A DNA stretch of 31,040 nucleotides from a virus. Below are positions 1 through 31,040 of this stretch, piece by piece. The DNA lies in the IMG/VR virus record IMGVR_UViG_3300010885_029427, positions 1 through 31,040 of that record; one strand, given 5' to 3'. Positions within the stretch are counted from its first letter, which is position 1. Each line of letters begins with the position of its first letter. The position numbers and the translations under genes were made by a program. The notes beneath the pieces were generated by a model, which was not told the DNA's origin, searched no databases, and was given only the letters and a program-made list of their open reading frames with translations.

Positions 1-79
1 CGGTAGTCGCGGCTGACGCTGCAAGCGGAATGCAGACAGCCACCAAGGCTGGGAGGGATACAAGGGTGGCGAGCTTCAT
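1..79 (-). CDS. Secreted protein, N-terminus only (cut by window edge)
   Basis: The minus strand from 79 reads MKLATLVSLPALVAVCIP followed by LAASAATT. That is a lysine near the start, a hydrophobic core and an ASA-A signal-peptidase site. It is a plausible secretory signal peptide, and the gene continues beyond the left edge. It lies 97 bases after the stop of the 610-aa head-associated protein, so it is probably the next gene of the late operon. A GGGAGG/CCTCCC hairpin lies in the gap. The mature protein is not in the window and its function cannot be told. Confidence 0.55.
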   Translation of the reverse strand, partial: MKLATLVSLPALVAVCIPLAASAATT

Positions 80-111
80 GAGGACGCAAGCGATGCGCTC
101 AGGCTATCTGC

Positions 112-126
112 GGGAGGTAGCCTCCC
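112..126 (-). other. Short perfect hairpin between head gene and secreted-protein gene
   Basis: GGGAGG and CCTCCC arms are separated by three bases. No T run follows on the minus strand, so this is not a classic intrinsic terminator. One arm contains GGAGG, a Shine-Dalgarno-like string about 35-45 bases before the ATG at 79, so the hairpin could hide or present a ribosome site. That role is speculative. Confidence 0.3.
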
Positions 127-176
127 AGTTACGAAATAGGGTGCAGGCTCGGGGGCAAATACAGCGGGCTTGTGGT

Positions 177-2009
177 CTAGGCCAGGACGCCAGCACCTCC
201 AGTAAGCCCAATACGGGCGATCAAGCTACCAATAGCTTTGGCGTTATACGCTGCAGTGTGCTTATCTGCAAAAGCTTCAGTTCGTCCGGCAGAGGATGCA
301 ACTGACTGCTTGCCGCACTTGTGTACTTGCGGAATATAGCTTTCGCCACAGGGCTTTCCTTTCCCTGTGTCATAACGACTCAAAGTGCCTAAGTATGCTG
401 CCATGTAGATATTAGACGGACGATCTACCTCATCTCCCCTCCGAGACGCTCTCGGGGATGGCGCGGTATCACCGATACTAAGCCTGGTGTAACCCTGCTG
501 CCTAAGGTAATCGCGAGCGACATTAACACCGCTCATCGGATAACCTGCCATGTCTTCGGCAGCTGCCTGTATCACCCGTGCGGACGGAGTAGATACGCGG
601 TTACCCATGACACTGGTGTCATAGCTGTACCGCTGGATAAACTCTGCATGACTAGGGCCTGCGATAGGGACATCACGCAATGCACCGGGCAGGCGCGTAT
701 GTAATACTTGCGCGTGAACAATGTTGACATGTTCGATTAGGTTACGCTGCTCAGGGCGAACCCGGTCACCGGGAAATACTGCGGCGTAATCCGCTAGCGC
801 ACGGAAATGGGAGTTGAACTGAGTTCGCGTATCGCTAAACACCCGAGCCGCGTCATTAGTGAAGTCGTGACCATCGGGTTTGTTGATCAGTTGGCGAAGC
901 TGTTCTCTTACCTGATTCTGAAACTGAACCGGGGCTCCGGCAAAGTCGCGGCGTACGGTTTGCTCAATATATTGAGAACGAGCCTCATTCCGCCTACGCG
1001 GGCCGTCTCTGCCTGTAGCGTTGATATTGAATCCTTGGTTCATCGCATCCCGTTTCAATGCTTGGGATTGATTCGCCAAGGTTCCTGCCATGTGTCTTCT
1101 AAGAAACGCGACGTCATTAGCTAGACTACCTGTGCGTGTCCCTGCAAGGCCGTGTTGTTGGGAGAGGAAGCTATACGTAGCATCATCGACAAACACGCTG
1201 CGACCGTCGACAGTAGTGTTCAAAACCGCTTCACGACTATTACGTTTCCAGTCGTCGAAGGACTGTCCTTCTCTTGCGGCTGCTTCCGCTGTTCTGTTAA
1301 GAGAGGCTAGAACATTGTTCCGCCCATTATGTCCGAGACCGCCGTTGCGGACGGTCTCGGGGACATCTGCCATCCGCTGGGTGAGAGCATCGGGCCCCCT
1401 GTTTTCCAGGTTGGAGACTCGATAGGCGACATGCATCCCTGCGCTTTGGGCTTGGGTTCGTTGCTGAGCACGAATGCCCCCGAGACCGGGGATCCGATCC
1501 ATGACTGCGGAGACACCGGCACGGACGGAATCGTCGAGCTGGCGGCCGGGACCACTGGCATAAGCAGGCCAGCCTCGCTTCATCACGTTGTGGAGGGCAA
1601 AGCCTCCGGTGACCAGAGCGAGCCCGATGGTGAGGTTGCGGGTGTTCTTGTCGAGTGATTCGCGGACTTTCTTTTTCTTCTCAACATCGCCGGGGATAGC
1701 TTTGACAATTCCGCGCTTGATGGCGCGGGTGCCGCCTTCCACTTCGGAAACATTGCCGGTAACTACGCCCTTGACAACACGCTTTGTGCCGCGCTGGATG
1801 TTGGCAGCACCGCTTAGTGGGTCGAAGTTTGAAGCGCGTTGGTGACTGTCATGACCTTCACCTTTAATCCGGCAGTCCCAATCTGCCGGAATACAGCGTC
1901 TACCGCACTGCTTGTTAGGTGGTTTACATTTAATTGTGCCTGAAGTCTTCCGCCTCGCATCAAGCCGCGTCTGGATAGCAAGAAAAGTCGCAGCGCGGGT
2001 ATTGGTCAC
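177..2009 (-). CDS. Head-associated structural protein with cysteine motifs at both ends
   Basis: This 610-aa protein follows the portal gene with a GTGA overlap and starts at GTG 2009. Its place suggests a head-completion or minor capsid role. Near the N-terminus it has a cluster KCKPPNKQCGRRCIPADWDC (residues about 28-47). Near the C-terminus a related string, KPCGESYIPQVHKCGK, appears (about 555-570). Such C-G-x-x-(C/Y)-I-P-x-C motifs recur in phage head proteins and may form disulphides or bind metal. A hydrophobic stretch lies around residues 127-142 (LTIGLALVTGGFAL) and the C-terminus is Gly/Ala-rich. The middle is Arg/Asn/Gln-rich without a domain I recognise. No MuF-like motif was clear to me. 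The gene is real by length and context; the function is inferred from synteny. Confidence 0.75.
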   Translation of the reverse strand: MTNTRAATFLAIQTRLDARRKTSGTIKCKPPNKQCGRRCIPADWDCRIKGEGHDSHQRASNFDPLSGAANIQRGTKRVVKGVVTGNVSEVEGGTRAIKRGIVKAIPGDVEKKKKVRESLDKNTRNLTIGLALVTGGFALHNVMKRGWPAYASGPGRQLDDSVRAGVSAVMDRIPGLGGIRAQQRTQAQSAGMHVAYRVSNLENRGPDALTQRMADVPETVRNGGLGHNGRNNVLASLNRTAEAAAREGQSFDDWKRNSREAVLNTTVDGRSVFVDDATYSFLSQQHGLAGTRTGSLANDVAFLRRHMAGTLANQSQALKRDAMNQGFNINATGRDGPRRRNEARSQYIEQTVRRDFAGAPVQFQNQVREQLRQLINKPDGHDFTNDAARVFSDTRTQFNSHFRALADYAAVFPGDRVRPEQRNLIEHVNIVHAQVLHTRLPGALRDVPIAGPSHAEFIQRYSYDTSVMGNRVSTPSARVIQAAAEDMAGYPMSGVNVARDYLRQQGYTRLSIGDTAPSPRASRRGDEVDRPSNIYMAAYLGTLSRYDTGKGKPCGESYIPQVHKCGKQSVASSAGRTEAFADKHTAAYNAKAIGSLIARIGLTGGAGVLA

Positions 2010-3964
2010 TTCTCGTCCTCGGGGGCTGGGCTCATCGTGAATACAGTCTGCTCGGGCAGGAAAGCAGTCAGCCCCTTCCGCGCCGCCCGGAGCGAAGCGA
2101 AGCCGGTGACCAGCGGACCAGGGACGATCACCTCGTCGAGCTTGATCGTGGTGCGGAAGGCGGCGTACCGGCGCGAGCGGCTGGGCCCGATCAGCACCAG
2201 GCGGGAGAGATCGGGGCTGCCATGGGCGTCCACGCGAGACTCATCGCTCACCCTGCGGCCCATGCTCATGCCGTCGATGTGCTTGAGGACGTTGATGTTG
2301 AGGTCGAGGGCCTCGTAGCTGTCGGTCTTGGGTGCGGCCTTGGGTTTGGGCTTCGGCTTGGCGGCGGGCTCCTCCTGTGGTTGAGACGCTTGCGACTCAG
2401 GTTGAGACCCGCCAGGGGCTTCGCCGGATTGATCCACAGGAGGCAGGATCCCGCCTTGATCCGCAGGAGCTGCGTTCGGATCGGGCTCGGGGGGAATCGG
2501 CTCACCATCCGGCCCCAAGCCTTGCGCCTGGAACGACTGCGCCTGCAGTTGATTCATATTGTTCTCAAACTCCGTGTCCTGCTGCATCTCCAACTGTGCT
2601 GATACATTTTTATCCAGCACGGTTTCGATGCTGTAATTGGTCGAGCCGAAGCGGTTGTTGCGGATCTCGACGGGCTTAAGTACCCCGATGGTGACGTAAA
2701 TCTGGTCGACAGAAGCTTGTGATGCGCGAAGCGCGGTCTTCTCCGTGTCCGTTTCGGTGAACACCGAGGGGAAGTGAACCTCCCAGGAATCCGGCACCTT
2801 GCCCCGCATTGGGCTCTCTTTCGCCAACATCAGCATGGTGAAGAGGTCCGAGACGGGCTCCTGGCAGTAGACGGTTTGCCAATCTTCGACAAGGGACGCC
2901 CAGACACGTTCTTCAAACCGACCTTCTTTCCCGAGGCCACCGGGGCTGGTGCCCATCAGGATCGAGGCGGGCCAGCCCGTCGTGGCCTGCATGTATTCCG
3001 CAAACGGGGCGGTGGCCTGAGCCATGTTGCCGAGGGCTCTTTCGGAAAAGCCGATTTCCTCGTCTTTATCGAGGATCATCCCGCCGTAGGTGGAGCGGGC
3101 CAGGTTGTTGACCTCCATCCGCTTCATGATCGCAGCGGAGTTCCCGGCTTTGACCATGTTCATCAAGCCGGGGATCTTGTGCCAGAAGACGGAGGCGTCC
3201 GTGATGCTTGATTCCAGGCCACGCACTGCGGATTCGTAGGTCTTCCAGGCTTCCCAAACCGCCTGGAGGGGGGCTTGGCCCCAGCCGCTCTGCTGTTGGC
3301 GCTGCCGCCAGGGGAGATAAAGCCCGTCGAACCGGATCACACGGGTGTGGTGGATCGTGATGTTCGTCGTGTTGTTGATCTGTTCAGGATCGAGCTTCTG
3401 ATTGGTCGTGATGCGGTACGCATTTGGCTTGGACTGATCCATGACGGACATGTCCATCGGGAAGATTTCGTGCCGGGAGAGGGGGCAGAGCCCGCGAATG
3501 CCACGAATGTGGGCGACGTTGACAGGTTCGGACGGGTCTTCGACACCGTCGTCGATGAGCATGACGATGGCAGCCCCGCCGTAGAGACGCTGGAGGCGGA
3601 TCGCTTCTGCATAGGCGCGGTAGAAGGAGACTTGCTTGAGGTACGCCTCAAAGTCTTTGATCTGATCGACTTCGTCGGAAGACTTATCTCCTCCCAATGT
3701 GATCGTCGGTCTGTGCTTCAGCACAGCATCCGCGATTGCGTCGACGTAGCGCCGAGGGAGTCCTACTGAGTAGAGGGCTTCAAGCTCCGGGTGGGAGAGC
3801 ATGAAGGAGAAGCTGGGGCGGGTGTGTTGGGTCTTATCTCGACCGTAAACACCCATGCCGGTTAAGCCATTGACAAGGGCACCGTCAATACGCGCAAACT
3901 CTTCATCGCTGCGGTATTCAGCCGAGGAGGAGTTATCGGTAGTTTCGGAAGATGCTGTTGTCAC
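2006..3964 (-). CDS. Phage portal protein (DUF1073 / Acb1-like N-terminal family) with C-terminal extension
   Basis: At 652 aa this matches the DUF1073 class of portal proteins. The portal is the dodecameric ring at one head vertex through which DNA enters and leaves. Residues about 30-450 carry family-like strings such as GLPRRYVDAIADAVLK, RLQRLYGGAAIVMLIDDG, TRVIRFDGLYLP and a GMILD...EEIGF segment, followed by the TGWPASILMGTSPGGLG motif. A Gln/Pro/Ala/Lys-rich linker (about 475-560) leads to a compact C-terminal piece of about 90 residues (LNINVLKHIDGMSMGRRV to the end) that is not part of the core fold I know. The start is GTG with an AGGA upstream. The 20-bp repeat array separates it from TerL. 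The name 'Acb1-like' refers to family ancestry; I see no evidence for cyclic-nucleotide hydrolysis here. Confidence 0.88.
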   Translation of the reverse strand: MTTASSETTDNSSSAEYRSDEEFARIDGALVNGLTGMGVYGRDKTQHTRPSFSFMLSHPELEALYSVGLPRRYVDAIADAVLKHRPTITLGGDKSSDEVDQIKDFEAYLKQVSFYRAYAEAIRLQRLYGGAAIVMLIDDGVEDPSEPVNVAHIRGIRGLCPLSRHEIFPMDMSVMDQSKPNAYRITTNQKLDPEQINNTTNITIHHTRVIRFDGLYLPWRQRQQQSGWGQAPLQAVWEAWKTYESAVRGLESSITDASVFWHKIPGLMNMVKAGNSAAIMKRMEVNNLARSTYGGMILDKDEEIGFSERALGNMAQATAPFAEYMQATTGWPASILMGTSPGGLGKEGRFEERVWASLVEDWQTVYCQEPVSDLFTMLMLAKESPMRGKVPDSWEVHFPSVFTETDTEKTALRASQASVDQIYVTIGVLKPVEIRNNRFGSTNYSIETVLDKNVSAQLEMQQDTEFENNMNQLQAQSFQAQGLGPDGEPIPPEPDPNAAPADQGGILPPVDQSGEAPGGSQPESQASQPQEEPAAKPKPKPKAAPKTDSYEALDLNINVLKHIDGMSMGRRVSDESRVDAHGSPDLSRLVLIGPSRSRRYAAFRTTIKLDEVIVPGPLVTGFASLRAARKGLTAFLPEQTVFTMSPAPEDEK

Positions 3965-4010
3965 GCCGGTTCCTGCGTGTGCTCAGTGTAGCTTCGCTCT
4001 CGGGGGAGTT

Positions 4011-4151
4011 ACGACTTTCCAGGGTTCGTCCCGACTTTCCAGGGTTCGTTCCGATAAACCAGGGGTCGATTTCCCGACTTTCCAGGGTTCGTTCCGATAA
4101 ACCAGGGTTCGTCCCGACATTCCAGGGTTCGTCCCTACATTCCAGGGTTTT
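4011..4151 (-). repeat. Seven-copy tandem repeat of about 20 bp between TerL and portal
   Basis: On the minus strand seven units follow the pattern ACCCTGGAAAGTCGGGACGA, with variants ACCCTGGTTTATCGGAACGA and AACCCTGGAATGTAGGGACG. The period is 20-22 bp, about two helical turns, and CCCTGG is invariant. The array fills the 209-base gap between the TerL stop and the portal start. It could be a cluster of protein-binding sites (packaging, origin or operator). Two overlapping short frames can be read through it but look like repeat artefacts. A minus-strand CCCCCGAG octamer sits at its downstream edge (3999-4006). Confidence 0.9.
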
Positions 4152-4173
4152 GGGAGAATCGAGGGTGAAGCTT

Positions 4174-5670
4174 TCAAGCTGCGCGGAGGAAGCCAATGAG
4201 ATCGACAGAACCGGGGGCCGCCATGGCTGCCAGTGCCAGGGCTATGACCGTGTCATCGTGGGCGGATCCTCCAGCGTTGCGCTTCCCCTTGTCGTCGCGG
4301 CGGAACGCTCGATGCTCGTCCGCGATGATCCCGTCAGGGAAGATCAGGTCATTGTCCTCCATCATGTACAGAGTTCTGTCTGTGATGGCGTTCTTTATTG
4401 GGTCGGACATGTAGACAAGTTCGATCTTGGTGCCTGAGGATTGGAGAGCCAGTGCTTCTGCGATGATTACCCCCATTGAGTTCTTTTCTACAATTACTTC
4501 TGATGGGAGGAAGTTGTCGATTAAGTCTTTGACTTTCTGCAGGCTATAAGGCGAGGAGCGATTGTTCTCGCGGTACATGGCCGCTACGCGGTTCGGTTTT
4601 GAGGTGATGTCTAGGACTACTGCGGTGAAGTAGTCGTCGCCGCCGCCGTTGGGGTCGACGCCCATGGAGTAGACGCGGTTGGCCATCCCACATTCTGAGA
4701 AGGCGCCTTTGGCGCAGGTTTTGACCAGGCTGCTGGGGTATATCGCCGATGCTGTCGAGCCAAACTTCAGCTCAAACTCAGCATCCCACTGGTTCTTAGT
4801 GAGCTTCTCTTGCTTGCGGTAGTTCTCCGCCCAATCCGGGTCTGCCCCGTATTGAGGGTGCATGGAGTAATGGAGTGCGACTCGCGCCCAGCCGTCCTCT
4901 CTGCCGACTTCGTCGAGCATGGCCTGGAGACCGACGAAGTCGCGCCTTTCGACGTAGTCGTACCAGTCAGAAGGGAGACCAGTTGTCCATTTTTCCCCGA
5001 ACCAGTTCGACTCCATGTCTGGAGTGGAGACGACGATCACCTTCCCGGCCCTGCCGAGCTTCATGAGAGAGGGGTTTGCGCCCTGGTAGATGTCGGCTAC
5101 CCCCTCGATGAAGGCCGCTTCGTCGAGGAAGAGGACGGAACAGGCGGGGATACCACGACCACCCCGGCCTGTTGCGGGGAGGAAGTGGAGAGTTCCTCGG
5201 CCCCGCCAGGAGAGGCGTGTGTCGCTGTTGGAAAGCCAGGTGAGGGATTCGTTTTTGAGAGATTCGACCATGAAGCGGACACGCTTCGCCAGTTCCTGGG
5301 AATCTTTCTGGGTTTTTGAGATGATTACGGCTGTGAAGCCGGGTTCGGTTAATGCCCTATTGGCTAGATAGTTACAGATGACCTCGGATATACCAATCTG
5401 CCGGGATTTGAGGACTTGGATCCGCCGTGCTCGGTGAAGGATCTTGACGAAGTCCTTCTGGAATTGATATGGGTTGAACGGCTGAACAGCCGCACCCTCA
5501 TCGTCACCAGTTTGGATCCATGTGAGCGGCGCGAAGTCCTGCCAATTTTCGACTGAGGGGAGCGATGTCACCAGCTTTGCGCTGGCGTGAAGCATCGCTG
5601 CAGCTTCCCTCAGCTCGGTTTCTTTTTCAAGCCGTGCCAGTCGAGTACGAAGTGAAGAGCCGTATTTCAC
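4174..5670 (-). CDS. terL: Terminase large subunit (packaging ATPase and nuclease)
   Basis: This 498-aa protein is a typical TerL, which translocates DNA into the prohead and cuts concatemers. The ATPase half has a Walker-A-like KSRQIGIS (residues 88-95), Walker B and catalytic acid in VLFLDEAAF (179-187), and the coupling motif VIVVSTPD (201-208). The nuclease half shows GVDPNGGGDDY (327-337), IVEKNS (383-388) and the final metal-binding AHDD (460-463). All key residues are present and the length is normal. The GTG start overlaps the TerS stop as TAGTG. The repeat array follows the gene, then the portal. Confidence 0.95.
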   Translation of the reverse strand: MKYGSSLRTRLARLEKETELREAAAMLHASAKLVTSLPSVENWQDFAPLTWIQTGDDEGAAVQPFNPYQFQKDFVKILHRARRIQVLKSRQIGISEVICNYLANRALTEPGFTAVIISKTQKDSQELAKRVRFMVESLKNESLTWLSNSDTRLSWRGRGTLHFLPATGRGGRGIPACSVLFLDEAAFIEGVADIYQGANPSLMKLGRAGKVIVVSTPDMESNWFGEKWTTGLPSDWYDYVERRDFVGLQAMLDEVGREDGWARVALHYSMHPQYGADPDWAENYRKQEKLTKNQWDAEFELKFGSTASAIYPSSLVKTCAKGAFSECGMANRVYSMGVDPNGGGDDYFTAVVLDITSKPNRVAAMYRENNRSSPYSLQKVKDLIDNFLPSEVIVEKNSMGVIIAEALALQSSGTKIELVYMSDPIKNAITDRTLYMMEDNDLIFPDGIIADEHRAFRRDDKGKRNAGGSAHDDTVIALALAAMAAPGSVDLIGFLRAA

Positions 5671-6149
5671 TAGATGTCAACTACTCTATACGTCGCCTCA
5701 TCTTCCGCAGCTTCTAGTTGATGAAAGTCCGCAGCAGCAGCGTTTGTTGTGGCCCCTGAAAGGAGCATTAGCCTCCGCTCCAAGCGGGCGATAGTGACTT
5801 CCATCTCCCTCTGCTCTTGGTAGGCATTGGCAGAGTCCATGATCACCTTCGCGGCCCGAATCCGATCAGCGTCTTCGGATGTCGAGCTGTTCATAATGCC
5901 TTGGAGGACTTGAAGGCACTCAGGGACAAGACCTACACCTTGAGTGCCTGTCATGTCCGTCCGCTCTTGGAGCTTTCGGTTGACGACGGACATGAACTGG
6001 GGAGTGTGTCTCCAGCTCCATAGGGTTTTGTTGGTCACTCCCGCCGCCTTGGCAGCGTCTGTCATCGTCTTCCCTGCGACGATGGCATCAGCCGCTATGA
6101 CCTGTTTGACGGTTAGGCCGTCTGCGTTGACTGGATTCTGGGCGACCAC
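5670..6149 (-). CDS. terS: Terminase small subunit
   Basis: This 159-aa protein has an N-terminal helix-turn-helix (VKQVIAADAIVAGKTMTDAAKAAGVTNKTLW in spirit, residues 14-46; key strings MTDAAKAAGV and KTLWSWRHTP). That is the DNA-recognition domain of phage small terminases. A helical oligomerisation region follows, with RIRAAKVIMDSANAYQEQRE. It recognises the packaging site and recruits TerL, which is encoded directly downstream with overlapping stop and start. The annotated start is GTG at 6149; upstream pairing to the ribosome is weak. The acidic C-terminus (LEAAEDEATY) is a likely TerL contact, by analogy. Confidence 0.85.
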   Translation of the reverse strand: MVAQNPVNADGLTVKQVIAADAIVAGKTMTDAAKAAGVTNKTLWSWRHTPQFMSVVNRKLQERTDMTGTQGVGLVPECLQVLQGIMNSSTSEDADRIRAAKVIMDSANAYQEQREMEVTIARLERRLMLLSGATTNAAAADFHQLEAAEDEATYRVVDI

Positions 6150-6187
6150 TTCTGGAAAGGTTGGGGCGCGTTGTGACTGGGATAAGT

Positions 6188-6334
6188 CTACCTGAGATTA
6201 CCTGTTTCTGAACAGGACAGGGGCAGCCGCGATAGTCGGTCCAGCTCAGAGGTGAACTTCCAGAGGGAGCGATGGTCGTATGTCTTGAGGTCATTGGCGG
6301 CCAGCCTGTGCCCTGCGGTCACCACAACCTGCAA
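6188..6334 (-). CDS. Possible 48-aa small protein before terS
   Basis: The 193 bases between the 140-aa gene (stop 6343) and terS hold an open frame starting at TTG 6334. It reads MQVVVTAGHRLAANDLKTYD and ends SCSETGNLR. A GGAG lies just upstream, at the end of the previous gene. The composition looks protein-like, but the start is non-ATG. A second frame (ATG 6294, running into terS) competes for the same DNA. I recognise no family. Confidence 0.3.
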   Translation of the reverse strand: MQVVVTAGHRLAANDLKTYDHRSLWKFTSELDRLSRLPLSCSETGNLR

Positions 6335-6342
6335 AATGGCCG

Positions 6343-6765
6343 CTACTCCTGCGTGGGTTCCGGTTGCGAAGTGTCTGCAGATGGCAGGATTTTGGGATGC
6401 GGATGCGGATGCGGATAGTTGGGCGAGTTCATCCAAGGAGCATATTCCAGCAACATCACATCTGTTGTGTTCGGCCTGATGCGATCCGTCATTATTTTGA
6501 TAAGCGCCTCCAGGAGTTCGATCACGCATAGTTCTGGGTCGGGGTAGGATTTTTCGACGTAGTTCATGTCGATACGAACCGTCATCCCAGTGGGTTTGTA
6601 TATGGGATGGTTGTGACTTACTTCAAACCGTAGGAGGTAGTTGTATGTGTCAGGGCGGGAGAAGGTCAGATGGACTAGGGGGAAGTTCTGCTTGACCTCA
6701 TAGGACACCCGGAAAGGAAGGAAGTGGGGAAGGTCAGTCATGCTCCAGTTTGGCGCGGGGGTCAT
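6343..6765 (-). CDS. Hypothetical phage protein with His-Pro repeat tail
   Basis: This 140-aa protein starts with an ATGA overlap to the upstream 169-aa gene, which supports translational coupling. Its body has alternating hydrophobic/polar strands (FPLVHLTFSRPDTYNYLLRF, MTVRIDMNYVEKSYPD). The C-terminal part has a run of alternating His and Pro (PHPHPHP) encoded by a perfect hexanucleotide tandem repeat at 6395-6416, which is prone to slippage. I do not recognise the family. It sits at the junction between the metabolic genes and packaging genes. Confidence 0.65.
   Translation of the reverse strand: MTPAPNWSMTDLPHFLPFRVSYEVKQNFPLVHLTFSRPDTYNYLLRFEVSHNHPIYKPTGMTVRIDMNYVEKSYPDPELCVIELLEALIKIMTDRIRPNTTDVMLLEYAPWMNSPNYPHPHPHPKILPSADTSQPEPTQE
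6395..6416. repeat. GGATGC hexanucleotide tandem repeat
   Basis: Three full GGATGC units plus GGAT occur in tandem inside the 140-aa gene and encode alternating Pro and His. Copy number could vary by replication slippage without shifting the frame. Confidence 0.85.
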
Positions 6766-7271
6766 GGGGCGGTCTCATCCTGGGTCTCATGAGTCTCACC
6801 CGTAGAGGAGAAGATCCGGCGGGCCGCCTTGATGACGATGGCCATGTCGACCTCGGGGTAGGCCCAGCGATTGCAGTCCGCCAGCAGGTCTTCCATACCT
6901 CCCAGCCCACTTCGGGGATGGATGGGCAGGATCATGAGCAGTTCATCGCCTGTCTTGATCTTGCCTTGGATGTACTCACGGAGTCGGATGATCAATGTCC
7001 GCATCGTCCCACCGTTGCTAAATCCTCTCCAACTCCCATTGTAGTGTGTGTAAATGTAGCGCTTGCTGTAGCTGTCGTAGAAGCTGATACGGCTTTGCCC
7101 ATCGAAGAGCAGATAGCTGATGGAGCCTTCATGATTGAAGAACTTCCGCCCGTGCGTGGCGATGATGTTGATAAACTCATTGGCTTTCGCCAGTCGTTCG
7201 GCTTTGTCGGGCAGTGCCCGCAGGCGCGGGGTGGGCGATGCCCGGTAATAGCCTTGAGATGGGCTACACAT
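6762..7271 (-). CDS. Hypothetical phage protein (169 aa)
   Basis: The ATG at 7271 overlaps the end of the upstream 82-aa gene by eight bases, and the stop overlaps the next ATG as ATGA. The central part (residues about 25-95) looks like a small mixed alpha/beta domain. It contains FINIIATHGRKFFNHEG, a beta hairpin RISFYDSYSKRYIYTHYNG and a basic loop SWRGFSNGGTMRTLI. Strings of this kind occur in uncharacterised proteins of tailed phages. No catalytic motif is visible, and the function is unknown. Confidence 0.7.
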   Translation of the reverse strand: MCSPSQGYYRASPTPRLRALPDKAERLAKANEFINIIATHGRKFFNHEGSISYLLFDGQSRISFYDSYSKRYIYTHYNGSWRGFSNGGTMRTLIIRLREYIQGKIKTGDELLMILPIHPRSGLGGMEDLLADCNRWAYPEVDMAIVIKAARRIFSSTGETHETQDETAP

Positions 7272-7512
7272 TGGTTTTACCCTTTGGGCTCGGGGTGGGG
7301 GTGTAATAAACGCAGTGGTCTTTAAGCTCTTCCCGGCGGTTTATGTATCCGCCATCCGGCCTCGGGGGATCTCTCATCCCCAACCAGTAAAACGACTGGG
7401 GCAGCTCTGGGATCTTGATCACCTTCTTGCATCTACCGTCGCCACTTGGGTGAAGGCGGCCAGAGGCGGTTCTTTTCCAATCAGCAAAGATGCAGTCATT
7501 ACAGGACTTCAT
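7264..7512 (-). CDS. Small cysteine-rich protein (probable zinc knuckle), 82 aa
   Basis: It starts with CNDCIFADWKR, then has GRCKK and DHCVYY, giving four cysteines (C-x2-C ... C ... C) that could hold one zinc ion. The start shares ATGA with the preceding gene, which also encodes a Cys-rich domain of similar style (CTACRFW ... C ... C). The two may be distant relatives. A role in nucleic-acid or protein binding is inferred only from the cysteine pattern. Confidence 0.65.
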   Translation of the reverse strand: MKSCNDCIFADWKRTASGRLHPSGDGRCKKVIKIPELPQSFYWLGMRDPPRPDGGYINRREELKDHCVYYTPTPSPKGKTNV

Positions 7513-7826
7513 GAGAATTTCCCTCCAGTGGGTTTTGTGCTGCGTCGTTGTTCAAACAAATCACAATCAGCCGCGAAGGTTTTCCCCTCGTAGACAGGAT
7601 CTGGCATGCCTTGCGAACAGGGATCCGATCCGCCCCGCCAGAACCGGCATGCCGTGCAGAACTTGGCTGGGGTTCGTCGGGGCAGCTCGGGGGCGACAGC
7701 TCGGTGGGTGCGGCCCAATCGGATCTGGGAAACGGCCTGCTTGGAAATACCGAAGCGTCGGGCCATACTCTTCAATGATTCGCCACTAATAAGGATTAGG
7801 TGGACGTCAGCGTCGCTCAATCTCAT
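7509..7826 (-). CDS. HTH plus cysteine-rich domain protein (105 aa)
   Basis: The N-terminal part is a small helix-turn-helix (LKSMARRFGISKQAVSQIRLG, residues about 18-38 from ATG 7826). The C-terminal half has CTACRFW, CSQGMPDP and ADCDLF, four cysteines suggesting a zinc-binding finger. I chose ATG 7826 because AAGG precedes it; a TTG two codons earlier would also be open. It follows dCTP deaminase directly. Probably a DNA-binding regulator; the target is unknown. Confidence 0.65.
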   Translation of the reverse strand: MRLSDADVHLILISGESLKSMARRFGISKQAVSQIRLGRTHRAVAPELPRRTPAKFCTACRFWRGGSDPCSQGMPDPVYEGKTFAADCDLFEQRRSTKPTGGKFS

Positions 7827-7828
7827 TG

Positions 7829-8509
7829 TCAAACCTTTGCAAGGGTCACGCCATTGGCCTGCCCCTGGTACTTGCCGTCGCCGTAGGGCGTGTCACATGG
7901 CAAGCCTTCGTAGAACAGAGCCTGGCAGATCCCCTCGTTGGTGTAGATGCGGCAATCGGCGCCGCTGCTGTTGGAGATCTCCAGGGTCAGGTGGCCCTCC
8001 CAACCGGCTTCGCCTGGGGTGAGGTTCACGATGATGCCGCAGCGGGCGTAGGTGCTCTTGCCGATGAACTGAGCGGTGACATTGGGTGGGAGCTTTAGAT
8101 ACGGGATTACCACTCCAAGGCCATAGGTGTGGCCAGGGAGGACAAAGTAGGAGCCAGCTCGATCGTCATGGTGACGATCTGCGTGAGCCAGGCAGCGATC
8201 ATCAAAATTCTTGGGGTCTACAATCAGGCCAGGGACGTGGCGAAAGATGCGGAAGTCCTTGGGTGAAAGGGTTAGGTCGTAGCCGTAGGAGCTGGTGCCG
8301 TAACTAATCACTGGGCGCTGGAAGTGTCCATAAGGAGCAGATCCGGGAAGAGGGATTTCAATTTCCCGGATCTTCCCAGGCTCAAACGGGCTGATCATGC
8401 CCTCGGCGGCGAGCTGGCGGATGCGCCAGTCGGGAATAGGGCCGGCTGCACGGGGGATCTTAATGGGCGCCTCGCAAGGGATGAAGTTGAAGTCTGGTGT
8501 TGAGTTCAC
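7829..8509 (-). CDS. dcd: dCTP deaminase (Dcd/DUT family)
   Basis: The enzyme converts dCTP to dUTP (or, in bifunctional forms, dUMP), feeding thymidylate synthesis. The 226-aa protein has the family start region IPDWRIRQLAAEGMISPF. The core GKSTYARCG (150-158) holds the substrate-binding Lys-Ser-Thr and Arg, and PGEAGWEGHLTLE (165-177) holds the catalytic Glu region. The C-terminal closing strand is KYQGQANGVTL. The length is slightly above bacterial Dcd. It works logically with ThyX, 1.8 kb upstream in the same operon direction, and with dNMP kinase at 28.4 kb. Whether it is mono- or bifunctional cannot be told by eye. Confidence 0.93.
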   Translation of the reverse strand: MNSTPDFNFIPCEAPIKIPRAAGPIPDWRIRQLAAEGMISPFEPGKIREIEIPLPGSAPYGHFQRPVISYGTSSYGYDLTLSPKDFRIFRHVPGLIVDPKNFDDRCLAHADRHHDDRAGSYFVLPGHTYGLGVVIPYLKLPPNVTAQFIGKSTYARCGIIVNLTPGEAGWEGHLTLEISNSSGADCRIYTNEGICQALFYEGLPCDTPYGDGKYQGQANGVTLAKV

Positions 8510-8578
8510 GGGAGGGGTTCGTAAATGGTGCGGACTCGGTGCTTCGTGGTTGCCGGGGAGGATCAGGGCATCGGGGGG

Positions 8579-8836
8579 TCAGGCATCGGGGGTCTCTGGA
8601 TCGTGTGCATCTGCCCAGGCGAGTGCATCCGCCTGAGTAGCAAATGGGCCAGCGTGCCCCCTACCCCCCAGCGCCATGCCGTTGCTGCCAGGCCAAGGGA
8701 CAATCCCCTGATTGGCATACGCAACGCCAGCAGACATCCCCTCCGCTGGATCCCAGGATCTGACCACTGCAAACCAGCCGTCTACTGCTGGCATTGGGTC
8801 CCAGCACCAGTCGGTGATAGCGGTGGGGTTGGTCAT
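8579..8836 (-). CDS. Hypothetical phage protein (85 aa)
   Basis: The ATG overlaps the stop of the upstream gene as ATGA. The sequence is Trp/Gly/Ala/Asp-rich (DWCWDPMPAVDGWFAV) and ends with GPFATQADALAWADAHDP. That type of ending (GPF-x-T-x-x-DA-x-AWA) appears in many small phage proteins. No catalytic motif is seen. The 69 bases to the dcd start show no clear promoter. Confidence 0.65.
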   Translation of the reverse strand: MTNPTAITDWCWDPMPAVDGWFAVVRSWDPAEGMSAGVAYANQGIVPWPGSNGMALGGRGHAGPFATQADALAWADAHDPETPDA

Positions 8837-9288
8837 AGTGGTGTAATCAATTTGCTTACGGCCCAGTTGCGGACAGATTGCCAGCGGCGGCGGCGTGACT
8901 GCTCGTCGTTGCGCTTGTCACGGAACTCGTTCGCAGCAATAACTGCATGGGCCAGGGTTTCGCTGATGTTGAACGGCTCGGCCAGATCGCGCCAGTCCAC
9001 ATCTGGATCGGTCAGGTCGTGCGACAGCGGCACAGCCTGTGGACCTCGCTGCAGTCTTACAGCGCCGAGAGCGCAAACGCAGCCGGTCTCGGGATCCTCC
9101 AATGCTCCGGCTGTCAGCTCTGACGTTGGCAAAGCGTCCAACGCATCCATCAACTGCTGCGTTATTTCAGTTGGCTTCATCTGTTGGGCTTGAGGATTTT
9201 GCTCAGTGTAAATTTGAATGGCTGCGTGTAGAGAGAGAGAAGCGCCTTGCGGTAATCGTTGTTCATACCCATTTCGGTGTGTGGTCAT
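8833..9288 (-). CDS. Hypothetical phage protein with CALGA motif (151 aa)
   Basis: The core has ETGCVCALGAVRLQRG, a hallmark string of a widespread family of small phage proteins of unknown role. An alpha-helical segment with conserved aromatic ends (RRRWQSVRNWAV) follows. The start lies 26 bases inside the preceding gene, and the stop overlaps the next ATG. The family is recognised by pattern only. Confidence 0.7.
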   Translation of the reverse strand: MTTHRNGYEQRLPQGASLSLHAAIQIYTEQNPQAQQMKPTEITQQLMDALDALPTSELTAGALEDPETGCVCALGAVRLQRGPQAVPLSHDLTDPDVDWRDLAEPFNISETLAHAVIAANEFRDKRNDEQSRRRRWQSVRNWAVSKLITPL

Positions 9289-9718
9289 CGATAATTCCCA
9301 GAACCTCGTTCACTTCTAGGCCGTCCGAGAGGTTAAGAATTAAGTCCCTTATTTGTGTGAAGGCTTCTTGTGCTTCAACTTCTCTAGGACTTAGCTCTTC
9401 TGGCACTGAAGGCGCCAAGGCGGGGTGCCCCCAGCGGGTGAGGACGGCGCGAGCGTACGCAAACACCTGCTGTTCCGTCATTTCGTACTGAACTGGATCA
9501 CCGGCTGTTGCCTGGAACCGATACAGCCGAGTGTCGATAGCCAGTTGCAGCAACTCCTCATTGCTCGGTTCTTTTCCCTCCGACTCAGCCAACTCGGCGC
9601 GGGCGCGAGCGACGAGGGACTCCATTTGGCGCCTGGTATCGCTGCTGACAGTGAAATCCAGGGCATCGTCAAGCTGCTGCGCAAGCTCAGCGCACAGGGT
9701 GCGGAAAATGGCGGTCAT
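9263..9718 (-). CDS. Hypothetical phage protein (151 aa, acidic, helical)
   Basis: The protein is mostly helical and acidic: FRTLCAELAQQLDDALDF at the start, then a central segment VFAYARAVLTRWGHPALAP. The start shares ATGA with the 64-aa Cys-rich gene upstream. It resembles uncharacterised cyanophage and other phage proteins that begin TDFxxLCAELxxxLD. No catalytic residues are evident. Confidence 0.7.
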   Translation of the reverse strand: MTAIFRTLCAELAQQLDDALDFTVSSDTRRQMESLVARARAELAESEGKEPSNEELLQLAIDTRLYRFQATAGDPVQYEMTEQQVFAYARAVLTRWGHPALAPSVPEELSPREVEAQEAFTQIRDLILNLSDGLEVNEVLGIIDDHTPKWV

Positions 9719-9909
9719 GGTGTTTCTGTGTAAAGTCCGAGGGAAATTGCTTCACCTGCTGTTAGTGGGTTGCAACAGGCGGGACATGGAGCGTTGACGT
9801 GACAGCTACATCCGCCTCTTAGGTCGACCAACTCTGCGTATAAACCATCATCATTTGCCACTTTTTCTTCAAGTTCTTCAAGTTCGGCGTCGTCAATCTG
9901 CAGGCTCAT
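9715..9909 (-). CDS. Small cysteine-rich phage protein (64 aa)
   Basis: A longer frame runs upstream, but that part overlaps the real 113-aa gene, so I start at ATG 9909 (MSLQIDDAELEELEEKV). The C-terminal half carries GCSCHVNAPCPACCNPLT, a C-x-C-H-x4-C-x2-CC cluster common in tiny phage proteins (C-x-CHxNPPCxxC) and probably zinc-binding. The N-terminal half is an acidic helix. The stop overlaps the next start as ATGA. Confidence 0.7.
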   Translation of the reverse strand: MSLQIDDAELEELEEKVANDDGLYAELVDLRGGCSCHVNAPCPACCNPLTAGEAISLGLYTETP

Positions 9910-9955
9910 GGCATTTTTGTAAAAATAGTCAATGGTTAAAAACGGATTGCGGCTG

Positions 9956-10297
9956 CTACCCTCCCCACCAACCCACCGGGGATGCGGGCGGCAAGGCGGG
10001 AGGTGTGGACTGGGCGGCGCCATGCTGGCGGCCCAGGTCGTAGACGGCGCGGCCAAACTCCACAAAATCGCTGTCGAATGTGGGCCCGTGACTTGACCAC
10101 GAACGCATGGCCAGCAGCTCCTCATCCGTGGCCACCGGAGCGGCCTCGGGCGAGGGGGTGGGCTCGGGGATCGGTCGCTGCTCAAGCGTCCCCACTCGCT
10201 CCAGCAGGAACAACAGCACCTGGGAGTAGGTGTCACCGACAGCAGCGGACTGTCGTAGCCAGGCCACGGTTTCATTGGAAATTTTCGCTTCAGTCAT
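9956..10297 (-). CDS. Hypothetical phage protein (113 aa)
   Basis: It starts with ATGA overlap at the end of thyX. An N-terminal helix (VAWLRQSAAVGDTYSQVLLFLLERV) is followed by a Pro-rich linker. Then comes a segment ATDEELLAMRSW and FVEFGRAVYDLGRQHGA. The pair 'TDEEL ... FARAVLxxxGR' is seen in many cyanophage and other phage proteins of unknown function. The C-terminus is Pro/Gly-rich. Confidence 0.7.
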   Translation of the reverse strand: MTEAKISNETVAWLRQSAAVGDTYSQVLLFLLERVGTLEQRPIPEPTPSPEAAPVATDEELLAMRSWSSHGPTFDSDFVEFGRAVYDLGRQHGAAQSTPPALPPASPVGWWGG

Positions 10298-11109
10298 GGT
10301 GAGAGCCTCGCTTTGCCCCAGCGGTTAGCTTTGTACCAACCGGCTATTTCAGGAGTCCACTTCTGGAACTCGATCATCAGCAGCTCGCAGAGCGCTTGGA
10401 TTTCAATCTGAGCGTCGAGCTTCGCTCGGAGATCGAGGAAGTGCATCAGGGAGCGGAGGTTGAAGGAGACGACAAAGTTCTGTCGAAAGTCGAAAGGCAT
10501 GTAGCCTCGGGCGTGTTCTTCGGCAAAGCCTGCGTGTAGTTTGTTCGCGTAGCGTTCCGCGAGAAAGACGCATAACTTCTGGTCAGAATTGAGCCCATCT
10601 TCGGAGTAGATGTATTCATCTCCACCACGGTCTTTGTACCGACCTACGGGGCGGAAATAAACCAGATCAGAGATGTGGAATTGATCAGGATCGTAGCTCT
10701 CATCATTAGAAACGACCCGTTTGAATCTTTCCCCGGTGTATCGGGAAGATTGGACATCGAAGGAGACCGCTACGCGATGCGTCCGGGCCTGCTGCATCAC
10801 GGAGTGGGGGAAGCCCGCTGTCGCGATCGTGATCTGAGGGTGCTCAAGAGGCCCGAAGTGGCCCCGACCTCCGGCCAAGAGGTGTTTGAGGAGGGCCTGG
10901 CCTGCTTCGTCCTCGGGGGGAGGTGTGTCGTCGATGACGGAGCCTTCGGAGTAGTCCTGGTGCATAGCCAACCAGGCGGTTTGGTTGGGCTGAGGGGTGG
11001 CTGCTACGGTCTTGGTTCGTAACCGAGGATCAGCACGGAGAAGGTAATCAGGGGTTACGAGAGTGTACTCAGTTTGAGTGGGAGTGGGTTGCTCGGTTTG
11101 ATTACTCAT
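10294..11109 (-). CDS. thyX: FAD-dependent thymidylate synthase ThyX
   Basis: ThyX makes dTMP from dUMP using methylene-tetrahydrofolate, NADPH and FAD. The 271-aa protein carries the signature R-T-H-R-x4-S-F-D-x-Q-S-x-R-Y at residues 109-124 (THRVAVSFDVQSSRY), in the form typical of cyanobacterial and cyanophage ThyX. It also has GHFGPLEH (83-90) and a C-terminal LRSLMHFLDLRAKLDAQIE helix containing the catalytic Arg region. The first 35 residues are a polar lead. Both ends overlap neighbours by ATGA. Together with dCTP deaminase it gives the phage its own dTTP route. Confidence 0.95.
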   Translation of the reverse strand: MSNQTEQPTPTQTEYTLVTPDYLLRADPRLRTKTVAATPQPNQTAWLAMHQDYSEGSVIDDTPPPEDEAGQALLKHLLAGGRGHFGPLEHPQITIATAGFPHSVMQQARTHRVAVSFDVQSSRYTGERFKRVVSNDESYDPDQFHISDLVYFRPVGRYKDRGGDEYIYSEDGLNSDQKLCVFLAERYANKLHAGFAEEHARGYMPFDFRQNFVVSFNLRSLMHFLDLRAKLDAQIEIQALCELLMIEFQKWTPEIAGWYKANRWGKARLSP

Positions 11110-11462
11110 TGGGAAAAGGCGATGGGGTTGAGAAGTTTCTTAGCTGCGCGTAGTCTCCGCATCAGCAATTTCTGAGCCTTCTTAGGCATCGTGGTCACAT
11201 GCCATAAGCCGCAAAAACTGCATGCGTAGGGTGTGCCTGTGAAACCAGTTTGACGTAGGTAGGTCGTAACTTCACTACGGGTGGTGTAGGCGGCTTTGGT
11301 CGCGCATGCGCCGCTGACACGGCTGATTAGGTACTCCGCGTCTGAGATGTCGGAGGTGGTGATGTCTGGGGACGGAGAGATAGAAATTTGATGTGGCTCA
11401 GAGAAGGGTTGAGGTTTGAATTCGGTGCGGCGGGGACGCGAGAGGTGGCTGAACTTCGCCAT
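11106..11462 (-). CDS. Small protein with C-x2-C...WH finger (118 aa)
   Basis: The C-terminal half reads KAAYTTRSEVTTYLRQTGF then PYACSFCGLWHVTTMPK, a C-x2-C-x2-WH motif typical of small phage and cyanobacterial zinc-finger-like proteins. The N-terminal 50 residues are Pro/Ser-rich and probably disordered. I chose ATG 11462. The frame stays open to a TTG at 11609 through a low-complexity segment, so the start is uncertain. The stop overlaps the thyX ATG. Confidence 0.55.
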   Translation of the reverse strand: MAKFSHLSRPRRTEFKPQPFSEPHQISISPSPDITTSDISDAEYLISRVSGACATKAAYTTRSEVTTYLRQTGFTGTPYACSFCGLWHVTTMPKKAQKLLMRRLRAAKKLLNPIAFSQ

Positions 11463-11562
11463 CGGCGGGAGAGGAGTGAGATCAGGCGGACTTGATGAGG
11501 ATAGGGCAGGAAGGCCAACCCTTTCGTGAAACGGTTGGCGATGACGACGGAGAAGGGGATCA

Positions 11563-11892
11563 TCAGGGATCTTTGGGTGGGGGATTGGGCCGTATTCCAC
11601 GGGGGACAATAGTAGGTTTTGGTTGGTAACCTCTTAATCGATTTCCGTTACCTCTTTGCCGGGAACCTTCTGTGAAAGAAGGGATAACTGTGAAAGAAGG
11701 AGTGGTGGAGGCTGTTGTCTCTTGCTGTTTCTCCAACGCAATAGCTGCGCGGGCGTAGGCGACGATGGCCGCGCCTGCGTCTATGCCTTTAGGTTGGATA
11801 GACGTTGTCATTGAATAATCTCTCCAGGAATTACCTCGATGCGAGAAGAAGTCGAATGACAGTTGGAGCAGTTGGTCATCGGTGAGTGCCAT
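11563..11892 (-). CDS. Hypothetical phage protein (109 aa)
   Basis: The ATG 11892 overlaps the stop of the preceding gene (TGATG). The N-terminal half is plausible globular protein (MALTDDQLLQLSFDFFSHRG, then IVAYARAAIALEKQQ). The second half is Thr/Pro/Arg-rich and probably unfolded. No family was recognised beyond the phage habit of 'D-A-x-x-VAYARAxLA'. Confidence 0.65.
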   Translation of the reverse strand: MALTDDQLLQLSFDFFSHRGNSWRDYSMTTSIQPKGIDAGAAIVAYARAAIALEKQQETTASTTPSFTVIPSFTEGSRQRGNGNRLRGYQPKPTIVPRGIRPNPPPKDP

Positions 11893-12083
11893 CAATCCTC
11901 ATCCTCTTCTGGGAGATAGCTCACAGCGGCGGAGCCTAGACGAGTACGCCCAGAAGCTGTTTGCTGGGCTCGGTGGACAGCTGCTGAGGTTTCTCCGAGG
12001 GCGGACATAAGTGGGCTGGCGACGGGAGCCAGCTCCTGGAAGAAAGCTGCGGCAGCAGCGAAGAACGGAAGAGGGGTCGTCAT
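11892..12083 (-). CDS. Small Ala-rich protein (63 aa)
   Basis: MTTPLPFFAAAAAFFQELAP begins an Ala/Phe-rich helix that could associate with membranes, although it is interrupted by charged residues later. The tail is acidic (LPEEDED). I set the start at ATG 12083 because it shares ATGA with the upstream HTH gene; an ATG ten codons earlier is possible. The function is unknown. Confidence 0.55.
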   Translation of the reverse strand: MTTPLPFFAAAAAFFQELAPVASPLMSALGETSAAVHRAQQTASGRTRLGSAAVSYLPEEDED

Positions 12084-12487
12084 GGGGCGGAAGTAGGAGG
12101 GGTCGAGTCGCATTGTTGAACGGCGGACGGATGGAGAATGCTGCTGTCAAGCAGCGACATCCGGTAGCGGTTGACCGCTGCGTGGAGGATGTAGGCAGGG
12201 GGGACTTCAAGTTGGTCGGCCAAAGCCTTGATGAAGTCGAAATTCTCCGGGGTTAGGGAAGTGTTGAAGCGCTTCGTGAGGGTTGTCCCCATGTAGCGGT
12301 AGCGCTCGACGGTCTCGGGGGAGATTTCGCCGCGCTGAGCTGCAACCTGGAGTCGCTTGTGGACGGTCTGCCGGGAGACGTTGAGCCTCCGAGCGACTTC
12401 TGCGTAGTTACAGATGCCGATCTCATTCAGGAGCTTTTCGCTCTCAGCAATGATCTGCTCTACTGAGACTTTTGAGACGTATGCCAT
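12080..12487 (-). CDS. DNA-binding protein: HTH joined to an RHH-like segment (135 aa)
   Basis: Residues about 25-52 form a helix-turn-helix (CNYAEVARRLNVSRQTVHKR). After a linker, residues about 72-110 resemble a ribbon-helix-helix: a strand TKRFNTSLT, then helices ENFDFIKALADQLEVPPAYILHAAVNRY. Two DNA-binding folds in one small chain is unusual. A GGAGG lies four bases before the ATG. The last residues overlap the next ATG. Likely a phage transcription regulator; the target is unknown. Confidence 0.7.
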   Translation of the reverse strand: MAYVSKVSVEQIIAESEKLLNEIGICNYAEVARRLNVSRQTVHKRLQVAAQRGEISPETVERYRYMGTTLTKRFNTSLTPENFDFIKALADQLEVPPAYILHAAVNRYRMSLLDSSILHPSAVQQCDSTPPTSAP

Positions 12488-12512
12488 TAAACCTCCATGG
12501 GGAGGCTACAGC

Positions 12513-12713
12513 CTACTTCTGCCCTACGTCTCCGTGAAGTGAGGGTATGTGAAAGTCCCCCACAGGGAAGAAACGGGTCGGCAATTCCTTCTGCCGCAAG
12601 TTCTCGTTCGCTCTTGTAATCTCTTCTGTCGACGCAGTCGTCGTGTAGAGGGACGCTCCTGTCTCTATGTGACGAAGTTCGTATGCGGAGAAGCCCTCCT
12701 TCATCGTAGACAT
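12513..12713 (-). CDS. Hypothetical small protein (66 aa)
   Basis: The frame from ATG 12713 has a balanced, protein-like composition (EGFSAYELRHIETGASLYTT, then EITRANENLRQKELPTRFFP). The N-terminal half looks like a beta hairpin and the C-terminal half like a helix. A longer frame in another phase (12855 to 12487) covers the same DNA and shows overlaps at both ends, but its composition is Pro/Ser/Arg-biased, so I prefer this one. The 138 bases upstream contain an AGCCC...GGGCT hairpin. Confidence 0.5.
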   Translation of the reverse strand: MSTMKEGFSAYELRHIETGASLYTTTASTEEITRANENLRQKELPTRFFPVGDFHIPSLHGDVGQK

Positions 12714-12851
12714 GCGGCAGCCAGCCCTTTAGGGGGGCTTTATGAGATGTTGGACAAAACTCCGTCGCAGCAGGCGCAATGCCGGGGCGGCTGGTCAGGC
12801 CCACACAGTCTGGCGCGGAGGGTGAGGGTGGGGATACGGGACACATGAGAC

Positions 12852-13022
12852 TCATTGAGATATTCCATTGATGGAGATGATCCGAACGGTCAGGGCGGCG
12901 GTGGTGCTGGTCATGAAGAGCATGAGGAAGGTCGGCCGATGAAGGAGGTAGCCGATTCCGTAACCAGTGAAGCTGGCGCAGGCGGCGACAGCCTGCAGCT
13001 GTGCATCGGGTGTCATGATCAT
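12852..13022 (-). CDS. Small hydrophobic, probably membrane, protein (56 aa)
   Basis: The ATG 13022 shares ATGA with the stop of the upstream gene. The product starts MIMTPDAQLQAVAACASFTG and continues through YGIGYLLHRPTFLMLFMTSTT into a hydrophobic C-terminus. Two possible membrane segments are separated by HRP. This 40-60-residue, two-helix form fits a small inner-membrane protein; a holin is one guess, but no lysis partner is adjacent. Confidence 0.55.
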   Translation of the reverse strand: MIMTPDAQLQAVAACASFTGYGIGYLLHRPTFLMLFMTSTTAALTVRIISINGISQ

Positions 13023-13300
13023 TGGGAGTAATCTCCGGGGTAAATCAGGGTGTCGTCGGGGAGAACACGGACCTGGGCTTCTACCATTGCCAACTTCCCC
13101 TTTTGGATCTCAACCCACGCTTCCAACGAGGTGCAGGCGGCTTGTAGGAGGCGGTTCTGCAGCCCGGTGGGCTGGTGGCGGGCCTGATCGAGGCCGATGG
13201 TTGTGAGTTCCAGGATTAGGTCAGTGAACTGGACAATGGAGGAGTTCAGCCGTTCAGCGTTGGATGCAGGGGTGACAACTATGGGGTGCTTCGGAGTCAT
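13019..13300 (-). CDS. Hypothetical phage protein (93 aa)
   Basis: I start at ATG 13300, which overlaps the TGA of the Tad2-like gene. The product is helical (ERLNSSIVQFTDLILELTT, then RLLQAACTSLEAWVEIQKG) and ends with a short strand, VRVLPDDTLIYPGDYS. The alternative upstream start at 13324 would lie inside the neighbour. No family recognised. Confidence 0.65.
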   Translation of the reverse strand: MTPKHPIVVTPASNAERLNSSIVQFTDLILELTTIGLDQARHQPTGLQNRLLQAACTSLEAWVEIQKGKLAMVEAQVRVLPDDTLIYPGDYSQ

Positions 13301-13578
13301 CAGGCATCCTCGTTGAAAAGGCACCAGTCATTAGCGAGGAGATCGTCGAAAAGGCACCAGTCATTAGCGAGGAGATCACTTTGACTGGCTAGCCAGGGGA
13401 CACGGTCGCCTTGAACGGTTGTAATGAAGATGTACGGAAGCGTCATCTTGGAGTGTTGATCGGGAAGCTGGAGTTGAATCCATTGGTTCGCCCCGTTCCA
13501 CCCTTTGCGGGTTAAGCGGTGGCCGTCGTGAAGCTCTTTTAGGGCTTCACTAAAGGAGAATAGAGACTGTGTACTCAT
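13300..13578 (-). CDS. Tad2-like / DUF2829 protein, candidate anti-Thoeris factor
   Basis: This 92-aa protein matches the DUF2829 pattern. It has FSEALKELHDGHRLTRKGWNG near the N-terminus, then WIQLQLPD, SKMTLPYIF and the diagnostic VPWLASQSDLLANDW. Characterised family members (Tad2) sequester the Thoeris signalling molecule and block host defence. That function is known for the family and inferred here. Oddly, the terminal 11 residues (LLANDWCLFDD) are duplicated by a 33-bp in-frame tandem repeat, so the last conserved element occurs twice. Both ends overlap neighbours (ATGA and TGATG). Confidence 0.85.
   Translation of the reverse strand: MSTQSLFSFSEALKELHDGHRLTRKGWNGANQWIQLQLPDQHSKMTLPYIFITTVQGDRVPWLASQSDLLANDWCLFDDLLANDWCLFNEDA
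13311..13376. repeat. 33-bp in-frame tandem duplication in Tad2-like gene
   Basis: Two adjacent 33-base units (13311-13343 and 13344-13376) differ at one base. Each encodes LLANDWCLF plus two acidic or Asn residues. The near identity indicates a recent duplication. Confidence 0.95.
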
Positions 13579-14561
13579 GACTCCACCTTGCTCCAGTCGA
13601 TGACAATCGCCGGGTGTACTTCACCCAGGACGAGAGTCAGGGCGAAGCCCTTTGGGGTGCTATCGAGAACTGCCTCCTGAATGATCCCCACCAGGGCGTT
13701 GCGCTTGGCGCGGGTGGCGGGGAGCTGCTCCGCGTCGGATACGGGCTCGGGGGCAGATCGGCGAGTCTCAGTCTGAGTCTCATGAGACTTCGCCTTGGCC
13801 TCCGCCTCTGCGGCCTTGCGCTCGGCAGCTTCGGCCTTCTTCCGCTCCGCTTCGATGGCGGCCTCCGCCTCCTTGGCCTCTTTGGCTCGGAGCCGCTCCG
13901 CCTTGGCCTCCGCATCGGCTGTGGCTTTCGCGGCGGCGGTCTCAGCGATCTCCGCTTCGCGGCGAAGACGGGCGGCTTCCGCCTCCTCCTCCCGCTTCTT
14001 CTGCCTTGCGGCCTCCGCCTCTTCGTGGTCGATGGCGGCTTGCAGGGCCTCCTCCAGTGCGGCGCGTGTGATCTGGATCTCCGCGTCAGCCTTCGGGGTG
14101 AACTCCTCAAAGGTCGTCGGGTCGATCTCTGTGAGGGCGTCGAGGAGCTTCATGATCCGGGCGGAATCCCCGTGGGGGCCCCGGCGCATCTCGCTGATGG
14201 TGTCGATACCAGCTTCGTGATCAGCGATTCGCTCTTTTTCGGCCTCTTCGATGCCTTTGATGATCCGCTCATGCGGTTCGATCAGGGCGGTTACTCGCTC
14301 TGTCAGCTCCTTGGCGAAGCCGTTGACGTTGCGGATGTAGGACTGAGCTTCGTCGTTCTGCGCTTTGCGCGTACGGTCGATGGAGGTTCGGACCTGGCGG
14401 AGCCCGTAGATGTAGCTCCGGGCGGCCTTGTTAATCGCCGGGTTGCTGTAGTCACCGAAGGTTGTGACGGCTTTGGACTCTGCGATTTCGACTTCGGAGG
14501 TGATCCGGTCGAATGGGGTGAGGACCGTGGTGTCAAGGACTGGGCTTTTGGTGAGAGTCAT
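13575..14561 (-). CDS. Coiled-coil protein, phage recombination-type context (328 aa)
   Basis: The N-terminal 130 residues are helical (SYIYGLRQVRTSIDRTRKAQ, then AKELTERVTALIEPHERIIK). They resemble the DUF1351-like helical proteins common in phage recombination operons. Residues about 180-270 form a long Ala/Glu/Lys/Arg coiled coil (EAEAARLRREAEIAETAAAK). A small C-terminal domain (RNALVGIIQEAVLDSTP to VIDWSKVE) follows. It is very rich in Ala/Glu codons, so antisense frames look open too. The start overlaps the previous gene by ATGA. The role is unknown; scaffolding of a DNA-processing complex is possible. Confidence 0.75.
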   Translation of the reverse strand: MTLTKSPVLDTTVLTPFDRITSEVEIAESKAVTTFGDYSNPAINKAARSYIYGLRQVRTSIDRTRKAQNDEAQSYIRNVNGFAKELTERVTALIEPHERIIKGIEEAEKERIADHEAGIDTISEMRRGPHGDSARIMKLLDALTEIDPTTFEEFTPKADAEIQITRAALEEALQAAIDHEEAEAARQKKREEEAEAARLRREAEIAETAAAKATADAEAKAERLRAKEAKEAEAAIEAERKKAEAAERKAAEAEAKAKSHETQTETRRSAPEPVSDAEQLPATRAKRNALVGIIQEAVLDSTPKGFALTLVLGEVHPAIVIDWSKVES

Positions 14562-14884
14562 CGGGGGAGTGCAGCGGGCTCGGGGGTAGGGGTTTTTGCC
14601 AGGGTCTGGAAATGGCCTGCTCGCCTGTGCATGTCAGCGGTGAGCATGTTCAACTGGAGAGCGGCCTTTTGTAGCCGAAGTTTGTCCTCTTCGGTTAGAA
14701 GTTGACCTTGCTCCATGCGGTATTCACTGTGTAGAAGGTCATTCCTGATGCGGCGGAAATGTTCTGCAGCGTTTTGATAGCGGATCGCTTCTGCGTAATC
14801 CGCACCGTGAGGATGTTGCGAAGCCGGGGTTTGCGGTTCCTCCGATGTTGTGGTTAAATGTTCTTGTCGCTGGTGAGGCTGCAT
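14558..14884 (-). CDS. Hypothetical helical protein (108 aa)
   Basis: The first 30 residues are Gln/Pro/Thr-rich and probably disordered. The rest is helical (YAEAIRYQNAAEHFRRIRND, then EDKLRLQKAALQLNMLTADM). A copy of the conserved leader element lies nine bases upstream of the ATG, although here it falls inside the upstream gene's 3' end. The stop overlaps the coiled-coil gene start (ATGA). Confidence 0.65.
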   Translation of the reverse strand: MQPHQRQEHLTTTSEEPQTPASQHPHGADYAEAIRYQNAAEHFRRIRNDLLHSEYRMEQGQLLTEEDKLRLQKAALQLNMLTADMHRRAGHFQTLAKTPTPEPAALPR

Positions 14885-15171
14885 GGCTGATCCGGTAGAT
14901 GGACAGTGGAGGGCTCCTGTGGTAGGGGGCCTTCTTTTCCTATGACGAACATCGCTAGTTGTAGTTCAACGTAGCAATCGTCGTTACCTCTTAACTCATG
15001 AAGCGTGGCGTCTCGGCGATAGATCCAGTTTCGGCACAAGGGGTCTTCGACTACTCGCACTAGGTCACCTACCTTTAGAGTCTCATGACCATGAGTTCTT
15101 ATTACGATGAACCATGATGGACTTGGCGCTACAAATCCTGCGTTTGTCTCTGCTTGATGTTTAATGGCCAT
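14854..15171 (-). CDS. Hypothetical protein with SH3-like barrel segment (105 aa)
   Basis: I start at ATG 15171 because an AGAGGA ribosome site precedes it; the open frame extends to 15246, over the upstream gene. The core looks like a small beta barrel (SWFIVIRTHGHETLKVGDLV, then RVVEDPLCRNWIYRRDA and CYVELQLAMFVI), the type of SH3-like fold found in small phage proteins. The C-terminus overlaps the next gene by 31 bases. Function unknown. Confidence 0.6.
   Translation of the reverse strand: MAIKHQAETNAGFVAPSPSWFIVIRTHGHETLKVGDLVRVVEDPLCRNWIYRRDATLHELRGNDDCYVELQLAMFVIGKEGPLPQEPSTVHLPDQPCSLTSDKNI
14893..14906 (-). promoter_or_regulatory. Leader-element match upstream of 14884 gene
   Basis: CTGTCCATCTACCG on the minus strand, nine bases before ATG 14884, but inside the coding end of the upstream gene. 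Weaker case than the other four copies. Confidence 0.35.
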
Positions 15172-15415
15172 GGGATCCTCTACTAAGAAGGTGACGACCC
15201 CACGCGATTCCCAGTGCTGTTGCAGTTGGGTGCGGGGGGCGCCCATATTCGCGCTGGAACCAGGCTGCGTATTCAGCCTCTAGATCTCGATCTGAGATGT
15301 CAGCGTCAGCGGCACGGGCGGCGGCGATAGCGCGTTCTGCGATCCACTGACCTTGCAGTTGGGGGTCAACAGAGCGAGCAGATTCGACGATGTTGATGAT
15401 GGTGAGATCGGTCAT
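15161..15415 (-). CDS. Hypothetical helical phage protein (84 aa)
   Basis: The start overlaps the upstream stop as ATGA. The sequence is helical and Ala-rich (GQWIAERAIAAARAADAD, then EAEYAAWFQREYGRPPHPTA). The last part, TALGIAWGRHLLSRG, is typical of small accessory phage proteins. No catalytic motif. Confidence 0.65.
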   Translation of the reverse strand: MTDLTIINIVESARSVDPQLQGQWIAERAIAAARAADADISDRDLEAEYAAWFQREYGRPPHPTATALGIAWGRHLLSRGSHGH

Positions 15416-15771
15416 GAGGCGGATACCTCGATGCCCTGTGTGAATTCCTCCGCTTCAGCACGGGCGTCGATCTTCTGGTAGGCGAGTTTGAGTAGCTCGT
15501 CGACAGAGAGATCGTTCGCGTTGAGGAAGAGGTTATCAAGAGCGGATGCTGGGCCTACCTTGACGGGGCCTCTTGAGATCAGATGGAGGTTGACGACACG
15601 CGCAGGGTAATCCTGACATTCCATGTGGATTACGTCGAAGCCACTGAAGATGAATGAAGAATGGTTCCATCGCATTGCGAGGGTCTTCCCATCAGAGACA
15701 AGGTTTATTCCGTGATGATTGTTGCGGTCCATCGCAAACCCTCCATATTCGGTGTTGTAGGAGATTGGCAT
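15412..15771 (-). CDS. Hypothetical protein (119 aa)
   Basis: An N-terminal beta-rich part (NLVSDGKTLAMRWNHSSFIF, then VIHMECQDYPARVVNLHLI) precedes a helical tail (SVDELLKLAYQKIDARAEAE). It lies three bases from the upstream gene and overlaps the downstream one by ATGA. No family recognised. Confidence 0.65.
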   Translation of the reverse strand: MPISYNTEYGGFAMDRNNHHGINLVSDGKTLAMRWNHSSFIFSGFDVIHMECQDYPARVVNLHLISRGPVKVGPASALDNLFLNANDLSVDELLKLAYQKIDARAEAEEFTQGIEVSAS

Positions 15772-15774
15772 AGC

Positions 15775-16131
15775 TTAATAGGGGATTTTGCGGCCAAATT
15801 CGTCGCGTTTGTAGTACGCAGTCGACGCAATCTCCTCGGGAGTCTTCTTTAGAAGCTTGGCAAGTTCCGTCTCAGCACGGGCCAGGGTTGTGCGCATCTG
15901 CTCAACTTCGCGGATGCGAGCCTTGATCACCTCTTTGGCTTCATCGCGGACGATAGTCCGTGTCTCTGCGAGGGCCTCTTCGTAGATCGCGAAGGTGCTA
16001 TCAGGGGAGATGATTTCGGAGGAGGTAATTGGAGTGTTGTCGTGCTCGGGGGGAGCACCTTCTTCAGGGCGGGGCATGGCTTGAACGCGAGTGCAGTAGA
16101 GGAGGTAGCCGAAGTTCGTTGAAGTGGGCAT
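15775..16131 (-). CDS. Hypothetical coiled-coil protein (118 aa)
   Basis: I use ATG 16131 (MPTSTNFGYLLYC); a GTG two codons earlier is possible. The central region is a charged coiled coil (EEALAETRTIVRDEAKEVIK, then REVEQMRTTLARAETELAKL). It ends with PEEIASTAYYKRDEFGR. A 25-nt palindrome lies in the gap to the DUF932 gene, about 25 bases upstream. Function unknown. Confidence 0.65.
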   Translation of the reverse strand: MPTSTNFGYLLYCTRVQAMPRPEEGAPPEHDNTPITSSEIISPDSTFAIYEEALAETRTIVRDEAKEVIKARIREVEQMRTTLARAETELAKLLKKTPEEIASTAYYKRDEFGRKIPY

Positions 16132-16155
16132 GGACACCGTGTAGGGGGTGCGGTG

Positions 16156-16180
16156 GGGAGGAGGTGAATCACCTCCTCCC
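16156..16180 (-). other. 25-nt perfect palindrome carrying SD and anti-SD strings
   Basis: The arms GGGAGGAGGTGA and TCACCTCCTCCC flank a single base. It sits 11 bases after the DUF932 stop. No T run follows, so it is not a standard terminator. One arm contains GGAGGTGA, an extended Shine-Dalgarno, and the other resembles the 16S rRNA 3' end (CACCTCCT). It may be an RNA-processing or stability hairpin, or it may hide a ribosome site. Confidence 0.7.
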
Positions 16181-16191
16181 GCCCGTTTGGA

Positions 16192-17367
16192 TCAGGCGAT
16201 GGTCAGGAGGCAAGCCTCGCGGGCTGCCTCGATCCGGTCAGAGCCGGTGCCACCCCAGAGGGCTTCCAGCCGGGTGCGGGCCGCCTTGATGGGGTCTTTG
16301 GTACGACCTGCATCGTGCGTCTCAAACTGGGTGATCGCTTGGAGCAAGCCATAGACCGTGCCGGGGATGATGTCGATCCCGGTGTTGCCGGAGTAGTGGC
16401 TGCGGATCGTTCCGATCTGAGTCTCCAGGTCTTCGAGGGTGCGCTCTCGAAGAGCACCTGACTCCTTGTCCTTGATGGGGGACCCCAGCTCTTTGGCGTA
16501 GGTATTGCGGAGGATGAAGTCCGCAGCTTCCTTTGTGAGCTTCGTTGTGGTCAGAGGCCGCAAGGCAGCAATGTCCTGCTGGAAGGTCTGGTTCTGGATG
16601 TCGATCAGGGAGGGGAGGTTCTTCATCCACTCGGTGATTCCGGCGGAGTGGCGAAGCTTGAGGCCCTGGCCTGCGGCTTTCGCCTTGGCTGCGCCCTTGC
16701 CGCTGATGTAGCGAACTTGGTTCGCACAGCGGAGCATCATGTCGGAGAAGAAGATGGAGAAGGCAGTGGTTCCGTCGAAGGAGTTGCAGGCGTGGAGGAA
16801 GCGACGGACTGAGTGACCTTCGGCAACGTCTGCGACGATGTCGATGTAGGCGGAGACGACGACCTTGCGGCCATGGTCGAGGACCAGGATGTTGTCGATG
16901 GTCGCGTCTTCGCGGAGGTAGTCGAAGAGGTTGATGAGGCCCTCCATCTGAGCCGGGGTGTAACCCCGTCCGACATCACCCAGGAACTGCATCGTGTCCG
17001 TGCGGACGATCGCCTTGCGCTCGGTGATGGGATTCCAGAAGGGTGCCACATGGGGGCCGCAGTCTTCGGGGACAGCGTTGAACGCCAGGGGGCGAGAGAC
17101 GACCGTGAAGTCCGCGCCAGCGGCGGCGAATGCCTGGCGGGGGGTGGCGTCAGCCGGGTTGATGTAGCCGCCTGCGGCAACAGCCTGCGGGGCGCGGCCC
17201 AGGAGGAGCTGCTCATTCCGGGCGTAGGCCGTGGTGGCCTTGCCCATCAGGGCGCCGGAGACGGAGAGGGCTTCGGAGCTATCGCTCCGGGTGGGCTGGG
17301 TGTGGGAGGGATCCGAGGCGGGGGCCAGGTTGGCGTACTCGGGGGTGAAGGCGGGGGTGGTCTGCAT
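16192..17367 (-). CDS. DUF932 family phage/plasmid-like protein (391 aa)
   Basis: The family is common in phages and plasmids and has no fixed function. I see the characteristic LGDVGRGYTPAQMEGLINLF segment, preceded by VRTDTMQF and followed by GRKVVVSAYIDI and a catalytic-looking but unproved SFDGTTAFSIFFSDMMLRC. The open frame extends to 17463, but I start at ATG 17367 because the promoter (TTGACA/TAGGTT, 17435-17463) and the shared leader element lie between. There is no Shine-Dalgarno near this ATG. A strong promoter suggests high expression. A perfect palindrome follows the stop. Confidence 0.85.
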   Translation of the reverse strand: MQTTPAFTPEYANLAPASDPSHTQPTRSDSSEALSVSGALMGKATTAYARNEQLLLGRAPQAVAAGGYINPADATPRQAFAAAGADFTVVSRPLAFNAVPEDCGPHVAPFWNPITERKAIVRTDTMQFLGDVGRGYTPAQMEGLINLFDYLREDATIDNILVLDHGRKVVVSAYIDIVADVAEGHSVRRFLHACNSFDGTTAFSIFFSDMMLRCANQVRYISGKGAAKAKAAGQGLKLRHSAGITEWMKNLPSLIDIQNQTFQQDIAALRPLTTTKLTKEAADFILRNTYAKELGSPIKDKESGALRERTLEDLETQIGTIRSHYSGNTGIDIIPGTVYGLLQAITQFETHDAGRTKDPIKAARTRLEALWGGTGSDRIEAAREACLLTIA

Positions 17368-17394
17368 GGCGGAAGGGGCGGCCCGTGGGCCAGG

Positions 17395-17413
17395 GGTGGT
17401 GGTAGATGGACAG
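17395..17413 (-). promoter_or_regulatory. Conserved leader element upstream of DUF932 gene
   Basis: CTGTCCATCTACCACC on the minus strand, 28 bases before the ATG and 22 bases after the -10 box, so within the expected 5' leader. A GGCCC/GGGCC hairpin (17380-17391) lies between it and the ATG. The same element precedes at least three other genes. Confidence 0.6.
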
Positions 17414-17434
17414 CCGCGAGTGCGGAGTAGAGTC

Positions 17435-17463
17435 AACCTATCAAGAAGGGGAGAGGTTGTCAA
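17435..17463 (-). promoter_or_regulatory. Sigma-70 type promoter for DUF932 gene
   Basis: On the minus strand TTGACA (17463-17458) is followed after 17 bases by TAGGTT (17440-17435). The block from AATCGGTTGA through GATAGGTTGAC is similar to the one before the gene at 30930. The spacing and the exact -35 consensus make this the clearest promoter in the window. Confidence 0.75.
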
Positions 17464-17552
17464 CCGATTCAGGAAAGGTTTGTGTGAGTGCGCTGAGAAA
17501 GGAGGCGCAGCCTGGGCTTACGTCAGGAAGGTTGACTGCCAGGTGGTGAGGG

Positions 17553-17885
17553 TCAGCCCTTGTCGATCTCGACAAAGGCGACCCAGTTTGGGTCGGTCGG
17601 GTCGTAAGCGTCCTCCAGGACTGGGCGGAGATCTGCGCGGGAGACGCGGATGACGCCACCATCGGCACCCCATTCGTGGAAGTGGCCGCCGATGTGGGTG
17701 CGGATGAGAATGTCGTCGACGGTCGGGATGACGATCTCGGGGCCGAAGCTCTCAACGATGAAGGCTTCACGGTCTACAAGATTCATCGTGTGAAAGTCTT
17801 CGTCAGACACGGCTCGTTGCGGATCGACGTACTCACGCCAGAGGTTGAGGTCTGCAGCTTGTTGGGCGTAGGTAGGTTTGTTCAT
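17553..17885 (-). CDS. Hypothetical protein (110 aa)
   Basis: The start shares ATGA with the 70-aa gene upstream. The sequence (LNLWREYVDPQRAVSDEDFH, then LVDREAFIVESFGPE and VDDILIRTHIGGHFHEWG) looks like a compact alpha/beta protein; no known motif. It is the last gene before the 185-base promoter and leader gap in front of the DUF932 gene. Confidence 0.65.
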   Translation of the reverse strand: MNKPTYAQQAADLNLWREYVDPQRAVSDEDFHTMNLVDREAFIVESFGPEIVIPTVDDILIRTHIGGHFHEWGADGGVIRVSRADLRPVLEDAYDPTDPNWVAFVEIDKG

Positions 17886-18094
17886 GACGCAGCAGAAGCG
17901 GATTCGCGGGTGAAGGTGAAGGCCCAGTCGGGGTCACCTTCGGTCTTGATCCAGGTGCAGAAGCTCCGGTCGGGGGAGGTCACGAAGATCTCCCCGTCGC
18001 GGAGCTGCTCCAGGGTGCAGATGGGGTTGCCGTGGAGGCTGTTGGCGAGGCGGTTCTTCGCCTTCGGCGAGAGGGGGGTGAGGATGACGTTCAT
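17882..18094 (-). CDS. Hypothetical protein (70 aa)
   Basis: A small basic-to-neutral protein: MNVILTPLSPKAKNRLANSL, then TLEQLRDGEIFVTSPDRSFC and WAFTFTRE. The beta-rich second half could be a small barrel. Both ends overlap neighbours by ATGA (the start lies within the end of the secreted-protein gene). Confidence 0.65.
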   Translation of the reverse strand: MNVILTPLSPKAKNRLANSLHGNPICTLEQLRDGEIFVTSPDRSFCTWIKTEGDPDWAFTFTRESASAAS

Positions 18095-18372
18095 GGAGTA
18101 AAAAGCTCAGTACAGAGTTTCTGTGCTTCGACAACAGCGTTGAGATGATCACTCCGCACTGGTGTCTCATTGATTTGGACGTAAGTCCAATCGTCGTAGC
18201 CGACGCTGGCGTCTTGGAGTGCAGCCTTCATCGCGTCAGCGTTGCTAATGCCTAGGGAGCGATAACGACAGTAGTGGCTGGCGTAGAGGTTGGGAAGGAC
18301 GGTGGAGGCGGTAGCCGCAGTTGGGAGGAGAAAGGGGGGCAGGAGTAGGAACAGAGGAAGGAAGCGGACCAT
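18091..18372 (-). CDS. Small secreted protein, picocyanobacterial type (93 aa)
   Basis: MVRFLPLFLLLPPFLLPTAA then TASTVL is a clear signal peptide with a likely TAS/T or ATA/S cleavage. The mature part reads LYASHYCRYRSLGISNADAM. It resembles small secreted proteins of marine and freshwater Synechococcus, in which a YCxLRxxG motif precedes a helix. I start at ATG 18372 instead of the GTG at 18399 because it gives a standard signal peptide. It has two cysteines in the mature part. A periplasmic or exported phage protein of unknown use, possibly captured from the host. Confidence 0.7.
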   Translation of the reverse strand: MVRFLPLFLLLPPFLLPTAATASTVLPNLYASHYCRYRSLGISNADAMKAALQDASVGYDDWTYVQINETPVRSDHLNAVVEAQKLCTELFTP

Positions 18373-18395
18373 GGGGGCGGGAATGAGAATCGTTA

Positions 18396-18698
18396 TCACC
18401 GCCTAGGTTCGGACGGCGAAGGGCTCTGGTTGAGGTGTTCAATGTGACGCTCAAGGTAGGTGTGCGCCTTATGCAGCCCTTCACGGATCGTATCCCGCTC
18501 TGCAGTTGCTCGCTCCCAGCTCCCCGAAGGGAGCGGGTAGTAATTGCGAGCGTGGAAGTCGATGGCGTAGAAGGAGTTGATGGCCTTCTGCAGATCACGG
18601 CGGGCGTTGATGTACCCGTCGCGAAGCGACTCACGGCTGTTGCCGTTGAGGTGGATGAGGGGGAAGGTGAGGCGGGTTTCGGTGGAAAGGGCGGACAT
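18396..18698 (-). CDS. Hypothetical phage protein, LNGxSREAL family (100 aa)
   Basis: It begins with IHLNGNSRESLRDGYINARR, then ALQ-like DLQKAINSFYAIDFHARNYY and helix RDTIREGLHKAHTYLERHIE. This pattern (LNGTSRxxLxxxY...A...RDYYP) is one of the most widespread small-protein families in tailed phages; its role is unknown. The start overlaps the upstream stop (TGATG). Confidence 0.75.
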   Translation of the reverse strand: MSALSTETRLTFPLIHLNGNSRESLRDGYINARRDLQKAINSFYAIDFHARNYYPLPSGSWERATAERDTIREGLHKAHTYLERHIEHLNQSPSPSEPRR

Positions 18699-18937
18699 CA
18701 GGTAGTGCCTTTGCAGTTTGGACAGCGGAAAGTGAGGTAGTCGCCTCGCCCATCGTCACCGGAGTAAGAACCCCAGCCGATTGGCATGGCATTAGGTCCA
18801 GGCTTGATCTCTGCGATCTCTGCGGGGTTGTTGACTTCTACGGTGACTACGTCGCCGGAGCCAAAGCCCCCACATGTAGAGCATCGGTAGATAGCCTGCC
18901 CTTTGACGGTGATGGAGTTGATGTAAAGATGGCGCAT
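18698..18937 (-). CDS. Zinc-ribbon-like small protein (79 aa)
   Basis: CSTCGGFGSG near the start (residues about 19-28 from ATG 18937) and a second pair FRCPNCKG at the C-terminus make a C-x2-C...C-x2-C zinc ribbon with an Asp/Gly-rich insert. The second CPNC lies almost at the end of the chain. Both ends overlap neighbours through TGATG. Probably a nucleic-acid or protein adaptor; function unknown. Confidence 0.7.
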   Translation of the reverse strand: MRHLYINSITVKGQAIYRCSTCGGFGSGDVVTVEVNNPAEIAEIKPGPNAMPIGWGSYSGDDGRGDYLTFRCPNCKGTT

Positions 18938-19302
18938 CAGCAACCCTCCACATCGGTGACGTCCTCGGGGGAGGTGGCGATGGGCCGATGGCTCTGGCGG
19001 ACGAATTCCGCGATGGCGTCGAAAGTGTCAGAGTCCCACTCTTTGCCATTCATTTCTTTATGAATTGCATCCATCGCATCGGAATCAGAGGTGACGTATT
19101 CCCCACAGTGGTGGGTCAACCCTAGGAACTTGTCTATCCCTAGGTTAATGTTGTTGTATGTGGTCTTTAATGAGTTGATCTCGGTTTGTAGAAAGTGGAT
19201 CCGCTTGAGGATATCGGAGCCCATACCCGCGAGGTCAGCGCAGGGGTTGATGGGGTCAGGACCACAGTTGCGTTCAAGCGCTGTAAGAGTCTTGTTGTCC
19301 AT
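18937..19302 (-). CDS. Hypothetical phage protein (121 aa)
   Basis: The protein is helical in the middle (SDILKRIHFLQTEINSLKTT, then NINLGIDKFLGLTHHCGEYV). It has a cysteine at each end and an acidic tail, TSPEDVTDVEGC. A copy of the CCGGCTGTTGCCGG repeat sits immediately upstream of the ATG. No family recognised. Confidence 0.65.
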   Translation of the reverse strand: MDNKTLTALERNCGPDPINPCADLAGMGSDILKRIHFLQTEINSLKTTYNNINLGIDKFLGLTHHCGEYVTSDSDAMDAIHKEMNGKEWDSDTFDAIAEFVRQSHRPIATSPEDVTDVEGC

Positions 19303-19305
19303 TGA

Positions 19306-19329
19306 TCAACCGGCTGTTGCCGGAGCGAG
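19306..19329 (-). repeat. CCGGCTGYTGCCGG repeat, copy 1
   Basis: One of three copies (19306-19329, 19686-19708, 19845-19866) of TCAAYCGGCTGYTGCCGGRGCGA. Each copy sits at the end of a reading frame and just before the next start on the minus strand. The core CCGGC-TGTT-GCCGG is itself a hairpin. In copies 2 and 3 it encodes the C-termini IAPAAAD and LAPAAAGE. In this copy the LAPATAG frame has no standard start and is shifted by one relative to the upstream gene. Confidence 0.65.
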
Positions 19330-19348
19330 AAAGTGGAGAGGGGAGATG

Positions 19349-19681
19349 TCATCCGTTGAACCGAAGTGAAGGATGTAGACATGTGTAGAACGCCTCCGGA
19401 TCTTTAAGCGCTTCTGCCTCTTCTTTGATGTAAGAGAGAAAGAAGCGCTCCGGGTTTACCTGGGCTGAGCTAGTGCATAAATGCCAGCGTAGATATAGAA
19501 TCTTGTAGATCACATGATCTCGGCATTGATCTAATGTCCACCCGTCACGAATCCTACACAGTAGATCTTCATTTTGATCACTATTGATCAGATACTCCTC
19601 AATGCTTTCTACAGCATCACTAATCTCCTGCTTAATCATTTCATCAACGACCGTGGGATTGTTTGGGGAGAGTTTGTGCAT
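19349..19681 (-). CDS. Hypothetical protein (110 aa)
   Basis: A helical, acidic protein: VDEMIKQEISDAVESIEEYL, then LYLRWHLCTSSAQVNPERFF and IKEEAEALKDPEAFY. The +1 frame across its end continues VYILHFGSTDD... to LAPATAG. It matches the C-terminal ending of the two neighbouring products, so a frameshift (programmed or mutational) near the 3' end is possible. Confidence 0.6.
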   Translation of the reverse strand: MHKLSPNNPTVVDEMIKQEISDAVESIEEYLINSDQNEDLLCRIRDGWTLDQCRDHVIYKILYLRWHLCTSSAQVNPERFFLSYIKEEAEALKDPEAFYTCLHPSLRFNG

Positions 19682-19685
19682 GAGA

Positions 19686-19708
19686 TCAATCGGCTGCTGC
19701 CGGGGCGA
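19686..19708 (-). repeat. CCGGCTGYTGCCGG repeat, copy 2
   Basis: Second copy, encoding the IAPAAAD ending of the 52-aa product. Its left arm carries TCGGC in place of CCGGC. Confidence 0.6.
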
Positions 19709-19844
19709 TGTGTTCGTACTCGTAGTCTTGAACCGAAGGATGGCAATGAAGGAGGTGATCGACGAATGTCATTACACCGGCATCATCCTGTGGTTGACGA
19801 AAGTAGACAGTGATTACAACTAAGTCGTGGTTGGACATGGTCAT
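19686..19844 (-). CDS. Small protein ending IAPAAAD (52 aa)
   Basis: The ATG overlaps the metalloprotease stop as ATGA. The product begins MTMSNHDLVVITVYFRQPQD and runs through VMTFVDHLLHCHPSVQD to YEYEHIAPAAAD. It looks like a real short alpha/beta protein, and the last codons lie within the CCGGCTGCTGCCGG repeat. Function unknown. Confidence 0.6.
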   Translation of the reverse strand: MTMSNHDLVVITVYFRQPQDDAGVMTFVDHLLHCHPSVQDYEYEHIAPAAAD

Positions 19845-21040
19845 TCACCGGCTGCTGCCGGGGCGAGAGAACGGTTGCGGGCGCCTGTTGCCTGCTTCGC
19901 CACGGAGACGGAAGCCCCGGCGGCATAGCCGGCGGCGCGGCCTGCGGCGGACTGTGAGCCCTTGCGGGCAGCACCCTTACCCAGAGAAGGGTGCAGCCAT
20001 GTCATGTATTCGTTGGCCGCTTCTTTCTCTTTGACGAAGGAGGATCGGAGCACCAGGCCGGGAACGTGAGTGATCCCGTTAGTGGCGGTGATACCCTCCT
20101 CCATGCGGCGTTCGTGATCGTCGCGGAGCGCTTTGGCGACACGCTGAGCCACACCTTCGCGGAAGGCTATCCAGTAGGAGCGGCCTCGGGGGACGGCGAG
20201 GACACTCCGCCCTTCACGCTGGTGCAGCTTTCTGACATCATTGTCCGCCTTCATCTCCTTCTCTACGACCCTGTCGATTGCACCTGTGAGGTACTCGATT
20301 ATGTCGTAAGCCTGAGGGATCTTGATGCTCCGCCCGTAGAAGTGGATATGGGTACAGGCGTCCTGTGTGCGGCGGTAGGTGAATGTGCAGCCGTGGGTGT
20401 AAGCCACTGCTCTGAGCACCGACATAAGCCAGGTGTTCATCACCTTGGCGGTCCAGATGTGTTCCTTGACGATCTCAGGAAGGTTCTCCGCTAGGGCTCC
20501 AGCATGGGAATCTAGGCTGAGATTGTTCTTGCTGGTGAACTCTGCGTACTTGGCGGCAGCCAAGGCTGCTTCGTGTTCATTGGAGGACGTAGTCCTCGCA
20601 AGAAGCGCAAGCGCTGTTCGTTGGGCACGGGCGGCCTCTTCCCCTTCGGGGGTCTTCGCCAGTTCGTGGTAAATGTCCACTGCCTGTCGTTGAAGAACAC
20701 CATTGACATGGTTGGCAAGGAGCCGGAACTCTTTGCCGTGGGTGGGGACGTCTCCGTATTTGATGTGTTGAACGTGGTGGCACAATTCATGCAGACCAAC
20801 GTCGATGATTGCCTGGGATTGACGTTCGGGCGGGAGGCCACGGAAGAAGTCGGGATCGAGGCTGATGGTTGAGGCCGAATACCAGCCTGCCCAGCGCTGC
20901 CTGAGCTTCTTGGCAGAGGTTGAGCGTTCCCAGTGGAAGGCCCGGAGGGGCAAGGTCGTGTCTGGGAAGAGCGTGGCCAGTTGCTCGTTGAGCCAGGCGA
21001 GGACTTCGGCCTCGGGGGTAGAAGTGGAGAGGATCTTCAT
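19841..21040 (-). CDS. SprT-like zinc-metallopeptidase fused to DUF2786-type domain (399 aa)
   Basis: The N-terminal domain has the zinc-protease signature HELCHH (residues 84-89) with a downstream HGKEF (about 101-105) as probable third ligand, as in SprT-like proteins. Residues about 140-185 (LALLARTTSSNEHEAALAAAKYAE) match the DUF2786 pattern, followed by a helical region (about 205-280) like the DUF7168 part usually attached to it. The C-terminus is Ala/Gly/Lys-rich and ends LAPAAAGE. SprT/Spartan proteases cut DNA-bound proteins; in phages the target is unknown. The ATG 21040 is preceded by the 40-aa gene. Confidence 0.82.
   Translation of the reverse strand: MKILSTSTPEAEVLAWLNEQLATLFPDTTLPLRAFHWERSTSAKKLRQRWAGWYSASTISLDPDFFRGLPPERQSQAIIDVGLHELCHHVQHIKYGDVPTHGKEFRLLANHVNGVLQRQAVDIYHELAKTPEGEEAARAQRTALALLARTTSSNEHEAALAAAKYAEFTSKNNLSLDSHAGALAENLPEIVKEHIWTAKVMNTWLMSVLRAVAYTHGCTFTYRRTQDACTHIHFYGRSIKIPQAYDIIEYLTGAIDRVVEKEMKADNDVRKLHQREGRSVLAVPRGRSYWIAFREGVAQRVAKALRDDHERRMEEGITATNGITHVPGLVLRSSFVKEKEAANEYMTWLHPSLGKGAARKGSQSAAGRAAGYAAGASVSVAKQATGARNRSLAPAAAGE
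19845..19866 (-). repeat. CCGGCTGYTGCCGG repeat, copy 3
   Basis: Third copy, encoding the LAPAAAGE ending of the metalloprotease. The core CCGGC-TGCT-GCCGG can form a 5-bp hairpin. Confidence 0.6.
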
Positions 21041-21067
21041 GAGGACTTGTTGAGCGGTGGGTCAGTC

Positions 21068-21190
21068 TCAGCTGCAGGCCCGCCGCCAGTAGGACCAACT
21101 GCGGCCTAACTGTTTGCGGACGTTGAAAGAGTCGGAGAAGCCGCCCATGGCGTAGAACTGCTTCCGGGTGATGCGGTAGTAGCCCATCAT
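21068..21190 (-). CDS. Tiny conserved phage protein (40 aa), YYRxTxxxFYxxGGF type
   Basis: The minus strand reads MMGYYRITRKQFYAMGGFSD then NVRKQLGRSWSYWRRACS. The pattern (YYR-[IV]-T-x3-FYA-x-GGF...R...G-x-W-x-YW) is a recurrent tiny protein of tailed phages with unknown function. The ATG shares ATGA with the 56-aa gene upstream; the second Met, 3 bases on, is an equal candidate. Confidence 0.75.
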   Translation of the reverse strand: MMGYYRITRKQFYAMGGFSDSFNVRKQLGRSWSYWRRACS

Positions 21191-21357
21191 TTGTATTGGC
21201 CCACAGGTTCAGTGAGGCTGAAGCTGTAACTCCCGCTTATGTTTGAGCCAAAACCGGAGGTGTAGCCTTCTTCTATTAGACGGCGCACTTCATCGAGGGC
21301 GTAAATAGCGTCGTCTTCGTGCTTGCCTTCGATGTGGATGTTGAATGCGATGCTCAT
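21187..21357 (-). CDS. Small phage protein (56 aa), EGYTSGF...GSYSF type
   Basis: Product: MSIAFNIHIEGKHEDDAIYA, then LDEVRRLIEEGYTSGFGSNI and SGSYSFSLTEPVGQYK. This pattern (helix-rich 'x-EV-x-RLI-x-EGYTSG' followed by 'GSYSF') is common among small phage ORFs. It starts three bases after the stop of the 140-aa gene and overlaps the next start. Confidence 0.75.
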   Translation of the reverse strand: MSIAFNIHIEGKHEDDAIYALDEVRRLIEEGYTSGFGSNISGSYSFSLTEPVGQYK

Positions 21358-21360
21358 CGC

Positions 21361-21783
21361 TCAGGCCCCCGCAGCCTTGCGGGAAACCGCGAGGGCGACG
21401 TAGACGGTGGGGGTGTTGATGGCGCGGCCATCGGATTGCTCCAGCTTCTGCTGTTGCTGCACCTTGAGCATCTCGTTCTGCAGCAGGAGCGAATACTCCC
21501 AGTTAGCGCGTTCCTTGCGTTGCACCTGAAAGTCGCCGACGTCGATGCGGCTGACGTTGTTCTTGATGCAGTGGGCTTTGAGGAAGGCGGTGTGCCCATC
21601 GAGCAGAGCCTTCAGCCTGTCGATTTCCAGCTTGAGCTGGAAGGCTTGCGCCACGCGAGTGCCGATCTCCCCGTTGGGGGAGTAGGACTTCGGCGCAGCC
21701 GGGGCCTTGCGGCGGACGGTGCCGGAGCCGTTGCTGGAGCGGGGGGCAACGACGCAGAGCGTCGGGCGTGTGGAAGTGGTCAC
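21361..21783 (-). CDS. Hypothetical phage protein (140 aa) expressed from the shared leader
   Basis: I start at GTG 21783 (MTTSTRPTLCVVAPRSSNG). The frame is open to 22152, but the upstream part is low-complexity Pro/Ser and carries the leader element. The core is helical: GTRVAQAFQLKLEIDRLKAL then FLKAHCIKNNVSRIDVGDFQ and a Gln-rich segment EMLKVQQQQKLEQ. No family recognised. The CGGGC/GCCCG hairpin and leader element lie directly upstream and there is no obvious Shine-Dalgarno. Confidence 0.6.
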   Translation of the reverse strand: MTTSTRPTLCVVAPRSSNGSGTVRRKAPAAPKSYSPNGEIGTRVAQAFQLKLEIDRLKALLDGHTAFLKAHCIKNNVSRIDVGDFQVQRKERANWEYSLLLQNEMLKVQQQQKLEQSDGRAINTPTVYVALAVSRKAAGA

Positions 21784-21812
21784 GGTGAGTGAACGGGCAG
21801 GGCCCGGAGGGT

Positions 21813-21827
21813 GGTGGTAGATGGACA
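21813..21827 (-). promoter_or_regulatory. Conserved leader element upstream of the 140-aa gene
   Basis: TGTCCATCTACCACC on the minus strand, followed by a CGGGC-CCT-GCCCG hairpin (21794-21806) and the GTG at 21783. The element plus hairpin arrangement is nearly the same as at 25534-25549. Confidence 0.6.
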
Positions 21828-21917
21828 ACTGGCAAAGCCAGGGCGCAAGGGCGCCAGGAAACCTCCGAACGGGTGAGGATCGGAGGCTTCGGGGTGCCGT
21901 CGCAGGGAGCGAAGCGC

Positions 21918-22097
21918 TCAACGAGAGGGGAAGGGAGGAGCGGGCTCGGGGGAGAGAGCTTGAGGGAAGGTGGGGGGTAGGGGTGGCGCAGTTCGCATCC
22001 CCTCGTTGATCAGCACTGTTGACAACAACAGACCGAGGACGAATCCGATGAAGGTGTCGGGATGACGCCAGGAGGGGGTTCCGGGGGGAGGGCTCAT
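21918..22097 (-). CDS. Small membrane protein with Pro-rich tail (59 aa)
   Basis: MSPPPGTPSWRHPDTFIGFV then LGLLLSTVLINEG gives one good transmembrane helix, followed by a Pro-rich tail (APPLPPTFPQALSPEPAPPF). This N-anchor plus proline tail resembles small phage inner-membrane proteins (spanin- or holin-like shape), but no partner gene is adjacent. No Shine-Dalgarno is apparent. A CCTCCGA/TCGGAGG hairpin (21862-21886) follows the stop. Confidence 0.5.
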   Translation of the reverse strand: MSPPPGTPSWRHPDTFIGFVLGLLLSTVLINEGMRTAPPLPPTFPQALSPEPAPPFPSR

Positions 22098-22144
22098 GAT
22101 CAGAAGGGGAAGGGGAAGGGGGAGGTGGGACGTGCGGGCATGAT

Positions 22145-22163
22145 GGGGGCATCGTATGCCCCC
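22145..22163 (-). terminator. Perfect 8-bp hairpin after the cysteine-rich gene
   Basis: GGGGGCAT and ATGCCCCC are separated by three bases, 14 bases after the stop at 22177. No T run follows on the minus strand, so intrinsic termination is doubtful; it may instead protect or process the RNA. Confidence 0.4.
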
Positions 22164-22176
22164 GTTCAGGAATCGG

Positions 22177-22869
22177 TCAAGCCGCGCCACGGGCGATTGC
22201 GGCGGCTTTCTTGCGGCCTGAGCCGTGGGCCGGGAAGGTGACTACGACCTTGCGGTCGGATCGAGCGCAGAGGGGGATGCCTCGCGGCCCACCGCAGTTC
22301 TTGCAGTTGATGTCGTCCCGCAGGGTTGCGGGGCATTGAACGAATGTCACGCCTTCCTCGCGGAAGCAGGTTGGAGCTTCCGGGGGGACGACGCAGACCG
22401 TAGGGAGGCCGCGCAGCGCGTTGAGGGCGGCAACGTGAGTGTCCTCACAGGAGACGTTGATGGTGAAGCCGTAGGTAATGGCTTCACGAATGGCGGAGAG
22501 GTTGTGTGTGTTGAGTCTGTGGTGCGTGTAGGTCCACGCTGCACGAAGACGCCCTGCGACTATGGCTAACTCGTTGACCAATTCGGGAATGAGATAGCCT
22601 CCGGCATGAGGCAGATCGCCAGCCACGTTGTGGCGGAACATGTCGGTGGGGCCCAGGCGTCGGAGCTTGTGGATGAACTCGCCCCAGGGGGAGCCGCGCT
22701 CGGGGACTTTCTTCCAGTGGAGAAGGGATCTGCCGTAGGCGGCGTAGCAGCCTTTGCCTGCGAATGGGCAGGTTGGAGCACAGGAGGATTGCTCCGTCAT
22801 AGAGACGGCAATGGGCCCGGTCTTGCCGTTGGCGGAGACGGGGACGAAGTGGACGACAGGGGCGCTCAT
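22177..22869 (-). CDS. Cysteine-rich conserved phage protein (230 aa), possibly iron-sulphur or zinc binding
   Basis: Residues about 25-50 read MTEQSSCAPTCPFAGKGCYA, a C-x3-C-x5-C cluster; a second cluster INCKNCGGPRGIPLCARSD lies near residue 190. The pattern 'SxxTCPxxCPFxxxGCYA' defines a phage family of unknown activity that looks reminiscent of the cysteine triads of phage radical-SAM-like proteins (Gp37/Gp68 type). I do not see a convincing SAM-binding glycine motif. The middle (LNTHNLSAIREAITYGFTIN, then VNVSC-like SCEDTHVAALNAL) could be a partial TIM barrel. The start overlaps the upstream stop (ATGA). Confidence 0.65.
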   Translation of the reverse strand: MSAPVVHFVPVSANGKTGPIAVSMTEQSSCAPTCPFAGKGCYAAYGRSLLHWKKVPERGSPWGEFIHKLRRLGPTDMFRHNVAGDLPHAGGYLIPELVNELAIVAGRLRAAWTYTHHRLNTHNLSAIREAITYGFTINVSCEDTHVAALNALRGLPTVCVVPPEAPTCFREEGVTFVQCPATLRDDINCKNCGGPRGIPLCARSDRKVVVTFPAHGSGRKKAAAIARGAA

Positions 22870-23345
22870 TTTTTGACAAGGGTGGAGAGGCAGACTGCAT
22901 CATTCTTAGGACGCTCATAGGCATCCCAACCTTCTGGCAGATCGTAGCCGGGGAGATTTTTTAGAAGCTTTGAATTGAGATCCTGGAGTATCTTGAACGC
23001 TGGGGAACTCTTCCATCCTGGATGTTCACAGGATTGGTAGCTCAGGCAGCCCCCGGCTCTAGCGATTACGCCGGGTTGTGGAAGGAGAACGATCCGCCTG
23101 AACTTGGTCGCCTTGAGGCTACGGTAGTGAGCCCCGCAGTAGTCTTCAGCGTCCTCGTAGCAATGTTGGATTGATCGCCAGTTCTCGTCAATGAGGGCGT
23201 CACGGACGAGTTGAGGAGCGTTTTTGTCTGTCGCTCCGTCGATCCCCTTGTACTTGAGGTACAAGTGGGTGGAGTCACGGGGATCGTTGAAGTATGCGGA
23301 GACGAGGAGGTCAAAGAGATCGTTGGAGCAGAGGAAAGCTGACAT
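22866..23345 (-). CDS. Hypothetical phage protein with YQSCEHPGW motif (159 aa)
   Basis: The N-terminal part (LCSNDLFDLLVSAYFND) and the C-terminal YQSCEHPGWKSSPAFKILQD then LLKNLPGYDLPEGWDAY match a common pattern of phage proteins of unknown role. Cysteines (HCYEDAEDYCGAH, SYQSCEHP) could bind metal. It overlaps the cysteine-rich gene by ATGA, so the two may be produced together. Confidence 0.7.
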   Translation of the reverse strand: MSAFLCSNDLFDLLVSAYFNDPRDSTHLYLKYKGIDGATDKNAPQLVRDALIDENWRSIQHCYEDAEDYCGAHYRSLKATKFRRIVLLPQPGVIARAGGCLSYQSCEHPGWKSSPAFKILQDLNSKLLKNLPGYDLPEGWDAYERPKNDAVCLSTLVKK

Positions 23346-23385
23346 GGGGGGAGGGGATGATTGGGCTTGTACGGTTACTTGAACG

Positions 23386-23688
23386 TCAACTTGTACGACT
23401 AGCTACCAGATCAGGACGTTCCTGCTGTATTGCATCGGCGATGGCTTGAATGGTGTCAGGGCACCACGGAGTGTCCGCGCCTTCGCCCCATAGAGCATCT
23501 GCGATGGCTTGTAAAAGCTGTTCTGTCTTTAAGACAAGGATACCATTCTCTTTTCCGATTCGGGCTATCTCGGAATCAGGGAAGTTGTCAATGTTGTACC
23601 ACTCTTCCTCTGTGAAAGCTTCATCGGGGACCAGATAGCAAGACTCAGCGGACAGCATGGTGCCGGTTGAGTCGATAATTGTCGACAT
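23386..23688 (-). CDS. Hypothetical acidic protein (100 aa)
   Basis: ATG 23688 lies six bases after the stop of the upstream gene. The sequence (STGTMLSAESCYLVPDEAFT, then LLQAIADALWGEGADTPWCP and TIQAIADAIQQERPDLV) has a repeated IADA helix. Acidic and small; no family identified. Confidence 0.6.
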   Translation of the reverse strand: MSTIIDSTGTMLSAESCYLVPDEAFTEEEWYNIDNFPDSEIARIGKENGILVLKTEQLLQAIADALWGEGADTPWCPDTIQAIADAIQQERPDLVASRTS

Positions 23689-23693
23689 GGGGA

Positions 23694-24101
23694 TCAATCG
23701 AAGGTACGGTGGACAGTAAACGATGCGAAGCCTTCCTGGCTAATAATCGCTACGCGATTGCCAGCAGGATCCCGGAGGATAGATTGATTGCCTCCGGTAA
23801 ACATGTTGCACTTGAATGGTTCGATCACGCAACCTTTGTACTGCGGATGTTTAACAAAGAACGCTTGTTCCGGTGTTAGCTCCGGGTCAAGCCTGCAAGA
23901 GAACACGTTGGGATGCTCGCCGCAGGAGACAACCCGGCTGGAGACGAACTCCAGGAGGGGGTGATAACGGTAGTCGCGAGGGTAGGGTTCGCCGGAGAAG
24001 GTGCCCCATGCCCAGACCACAGCTTCCGCTGCGGAGAAGGCGGATGGGTTGGTTGGGACGCACTCGCCAGTGGCGAGGTTTATTACTTTGAGGTTTGTCA
24101 T
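23694..24101 (-). CDS. Hypothetical protein (135 aa)
   Basis: The N-terminal part reads LKVINLATGECVPTNPSAFS with AAEAVVWAWGTFSGEPYPR, then a beta-rich C-terminus ending RVAIISQEGFASFTVH. It has three central cysteines. Similar 'ATGE...YPRDYRY' proteins occur in phages, function unknown. It follows the 56-aa finger protein by one base. Confidence 0.6.
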   Translation of the reverse strand: MTNLKVINLATGECVPTNPSAFSAAEAVVWAWGTFSGEPYPRDYRYHPLLEFVSSRVVSCGEHPNVFSCRLDPELTPEQAFFVKHPQYKGCVIEPFKCNMFTGGNQSILRDPAGNRVAIISQEGFASFTVHRTFD

Positions 24102-24102
24102 T

Positions 24103-24273
24103 TCAAAGACTCCGCATTAGAGTTAAAGTTTCTTCTGCCTGCTTGGTCAAAAAGCAGTCTGAATGGATTGTGAATAATCTTGTATAGTCCGAGGGCACAC
24201 CTCCGAACTTACGAGCCCTTTCAGATGCGGAGGGTATTAGCGCAATGTCTTTACCACAGTGAGAGCATTTCAT
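24103..24273 (-). CDS. Tiny zinc-finger-like protein (56 aa)
   Basis: Product: MKCSHCGKDIALIPSASERA, then RKFGGVPSDYTRLFTIHSDC and a helical tail. The C-x2-C near the start and H-x2-C about 32 residues later make one possible zinc site. The ATG shares ATGA with the upstream 90-aa gene. Confidence 0.65.
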   Translation of the reverse strand: MKCSHCGKDIALIPSASERARKFGGVPSDYTRLFTIHSDCFLTKQAEETLTLMRSL

Positions 24274-24542
24274 GGGAAGAACGAGTTGTAGGATCGTATT
24301 GGTGCTAAGTTCGCGTAATGCTTGACTTTTATGTCAACTTCGACCCCTCTTTCCTTGCAAGCTTTTAGGAAATAACCTGCATCACAATCCTCCTCTAAAT
24401 AAATAGTGGCACCTCTTTGGTAAGAGCAAGAGGATATTTTGCTAAAATCATCTCCCATAATCATGCGAGCTATGTCACGGTTGACATGTAGCCAACCATG
24501 ACCAGGATCCGCAGTAAAGTGGAGCCTTACTGGTTTTTTCAT
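24270..24542 (-). CDS. Hypothetical protein (90 aa)
   Basis: MKKPVRLHFTADPGHGWLHV begins a beta-rich protein with later FSKISSCSYQRGATIYLEED and a short helix GYFLKACKERGVEV. The VKHYANLAPIRSYNSFFP ending is of a type seen in small phage proteins. Its start and stop overlap neighbours by ATGA. The DNA here is more A/T-rich than in the surrounding genes. Confidence 0.7.
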   Translation of the reverse strand: MKKPVRLHFTADPGHGWLHVNRDIARMIMGDDFSKISSCSYQRGATIYLEEDCDAGYFLKACKERGVEVDIKVKHYANLAPIRSYNSFFP

Positions 24543-24751
24543 TCAGCGTCGGCGGTCTCTTGCGACCGGGAATAGGACGAGATTCCACTAAACCTGCCAT
24601 CGGCGATCATCTCGTCGACGGCAGCTTGTTGTTCTTCCATTGTGTGAAACCATTCCAGAACAGGCCGAGTGCCGTGTTCTGTGGTGAAGCGTTGTACCCA
24701 CACGGAGTACCTACAGCCCCGGCCGTGGTTGTTGCGGAATTGGTAGGGCAT
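24539..24751 (-). CDS. Hypothetical protein (70 aa)
   Basis: I use ATG 24751 (MPYQFRNNHGRGCRYSVWVQ), two bases after the stop of the upstream gene; an upstream start at 24799 would overlap that gene. The sequence (EWFHTMEEQQAAVDEMIADG) is a small alpha/beta unit. Function unknown. Confidence 0.6.
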   Translation of the reverse strand: MPYQFRNNHGRGCRYSVWVQRFTTEHGTRPVLEWFHTMEEQQAAVDEMIADGRFSGISSYSRSQETADAE

Positions 24752-24755
24752 GGCC

Positions 24756-24977
24756 TCAGGAATAGAGCTGGAGTTCGGCATCTTTGCCGTAGCGGGCATA
24801 GAGATCCGCCGCGTATTCGGCGGAGATCGTGCGGGTCGTCAAGACCCTGCCGGATTGAGTGCGGGCTTCGGAGAACCACCAGCCAGGGCCGTGCATCTCA
24901 CTGCGGCGGAAATGGACCCAGGCGGATTGGCTCGGAACGAATACGCTCCAGGCGTAGACACTAGCGAGTTGTGGCAT
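24756..24977 (-). CDS. Hypothetical protein (73 aa)
   Basis: From ATG 24977: MPQLASVYAWSVFVPSQSAW then HFRRSEMHGPGWWFSEARTQ and ISAEYAADLYARYGKD. Tryptophan-rich and beta-like at the N-terminus, helical at the end. The frame is open to 25151, but that part overlaps the upstream gene and looks like its shadow. It overlaps the upstream gene by 17 bases. Confidence 0.6.
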   Translation of the reverse strand: MPQLASVYAWSVFVPSQSAWVHFRRSEMHGPGWWFSEARTQSGRVLTTRTISAEYAADLYARYGKDAELQLYS

Positions 24978-25197
24978 GACTTTTTCCTGAACCGGTGAGT
25001 CTGAGGCGGCGAGAGAGTTCATCGGCATAAGTGAACGCTTGATCTGCGTAATACCCTTCGCGGACGGGGTTAAACCCACGGAGGTTTTCCGCCACTTGGC
25101 GGCAGTCGCGGATAATGAAGCGGAGCGATCCGAGATCACAAGTCGCCGCATGGCTCCGCCAACGGGCGAAGTCCTGGGGGGTGGCGTATTCGATCAT
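24961..25197 (-). CDS. Hypothetical protein (78 aa)
   Basis: MIEYATPQDFARWRSHAATC then GSLRFIIRDCRQVAENLRGF and YADQAFTYADELSRRLRL. This helical pattern, with D-C-R-x-A...YYxDxAxTYxxEL, recurs in small phage and cyanophage proteins. The start shares ATGA with the upstream gene. Confidence 0.7.
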   Translation of the reverse strand: MIEYATPQDFARWRSHAATCDLGSLRFIIRDCRQVAENLRGFNPVREGYYADQAFTYADELSRRLRLTGSGKSHATTR

Positions 25198-25511
25198 GGG
25201 AGCCGTTCCATCACGAATGTGCCGTACTTGTCGGCTCCTATTGTGGAGAAACAGACGAGTCGGTAGGTAGCTCTTGGGTTGAATCGTGACAGAGCTTCTA
25301 ACACTGCGGCTAAATGATTCTCGTGCATAGTCAGAGAATAGTCCTTGGATTCAGAAGCTCGAACCATTCCGCAGTGAGCGATGAAGGCGGTGTTCCCGTT
25401 ACTATCAAGGGTTTTGACAGTTCGGACTACATCCAGGATCGGACGCGGCGTGGTAGTACGCCAAACGTCCATCGCGGCCCTGGCCGGATGAACAGTGATT
25501 GTCGCTGACAT
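25194..25511 (-). CDS. Hypothetical phage protein (105 aa), first gene after the ncRNA
   Basis: I start at ATG 25511. The frame is open to 25634 but that part overlaps the ncRNA and its terminator. The product is MSATITVHPARAAMDVWRTT then TAFIAHCGMVRASESKDYSL and ATYRLVCFSTIGADKYG, beta-rich. No Shine-Dalgarno is near the ATG; instead the shared leader element and a CGGGC-TCT-GCCCG hairpin lie directly upstream. Confidence 0.65.
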   Translation of the reverse strand: MSATITVHPARAAMDVWRTTTPRPILDVVRTVKTLDSNGNTAFIAHCGMVRASESKDYSLTMHENHLAAVLEALSRFNPRATYRLVCFSTIGADKYGTFVMERLP

Positions 25512-25521
25512 AGGTGTCAGA

Positions 25522-25549
25522 CGGGCAGAGCCCGGTGGTAGTTGGACAG
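25522..25549 (-). promoter_or_regulatory. Conserved leader element with hairpin, upstream of 25511 gene
   Basis: CTGTCCAACTACCACC (25549-25534) followed by a CGGGC-TCT-GCCCG hairpin (25534-25522), then ATG at 25511. It starts directly after the ncRNA terminator and has the same element-plus-hairpin order as at 21783. Confidence 0.6.
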
Positions 25550-25569
25550 AAAATGCCCCCGAAGGGGCA
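25550..25569 (-). terminator. Intrinsic terminator of the ncRNA
   Basis: On the minus strand TGCCCC-TTCG-GGGGCA is followed by TTTTC: a perfect 6-bp stem with a UUCG tetraloop and a short T run. Confidence 0.75.
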
Positions 25570-25623
25570 ATACGACATAGGGGGAATTGAACCACGGCTT
25601 GCGCCGTCCCGTAGGGCCCATAC

Positions 25624-25655
25624 GAAAAGCCCACCCCGTAACAACGGAGTGGGCT
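25624..25655 (-). terminator. Strong hairpin followed by TTTT inside the ncRNA 3' domain
   Basis: The arms AGCCCACTCCGT and ACGGGGTGGGCT pair with one G-T pair around TGTT, followed by TTTTC. It has the form of an intrinsic terminator. It also forms one branch of the domain closed by CGACATA/TATGTCG, so it may be structural, or an alternative 3' end. Confidence 0.45.
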
Positions 25656-26240
25656 AATCGCGCCTTGCCTAGCTTGCGCTAGGTATGTCGAAAGATTTTT
25701 TCGTTGTTTGACCTCAGGCCAACGAATTGAACCATAATACCTACATCCGTCGCATAACCCTGACGGTAGGGAGCCCTTGCGGGAGTGGGGCCATGTAGGA
25801 GCGCCCCGTATCTAAGCAGCAGGAGGCCCAACCCCCCTGAGAAGTGTGCGTAGGGCCTGACAACCCCCGGTAGCACACCGCATACCTGCTTGCACTGTGA
25901 GCCCGGTCCCTCTGCACGAGGATCCTGCTTGCTAACGACGGGATCTGGCTCTCACCGGCCTCCCCATCTAACGCACACTACTGCCCCCTCCGGTAATCCG
26001 GTGCTACTAGAAACCTCACCCCCATCAGCCGACATGAAAGTCGGGAGGGATTATCGGCCCGTTCGCCGCGCTTGCTCAGGATGATACCTGGCCGCCGGGA
26101 TTTGAACGTGCGCCACTACAGCCCATCAAAGGTCCGTAGCTCACAGCTATAGCTCCAGGGTCGGCCTGGCCCGCCGCGCATGATCGGATGCGCTATTTAT
26201 GGTCAGTTCACATAGGCGGTCGGTTCGGGAATGTGAAAGT

Positions 26241-26269
26241 AGTATGGCATGGATTGGCGGATCCGTCAA
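26241..26269 (-). promoter_or_regulatory. ncRNA promoter P3 (nearest)
   Basis: TTGACG (26269-26264), 17 bases, CATACT (26246-26241). Same GGATCCGCC spacer start as P1. Predicted start near 26234. Confidence 0.6.
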
Positions 26270-26363
26270 GCGGTTCGGCCGGCGCCGGATCCGGGAACGG
26301 ATCGCGACTGACGGGAGAGGAGATCCAGGGCGCGACGGCCGCCGGTTCTCTCCCGTTGGATCC

Positions 26364-26393
26364 AACCTACCACGGGATGGGCGGGATCGTCAA
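26364..26393 (-). promoter_or_regulatory. ncRNA promoter P2
   Basis: TTGACG (26393-26388), 18 bases, TAGGTT (26369-26364). The -10 box is the same as at 17435 and 30936. Confidence 0.6.
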
Positions 26394-26461
26394 CTGATTG
26401 GCCCGTCGGATCCGTGGGGATCGCGCAGCAAGAGGAAACCCGCCCGTGCGCGACGTGCGCG

Positions 26462-26490
26462 AGTCTACCACAGATCGGCGGATCCGTCAA
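26462..26490 (-). promoter_or_regulatory. ncRNA promoter P1 (farthest)
   Basis: TTGACG (26490-26485), 17 bases, TAGACT (26467-26462). TTGACGGATCCGCC is shared word for word with P3. The stretch 26270-26590 outside these boxes holds further GGATCC strings, a GAGTCT/AGACTC hairpin (26499-26515) and an A/T-rich leader before the plus-strand gene; I see no protein gene there. Confidence 0.6.
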
Positions 26491-26591
26491 GTTTGCTGGA
26501 GTCTTATCGAGACTCAGCCTGCGACAGGCACACTGTCTATATGGCACATACAACGTCTACAAAAATGTAAATATATGTAATTTTTTATGCT

Positions 26592-27185
26592 ATGCTTTCA
26601 GGGCATCTGATTCCTGAACCGGTGACCGAGCAGCTCTGTTTGAACCTGGGTGATGTCCCTGTAACCGTTGGGGGTCGAGTACCCAAGCCGATCCCGGAGG
26701 TAGTGTTGGAGCTATTCAGACTCTCATCTACCTCCCCGTCTGGTCTGGTGTGGGTTCATGATCGACCTCATAAGAGAACAAAAGCCGGTGACCCAGTTAT
26801 TGGTAGCTTGATCAACAACAAATATAGATTGGTTCATGTTCCAGGGCATGGGCCTCACTACGCCCATCGAATCGTTTACTTCCTACAGACAAAAGAGAAC
26901 CCAGGTCACATGGTTGTGAGGCATTTAGCCGATGGAGACTTGGTACTAGGTTACCAAAGTGACAACTTACGAGATTCGCAAGGGATACTTAAAAAGCCTA
27001 AGGAAGGGTACAAGACTTGTAGAATGTATGAATACAAAGGTGATACCTTCAATCTTACTCGCTTGTGCAAACGGTTAGAGTTGGACTACATGCGAATATA
27101 CCAAATGACACGAAAAGGTAGAGACATTAGAGAAGTATTGGCAGAGCATGGCTTTGCCGATGTGAAGCTACTATTTACTCCCTGA
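26592..27185 (+). CDS. HNH-like (homing-endonuclease-derived) protein with degenerate motif (197 aa)
   Basis: This is the only plus-strand gene. The segment SGLVWVHDRPHKRTKAGDPV, then YAHRIVYFLQTKENPGHMVV, matches the N-terminal part of cyanophage HNH proteins ('SGLxWK...KAGDxAGSL...YKAHRIVYFLHxG'). Where the family has V-D-H-x-x-G-x-x-x-x-N...NLR, this protein has VRHLADGD and YQSDNLRD. The D before H is R, and an expected Asn is absent, so nuclease activity is doubtful. The C-terminal LTRLCKRLELDYMRIYQMTR resembles the HTH found after HNH domains. The gene is visibly A/T-richer than its neighbours and converges on the sigma gene with a 15-base overlap, so it looks like an acquired element. 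Confidence 0.65.
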   Translation: MLSGHLIPEPVTEQLCLNLGDVPVTVGGRVPKPIPEVVLELFRLSSTSPSGLVWVHDRPHKRTKAGDPVIGSLINNKYRLVHVPGHGPHYAHRIVYFLQTKENPGHMVVRHLADGDLVLGYQSDNLRDSQGILKKPKEGYKTCRMYEYKGDTFNLTRLCKRLELDYMRIYQMTRKGRDIREVLAEHGFADVKLLFTP

Positions 27186-28109
27186 CATCTGCAGCCTCTC
27201 CATTTCAATCCTTAAATTATCCCTCCCTGACTTCAGCAACTGCCCGATCCTCGACTTGCTCAACTGCATATCGCTCGCTACCTCTTGCAGCCCCTTCTCT
27301 TTGACAACAATCTCCTCCAGCACATACCTCTCCTTCTCCGGCAGGCGCCGCATCGCGGCGGAGATCATCCGATGCTCTGCCGAAGGCAGGGCCAAGACGG
27401 GAGCTTCGCCGGGAGAGAGGGGGTCGAAGGGGGTGAAAGAGGAGGGAGGAGCGAAGCTGAAGCCGTCGTCCTCGGGGGAATCCACCGCCGGGATCAGCTC
27501 AATCAAGTTACTGCCTCCTTCGATGCCGGGGCGGTCGAGGCTTGCGGCCTCCGTCATGGCGTAGACCTGGCCGATCAGAAGCATGCGCTCAGGGCTGATC
27601 TTGGCGTAGGCGGCCAGCTCCTCCAGCGTGGGCTTCCGGCCTGTCCTTGACTGCATCTCCTGGCTGTACCGCTGAACCTTATTCAGCGTTTCGTAGTGGC
27701 CGATGGGAAGGCGGATGGTCCGCCCTTGGTTGTGTAGGGCTCTGGTGATGCCCTGGCGGATCCACCAATAGGCATAAGTGGAGATGCGGTAGCCGCGAGC
27801 CGGGTCGTAAAGCTCCAGGCCGCGAACCAGGCCGATGTTTCCTTCTTGTATAAGGTCGGAGAACTCCAACCCCTTGTGCTGAAACTTCTTCGCAATGGAG
27901 ACCACCATTCGTAGGTTGGTGTTCACCATCGCTTTCATGCTGTGGCGCCCCCGCCGCTCTACCGTCTGCTTTGAGGCTGTCTGTTCATGATACGAAAGTG
28001 GGTGCATCCATTCATGAATGCGGCGGCAGTGGAGAAGTTGAGCTTCCTCGCAAAGGATTGGGTACTTACCCACTTCCTGCATATAGCTGTGAAGTTCAGC
28101 ATTAGCCAT
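27171..28109 (-). CDS. Sigma-70 family RNA polymerase sigma factor (phage-encoded)
   Basis: This 312-aa protein has region 1.2 (SYMQEVGKYPIL, residues 8-19), region 2 with DLIQEGNIGL (85-94) and region 2.3/2.4 STYAYWWIRQGITRAL (110-125). It also has RTIRLPIGHYETLNK (130-144), region 3 (about 136-178) and region 4 with HTH LQEVASDMQLSKSRIGQLLK (about 274-293). The 'STYAYWWIRQGITRA' wording is typical of cyanobacterial group 1/2 sigmas. Between regions 3 and 4 is a Pro/Ser-rich insert (PPSSFTPFDPLSPGEAP). It probably redirects host RNA polymerase to phage promoters; candidates are the TAGGTT-type boxes seen here. Few phages carry such a complete sigma-70. Confidence 0.93.
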   Translation of the reverse strand: MANAELHSYMQEVGKYPILCEEAQLLHCRRIHEWMHPLSYHEQTASKQTVERRGRHSMKAMVNTNLRMVVSIAKKFQHKGLEFSDLIQEGNIGLVRGLELYDPARGYRISTYAYWWIRQGITRALHNQGRTIRLPIGHYETLNKVQRYSQEMQSRTGRKPTLEELAAYAKISPERMLLIGQVYAMTEAASLDRPGIEGGSNLIELIPAVDSPEDDGFSFAPPSSFTPFDPLSPGEAPVLALPSAEHRMISAAMRRLPEKERYVLEEIVVKEKGLQEVASDMQLSKSRIGQLLKSGRDNLRIEMERLQMSGSK

Positions 28110-28124
28110 CAGCGGATTTAGGTT

Positions 28125-28403
28125 TTACCCTGAGTGAAATTCGGTGAAGCCGTCTGGGTCTTCTGTCGCAGGCTCCGAGAGAAACGCACCGTAATCCGAG
28201 TCTGTATGAATTAAGACATCGGGATGGAAGGAGTCGATTTCGATCTCCGAGTCGCCCCGCCACCAGCCGCAGAGGATCAATGTTTCCCCATACTCACCTT
28301 CCGTGTAGTTCATCACCGTCATGACTGGGCCGTTAGCGAAGCGGACGCGATGACCCCGGCGAAAGCCGGTGGTGTCGTCAAAGGTGCTTACAGCGTTAGT
28401 CAT
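28125..28403 (-). CDS. DUF2158-like small beta-barrel protein (92 aa)
   Basis: GFRRGHRVRFANGPVMTVMN and LILCGWWRGDSEIEIDSFHP fit the DUF2158 (YodC-like) pattern: 'GDxVxLxSGGPxMTV...CxWF...Fxx.xL'. The C-terminal 25 residues are acidic. Small SH3-like fold; the role is unknown. Overlaps the kinase gene by ATGA. Confidence 0.65.
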   Translation of the reverse strand: MTNAVSTFDDTTGFRRGHRVRFANGPVMTVMNYTEGEYGETLILCGWWRGDSEIEIDSFHPDVLIHTDSDYGAFLSEPATEDPDGFTEFHSG

Positions 28404-28987
28404 ACGGGAACCCCCAGGAGGATGTTATTGATCGTCATGTGTAAGTCCTTGATCGAGCCGCTATTGACGATGGTCTCTTGGAACTGAGATCGGTCGAGGG
28501 GCTGTTGGGAGGAGTGCGCCATCACCTCGGTGTTTACGGCTGCGCTCGGGCGCTCCACCCGCCAGAGGGTGCTGGAGAGGTGGGATTTGACGATGTCCAA
28601 CTCATTCGGGAATCGGACATCATCGACCACGACACGACCGTAGATGCCGAGTTCCTCGACGGAGTGTTTCCAGGCGAGCAGCCAGATTTCGGGATGGATC
28701 AGTTTCCGGCCCCACTCGGTGCTGAGTGTCTGCATCATGGACCTTGGGGTCACATCCAGTTCTGGGAGGATCTGTTCTTTAAGGACAGGGTCGTTGAGGA
28801 GCTTGTCCCCGTAGACCTTGCTGTAGCCGAAACACTGAAGTAGCGTCCGCGTCATCAACTTCAGCGGATCGGCGAAGGGAATACGGTGGTAGTTGTACTC
28901 TTCGACCAGGAACTTGGCAATGGTGGTTTTGCCGGATCCCGGAATGGGTGAGTGAATACCGATCAGCCTGGGAAGGTTGGAAGTCAT
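28400..28987 (-). CDS. Deoxynucleoside monophosphate kinase (T4 gp1-like)
   Basis: The protein phosphorylates dNMPs to dNDPs, completing the nucleotide route supplied by ThyX and Dcd. P-loop GIHSPIPGSGKTT lies at residues 10-22, followed by FADPLKLMTRTLL. The family string MQTLSTEWGRKLIHPEIW (85-102) and VVVDDVRFPNEL (119-130) follow. The length (195 aa) is typical of phage dNMP kinases. It overlaps the nuclease gene as TGATG. Confidence 0.88.
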   Translation of the reverse strand: MTSNLPRLIGIHSPIPGSGKTTIAKFLVEEYNYHRIPFADPLKLMTRTLLQCFGYSKVYGDKLLNDPVLKEQILPELDVTPRSMMQTLSTEWGRKLIHPEIWLLAWKHSVEELGIYGRVVVDDVRFPNELDIVKSHLSSTLWRVERPSAAVNTEVMAHSSQQPLDRSQFQETIVNSGSIKDLHMTINNILLGVPV

Positions 28988-29661
28988 CAGTAGGAGGAGT
29001 TCGCGTAGCGGTTGCGAGCTTGGAAATGAATGAACAACTGCTTTAGCTCATCCCTCTGGAGAAGGACGACCTGATAGCAAGCGTCGGGGATGGCCACGAC
29101 AATGCGGGCTCGGGGGATGAAAAGCTTGACCTCGCTGTAGACGAACTCAGCGGCGGCGGTGTAGGCGGCTACTTGGAGTTTGTAGTCGTAAAGCTTCTCA
29201 TCGTCTGCGGCCTTCTCCGCCGATTTCCAGTCACTCAGGCTGATCTCCCCACCATCGTCTTCGTGGTATCCGAGATGATCGAGCGATCCAGCAAAGCCGT
29301 CTGGATGCCAGACAGCCCCTTCCATCAGGGCGGTGTGTCTGATCTTGCGGACGAATGGGCGGATGCTGTTCCAGTAGGGAGTGGCCAAAATGCAACGTTT
29401 CGGTTCTTCTCCTGTCAGGAGGAAGTGTTCGATGCTGTTGTGCATCTTCGTCCCGCGCCAACCAGCGACCTTAAGGATCTGGTCTGCTTTATCTTTCCCC
29501 TTCCACTCCCTCCACTCATTGATCTTGGTCATGTTCTTCGACCGCTGGAGCTTGTTCGTTACACTCCCCGCCCAACCTAGTGGTGTGTTGTAATGGCGTC
29601 CGCCGAGGGGATGGTCATCTTCGCGCTCTAGCGTGTGCTTCGGAAGGGTTATGTAGTCCAT
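28987..29661 (-). CDS. PD-(D/E)XK nuclease (Cas4/RecB-like exonuclease family)
   Basis: The 224-aa protein has the fold's landmarks: an N-terminal helix GTKMHNSIEHFL (70-81), GFAGSLDHLGYH (122-133, catalytic Asp), SLSDWKSAEKA (141-151, D-x-K) and QVAAYTAAAEF (163-173, QxxxY). These are the PD-(D/E)XK residues of phage exonucleases in recombination or end processing. The neighbour is an SSB-like protein, fitting DNA repair or recombination. It starts directly after the HTH gene stop. Confidence 0.85.
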   Translation of the reverse strand: MDYITLPKHTLEREDDHPLGGRHYNTPLGWAGSVTNKLQRSKNMTKINEWREWKGKDKADQILKVAGWRGTKMHNSIEHFLLTGEEPKRCILATPYWNSIRPFVRKIRHTALMEGAVWHPDGFAGSLDHLGYHEDDGGEISLSDWKSAEKAADDEKLYDYKLQVAAYTAAAEFVYSEVKLFIPRARIVVAIPDACYQVVLLQRDELKQLFIHFQARNRYANSSY

Positions 29662-29907
29662 TCAGTATTTGACCCCGTCGATTGGTTTAAGCAGCTCATC
29701 TGCAGTGCATCCCAGGATACGCGCACAGCCGAGGAGTACCTCAGGGTCAATATAGCGAGTGGCTTGTTTCCGGGCTCGGGAGAGAGCCCCGCTGGAGATT
29801 TGGAGAGAGTCCGCCATCGACTTGAGGCTGATGCCCTTCTGGATGGCCAGCACCTCGACGTTCCGCCCGAATGTTCGGATGATCTGCGCGGAATTCGGGG
29901 TCTCCAT
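29662..29907 (-). CDS. Cro/CI-like HTH regulator (81 aa)
   Basis: Residues about 10-72 form the classical XRE helix-turn-helix: NVEVLAIQKGISLKSMADSL, then QISSGALSRARKQA and DPEVLLGCARILGCTADELL. It is short, without a protease domain, so Cro-like. The SSB gene terminator and a TAAAAT box (about 29930) sit in the 83-base gap upstream, suggesting its own promoter. Regulates unknown operators. Confidence 0.85.
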   Translation of the reverse strand: METPNSAQIIRTFGRNVEVLAIQKGISLKSMADSLQISSGALSRARKQATRYIDPEVLLGCARILGCTADELLKPIDGVKY

Positions 29908-29938
29908 GGGATCGACGGGGTTGTTGACATTTTACATG

Positions 29939-29964
29939 AAAAAGGGGCGGGAGAAGCCCACCCC
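29939..29964 (-). terminator. Intrinsic terminator after the SSB-like gene
   Basis: On the minus strand GGGGTGGG-CTTCT-CCCGCCCC (one T-G pair) is followed by TTTTT, 27 bases after the SSB stop. It should end the first transcript unit, with TAAAAT about 10 bases further on as a possible new -10 box. Confidence 0.8.
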
Positions 29965-29990
29965 ACTCAGGAATCAGACGGAAGCGTAGA

Positions 29991-30644
29991 TCACTCGTCG
30001 TCTTCATCGGCACCGGCAGCCTTGGAAGCCTCCGGCTCAAACGGGTTGCCGTTGTCAAAGAGTGCCTCCAGATCGCCGCCACTCTCCAGAAGCGCTTCGT
30101 AAGCTTCCTGAATGTGGTCGCCAACGGCTTTCGGAGGAGCGGCCTTCAACGAATACTTCGTGAAGTCGTTTTCCTTCTTCCTGGTGATCTTGATGTCGTA
30201 CTCCTGCGGATCGCCAAAGTCGGGGTCGACAATGGCGGCGTGGAGATCCTGGAGAATGGTCTTCTGGTCGATCATTAGAACAGAGATCCGCTCTTTGGCG
30301 TAATCCCAGACGAAGCCGGCGATGAACCGCTTAATGTCAGCAGCTTTACCGCTCTGCTTGTTGATCTGCAAATTGCCGGGGATCTCGTCACCTTCCGGTT
30401 TAGTACGCCACCGAACTGGCTTACTCTTACCGTCAGTCTCGACCCAGGTGCTGTAACCAGTGATGGCGGCACCGAGAAAGCGGTAGCGGAAAGGCTTGCC
30501 TTCGTCGAGCTTGGAAAGGCCAACGTAGGCGTCGTTGGCGGCTGAATCTCTGGCAACGTCCTCGACCTGATCGTCGGAGAGGAACGCTGACGTCGGGCGC
30601 TTAGCTTTAGCTTCGGCGGCCTTGGTAGCGGTAGCTGCGGGCAT
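29991..30644 (-). CDS. Probable single-stranded DNA-binding protein (217 aa)
   Basis: From ATG 30644 the product begins MPAATATKAAEAKAKRPTSA. The core (residues about 30-170) contains FRYRFLGAAITGYSTWVETD, then RRFIAGFVWDYAKERISVLM and DYDIKITRKKENDFTKYSLK-type beta strands, resembling the OB-fold phage SSB-like proteins of cyanophages. The C-terminus is acidic (SKAAGADEDDE), as in SSBs that recruit partners. The neighbours (nuclease, HTH) fit replication and recombination. The leader element touches the ATG and there is no Shine-Dalgarno. The call is from pattern and tail, not a strict motif. Confidence 0.6.
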   Translation of the reverse strand: MPAATATKAAEAKAKRPTSAFLSDDQVEDVARDSAANDAYVGLSKLDEGKPFRYRFLGAAITGYSTWVETDGKSKPVRWRTKPEGDEIPGNLQINKQSGKAADIKRFIAGFVWDYAKERISVLMIDQKTILQDLHAAIVDPDFGDPQEYDIKITRKKENDFTKYSLKAAPPKAVGDHIQEAYEALLESGGDLEALFDNGNPFEPEASKAAGADEDDE

Positions 30645-30660
30645 GGCGGTAGAAGGACAG
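30645..30660 (-). promoter_or_regulatory. Conserved leader element immediately before SSB-like gene
   Basis: CTGTCCTTCTACCGCC on the minus strand abuts the ATG at 30644. This is the position in which it most clearly replaces a Shine-Dalgarno. Confidence 0.6.
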
Positions 30661-30708
30661 TAACGATTTAACTGGGTTGAGACTGTTTCGCCTCGGGGAC
30701 AACAACCC

Positions 30709-30930
30709 TCAGGGAGGTGTTGGGATCGACAGGGCCAGGGCGTGAGCCCGGATGATCTGCTCACAAACCTCAGAAGGTGAGGTGCTTTTGGCTTCCGCGA
30801 GAGTTACCAAGTGGGCATGGGCCTGATCGGTGAGGTGCAGATGACGCTTCCGTTTGGGAGCGCCATAGCGCCGGTAACCAGATCGTGCAGGCTCTGTCGA
30901 CTGATTCAAGAATAGGTCAGAACGGGACAT
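30709..30930 (-). CDS. Ribbon-helix-helix-like DNA-binding protein (73 aa)
   Basis: Residues about 26-66 read KRKRHLHLTDQAHAHLVTLA then EAKSTSPSEVCEQIIRAHAL. A short basic strand (RHLHLT) and two helices with the 'SPSEVxEQIIR' ending are the RHH pattern. A basic lead precedes it. The promoter at 30936-30969 lies so close that its -10 box is five bases from the ATG. Probably the first regulator of this transcript. Confidence 0.7.
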   Translation of the reverse strand: MSRSDLFLNQSTEPARSGYRRYGAPKRKRHLHLTDQAHAHLVTLAEAKSTSPSEVCEQIIRAHALALSIPTPP

Positions 30931-30935
30931 AGGTC

Positions 30936-30969
30936 AACCTATCGCAGAGGGGAGAAAGGGAGAGATCAA
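30936..30969 (-). promoter_or_regulatory. Promoter-like block, related to the 17435 promoter
   Basis: AATTGGTTGA ... GATAGGTTGAC on the minus strand matches the AATCGGTTGA ... GATAGGTTGAC block at 17435-17463, but the TTGATC/TAGGTT spacing is 22 bases. The ATG of the 30930 gene follows TAGGTT by five bases, so a transcript from it would be leaderless or start at an upstream site. Confidence 0.45.
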
Positions 30970-30983
30970 CCAATTTCAGAACA

Positions 30984-31034
30984 GGGGGGGGGGGGGGGGG
31001 GGGTCCCGGTCTCGCCAGGGGGGGGGGGGGGGGG
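30984..31034. other. Two long G homopolymers at the right edge
   Basis: About 20 consecutive G, 14 other bases, then about 17 G. Such runs at the end of a contig are typical of base-calling or assembly artefacts and should not be read as biology. Confidence 0.85.
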
Positions 31035-31040
31035 AGGGGC

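Follow-up and report, generated by a model that had tools for sequence, protein, structure and literature searches.

The pac site of phage P1 comprises seven hexamers, four and three of which flank the cut; these hexamers are Dam-methylation sites within pacA, and a central cleavage region lies between the two groups. In lambda, 21 and N15, related cosB sites are kept near the cos cut before terS, with three short R sites and an IHF bend (one critical site in N15), and the R sites differ together with the recognition helices of the small terminase TerS (PMC4669245). The pac regions of SPP1 and SF6 lie where the terS gene begins, contain direct repeats in the form of few boxes of differing type and span promoters, and the repeats differ between the phages at a kept site (PMC4737164). 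Furthermore, TerS of the pac phages SF6 and P22 has little sequence specificity in vitro (PMC4737164, PMC9611059), and TerS of PaP3 was modelled on a site of about 20 bp with two helix-turn-helix (HTH) motifs (PMC7672466). In phiCbK-like phages and Colossus, packaging begins at the 3' end of terL or a short way past it (PMC3556154). The choice of its own DNA by a small terminase continues to be called unclear and controversial (PMC9611059).

In the window, i.e. the whole analysed stretch of 31,040 nt of viral DNA, an earlier note had recognized seven repeats of 20 bp after the large terminase gene, and our analysis confirmed the number of units as well as both flanking genes (Table 1). The late module runs on the minus strand in the order terS, terL, array and portal, with the array on the same strand and starting about 24 bp past terL. 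The unit consensus on this strand is AACCCTGG-WWWR-TCGGGACG, and the CCAGGG cores start at positions 4019, 4039, 4059, 4082, 4102, 4122 and 4142 of the plus strand. The steps are 20, 20, 20, 23, 20 and 20 bp, which means that the proposed period holds for five steps but not for the one between units 4 and 5, and this single longer step results in a 4+3 layout. The suggested position of all cores on the same face of the helix is only an approximation, as each 20-bp step is 1 bp short at 10.5 bp per turn; the 23-bp step partly resets this drift (123 bp in six steps, 20.5 bp on average). A 25-nt two-unit pattern with up to 3 mismatches matched five times, always inside the array, and never in 100 dinucleotide shuffles of the window, and therefore the observation holds. 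The TRF scores of the array, from 158 (period 20) to 180 (period 43), are the top scores of the window.

Table 1. Position of the array and of neighbouring features in the window.
Feature	Position	Strand	Remark
terS, small terminase	5670..6149	-	proposed array reader; PHROG 2538/3218/7344; PF13022 below cut-off
terL, large terminase	4174..5670	-	PHROG match
Seven-unit array	4007-4149	-	between terL and portal
Unit 1, AACCCTGGAATGTAGGGACG	4130..4149	-	first unit past terL
Unit 2, AACCCTGGAATGTCGGGACG	4110..4129	-	
Unit 3, AACCCTGGTTTATCGGAACG	4090..4109	-	
Unit 4, AACCCTGGAAAGTCGGGAAA	4070..4089	-	
3 extra bases, units 4/5 (23-bp step)	4067..4069	-	23- or 24-bp step here in all three lineages
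Unit 5, ACCCCTGGTTTATCGGAACG	4047..4066	-	
Unit 6, AACCCTGGAAAGTCGGGACG	4027..4046	-	
Unit 7, AACCCTGGAAAGTCGTAACT	4007..4026	-	core start 34 bp upstream of the -10-like hexamer
CCCCGAGAGCG, copy of genome-wide motif CCCCGAGNNCG	3995..4005	-	directly after the array, conserved in all lineages
GCTACACT, conserved -10-like box before portal	3985..3992	-	inferred promoter element; no -35 match
Portal protein gene	2006..3964	-	PHROG match; start about 20 bp past the -10-like box

Searches of IMG/VR with TerL and portal sequences yielded 15 related contigs, and the 13 contigs including the terL-portal gap fall into three sequence lineages. Lineage A consists of the 71.7-kb contig G001, which is identical to the window in this region, and G002 (TerL 95%, portal 82%), lineage B of about ten gap-bearing contigs including the 75.6-kb G003 (TerL about 81%, portal about 68%) and lineage C of G005 (TerL 76%, portal 65%). 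The location, the seven units and the 4+3 break are common to all 13 contigs, with a break step of 23 bp in A and B and 24 bp in C, and with G006 as an exception in that its last step is 19 bp. The sequence of the units has been rewritten on this scaffold (AACCCTGGAAAGTCGGGACG in A, AACCCTGGACTCTATGAAAA in B and AACCCTGCAAAACCGACCG in C) and only an AACCCT core is common to the units of all three lineages; the array is followed by CCCCGAG-N6-GCTAC in each of them. Lack of conservation in relatives, which the earlier note had named as an argument against its reading, was thus not observed, since location, repeat number and spacing are all kept. The array also evolves more slowly than the third codon positions of terL: 5.6% versus 17.7% variable sites among ten contigs of lineage B, and 20% versus 30% between A and G002, where most changes hit the WWWR positions and a few bases that follow.

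Arrays of phased CCCTGG cores, unrelated in sequence, are present in some 27 other viral stretches, as would be expected for a neutral or selfish tandem repeat that arose by slippage and has no function. We consider this origin very unlikely here, as the unit number and the 4+3 geometry are fixed in three lineages in spite of the rewritten units, and the rate of change of the array is below that of third codon positions. The AAAG, TTTA and AATG subtypes of the earlier note do exist as variants of WWWR, but they are not fixed to orthologous units, with only units 4 and 5 matching between A and G002. The idea of two binding proteins that was derived from their alternation is unsupported and a two-protein subtype code was rejected, because the subtypes shuffle between orthologous units. 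A coding origin was rejected as well, since 20 is not divisible by 3, and so was an RNA element, as the array shows no inverted repeats, no terminator and no Rfam match. Intrinsic bending is not a general property: the curvature predicted from wedge values is high in B and C, only modest in A and not high in G002.

Beyond these lineages, the next TerL relatives, at about 26% identity, are without such an array, and no comparable array was found in S-CBS4, CL131 and more distant TerL relatives. Judged by portal (35% identity), Synechococcus phage S-CBS4 is the nearest named phage, and its terL-portal junction is divergent with another layout; Cr-LKS4 and 2AV2 also have other gene layouts at this position. 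A DNA search of named phages found nothing, and a portal search of bacterial and archaeal genomes revealed no relative. Many of the named-phage TerL relatives are cyanophages, and because the best matches are all cyanophages, the host is likely a cyanobacterium. Three CCCTGG cores at 20-bp spacing occur in 28 stretches among all viral contigs, and the unit described here was found only in the 71.7-kb relative. The arrays of L008, L023, L025, L019 and others are unrelated, GC-rich and apparently of several independent kinds.

To which protein could such a row of units be presented? Just upstream of terL, terS encodes a protein with an N-terminal HTH (predicted helices at residues 14-24, 29-36 and 40-47), and its recognition helix, residues 40-47, reads NKTLWSWR in A and G002, PKTVHNWR in B and GKTVWNWR in C. 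Between A and G002, which have the unit consensus in common, 27 of the 27 HTH residues are identical, whereas the identity is 44% between A and B and 59% between A and C (41-67% across the lineages), and the units differ in each. In the other recognised DNA-binding proteins common to A and B the recognition elements are nearly unchanged: SKSRIGQLLKSG/SKSRIAQLLKSG for the sigma factor, ISSGALSRARK/ISGGALSRARK for a Cro-like protein, SRQTVHKRL/SRQAVHQRL for an HTH-RHH protein and KRKRHLHL/KRKRHLYL for an RHH strand. A Pfam scan of twenty further proteins of the window showed no recognised DNA-binding domain. Among the recognised DNA-binding proteins TerS is therefore the best candidate reader, because its recognition helix varies with the units and the corresponding elements of the others do not. 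It is also possible that another protein binds, since there are many small phage proteins without a recognised domain, and the co-variation of helix and units draws on three independent lineages.

With a mean pLDDT of 63.6, the AlphaFold model of TerS is of low overall quality, and the best fold in Foldseek is phBC6A51 (2ao9) with a probability of 0.97 but an E-value of 0.08. Chains A-C and E-I of this PDB entry are among the matches, none of which reaches an E-value of 0.001. The match to a phBC6A51-like fold is therefore suggestive; phBC6A51 forms a nine-membered ring. Plasmid partition systems contain 20-bp iterons that are bound by RHH proteins, and RHH-like proteins were noticed by eye at 30709-30930 and 12080-12487 of the window. 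The array could thus be a centromere-like site comparable to parC iterons with a ParR-type RHH protein in a phage that persists as a plasmid, but we regard this as a far-fetched explanation: there is no parM/parA-type gene beside the array, and the RHH strand mentioned above is nearly constant between A and B although the units have changed completely.

Taken together, the array occurs as a single copy and combines a conserved geometry and slow change with a variation of its units that parallels the TerS helix. In the complete G001 and G003 genomes, PWM matches elsewhere are only found at the level of shuffled sequences; a single array near the terminase genes without solitary copies fits one cis site and not a regulon. 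Judged from these sequence comparisons, there is about an even chance that TerS of this phage group recognizes the array as its packaging (pac-type) site. The linked change of R sites and TerS helices in lambda, 21 and N15, the repeat-bearing pac of SPP1 and SF6, the PaP3 model and the packaging start of Colossus are precedents for this reading, whereas the low specificity of SF6 and P22 TerS in vitro speaks against it. The HTH-bearing and probably ring-forming TerS would bind the phased units on the replicated concatemer, docking on the row of seven units at a place that abuts the putative portal promoter, with about 143 bp probably laid against the ring, and would deliver this DNA to TerL, which would make the first cut and then package by the headful mechanism. 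We infer that TerS binding, DNA wrapping and the start of packaging all take place at the array. On this reading the spacing (20 bp, 4+3, break of 3-4 bp) would be fixed by protein geometry, and the base sequence of the units would follow changes in the recognition helix. With three lineages, one seven-unit geometry, three unit spellings and three TerS recognition helices, the group represents a natural series that bears on what TerS reads, be it sequence, spacing or the two together, and on the evolution of packaging exclusivity.

The array resembles the P1 site in that seven short recognition elements are split 4+3, with the difference that the break here comprises only 3-4 bp. Short TerS sites in a related layout are also a feature of cosB, and the array may work like the R-site rows of lambda-type cosB, yet we do not class it as cosB, which would call for fixed ends; in contrast to cosB it consists of seven direct 20-bp units after terL with no inverted unit. 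Direct repeats in a region that also holds promoters (here a promoter-like box) and changed repeats at a kept site are shared with SPP1 and SF6, which differ in the position and the nature of their boxes and, for SF6, in a DNA-binding domain with little sequence preference. The earlier note regarded a place after terL as unusual for pac; this is true, but Colossus packaging also begins just downstream of terL, and the available part of that report, in which the ends of phiCbK-like phages and Colossus are mapped by read coverage, describes no seven-unit array (PMC3556154). The novelty lies in finding together seven phased units, a position after terL and full sequence turnover on a fixed scaffold.

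G001 closes on itself via a poly-C tract, and the two ends of G003 correspond to neighbouring positions in G001, which indicates that both genomes are essentially complete and were opened at different points. Different break points are compatible with circular permutation and headful packaging, although metagenome circles do not separate pac, cos and terminal repeats; collapsed terminal repeats give the same appearance as permuted ends (PMC3556154). In 13 of the 15 relatives the assembly continues across the array, but intracellular concatemers of a phage with fixed, cos-type ends at this site could give the same pattern. Two poly-G runs of about 20 each (poly-C on the other strand) are located at 30984-31003 and 31018-31039 of the window, where G001 breaks and closes.

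A regulatory role is a serious rival, because unit 7 would be located at the position of a class II activator. The array would then serve the late (portal/head) operon as an operator or upstream activating sequence, with a regulator on seven tandem sites, the last of them next to the -10-only promoter GCTACACT, which would be used by RNA polymerase with a host or phage sigma factor. Some 20 bp ahead of the portal start, the GCTACACTGA block is conserved within an otherwise diverging gap, and a search for a sigma-70-type pair in this region revealed none and no -35 element common to the lineages, as is the case at activator-dependent promoters. In A and B the core of unit 7 is constantly 34 bp upstream of TACACT, and unit 7 spans about -48 to -29 if this hexamer corresponds to -12 to -7; the spacing is fixed, but the box itself is only promoter-like. 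Such a conserved box at a constant distance fits a role in transcription just as well as one in packaging. Furthermore, the phage encodes its own sigma factor, and the presence of just one array would also follow from one late promoter. On the other hand, among the recognised regulators common to A and B none has a recognition helix that changes along with the units, seven strictly phased sites within 143 bp are a large number for one promoter, and no second -10-like box with an array was found in the genome. Overall, we consider an operator less likely than a packaging site, but a real possibility. Packaging and operator roles may both hold, since the SPP1 pac region itself spans promoters (PMC4737164). 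The sigma-70-type factor (27171-28109, minus strand) contains regions 2, 3 and 4 and is about 52% identical in lineage B.

CCCCGAGNNCG, a copy of which follows the array, is a dispersed, asymmetric motif that occurs about every 1.3 kb genome-wide; in the window it is present 21 times on the minus and once on the plus strand. G001 contains 44+10 and G003 43+13 copies, a roughly 100-fold excess over the 0.55 expected from 3-mer shuffles of G001, and 18 of the 19 alignable plus-strand sites are kept between lineages, compared with 11% of control 11-mers at an overall nucleotide identity of 72%. The motif is absent from the examined 49 kb of S-CBS4, and in 15 cyanobacterial genomes its frequency does not exceed the control. 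CCCCGAG was rejected as a promoter element, as it is spread over the genome and located mostly inside genes (frame C|CCC|GAG). In G001, G003 and six further relatives we inspected its polarity around the array: nearly all upstream copies are on the coding strand (17:0 in G001), and further on, beginning some 1.5-4 kb past it, the motif points both ways (27:10). Our guess would be a polar DNA element that is Chi-, KOPS- or marker-like.

Together with the period, number and phasing of the units, which resemble plasmid iterons, this change of polarity would suit a replication origin bound by a phage initiator. However, we think that this is improbable: the polymerase, primase-like and helicase genes are tens of kb away near the divergent, poly-C region and no replication gene is adjacent, there is no skew minimum at the array, and the lineages have no A+T-rich opening region in common, with A being GC-rich and B AT-rich. 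The earlier note was right about the kind of element, a packaging or operator binding array conserved in place, number and spacing, but its origin variant is unsupported. It is rather unlikely that array and dispersed, polar CCCCGAGNNCG form one DNA-marking system, in which a geometry-coded TerS landing site sits where CCCCGAGNNCG stops being strictly one-sided and the lineage-specific spelling of this site keeps packaging exclusive when relatives co-infect.

Between the lineages, no DNA is more conserved than a stretch of about 580 nt without a clear gene (25573-26156, minus strand), which is 88.5% identical, whereas genes mostly reach 65-75%. Three tandem promoter-like TTGACR boxes precede it at about 26240-26510 on the minus strand (for example TTGACG-N17-TAGACT), and all three TTGAC boxes are also present in G003. 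A comparison of the stretch with Rfam gave no match. It contains a terminator-like hairpin and tRNA-like ends with compensatory changes (CGACATA/TATGTCG versus CAACATA/TATGTTG) and is possibly a large structured RNA.

Follow-up and report, generated by a model that had tools for sequence, protein, structure and literature searches.

A predicted multi-domain RNA with a tRNA-like 3′ module and exchangeable cores at the head of a phage early gene block

What lies between the sigma-factor gene and the early genes of the phage recorded as IMGVR_UViG_3300010885_029427, and how might it act? The window, by which we mean the whole 31-kb IMG/VR virus record analysed here (31,040 nucleotides), was examined on its minus strand in this region. 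The original prediction placed there a large structured non-coding RNA with promoters of its own, and both conserved gene order and covariation of paired positions now back that proposal. We are confident that a structured RNA family exists at this position, and the sequence comparisons predict an RNA of about 690 nt with several domains, placed where the early gene block of this cyanobacterial phage begins. Coordinates of the features are collected in Table 1.

An RNA locus between a sigma-factor gene and the early genes

Portal, terminase, ThyX and sigma-factor genes are found in the window. For the terminase the nearest counterparts come from phages of Cylindrospermopsis and Nodularia (28-31% identity), and among cultured phages the small early protein p78 occurs in cyanophages S-SRM01 and S-2L only, which together make a cyanobacterial host likely. 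The phage is also represented by a 71.7-kb contig (L107, IMGVR_UViG_3300027746_000020), which matches both the p78 gene and the 700-nt RNA region at 100%. The early genes run from 25511 downwards, on the other side of the RNA region from the sigma gene. Relatives were gathered by sigma protein first and by p78 second, giving about 40 non-identical, syntenic IMG/VR phage contigs that carry a homologous or an analogous RNA locus, with the sigma gene followed by the tandem promoters, the RNA and the early genes (p78). A region homologous to that of the window is present in L129 and L132 (88%), L126, L174, L119, L124, L148, L150, L151 and L189; identity to L129 is 83% over the aligned RNA (656 columns), and L126 is a more distant relative than L129. 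BLASTN against 50,697 cultured-phage records and 72,556 plasmids found no relative of the RNA, the sole match being a chance one of 75 nt.

The HNH-family gene next to the promoters has no homologue at the same place in L129 and L126. A ACATATACATTTTT-like stretch is located after the sigma gene (window or relatives' upstream regions). The hairpin CTGACA-CCTA-TGTCAG (25520-25505) encloses the start codon of the window's first early gene, where relatives carry AGCTGTGA..TCAGCATG. Three more distant p78-bearing phages (L109, L112 and L115) are poor in open reading frames over about 1 kb ahead of p78, with GAACCTTGACAAT-like repeats in L109 and L112, and these regions are perhaps further RNA types. 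In the 2-aminoadenine phage S-2L (L248) the sigma gene is followed by a hypothetical gene, the terminator-like CCCCGGGCGTATTGCGTCCGGGG and p78 (unannotated there), the same order as in the RNA-bearing relatives. A link to S-2L was considered and rejected: the region contains a coding gene there and matches no RNA model, and absence of the adenylosuccinate synthetase domain (PF00709, PurZ family) from the RNA-bearing relatives also counts against it.

The tandem promoters of the original prediction proved to be three, with gaps of 97 and 124 nt in the window. By motif score alone they are not significant, the window yielding two promoters against 1.1 ± 1.1 expected; we accept them because their spacing is conserved, and not because of the consensus score. 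In most relatives a triplet of TTGAC type recurs, spaced by about 89-100 and 113-128 nt (99/128 in L174, 96/125 in L167, 92/124 in L165 and 89/125 in L168), and the sequence between the promoters differs although the spacing is kept. In most loci the first promoter is preceded by GAGTCTC/GAGACTC repeats (26515-26498 in the window), a possible operator.

Table 1. Positions of the predicted features, in window numbering and listed from the sigma gene towards p78.
Feature	Position	Strand	Basis or remark
Sigma gene	27171-28109		Upstream neighbour of the RNA region
HNH-endonuclease family gene (PHROG 99)	26592-27185	+	Divergent; between sigma gene and promoter array
Promoter P1, TTGACG-17-TAGACT	26462..26490	-	Motif scan; conserved spacing to P2 and P3
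Promoter P2, TTGACG-18-TAGGTT	26364..26393	-	Under the strict scan threshold; position conserved
Promoter P3, TTGACG-17-CATACT	26241..26269	-	Closest to RNA; motif scan and conserved spacing
Large structured non-coding RNA	25546..26234	-	Predicted start ~26234; homologues; no conserved frame
5′ hairpin GCGCAT/ATGCGC	26176..26193	-	5′ border of exchangeable core; sequence, L129 vs L122 swap border
Core hairpin CCAGG/CCTGG	26155..26169	-	Two-sided changes in 3/5 pairs
Core hairpin CCGAC-TTTCAT-GTCGG	26029..26044	-	2 two-sided pairs (TCGGC/GCCGA in L126)
Core helix GATGGG/CCCGTC, 25968-25963:25942-25937	25937..25968	-	Two-sided changes in 2 pairs
Core hairpin 25879-25873:25849-25843	25843..25879	-	2 two-sided pairs in L129; supplants long-range helix
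Domain closed by helix 25799-25793:25746-25740	25740..25799	-	2 two-sided pairs in L129
tRNA-like cloverleaf	25573..25690	-	Model R1, 105.7 bits; covariation; fold
Cloverleaf acceptor stem, 7 bp	25690-25684:25579-25573	-	
Cloverleaf D-like hairpin	25683-25668	-	
Cloverleaf CAAGGC linker	25667-25662	-	
Cloverleaf anticodon-like arm	25661-25622	-	Without anticodon
Hairpin-bearing insert in 5′ strand of T-stem	25594..25616	-	Alignments; shared only with L146
Cloverleaf T-arm loop TTCAATT	25591-25585	-	
3′ hairpin GCCCC-TTCG-GGGGC	25555..25568	-	TTTT behind hairpin in window only
p78 gene, small early protein	24961-25197		

Neither the window nor any of ten relatives contains a match to an Rfam family at the curated threshold, and when the RNA region and five other loci, with other core types among them, were scanned permissively, only chance matches appeared. 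GOLLD and ROOL had been named as candidate classes, with a new class as the alternative. Within eight phage records neither GOLLD (RF02032) nor ROOL (RF03087) matches at E up to 10, the former in a search without a GOLLD-carrying control and the latter with a control set that was likewise silent. The 71.7-kb contig of the phage holds no tRNA gene, contrary to the frequent association of GOLLD with tRNAs. Lacking a match at any threshold and a tRNA gene, and differing in architecture, the RNA does not bear out membership of either class; the new-class alternative is the better reading, and the RNA apparently belongs to an undescribed class distinct from both.

A tRNA-like cloverleaf and covarying core helices

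A multi-branch domain closed by CGACATA/TATGTCG was seen correctly in the original prediction, and it has a fold z of -5.2 in the window and, over eleven sequences, two-sided changes in 20 of 33 pairs; what was missed is that the domain has the form of a tRNA-like cloverleaf (TLS). A 7-bp acceptor is stacked on a 5-bp T-stem bearing a 7-nt T-loop, within a cloverleaf topology. The T-loop reads UUCAANU across relatives and the CAAGGC linker is invariant, the D-like hairpin varies in length, and the anticodon-like arm is built of 4 bp, a 3x3 internal loop and a further 10-11 bp. In relatives the fold z is -5.9 to -7.5, and each sequence on its own folds into the cloverleaf. A covariance model built from four sequences (R1) recovers eleven distinct TLS sequences at 69.9-122.1 bits, and because the window's TLS scores 105.7 bits on the minus strand against 22 on the plus strand, the RNA is assigned to the minus strand. 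Tested genomes that carry the TLS have one copy each, always at the RNA locus. Across the eleven sequences 98.9% of pairs hold, all seven acceptor pairs covary, none of 500 shuffles scores as high and six slides come nowhere near, in an alignment that was fitted to R1 and hence leans towards it. These pairs are also visible in the sequences before any fitting, where the acceptor appears as CGACATA/TATGTCG, CAACATA/TATGTTG, GCGACCA/TGGTCGC or GCGGCTA/TAGCTGC. Of three GTTCAA strings described as T-loop-like, the 3′ one is the loop of the T-arm and the other two are not conserved, that at ~26107 being ATTCAA in L129 and CTTAAA in L126 and that at ~25730 missing from L129.

The cloverleaf is recognised neither by ARAGORN nor by the Rfam tRNA model (RF00005), and CCA is not encoded. 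ARAGORN finds no tRNA or tmRNA in the RNA region; a tmRNA is further contradicted by the want of any Rfam match and by an acceptor that is local instead of joining the 5′ and 3′ ends of the RNA.

Upstream of the cloverleaf the alignment of all type A cores (the window's type, see below) is too divergent for a useful consensus fold, so helices were tested singly, and the counts of covarying pairs are modest, there being few distinct sequences. The 7-bp helix of the original prediction (25793-25799:25740-25746) is sustained, CCTACAT/ATGTAGG becoming CTTACAG/CTGTAAG. The hairpin at 26155-26169 takes the forms CCTGT/ACAGG, CCGGG/CCCGG, CCTGG/CCAGG and ACGGG/CCCGT in relatives, and the helix at 25968-25937 reads GATGGG/CCCATC in L129 and GGTGGA/TCCACC in L126. 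An 11-12 bp long-range helix (25842-25853:25968-25979) had also been proposed and is rejected on the covariation evidence. Its strands are complementary in the window, and in L129 the 3′ partner becomes ACACATACT with one pair lost uncompensated. Its 3′ strand (25854-25843) is shared with the local hairpin 25879-25843, which contradicts it by covarying from GGTGTGC/GCACACT to GGTATGT/ACATACT with all pairs kept in L129.

Could the region hold no RNA gene at all, being instead an unannotated coding sequence or a set of chance palindromes? Small open frames are present, and taken over its full 689 nt the sequence does not fold with unusual stability (z = -1.5). The longest open stretches of window and relatives do not correspond, however, and every frame is interrupted by 6-13 stops in the window and its homologues with no long frame in common, in agreement with the protein-free character first ascribed to the region. 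Two-sided changes are found in the cloverleaf, the 7-bp helix and the core hairpins, and in the TLS lie far above controls; covariation already refutes this explanation, which we hold to be extremely unlikely.

Constant flanks, exchangeable cores and two 3′ modules

A comparison of two phages brings out an organisation that the original prediction had not recognised, with the core as an exchangeable cassette. From the promoters through the 5′ hairpin L129 and L122 (IMGVR_UViG_3300034111_001063) are 95.1% identical over 639 nt, and beyond the core their identity is 97.8% across 134 nt that comprise the cloverleaf and the 3′ hairpin, whereas their cores (480 and 579 nt, respectively) have no detectable similarity. 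The core of L122 is of a type (B) common to many other loci and is itself structured, with 92.8% of pairs formed and two-sided changes in 37 of 136 pairs in an RNAalifold model. At least five core types, A (that of the window) to E, are told apart by profile searches, along with two 3′ modules. Of these modules, the cloverleaf combines with A and B cores. A pseudoknot module, which covaries and carries a conserved hairpin terminator, combines with A, B, C and D cores and stands in place of the cloverleaf in most relatives. The core types are not wholly separate, because A and C share a hairpin with a TTTCAT loop followed by GGTGAGG..AGTAG. The comparisons thus show, at the level of sequence, a modular RNA with constant promoters and 5′ hairpin, an exchangeable core of 400-600 nt and one of two 3′ modules. 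A homing-type nuclease adjoining such a cassette might drive the core swaps.

Some type A loci (L231, L239 and L243) carry an extra hairpin cassette, CCTGCCGGTGTGGGCTAGTGC.., between RNA and terminator, and L008 is similar.

Possible modes of action and known systems

The two modules differ in how the RNA appears to end. At loci with the pseudoknot a strong hairpin followed by TCTTTT closes the RNA. At TLS loci the 3′ hairpin is conserved (GCCCC/GGGGC, GCTCC/GGAGC, GCTCGG/CCGAGC), which upholds the hairpin of the UUCG terminator first proposed; its TTTT tail is confined to the window and absent from the 10 other TLS loci. The lack of a U-run there, and of a strong sigma-70 promoter between the RNA and the first early genes before p78, is consistent with one early transcript split by the cloverleaf. 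RNase P and the tRNA 3′-end enzymes recognise acceptor/T-stem stacks and the T-loop, and it is because the cloverleaf offers a 12-bp stack of this kind with a T-loop that a processing role suggests itself.

The reading we prefer, whose truth as a whole we put at about even, is of a trans-acting early RNA freed by tRNA-style processing at the TLS. The three tandem promoters would fire early in infection and make the RNA in quantity; the cloverleaf would probably cut or cap it away from the downstream early mRNA in the manner of tRNA punctuation, the strong conserved terminator doing the separating in relatives without a cloverleaf; and the released core would work in trans as a stable RNA with a structural or decoy role. 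Since cores are swapped between near-identical phages, the partner of the core may vary among hosts or competing phages. We count in favour of this mechanism the covariation of TLS and core, the core swap, the structured type B core, the covarying pseudoknot, the promoter spacing, the missing U-run in 10 of 11 TLS loci and the single cloverleaf per genome at the same locus; the absence of an encoded CCA and the failure of ARAGORN and the Rfam tRNA model to detect the cloverleaf count against it. The 23-nt T-stem insert of the window could impair recognition by tRNA enzymes.

The chief rival arises from the same observations. Because no clear sigma-70 promoter precedes the early genes, the RNA, lying between them and the tandem promoters, could instead be a very long leader that acts in cis on the early operon, its fold gating polymerase past a terminator-like hairpin by processive antitermination or attenuation, and in most relatives a conserved pseudoknot does stand directly ahead of a conserved terminator and the first gene. 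Such a leader is a possibility to be taken seriously, if on balance doubtful: cores of 400-600 nt in at least five types on the same flanks are excessive for the control of one terminator, and TLS loci without a U-run have little terminator to control. Another explanation makes the cloverleaf a decoy or inhibitor of host tRNA machinery (RNase P, EF-Tu, a tRNA-modifying enzyme or a tRNA-cutting defence) with the core as its carrier. The invariant T-loop and CAAGGC linker, the 12-bp stack and an arm that, having no anticodon loop, makes decoding impossible would fit such a role; the system can do without the cloverleaf, however, since the pseudoknot module replaces it in most relatives, and these targets even taken jointly are very improbable. 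More tentatively, and well short of the even standing given to the trans-acting RNA, the locus may form a cassette system within one group of cyanobacterial phages: an early RNA slot made of tandem promoters, 5′ hairpin and a tRNA-like or pseudoknot 3′ cap, into which unrelated cores of different specificities would be exchanged by recombination as trans effectors, the cloverleaf being a signal for release or protection. The core swaps would then resemble the exchange of immunity or anti-defence genes in other phages.

Transfer RNA-like 3′ ends are known on other long RNAs, including the tRNA-like domain of tmRNA, MALAT1/mascRNA and the TLS of plant viruses. Like them, the RNA described here is long and carries at its 3′ end an acceptor stem and a T-arm with its T-loop, other elements standing in for the D and anticodon arms. 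It differs from them in the 10-11 bp hairpin that forms its anticodon arm and in having no encoded CCA, and from tmRNA in that the whole cloverleaf is local, whereas tmRNA assembles its own from its two ends. The HK022 put RNA and similar elements are cis-acting antiterminator leaders in phages; likeness to these lies in the early-leader position and in a structured RNA preceding a terminator, whereas the present RNA is about ten times longer, has an exchangeable core and gives no indication of acting on polymerase.

The closest parallels in scale are GOLLD and ROOL, which form RNA-only cages and whose function is in both cases unknown (PMC12286853). GOLLD, too, is a large and ornate RNA of phages, in many cases longer than 800 nt, that is conserved in its 3′ portion and variable in its 5′ portion; in the present RNA a cloverleaf or a pseudoknot makes up the constant 3′ part, and the missing model match and tRNA gene set the two apart. 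ROOL is also a phage-encoded, highly structured non-coding RNA of about 600 nt without a known protein partner, but its description lacks exchangeable cores and a tRNA-like end (PMC12286853), and its model finds no match here. GOLLD assembles as a 14-mer cage and ROOL as a closed homo-oligomeric nanocage. By analogy the present RNA too might be a self-assembling cage or scaffold unrelated to them in sequence. Its size, ornate fold and phage origin would suit this, as would the fact that GOLLD and ROOL are mutually unrelated in sequence and yet both form cages (PMC12286853). With neither a sequence or structure match nor a tRNA gene in the 71.7-kb contig, we think a cage unlikely, more so than a cis-acting leader.

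Large ornate phage RNAs are a known kind, and it is the combination of a tRNA-like 3′ module with exchangeable cores that appears to be new, none having been described in the literature searched. No description of this RNA was found there either, subscription journals and bioRxiv lying outside the search, and the chance that it merits a separate class is a real one. For years no function has been assigned to large phage RNAs such as GOLLD and ROOL, and the locus adds a further, apparently undescribed class with a fixed genomic slot. The cloverleaf yields a concrete biochemical prediction, that the RNA would be cleaved by RNase P and tRNA 3′-end enzymes. Core swaps between near-identical phages are natural experiments that set different RNAs in the same background, and they make the role of large phage RNAs directly testable.

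Follow-up and report, generated by a model that had tools for sequence, protein, structure and literature searches.

The locus, its phage and its relatives

The window, as the whole analysed stretch of DNA is called here, is the uncultivated virus record IMGVR_UViG_3300010885_029427 of IMG/VR, which is 31,040 nt long and contains genes for portal, terminase, dCTP deaminase, ThyX, dNMP kinase and a sigma-70 factor. Because the nearest named matches of ThyX were Synechococcus phages, which were also among the matches of the sigma factor, the host of this phage is likely a cyanobacterium. Following the sigma gene on the minus strand, three promoters (P1, P2 and P3) stand in tandem before a predicted structured non-coding RNA (Table 1). 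An HNH endonuclease-like gene on the opposite strand (26592-27185, plus strand) separates the sigma gene from the array; it is likewise placed in the related loci L007, L083, L085, L092 and L104, whereas a check of 25 further loci did not detect it there.

Table 1. Positions of the features of the locus within the window, in the order of transcription of the minus strand.
Feature	Position	Strand	Remarks
Sigma-70 factor gene	27171..28109	-	regions 2, 3 and 4 by Pfam
AT-rich stretch 5' of P1	26559..26592		same place in L003, L004, L007, L010, L014 and L019; by reading the sequences
Inverted repeat GAGTCTCGATAAGACTC, adjoining P1 upstream	26499..26515	-	diverged counterpart of the relatives' TGMGWCKCA boxes
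P1	26462..26490	-	TTGACG-17-TAGACT, extended -10 TGG; aligned with relatives
P1 leader (predicted)	26394..26455	-	folds no better than shuffles (z -0.3)
P2	26364..26393	-	TTGACG-18-TAGGTT, extended -10 TGG
P2 leader hairpin CGGGAGAG...CTCTCCCG	26311..26356	-	whole window leader z -1.5; counterpart covaries in 17 sequences from relatives
Second predicted hairpin of the P2 leader	26284..26308	-	directly ahead of P3
P3	26241..26269	-	TTGACG-17-CATACT, extended -10 TGC
Start-stop AUG-UGA in the P3 leader	26209..26214	-	ATG and immediate stop in the sequence
Structured non-coding RNA	25628..26234	-	both ends predicted; no Rfam match
Intrinsic terminator-like hairpin	25628..25655	-	12 pairs, then TTTTC

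The locus was not found in the literature searched. A blastn search of the window region against named phages returned only one short match (72%), inside the sigma gene, to an unannotated faecal phage record, and searches with cassette sequence of each of the five types A-E, described below, found nothing; the terminator pattern had no exact match among genome contigs.

Relatives were sought within IMG/VR by similarity to the sigma protein, which yielded 80 loci, the nearest of which keep the order of sigma gene, promoters, RNA and terminator, and by the conserved terminator sequence, which yielded 43 stretches, with a few more added by two further patterns. All 80 sigma-found loci were scanned for the array, and L003-L011, L013-L016, L018 and L019 were inspected closely, L008 extending only 189 bases past the sigma gene. 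The terminator-found loci L088, L115 and L117 were excluded because their upstream sequence was too short. Dereplication at 75% shared 15-mers of the terminator-found loci, the window, L003 and the terminator-bearing sigma-found loci left 31 loci; for the count of start-stop frames these were extended to 35 by L127, L128, L129 and L132, omitting L126 (a near copy of L085), L131 (a near copy of L127) and L130 (a pattern match without the array). All these loci are related and were partly picked by shared sequence, and the counts given below are not counts of independent events.

Promoters, upstream boxes and the sigma gene

The original prediction had proposed three tandem minus-strand promoters in front of the RNA, and their boxes were located exactly where it had placed them. 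The 14 bases TTGACGGATCCGCC, said to be common to P1 and P3, are indeed identical in both and have no other exact copy in the window. A distance of about 100 bases between promoters had also been given, which fits P1 and P2 (97) but not P2 and P3 (124). All three have the form of sigma-70-type promoters, with a TTGAC-like -35 box, a spacer of 16-18 bases and a -10 box of the form NANNNT, and all three possess an extended -10 (TGn). Judged by plain consensus, single boxes are each not significant alone: a sigma-70 consensus scan of positions 25000-27600 detected only P1 and P3 (9/12 each), with 1.8 detections in shuffles (sd 1.2), and P2, the -10 of which is weak, scored 8/12. The strict motif TTGAC-N13-16-TGNNANNNT gave four minus-strand matches in the whole window, three of them being the array, and one on the plus strand, compared with 0.34 per strand in shuffled windows and a maximum of 2 among 100.

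Across the 31 dereplicated loci the strict motif occurred 60 times in sense and never in antisense orientation, with 0.4 expected from shuffles; 23 loci had at least one match, 20 at least two and 16 at least three. It was absent in eight (L004, L006, L007, L010, L011, L013, L016 and L120), of which L004 displayed three looser matches, and no array of this kind was present in the 63 remoter sigma loci (L020-L082, together 592 kb). As a conserved set the promoters are not due to chance. Their composition was described from 68 promoters chosen by eye in 22 loci, each having no fewer than three TTGAC boxes, where the -35 TTGAC is at 100% by selection: the extended -10 had T in 87% and G in 93%, the -10 box had A in 97% and its last T in 99%, and the spacers of these TTGAC-selected promoters were 17 (44 promoters), 18 (23) or 16 bases (one) long. 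Within the 22 loci, distances were 89-121 between P1 and P2 and mostly 119-128 between P2 and P3, with 168 in L019, and four promoters were found in L014 and L102. Position, spacing and sequence of tandem promoters ahead of a non-coding RNA, which itself covaries, are thus kept across a phage lineage. The observation behind the original prediction is confirmed. That prediction had not included the extended -10, the leader hairpins, the mini-ORF, the linked sigma gene or the swapping of RNA cassettes.

Copies of the promoter resemble each other more within a genome than across genomes, with a P2-P3 spacer identity of 57% versus 42% (permutation p 5e-5) and a weaker effect for P1-P3 (p 0.011). 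On the compared sequences, this likeness is better read as homogenisation of the tandem copies, the alternative being co-evolution of the spacer with some factor. A gene-start motif ATTC..GAAC was dropped, being too sparse for use.

Just 5' of P1, relatives exhibit clusters of the nine-base dyad TGMGWCKCA (56 in 2,860 nt versus 30 in 244,175 nt elsewhere), positioned mostly at -19, -28, -48 and -82 from the -35 of P1. An initial palindrome search had been too narrow and was superseded by the wider one reported here. No exact box lies 5' of P1 in the window, L003, L004 and L014. Several relatives encode, directly before the array, a small protein that is in part HTH-like, mostly by weak Pfam matches; in others its gene is several kilobases off, and in the window it was not found. 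That this protein binds the boxes would be a guess. Additional TGAGWCTCA-like boxes were noticed in the window at 6781-6798, 12846 and 13762-13788, and a similar palindrome stands ahead of another TTGACA in L083, L092, L112 and L118.

In all 31 loci, including 18 that were retrieved without using sigma, the sigma gene is situated 5' of the array on the same strand, with 124 to 1,705 bases separating it from the promoter listed first for the locus. As to the protein itself, three alignments to principal sigma factors stop at residues 240-241, ahead of residues 242-312, and region 4 seems diverged, yet it is detected by Pfam.

Transcript leaders and exchanged RNAs

In most loci P1 is followed by a short GC-rich hairpin, while P2 is followed by a long hairpin and then a small second one. 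Folding with z below -2 was obtained for 21 of 24 P2-type leaders, but only for 8 of 22 P1 leaders. The P2 leader covaries: among 17 leaders from relatives, 20 of 24 pairs displayed changes on both sides, none of 500 shuffles reached as high a value, and slid controls were far lower. This alignment (A2), which replaced a poor first one of 21 leaders (A1), omits the window, L003, L004 and the first copy in L014, hence the window's own leader is not part of the result, and the inner part of the window's P2 hairpin is unlike that of most relatives. The hairpins begin at about the expected transcription start; since the script set the minimum start at 7, this agreement is descriptive and is no test. 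With two stem-loops in about 85 nt just behind the promoter, the P2 leaders correspond to the description of a put-like element (two stem-loops, about 70 nt).

The leader of P3 is of a different kind. In 28 of 35 loci it contains an AUG that is followed by a stop codon at once or after one codon, which is the arrangement of a two-codon minigene. ATGs of this kind made up 28 of 33 in P3 leaders versus 7 of 172 in the remaining cassette sequence, and shuffled P3 leaders contained them in 1.5 loci, at most in 8. All three stop codons are used and the middle codon is variable. A Shine-Dalgarno sequence, as judged by eye, is clear in L128 and L004 and not clear in most start-stop leaders. The seven loci without the start-stop are L009, L014, L015 and the four of cassette type E (L003, L007, L016 and L093). 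Of these type E cassettes it was further noted that they share an ACCTTGACAAyTnAATAG-like element (L003 7300-7480, where it occurs twice, L007 8826-8850, L016 and L093).

Behind the start-stop follows an RNA of roughly 500-600 nt in the family. At gathering score, Rfam produced no match for the window and 11 related loci, the GOLLD and ROOL models gave none in the window region or in L003 at E values of up to 5, and lenient searches of these two stretches yielded weak, implausible matches only. Neither ARAGORN nor Rfam identified a tmRNA gene in the window, and ARAGORN found no tRNA there, so that the proximity to tRNAs often seen with GOLLD and ROOL is lacking. The RNA is a member of none of the RNA families tested. 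Its predicted structure is backed by covariation among 12 chosen cassettes (those of type A together with L086, L127 and that of the window; L126 and L085 are near copies), in which 30 of 79 predicted pairs had double changes versus 11.9 in shuffles, with none of 500 shuffles as high; the window RNA forms 47 of 72 consensus pairs. An alignment of type B (A3) was kept out of these counts. Two small elements were observed besides: a T-arm-like GGTTCAATTC right after the terminator in the window (25583-25600, minus strand) and in L128, where it has the five-pair stem GGGGGTTCAAGTCCCCC, and a hairpin inside the RNA with the loop TTTCAT and differing stems in the window (about 26029-26046, minus strand), L014, L004, L094, L104 and L112.

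At least five cassette types, labelled A-E in this analysis, stand behind the array. In the pair L086/L094 the arrays are 96% and the terminators 99% identical, whereas the cassettes share 54%; shuffling, done for one pair, gave 53%. The pairs L096/L113 and L083/L104 are similar. Across the pairs, arrays with 95-96% identity stand before cassettes whose likeness does not exceed that of shuffled sequence. Judging from these comparisons, RNA cassettes are exchanged while the promoters stay. Short elements common to the cassette types were recognised by eye, and the types may have a distant common origin; the nearest relative of the window cassette is that of L086 (60%). The replacement of the RNA by very different RNAs suggests a role directed at the host or at competitors.

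Interpretation and comparison with known systems

The reading preferred here, to which a probability of about three in four is assigned, is that of a conserved expression block, similar to the promoter regions of rRNA genes, which would serve an abundant phage RNA in an uncultivated lineage probably infecting cyanobacteria. The block runs from the sigma gene over operator-like boxes, P1 with its hairpin, P2 with its long hairpin and P3 with the start-stop to the RNA and its terminator. Several sigma-70-type promoters with extended -10 would feed RNA polymerase serially into one stable-RNA gene, with a regulator at the boxes 5' of P1 setting the timing. Transcripts from P1 and P2 would start directly at the base of a hairpin or close to it, and that from P3 would carry the start-stop near its 5' end as a seat for a ribosome; hairpins and start-stop may thus shield the 5' ends from decay and let the RNA accumulate. 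Strong or timed expression of the RNA, as originally suggested, can fairly be inferred from this arrangement. The window itself is a less typical member, with no exact box, a weak -10 in P2, z values of -0.3 and -1.5 for the leaders of P1 and P2, and 47 of 72 consensus RNA pairs formed.

That the resemblance to promoters is a matter of chance in a GC-rich phage genome has a practically negligible probability, since the richness of the plain consensus scan, which did not exceed that of shuffles, is outweighed by the excess and strict orientation of the family matches, their conserved spacing and the lack of such a cluster in the remoter sigma loci. The operator role that the original prediction had considered possible for the repeated GGATCC is highly improbable as well: there are five sites between 26259 and 26485, and their number in the window is mildly raised (21 versus 12.6 expected, reached by 3 of 100 shuffles), but only 6 of the 68 family promoters possess GGATCC (GATC in 24), by which it was ruled out as the main conserved element, and the greater likeness of copies within one genome makes homogenisation the better reading of the shared GGATCC. 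The TGMGWCKCA boxes are the better candidate for an operator. A further question is which sigma factor reads the array. Region 2 of a sigma factor reads the -10 and region 4 the -35. If the phage's own sigma factor were used, the RNA would be a late or middle product and not an early one made with the host sigma; the constant upstream position of the gene on the same strand and the closeness of its region 2 to principal sigma factors speak for this, while in the three alignments the match to these factors ends before region 4 although the -35 is a canonical TTGAC, and a diverged region 4 together with a canonical -35 would fit the host sigma better. Use of the phage sigma factor is hence considered possible, yet rather doubtful.

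Other readings concern the leaders. By analogy, those of P1 and P2 might be the active part, a put-like RNA binding RNA polymerase and rendering it resistant to pausing and termination across a highly structured, untranslated RNA gene. The covarying pair of stem-loops right behind P2 is in favour of it, as is the account of HK022 putRNA, which describes about 70 nt with two stem-loops close behind PL (PMC9378689). Nevertheless, the likeness is one of description, P3 as the promoter nearest to the RNA is without such a leader in most types, and the inner part of the window's P2 hairpin deviates, for which reasons this is thought unlikely. It is more improbable still that hairpins and repeats act as DNA, for example as a replication origin or recombination site that the promoters would serve: long inverted repeats are conserved in non-coding DNA and cassettes are exchanged behind them, but the pair changes of the P2 leader include G-U states, which fit RNA better, and the spacing is tied to the promoters.

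An extension of the expression-block reading, put forward tentatively and expected to fail sooner than to hold, regards the locus as an RNA-cassette locus with a fixed chassis of sigma gene, operator boxes, at least two promoter-hairpin modules, a last promoter with start-stop, and terminator. Its exchanged large RNAs would be very abundant in infection, would engage ribosomes by means of the start-stop, would act against the host or competing phages, and would be replaced as their targets escape. If the block works as read, an uncultivated phage group gains one clear, testable high-expression locus, and several large RNAs unmatched in Rfam join the short list of big phage RNAs. Whole RNA genes swapped behind an unchanged array suggest that these RNAs serve as interchangeable tools and are under selection, and comparison of the cassettes makes the question of the function of large phage RNAs approachable.

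For single elements of the block, parallels exist in other phages and in bacterial genes. The P2 leader comes closest to HK022 putRNA, which has two stem-loops just behind a phage promoter (PMC9378689); the leader, however, is about 85 nt long and lies within tandem promoter units; the two were compared by description, and antiterminator activity of the leader is putative. The closest parallel for the start-stop is provided by two-codon minigenes, which likewise have an AUG, at most one codon and a stop in a 5' leader, and for one studied case of which translation was proposed to stabilise the mRNA by protection from nuclease (PMC8708949). In contrast, the phage start-stop precedes a non-coding RNA and is mostly without a clear Shine-Dalgarno sequence. 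The lambda bar minigenes are another minigene parallel. GOLLD and ROOL are, like the RNA described here, large structured RNAs of phages or prophages, and the expression of GOLLD is reported to rise during lysis and ROOL to equal 16S rRNA in abundance in one strain (PMC12286853). The present RNA differs from both in that it matches no Rfam family, in that the window has no tRNA island, and in its flanking genes.

Bacterial rRNA operons possess tandem promoters, an UP element and several activator sites. The array differs from these in being phage-borne, in its extended -10, in the hairpin leaders proper to its first two promoters, in the apparent homogenisation of its promoter copies and in an RNA that is swapped for others. 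Common to both are serial sigma-70 promoters about 100 bp apart, boxes at set places before the first of them, an AT-rich stretch in some members of the phage family, and a structured RNA behind; at the level of sequence the family, with the window as a member devoid of an exact box, thus exhibits the combination of tandem promoters and putative activator sites before the first promoter that characterises rRNA operons.
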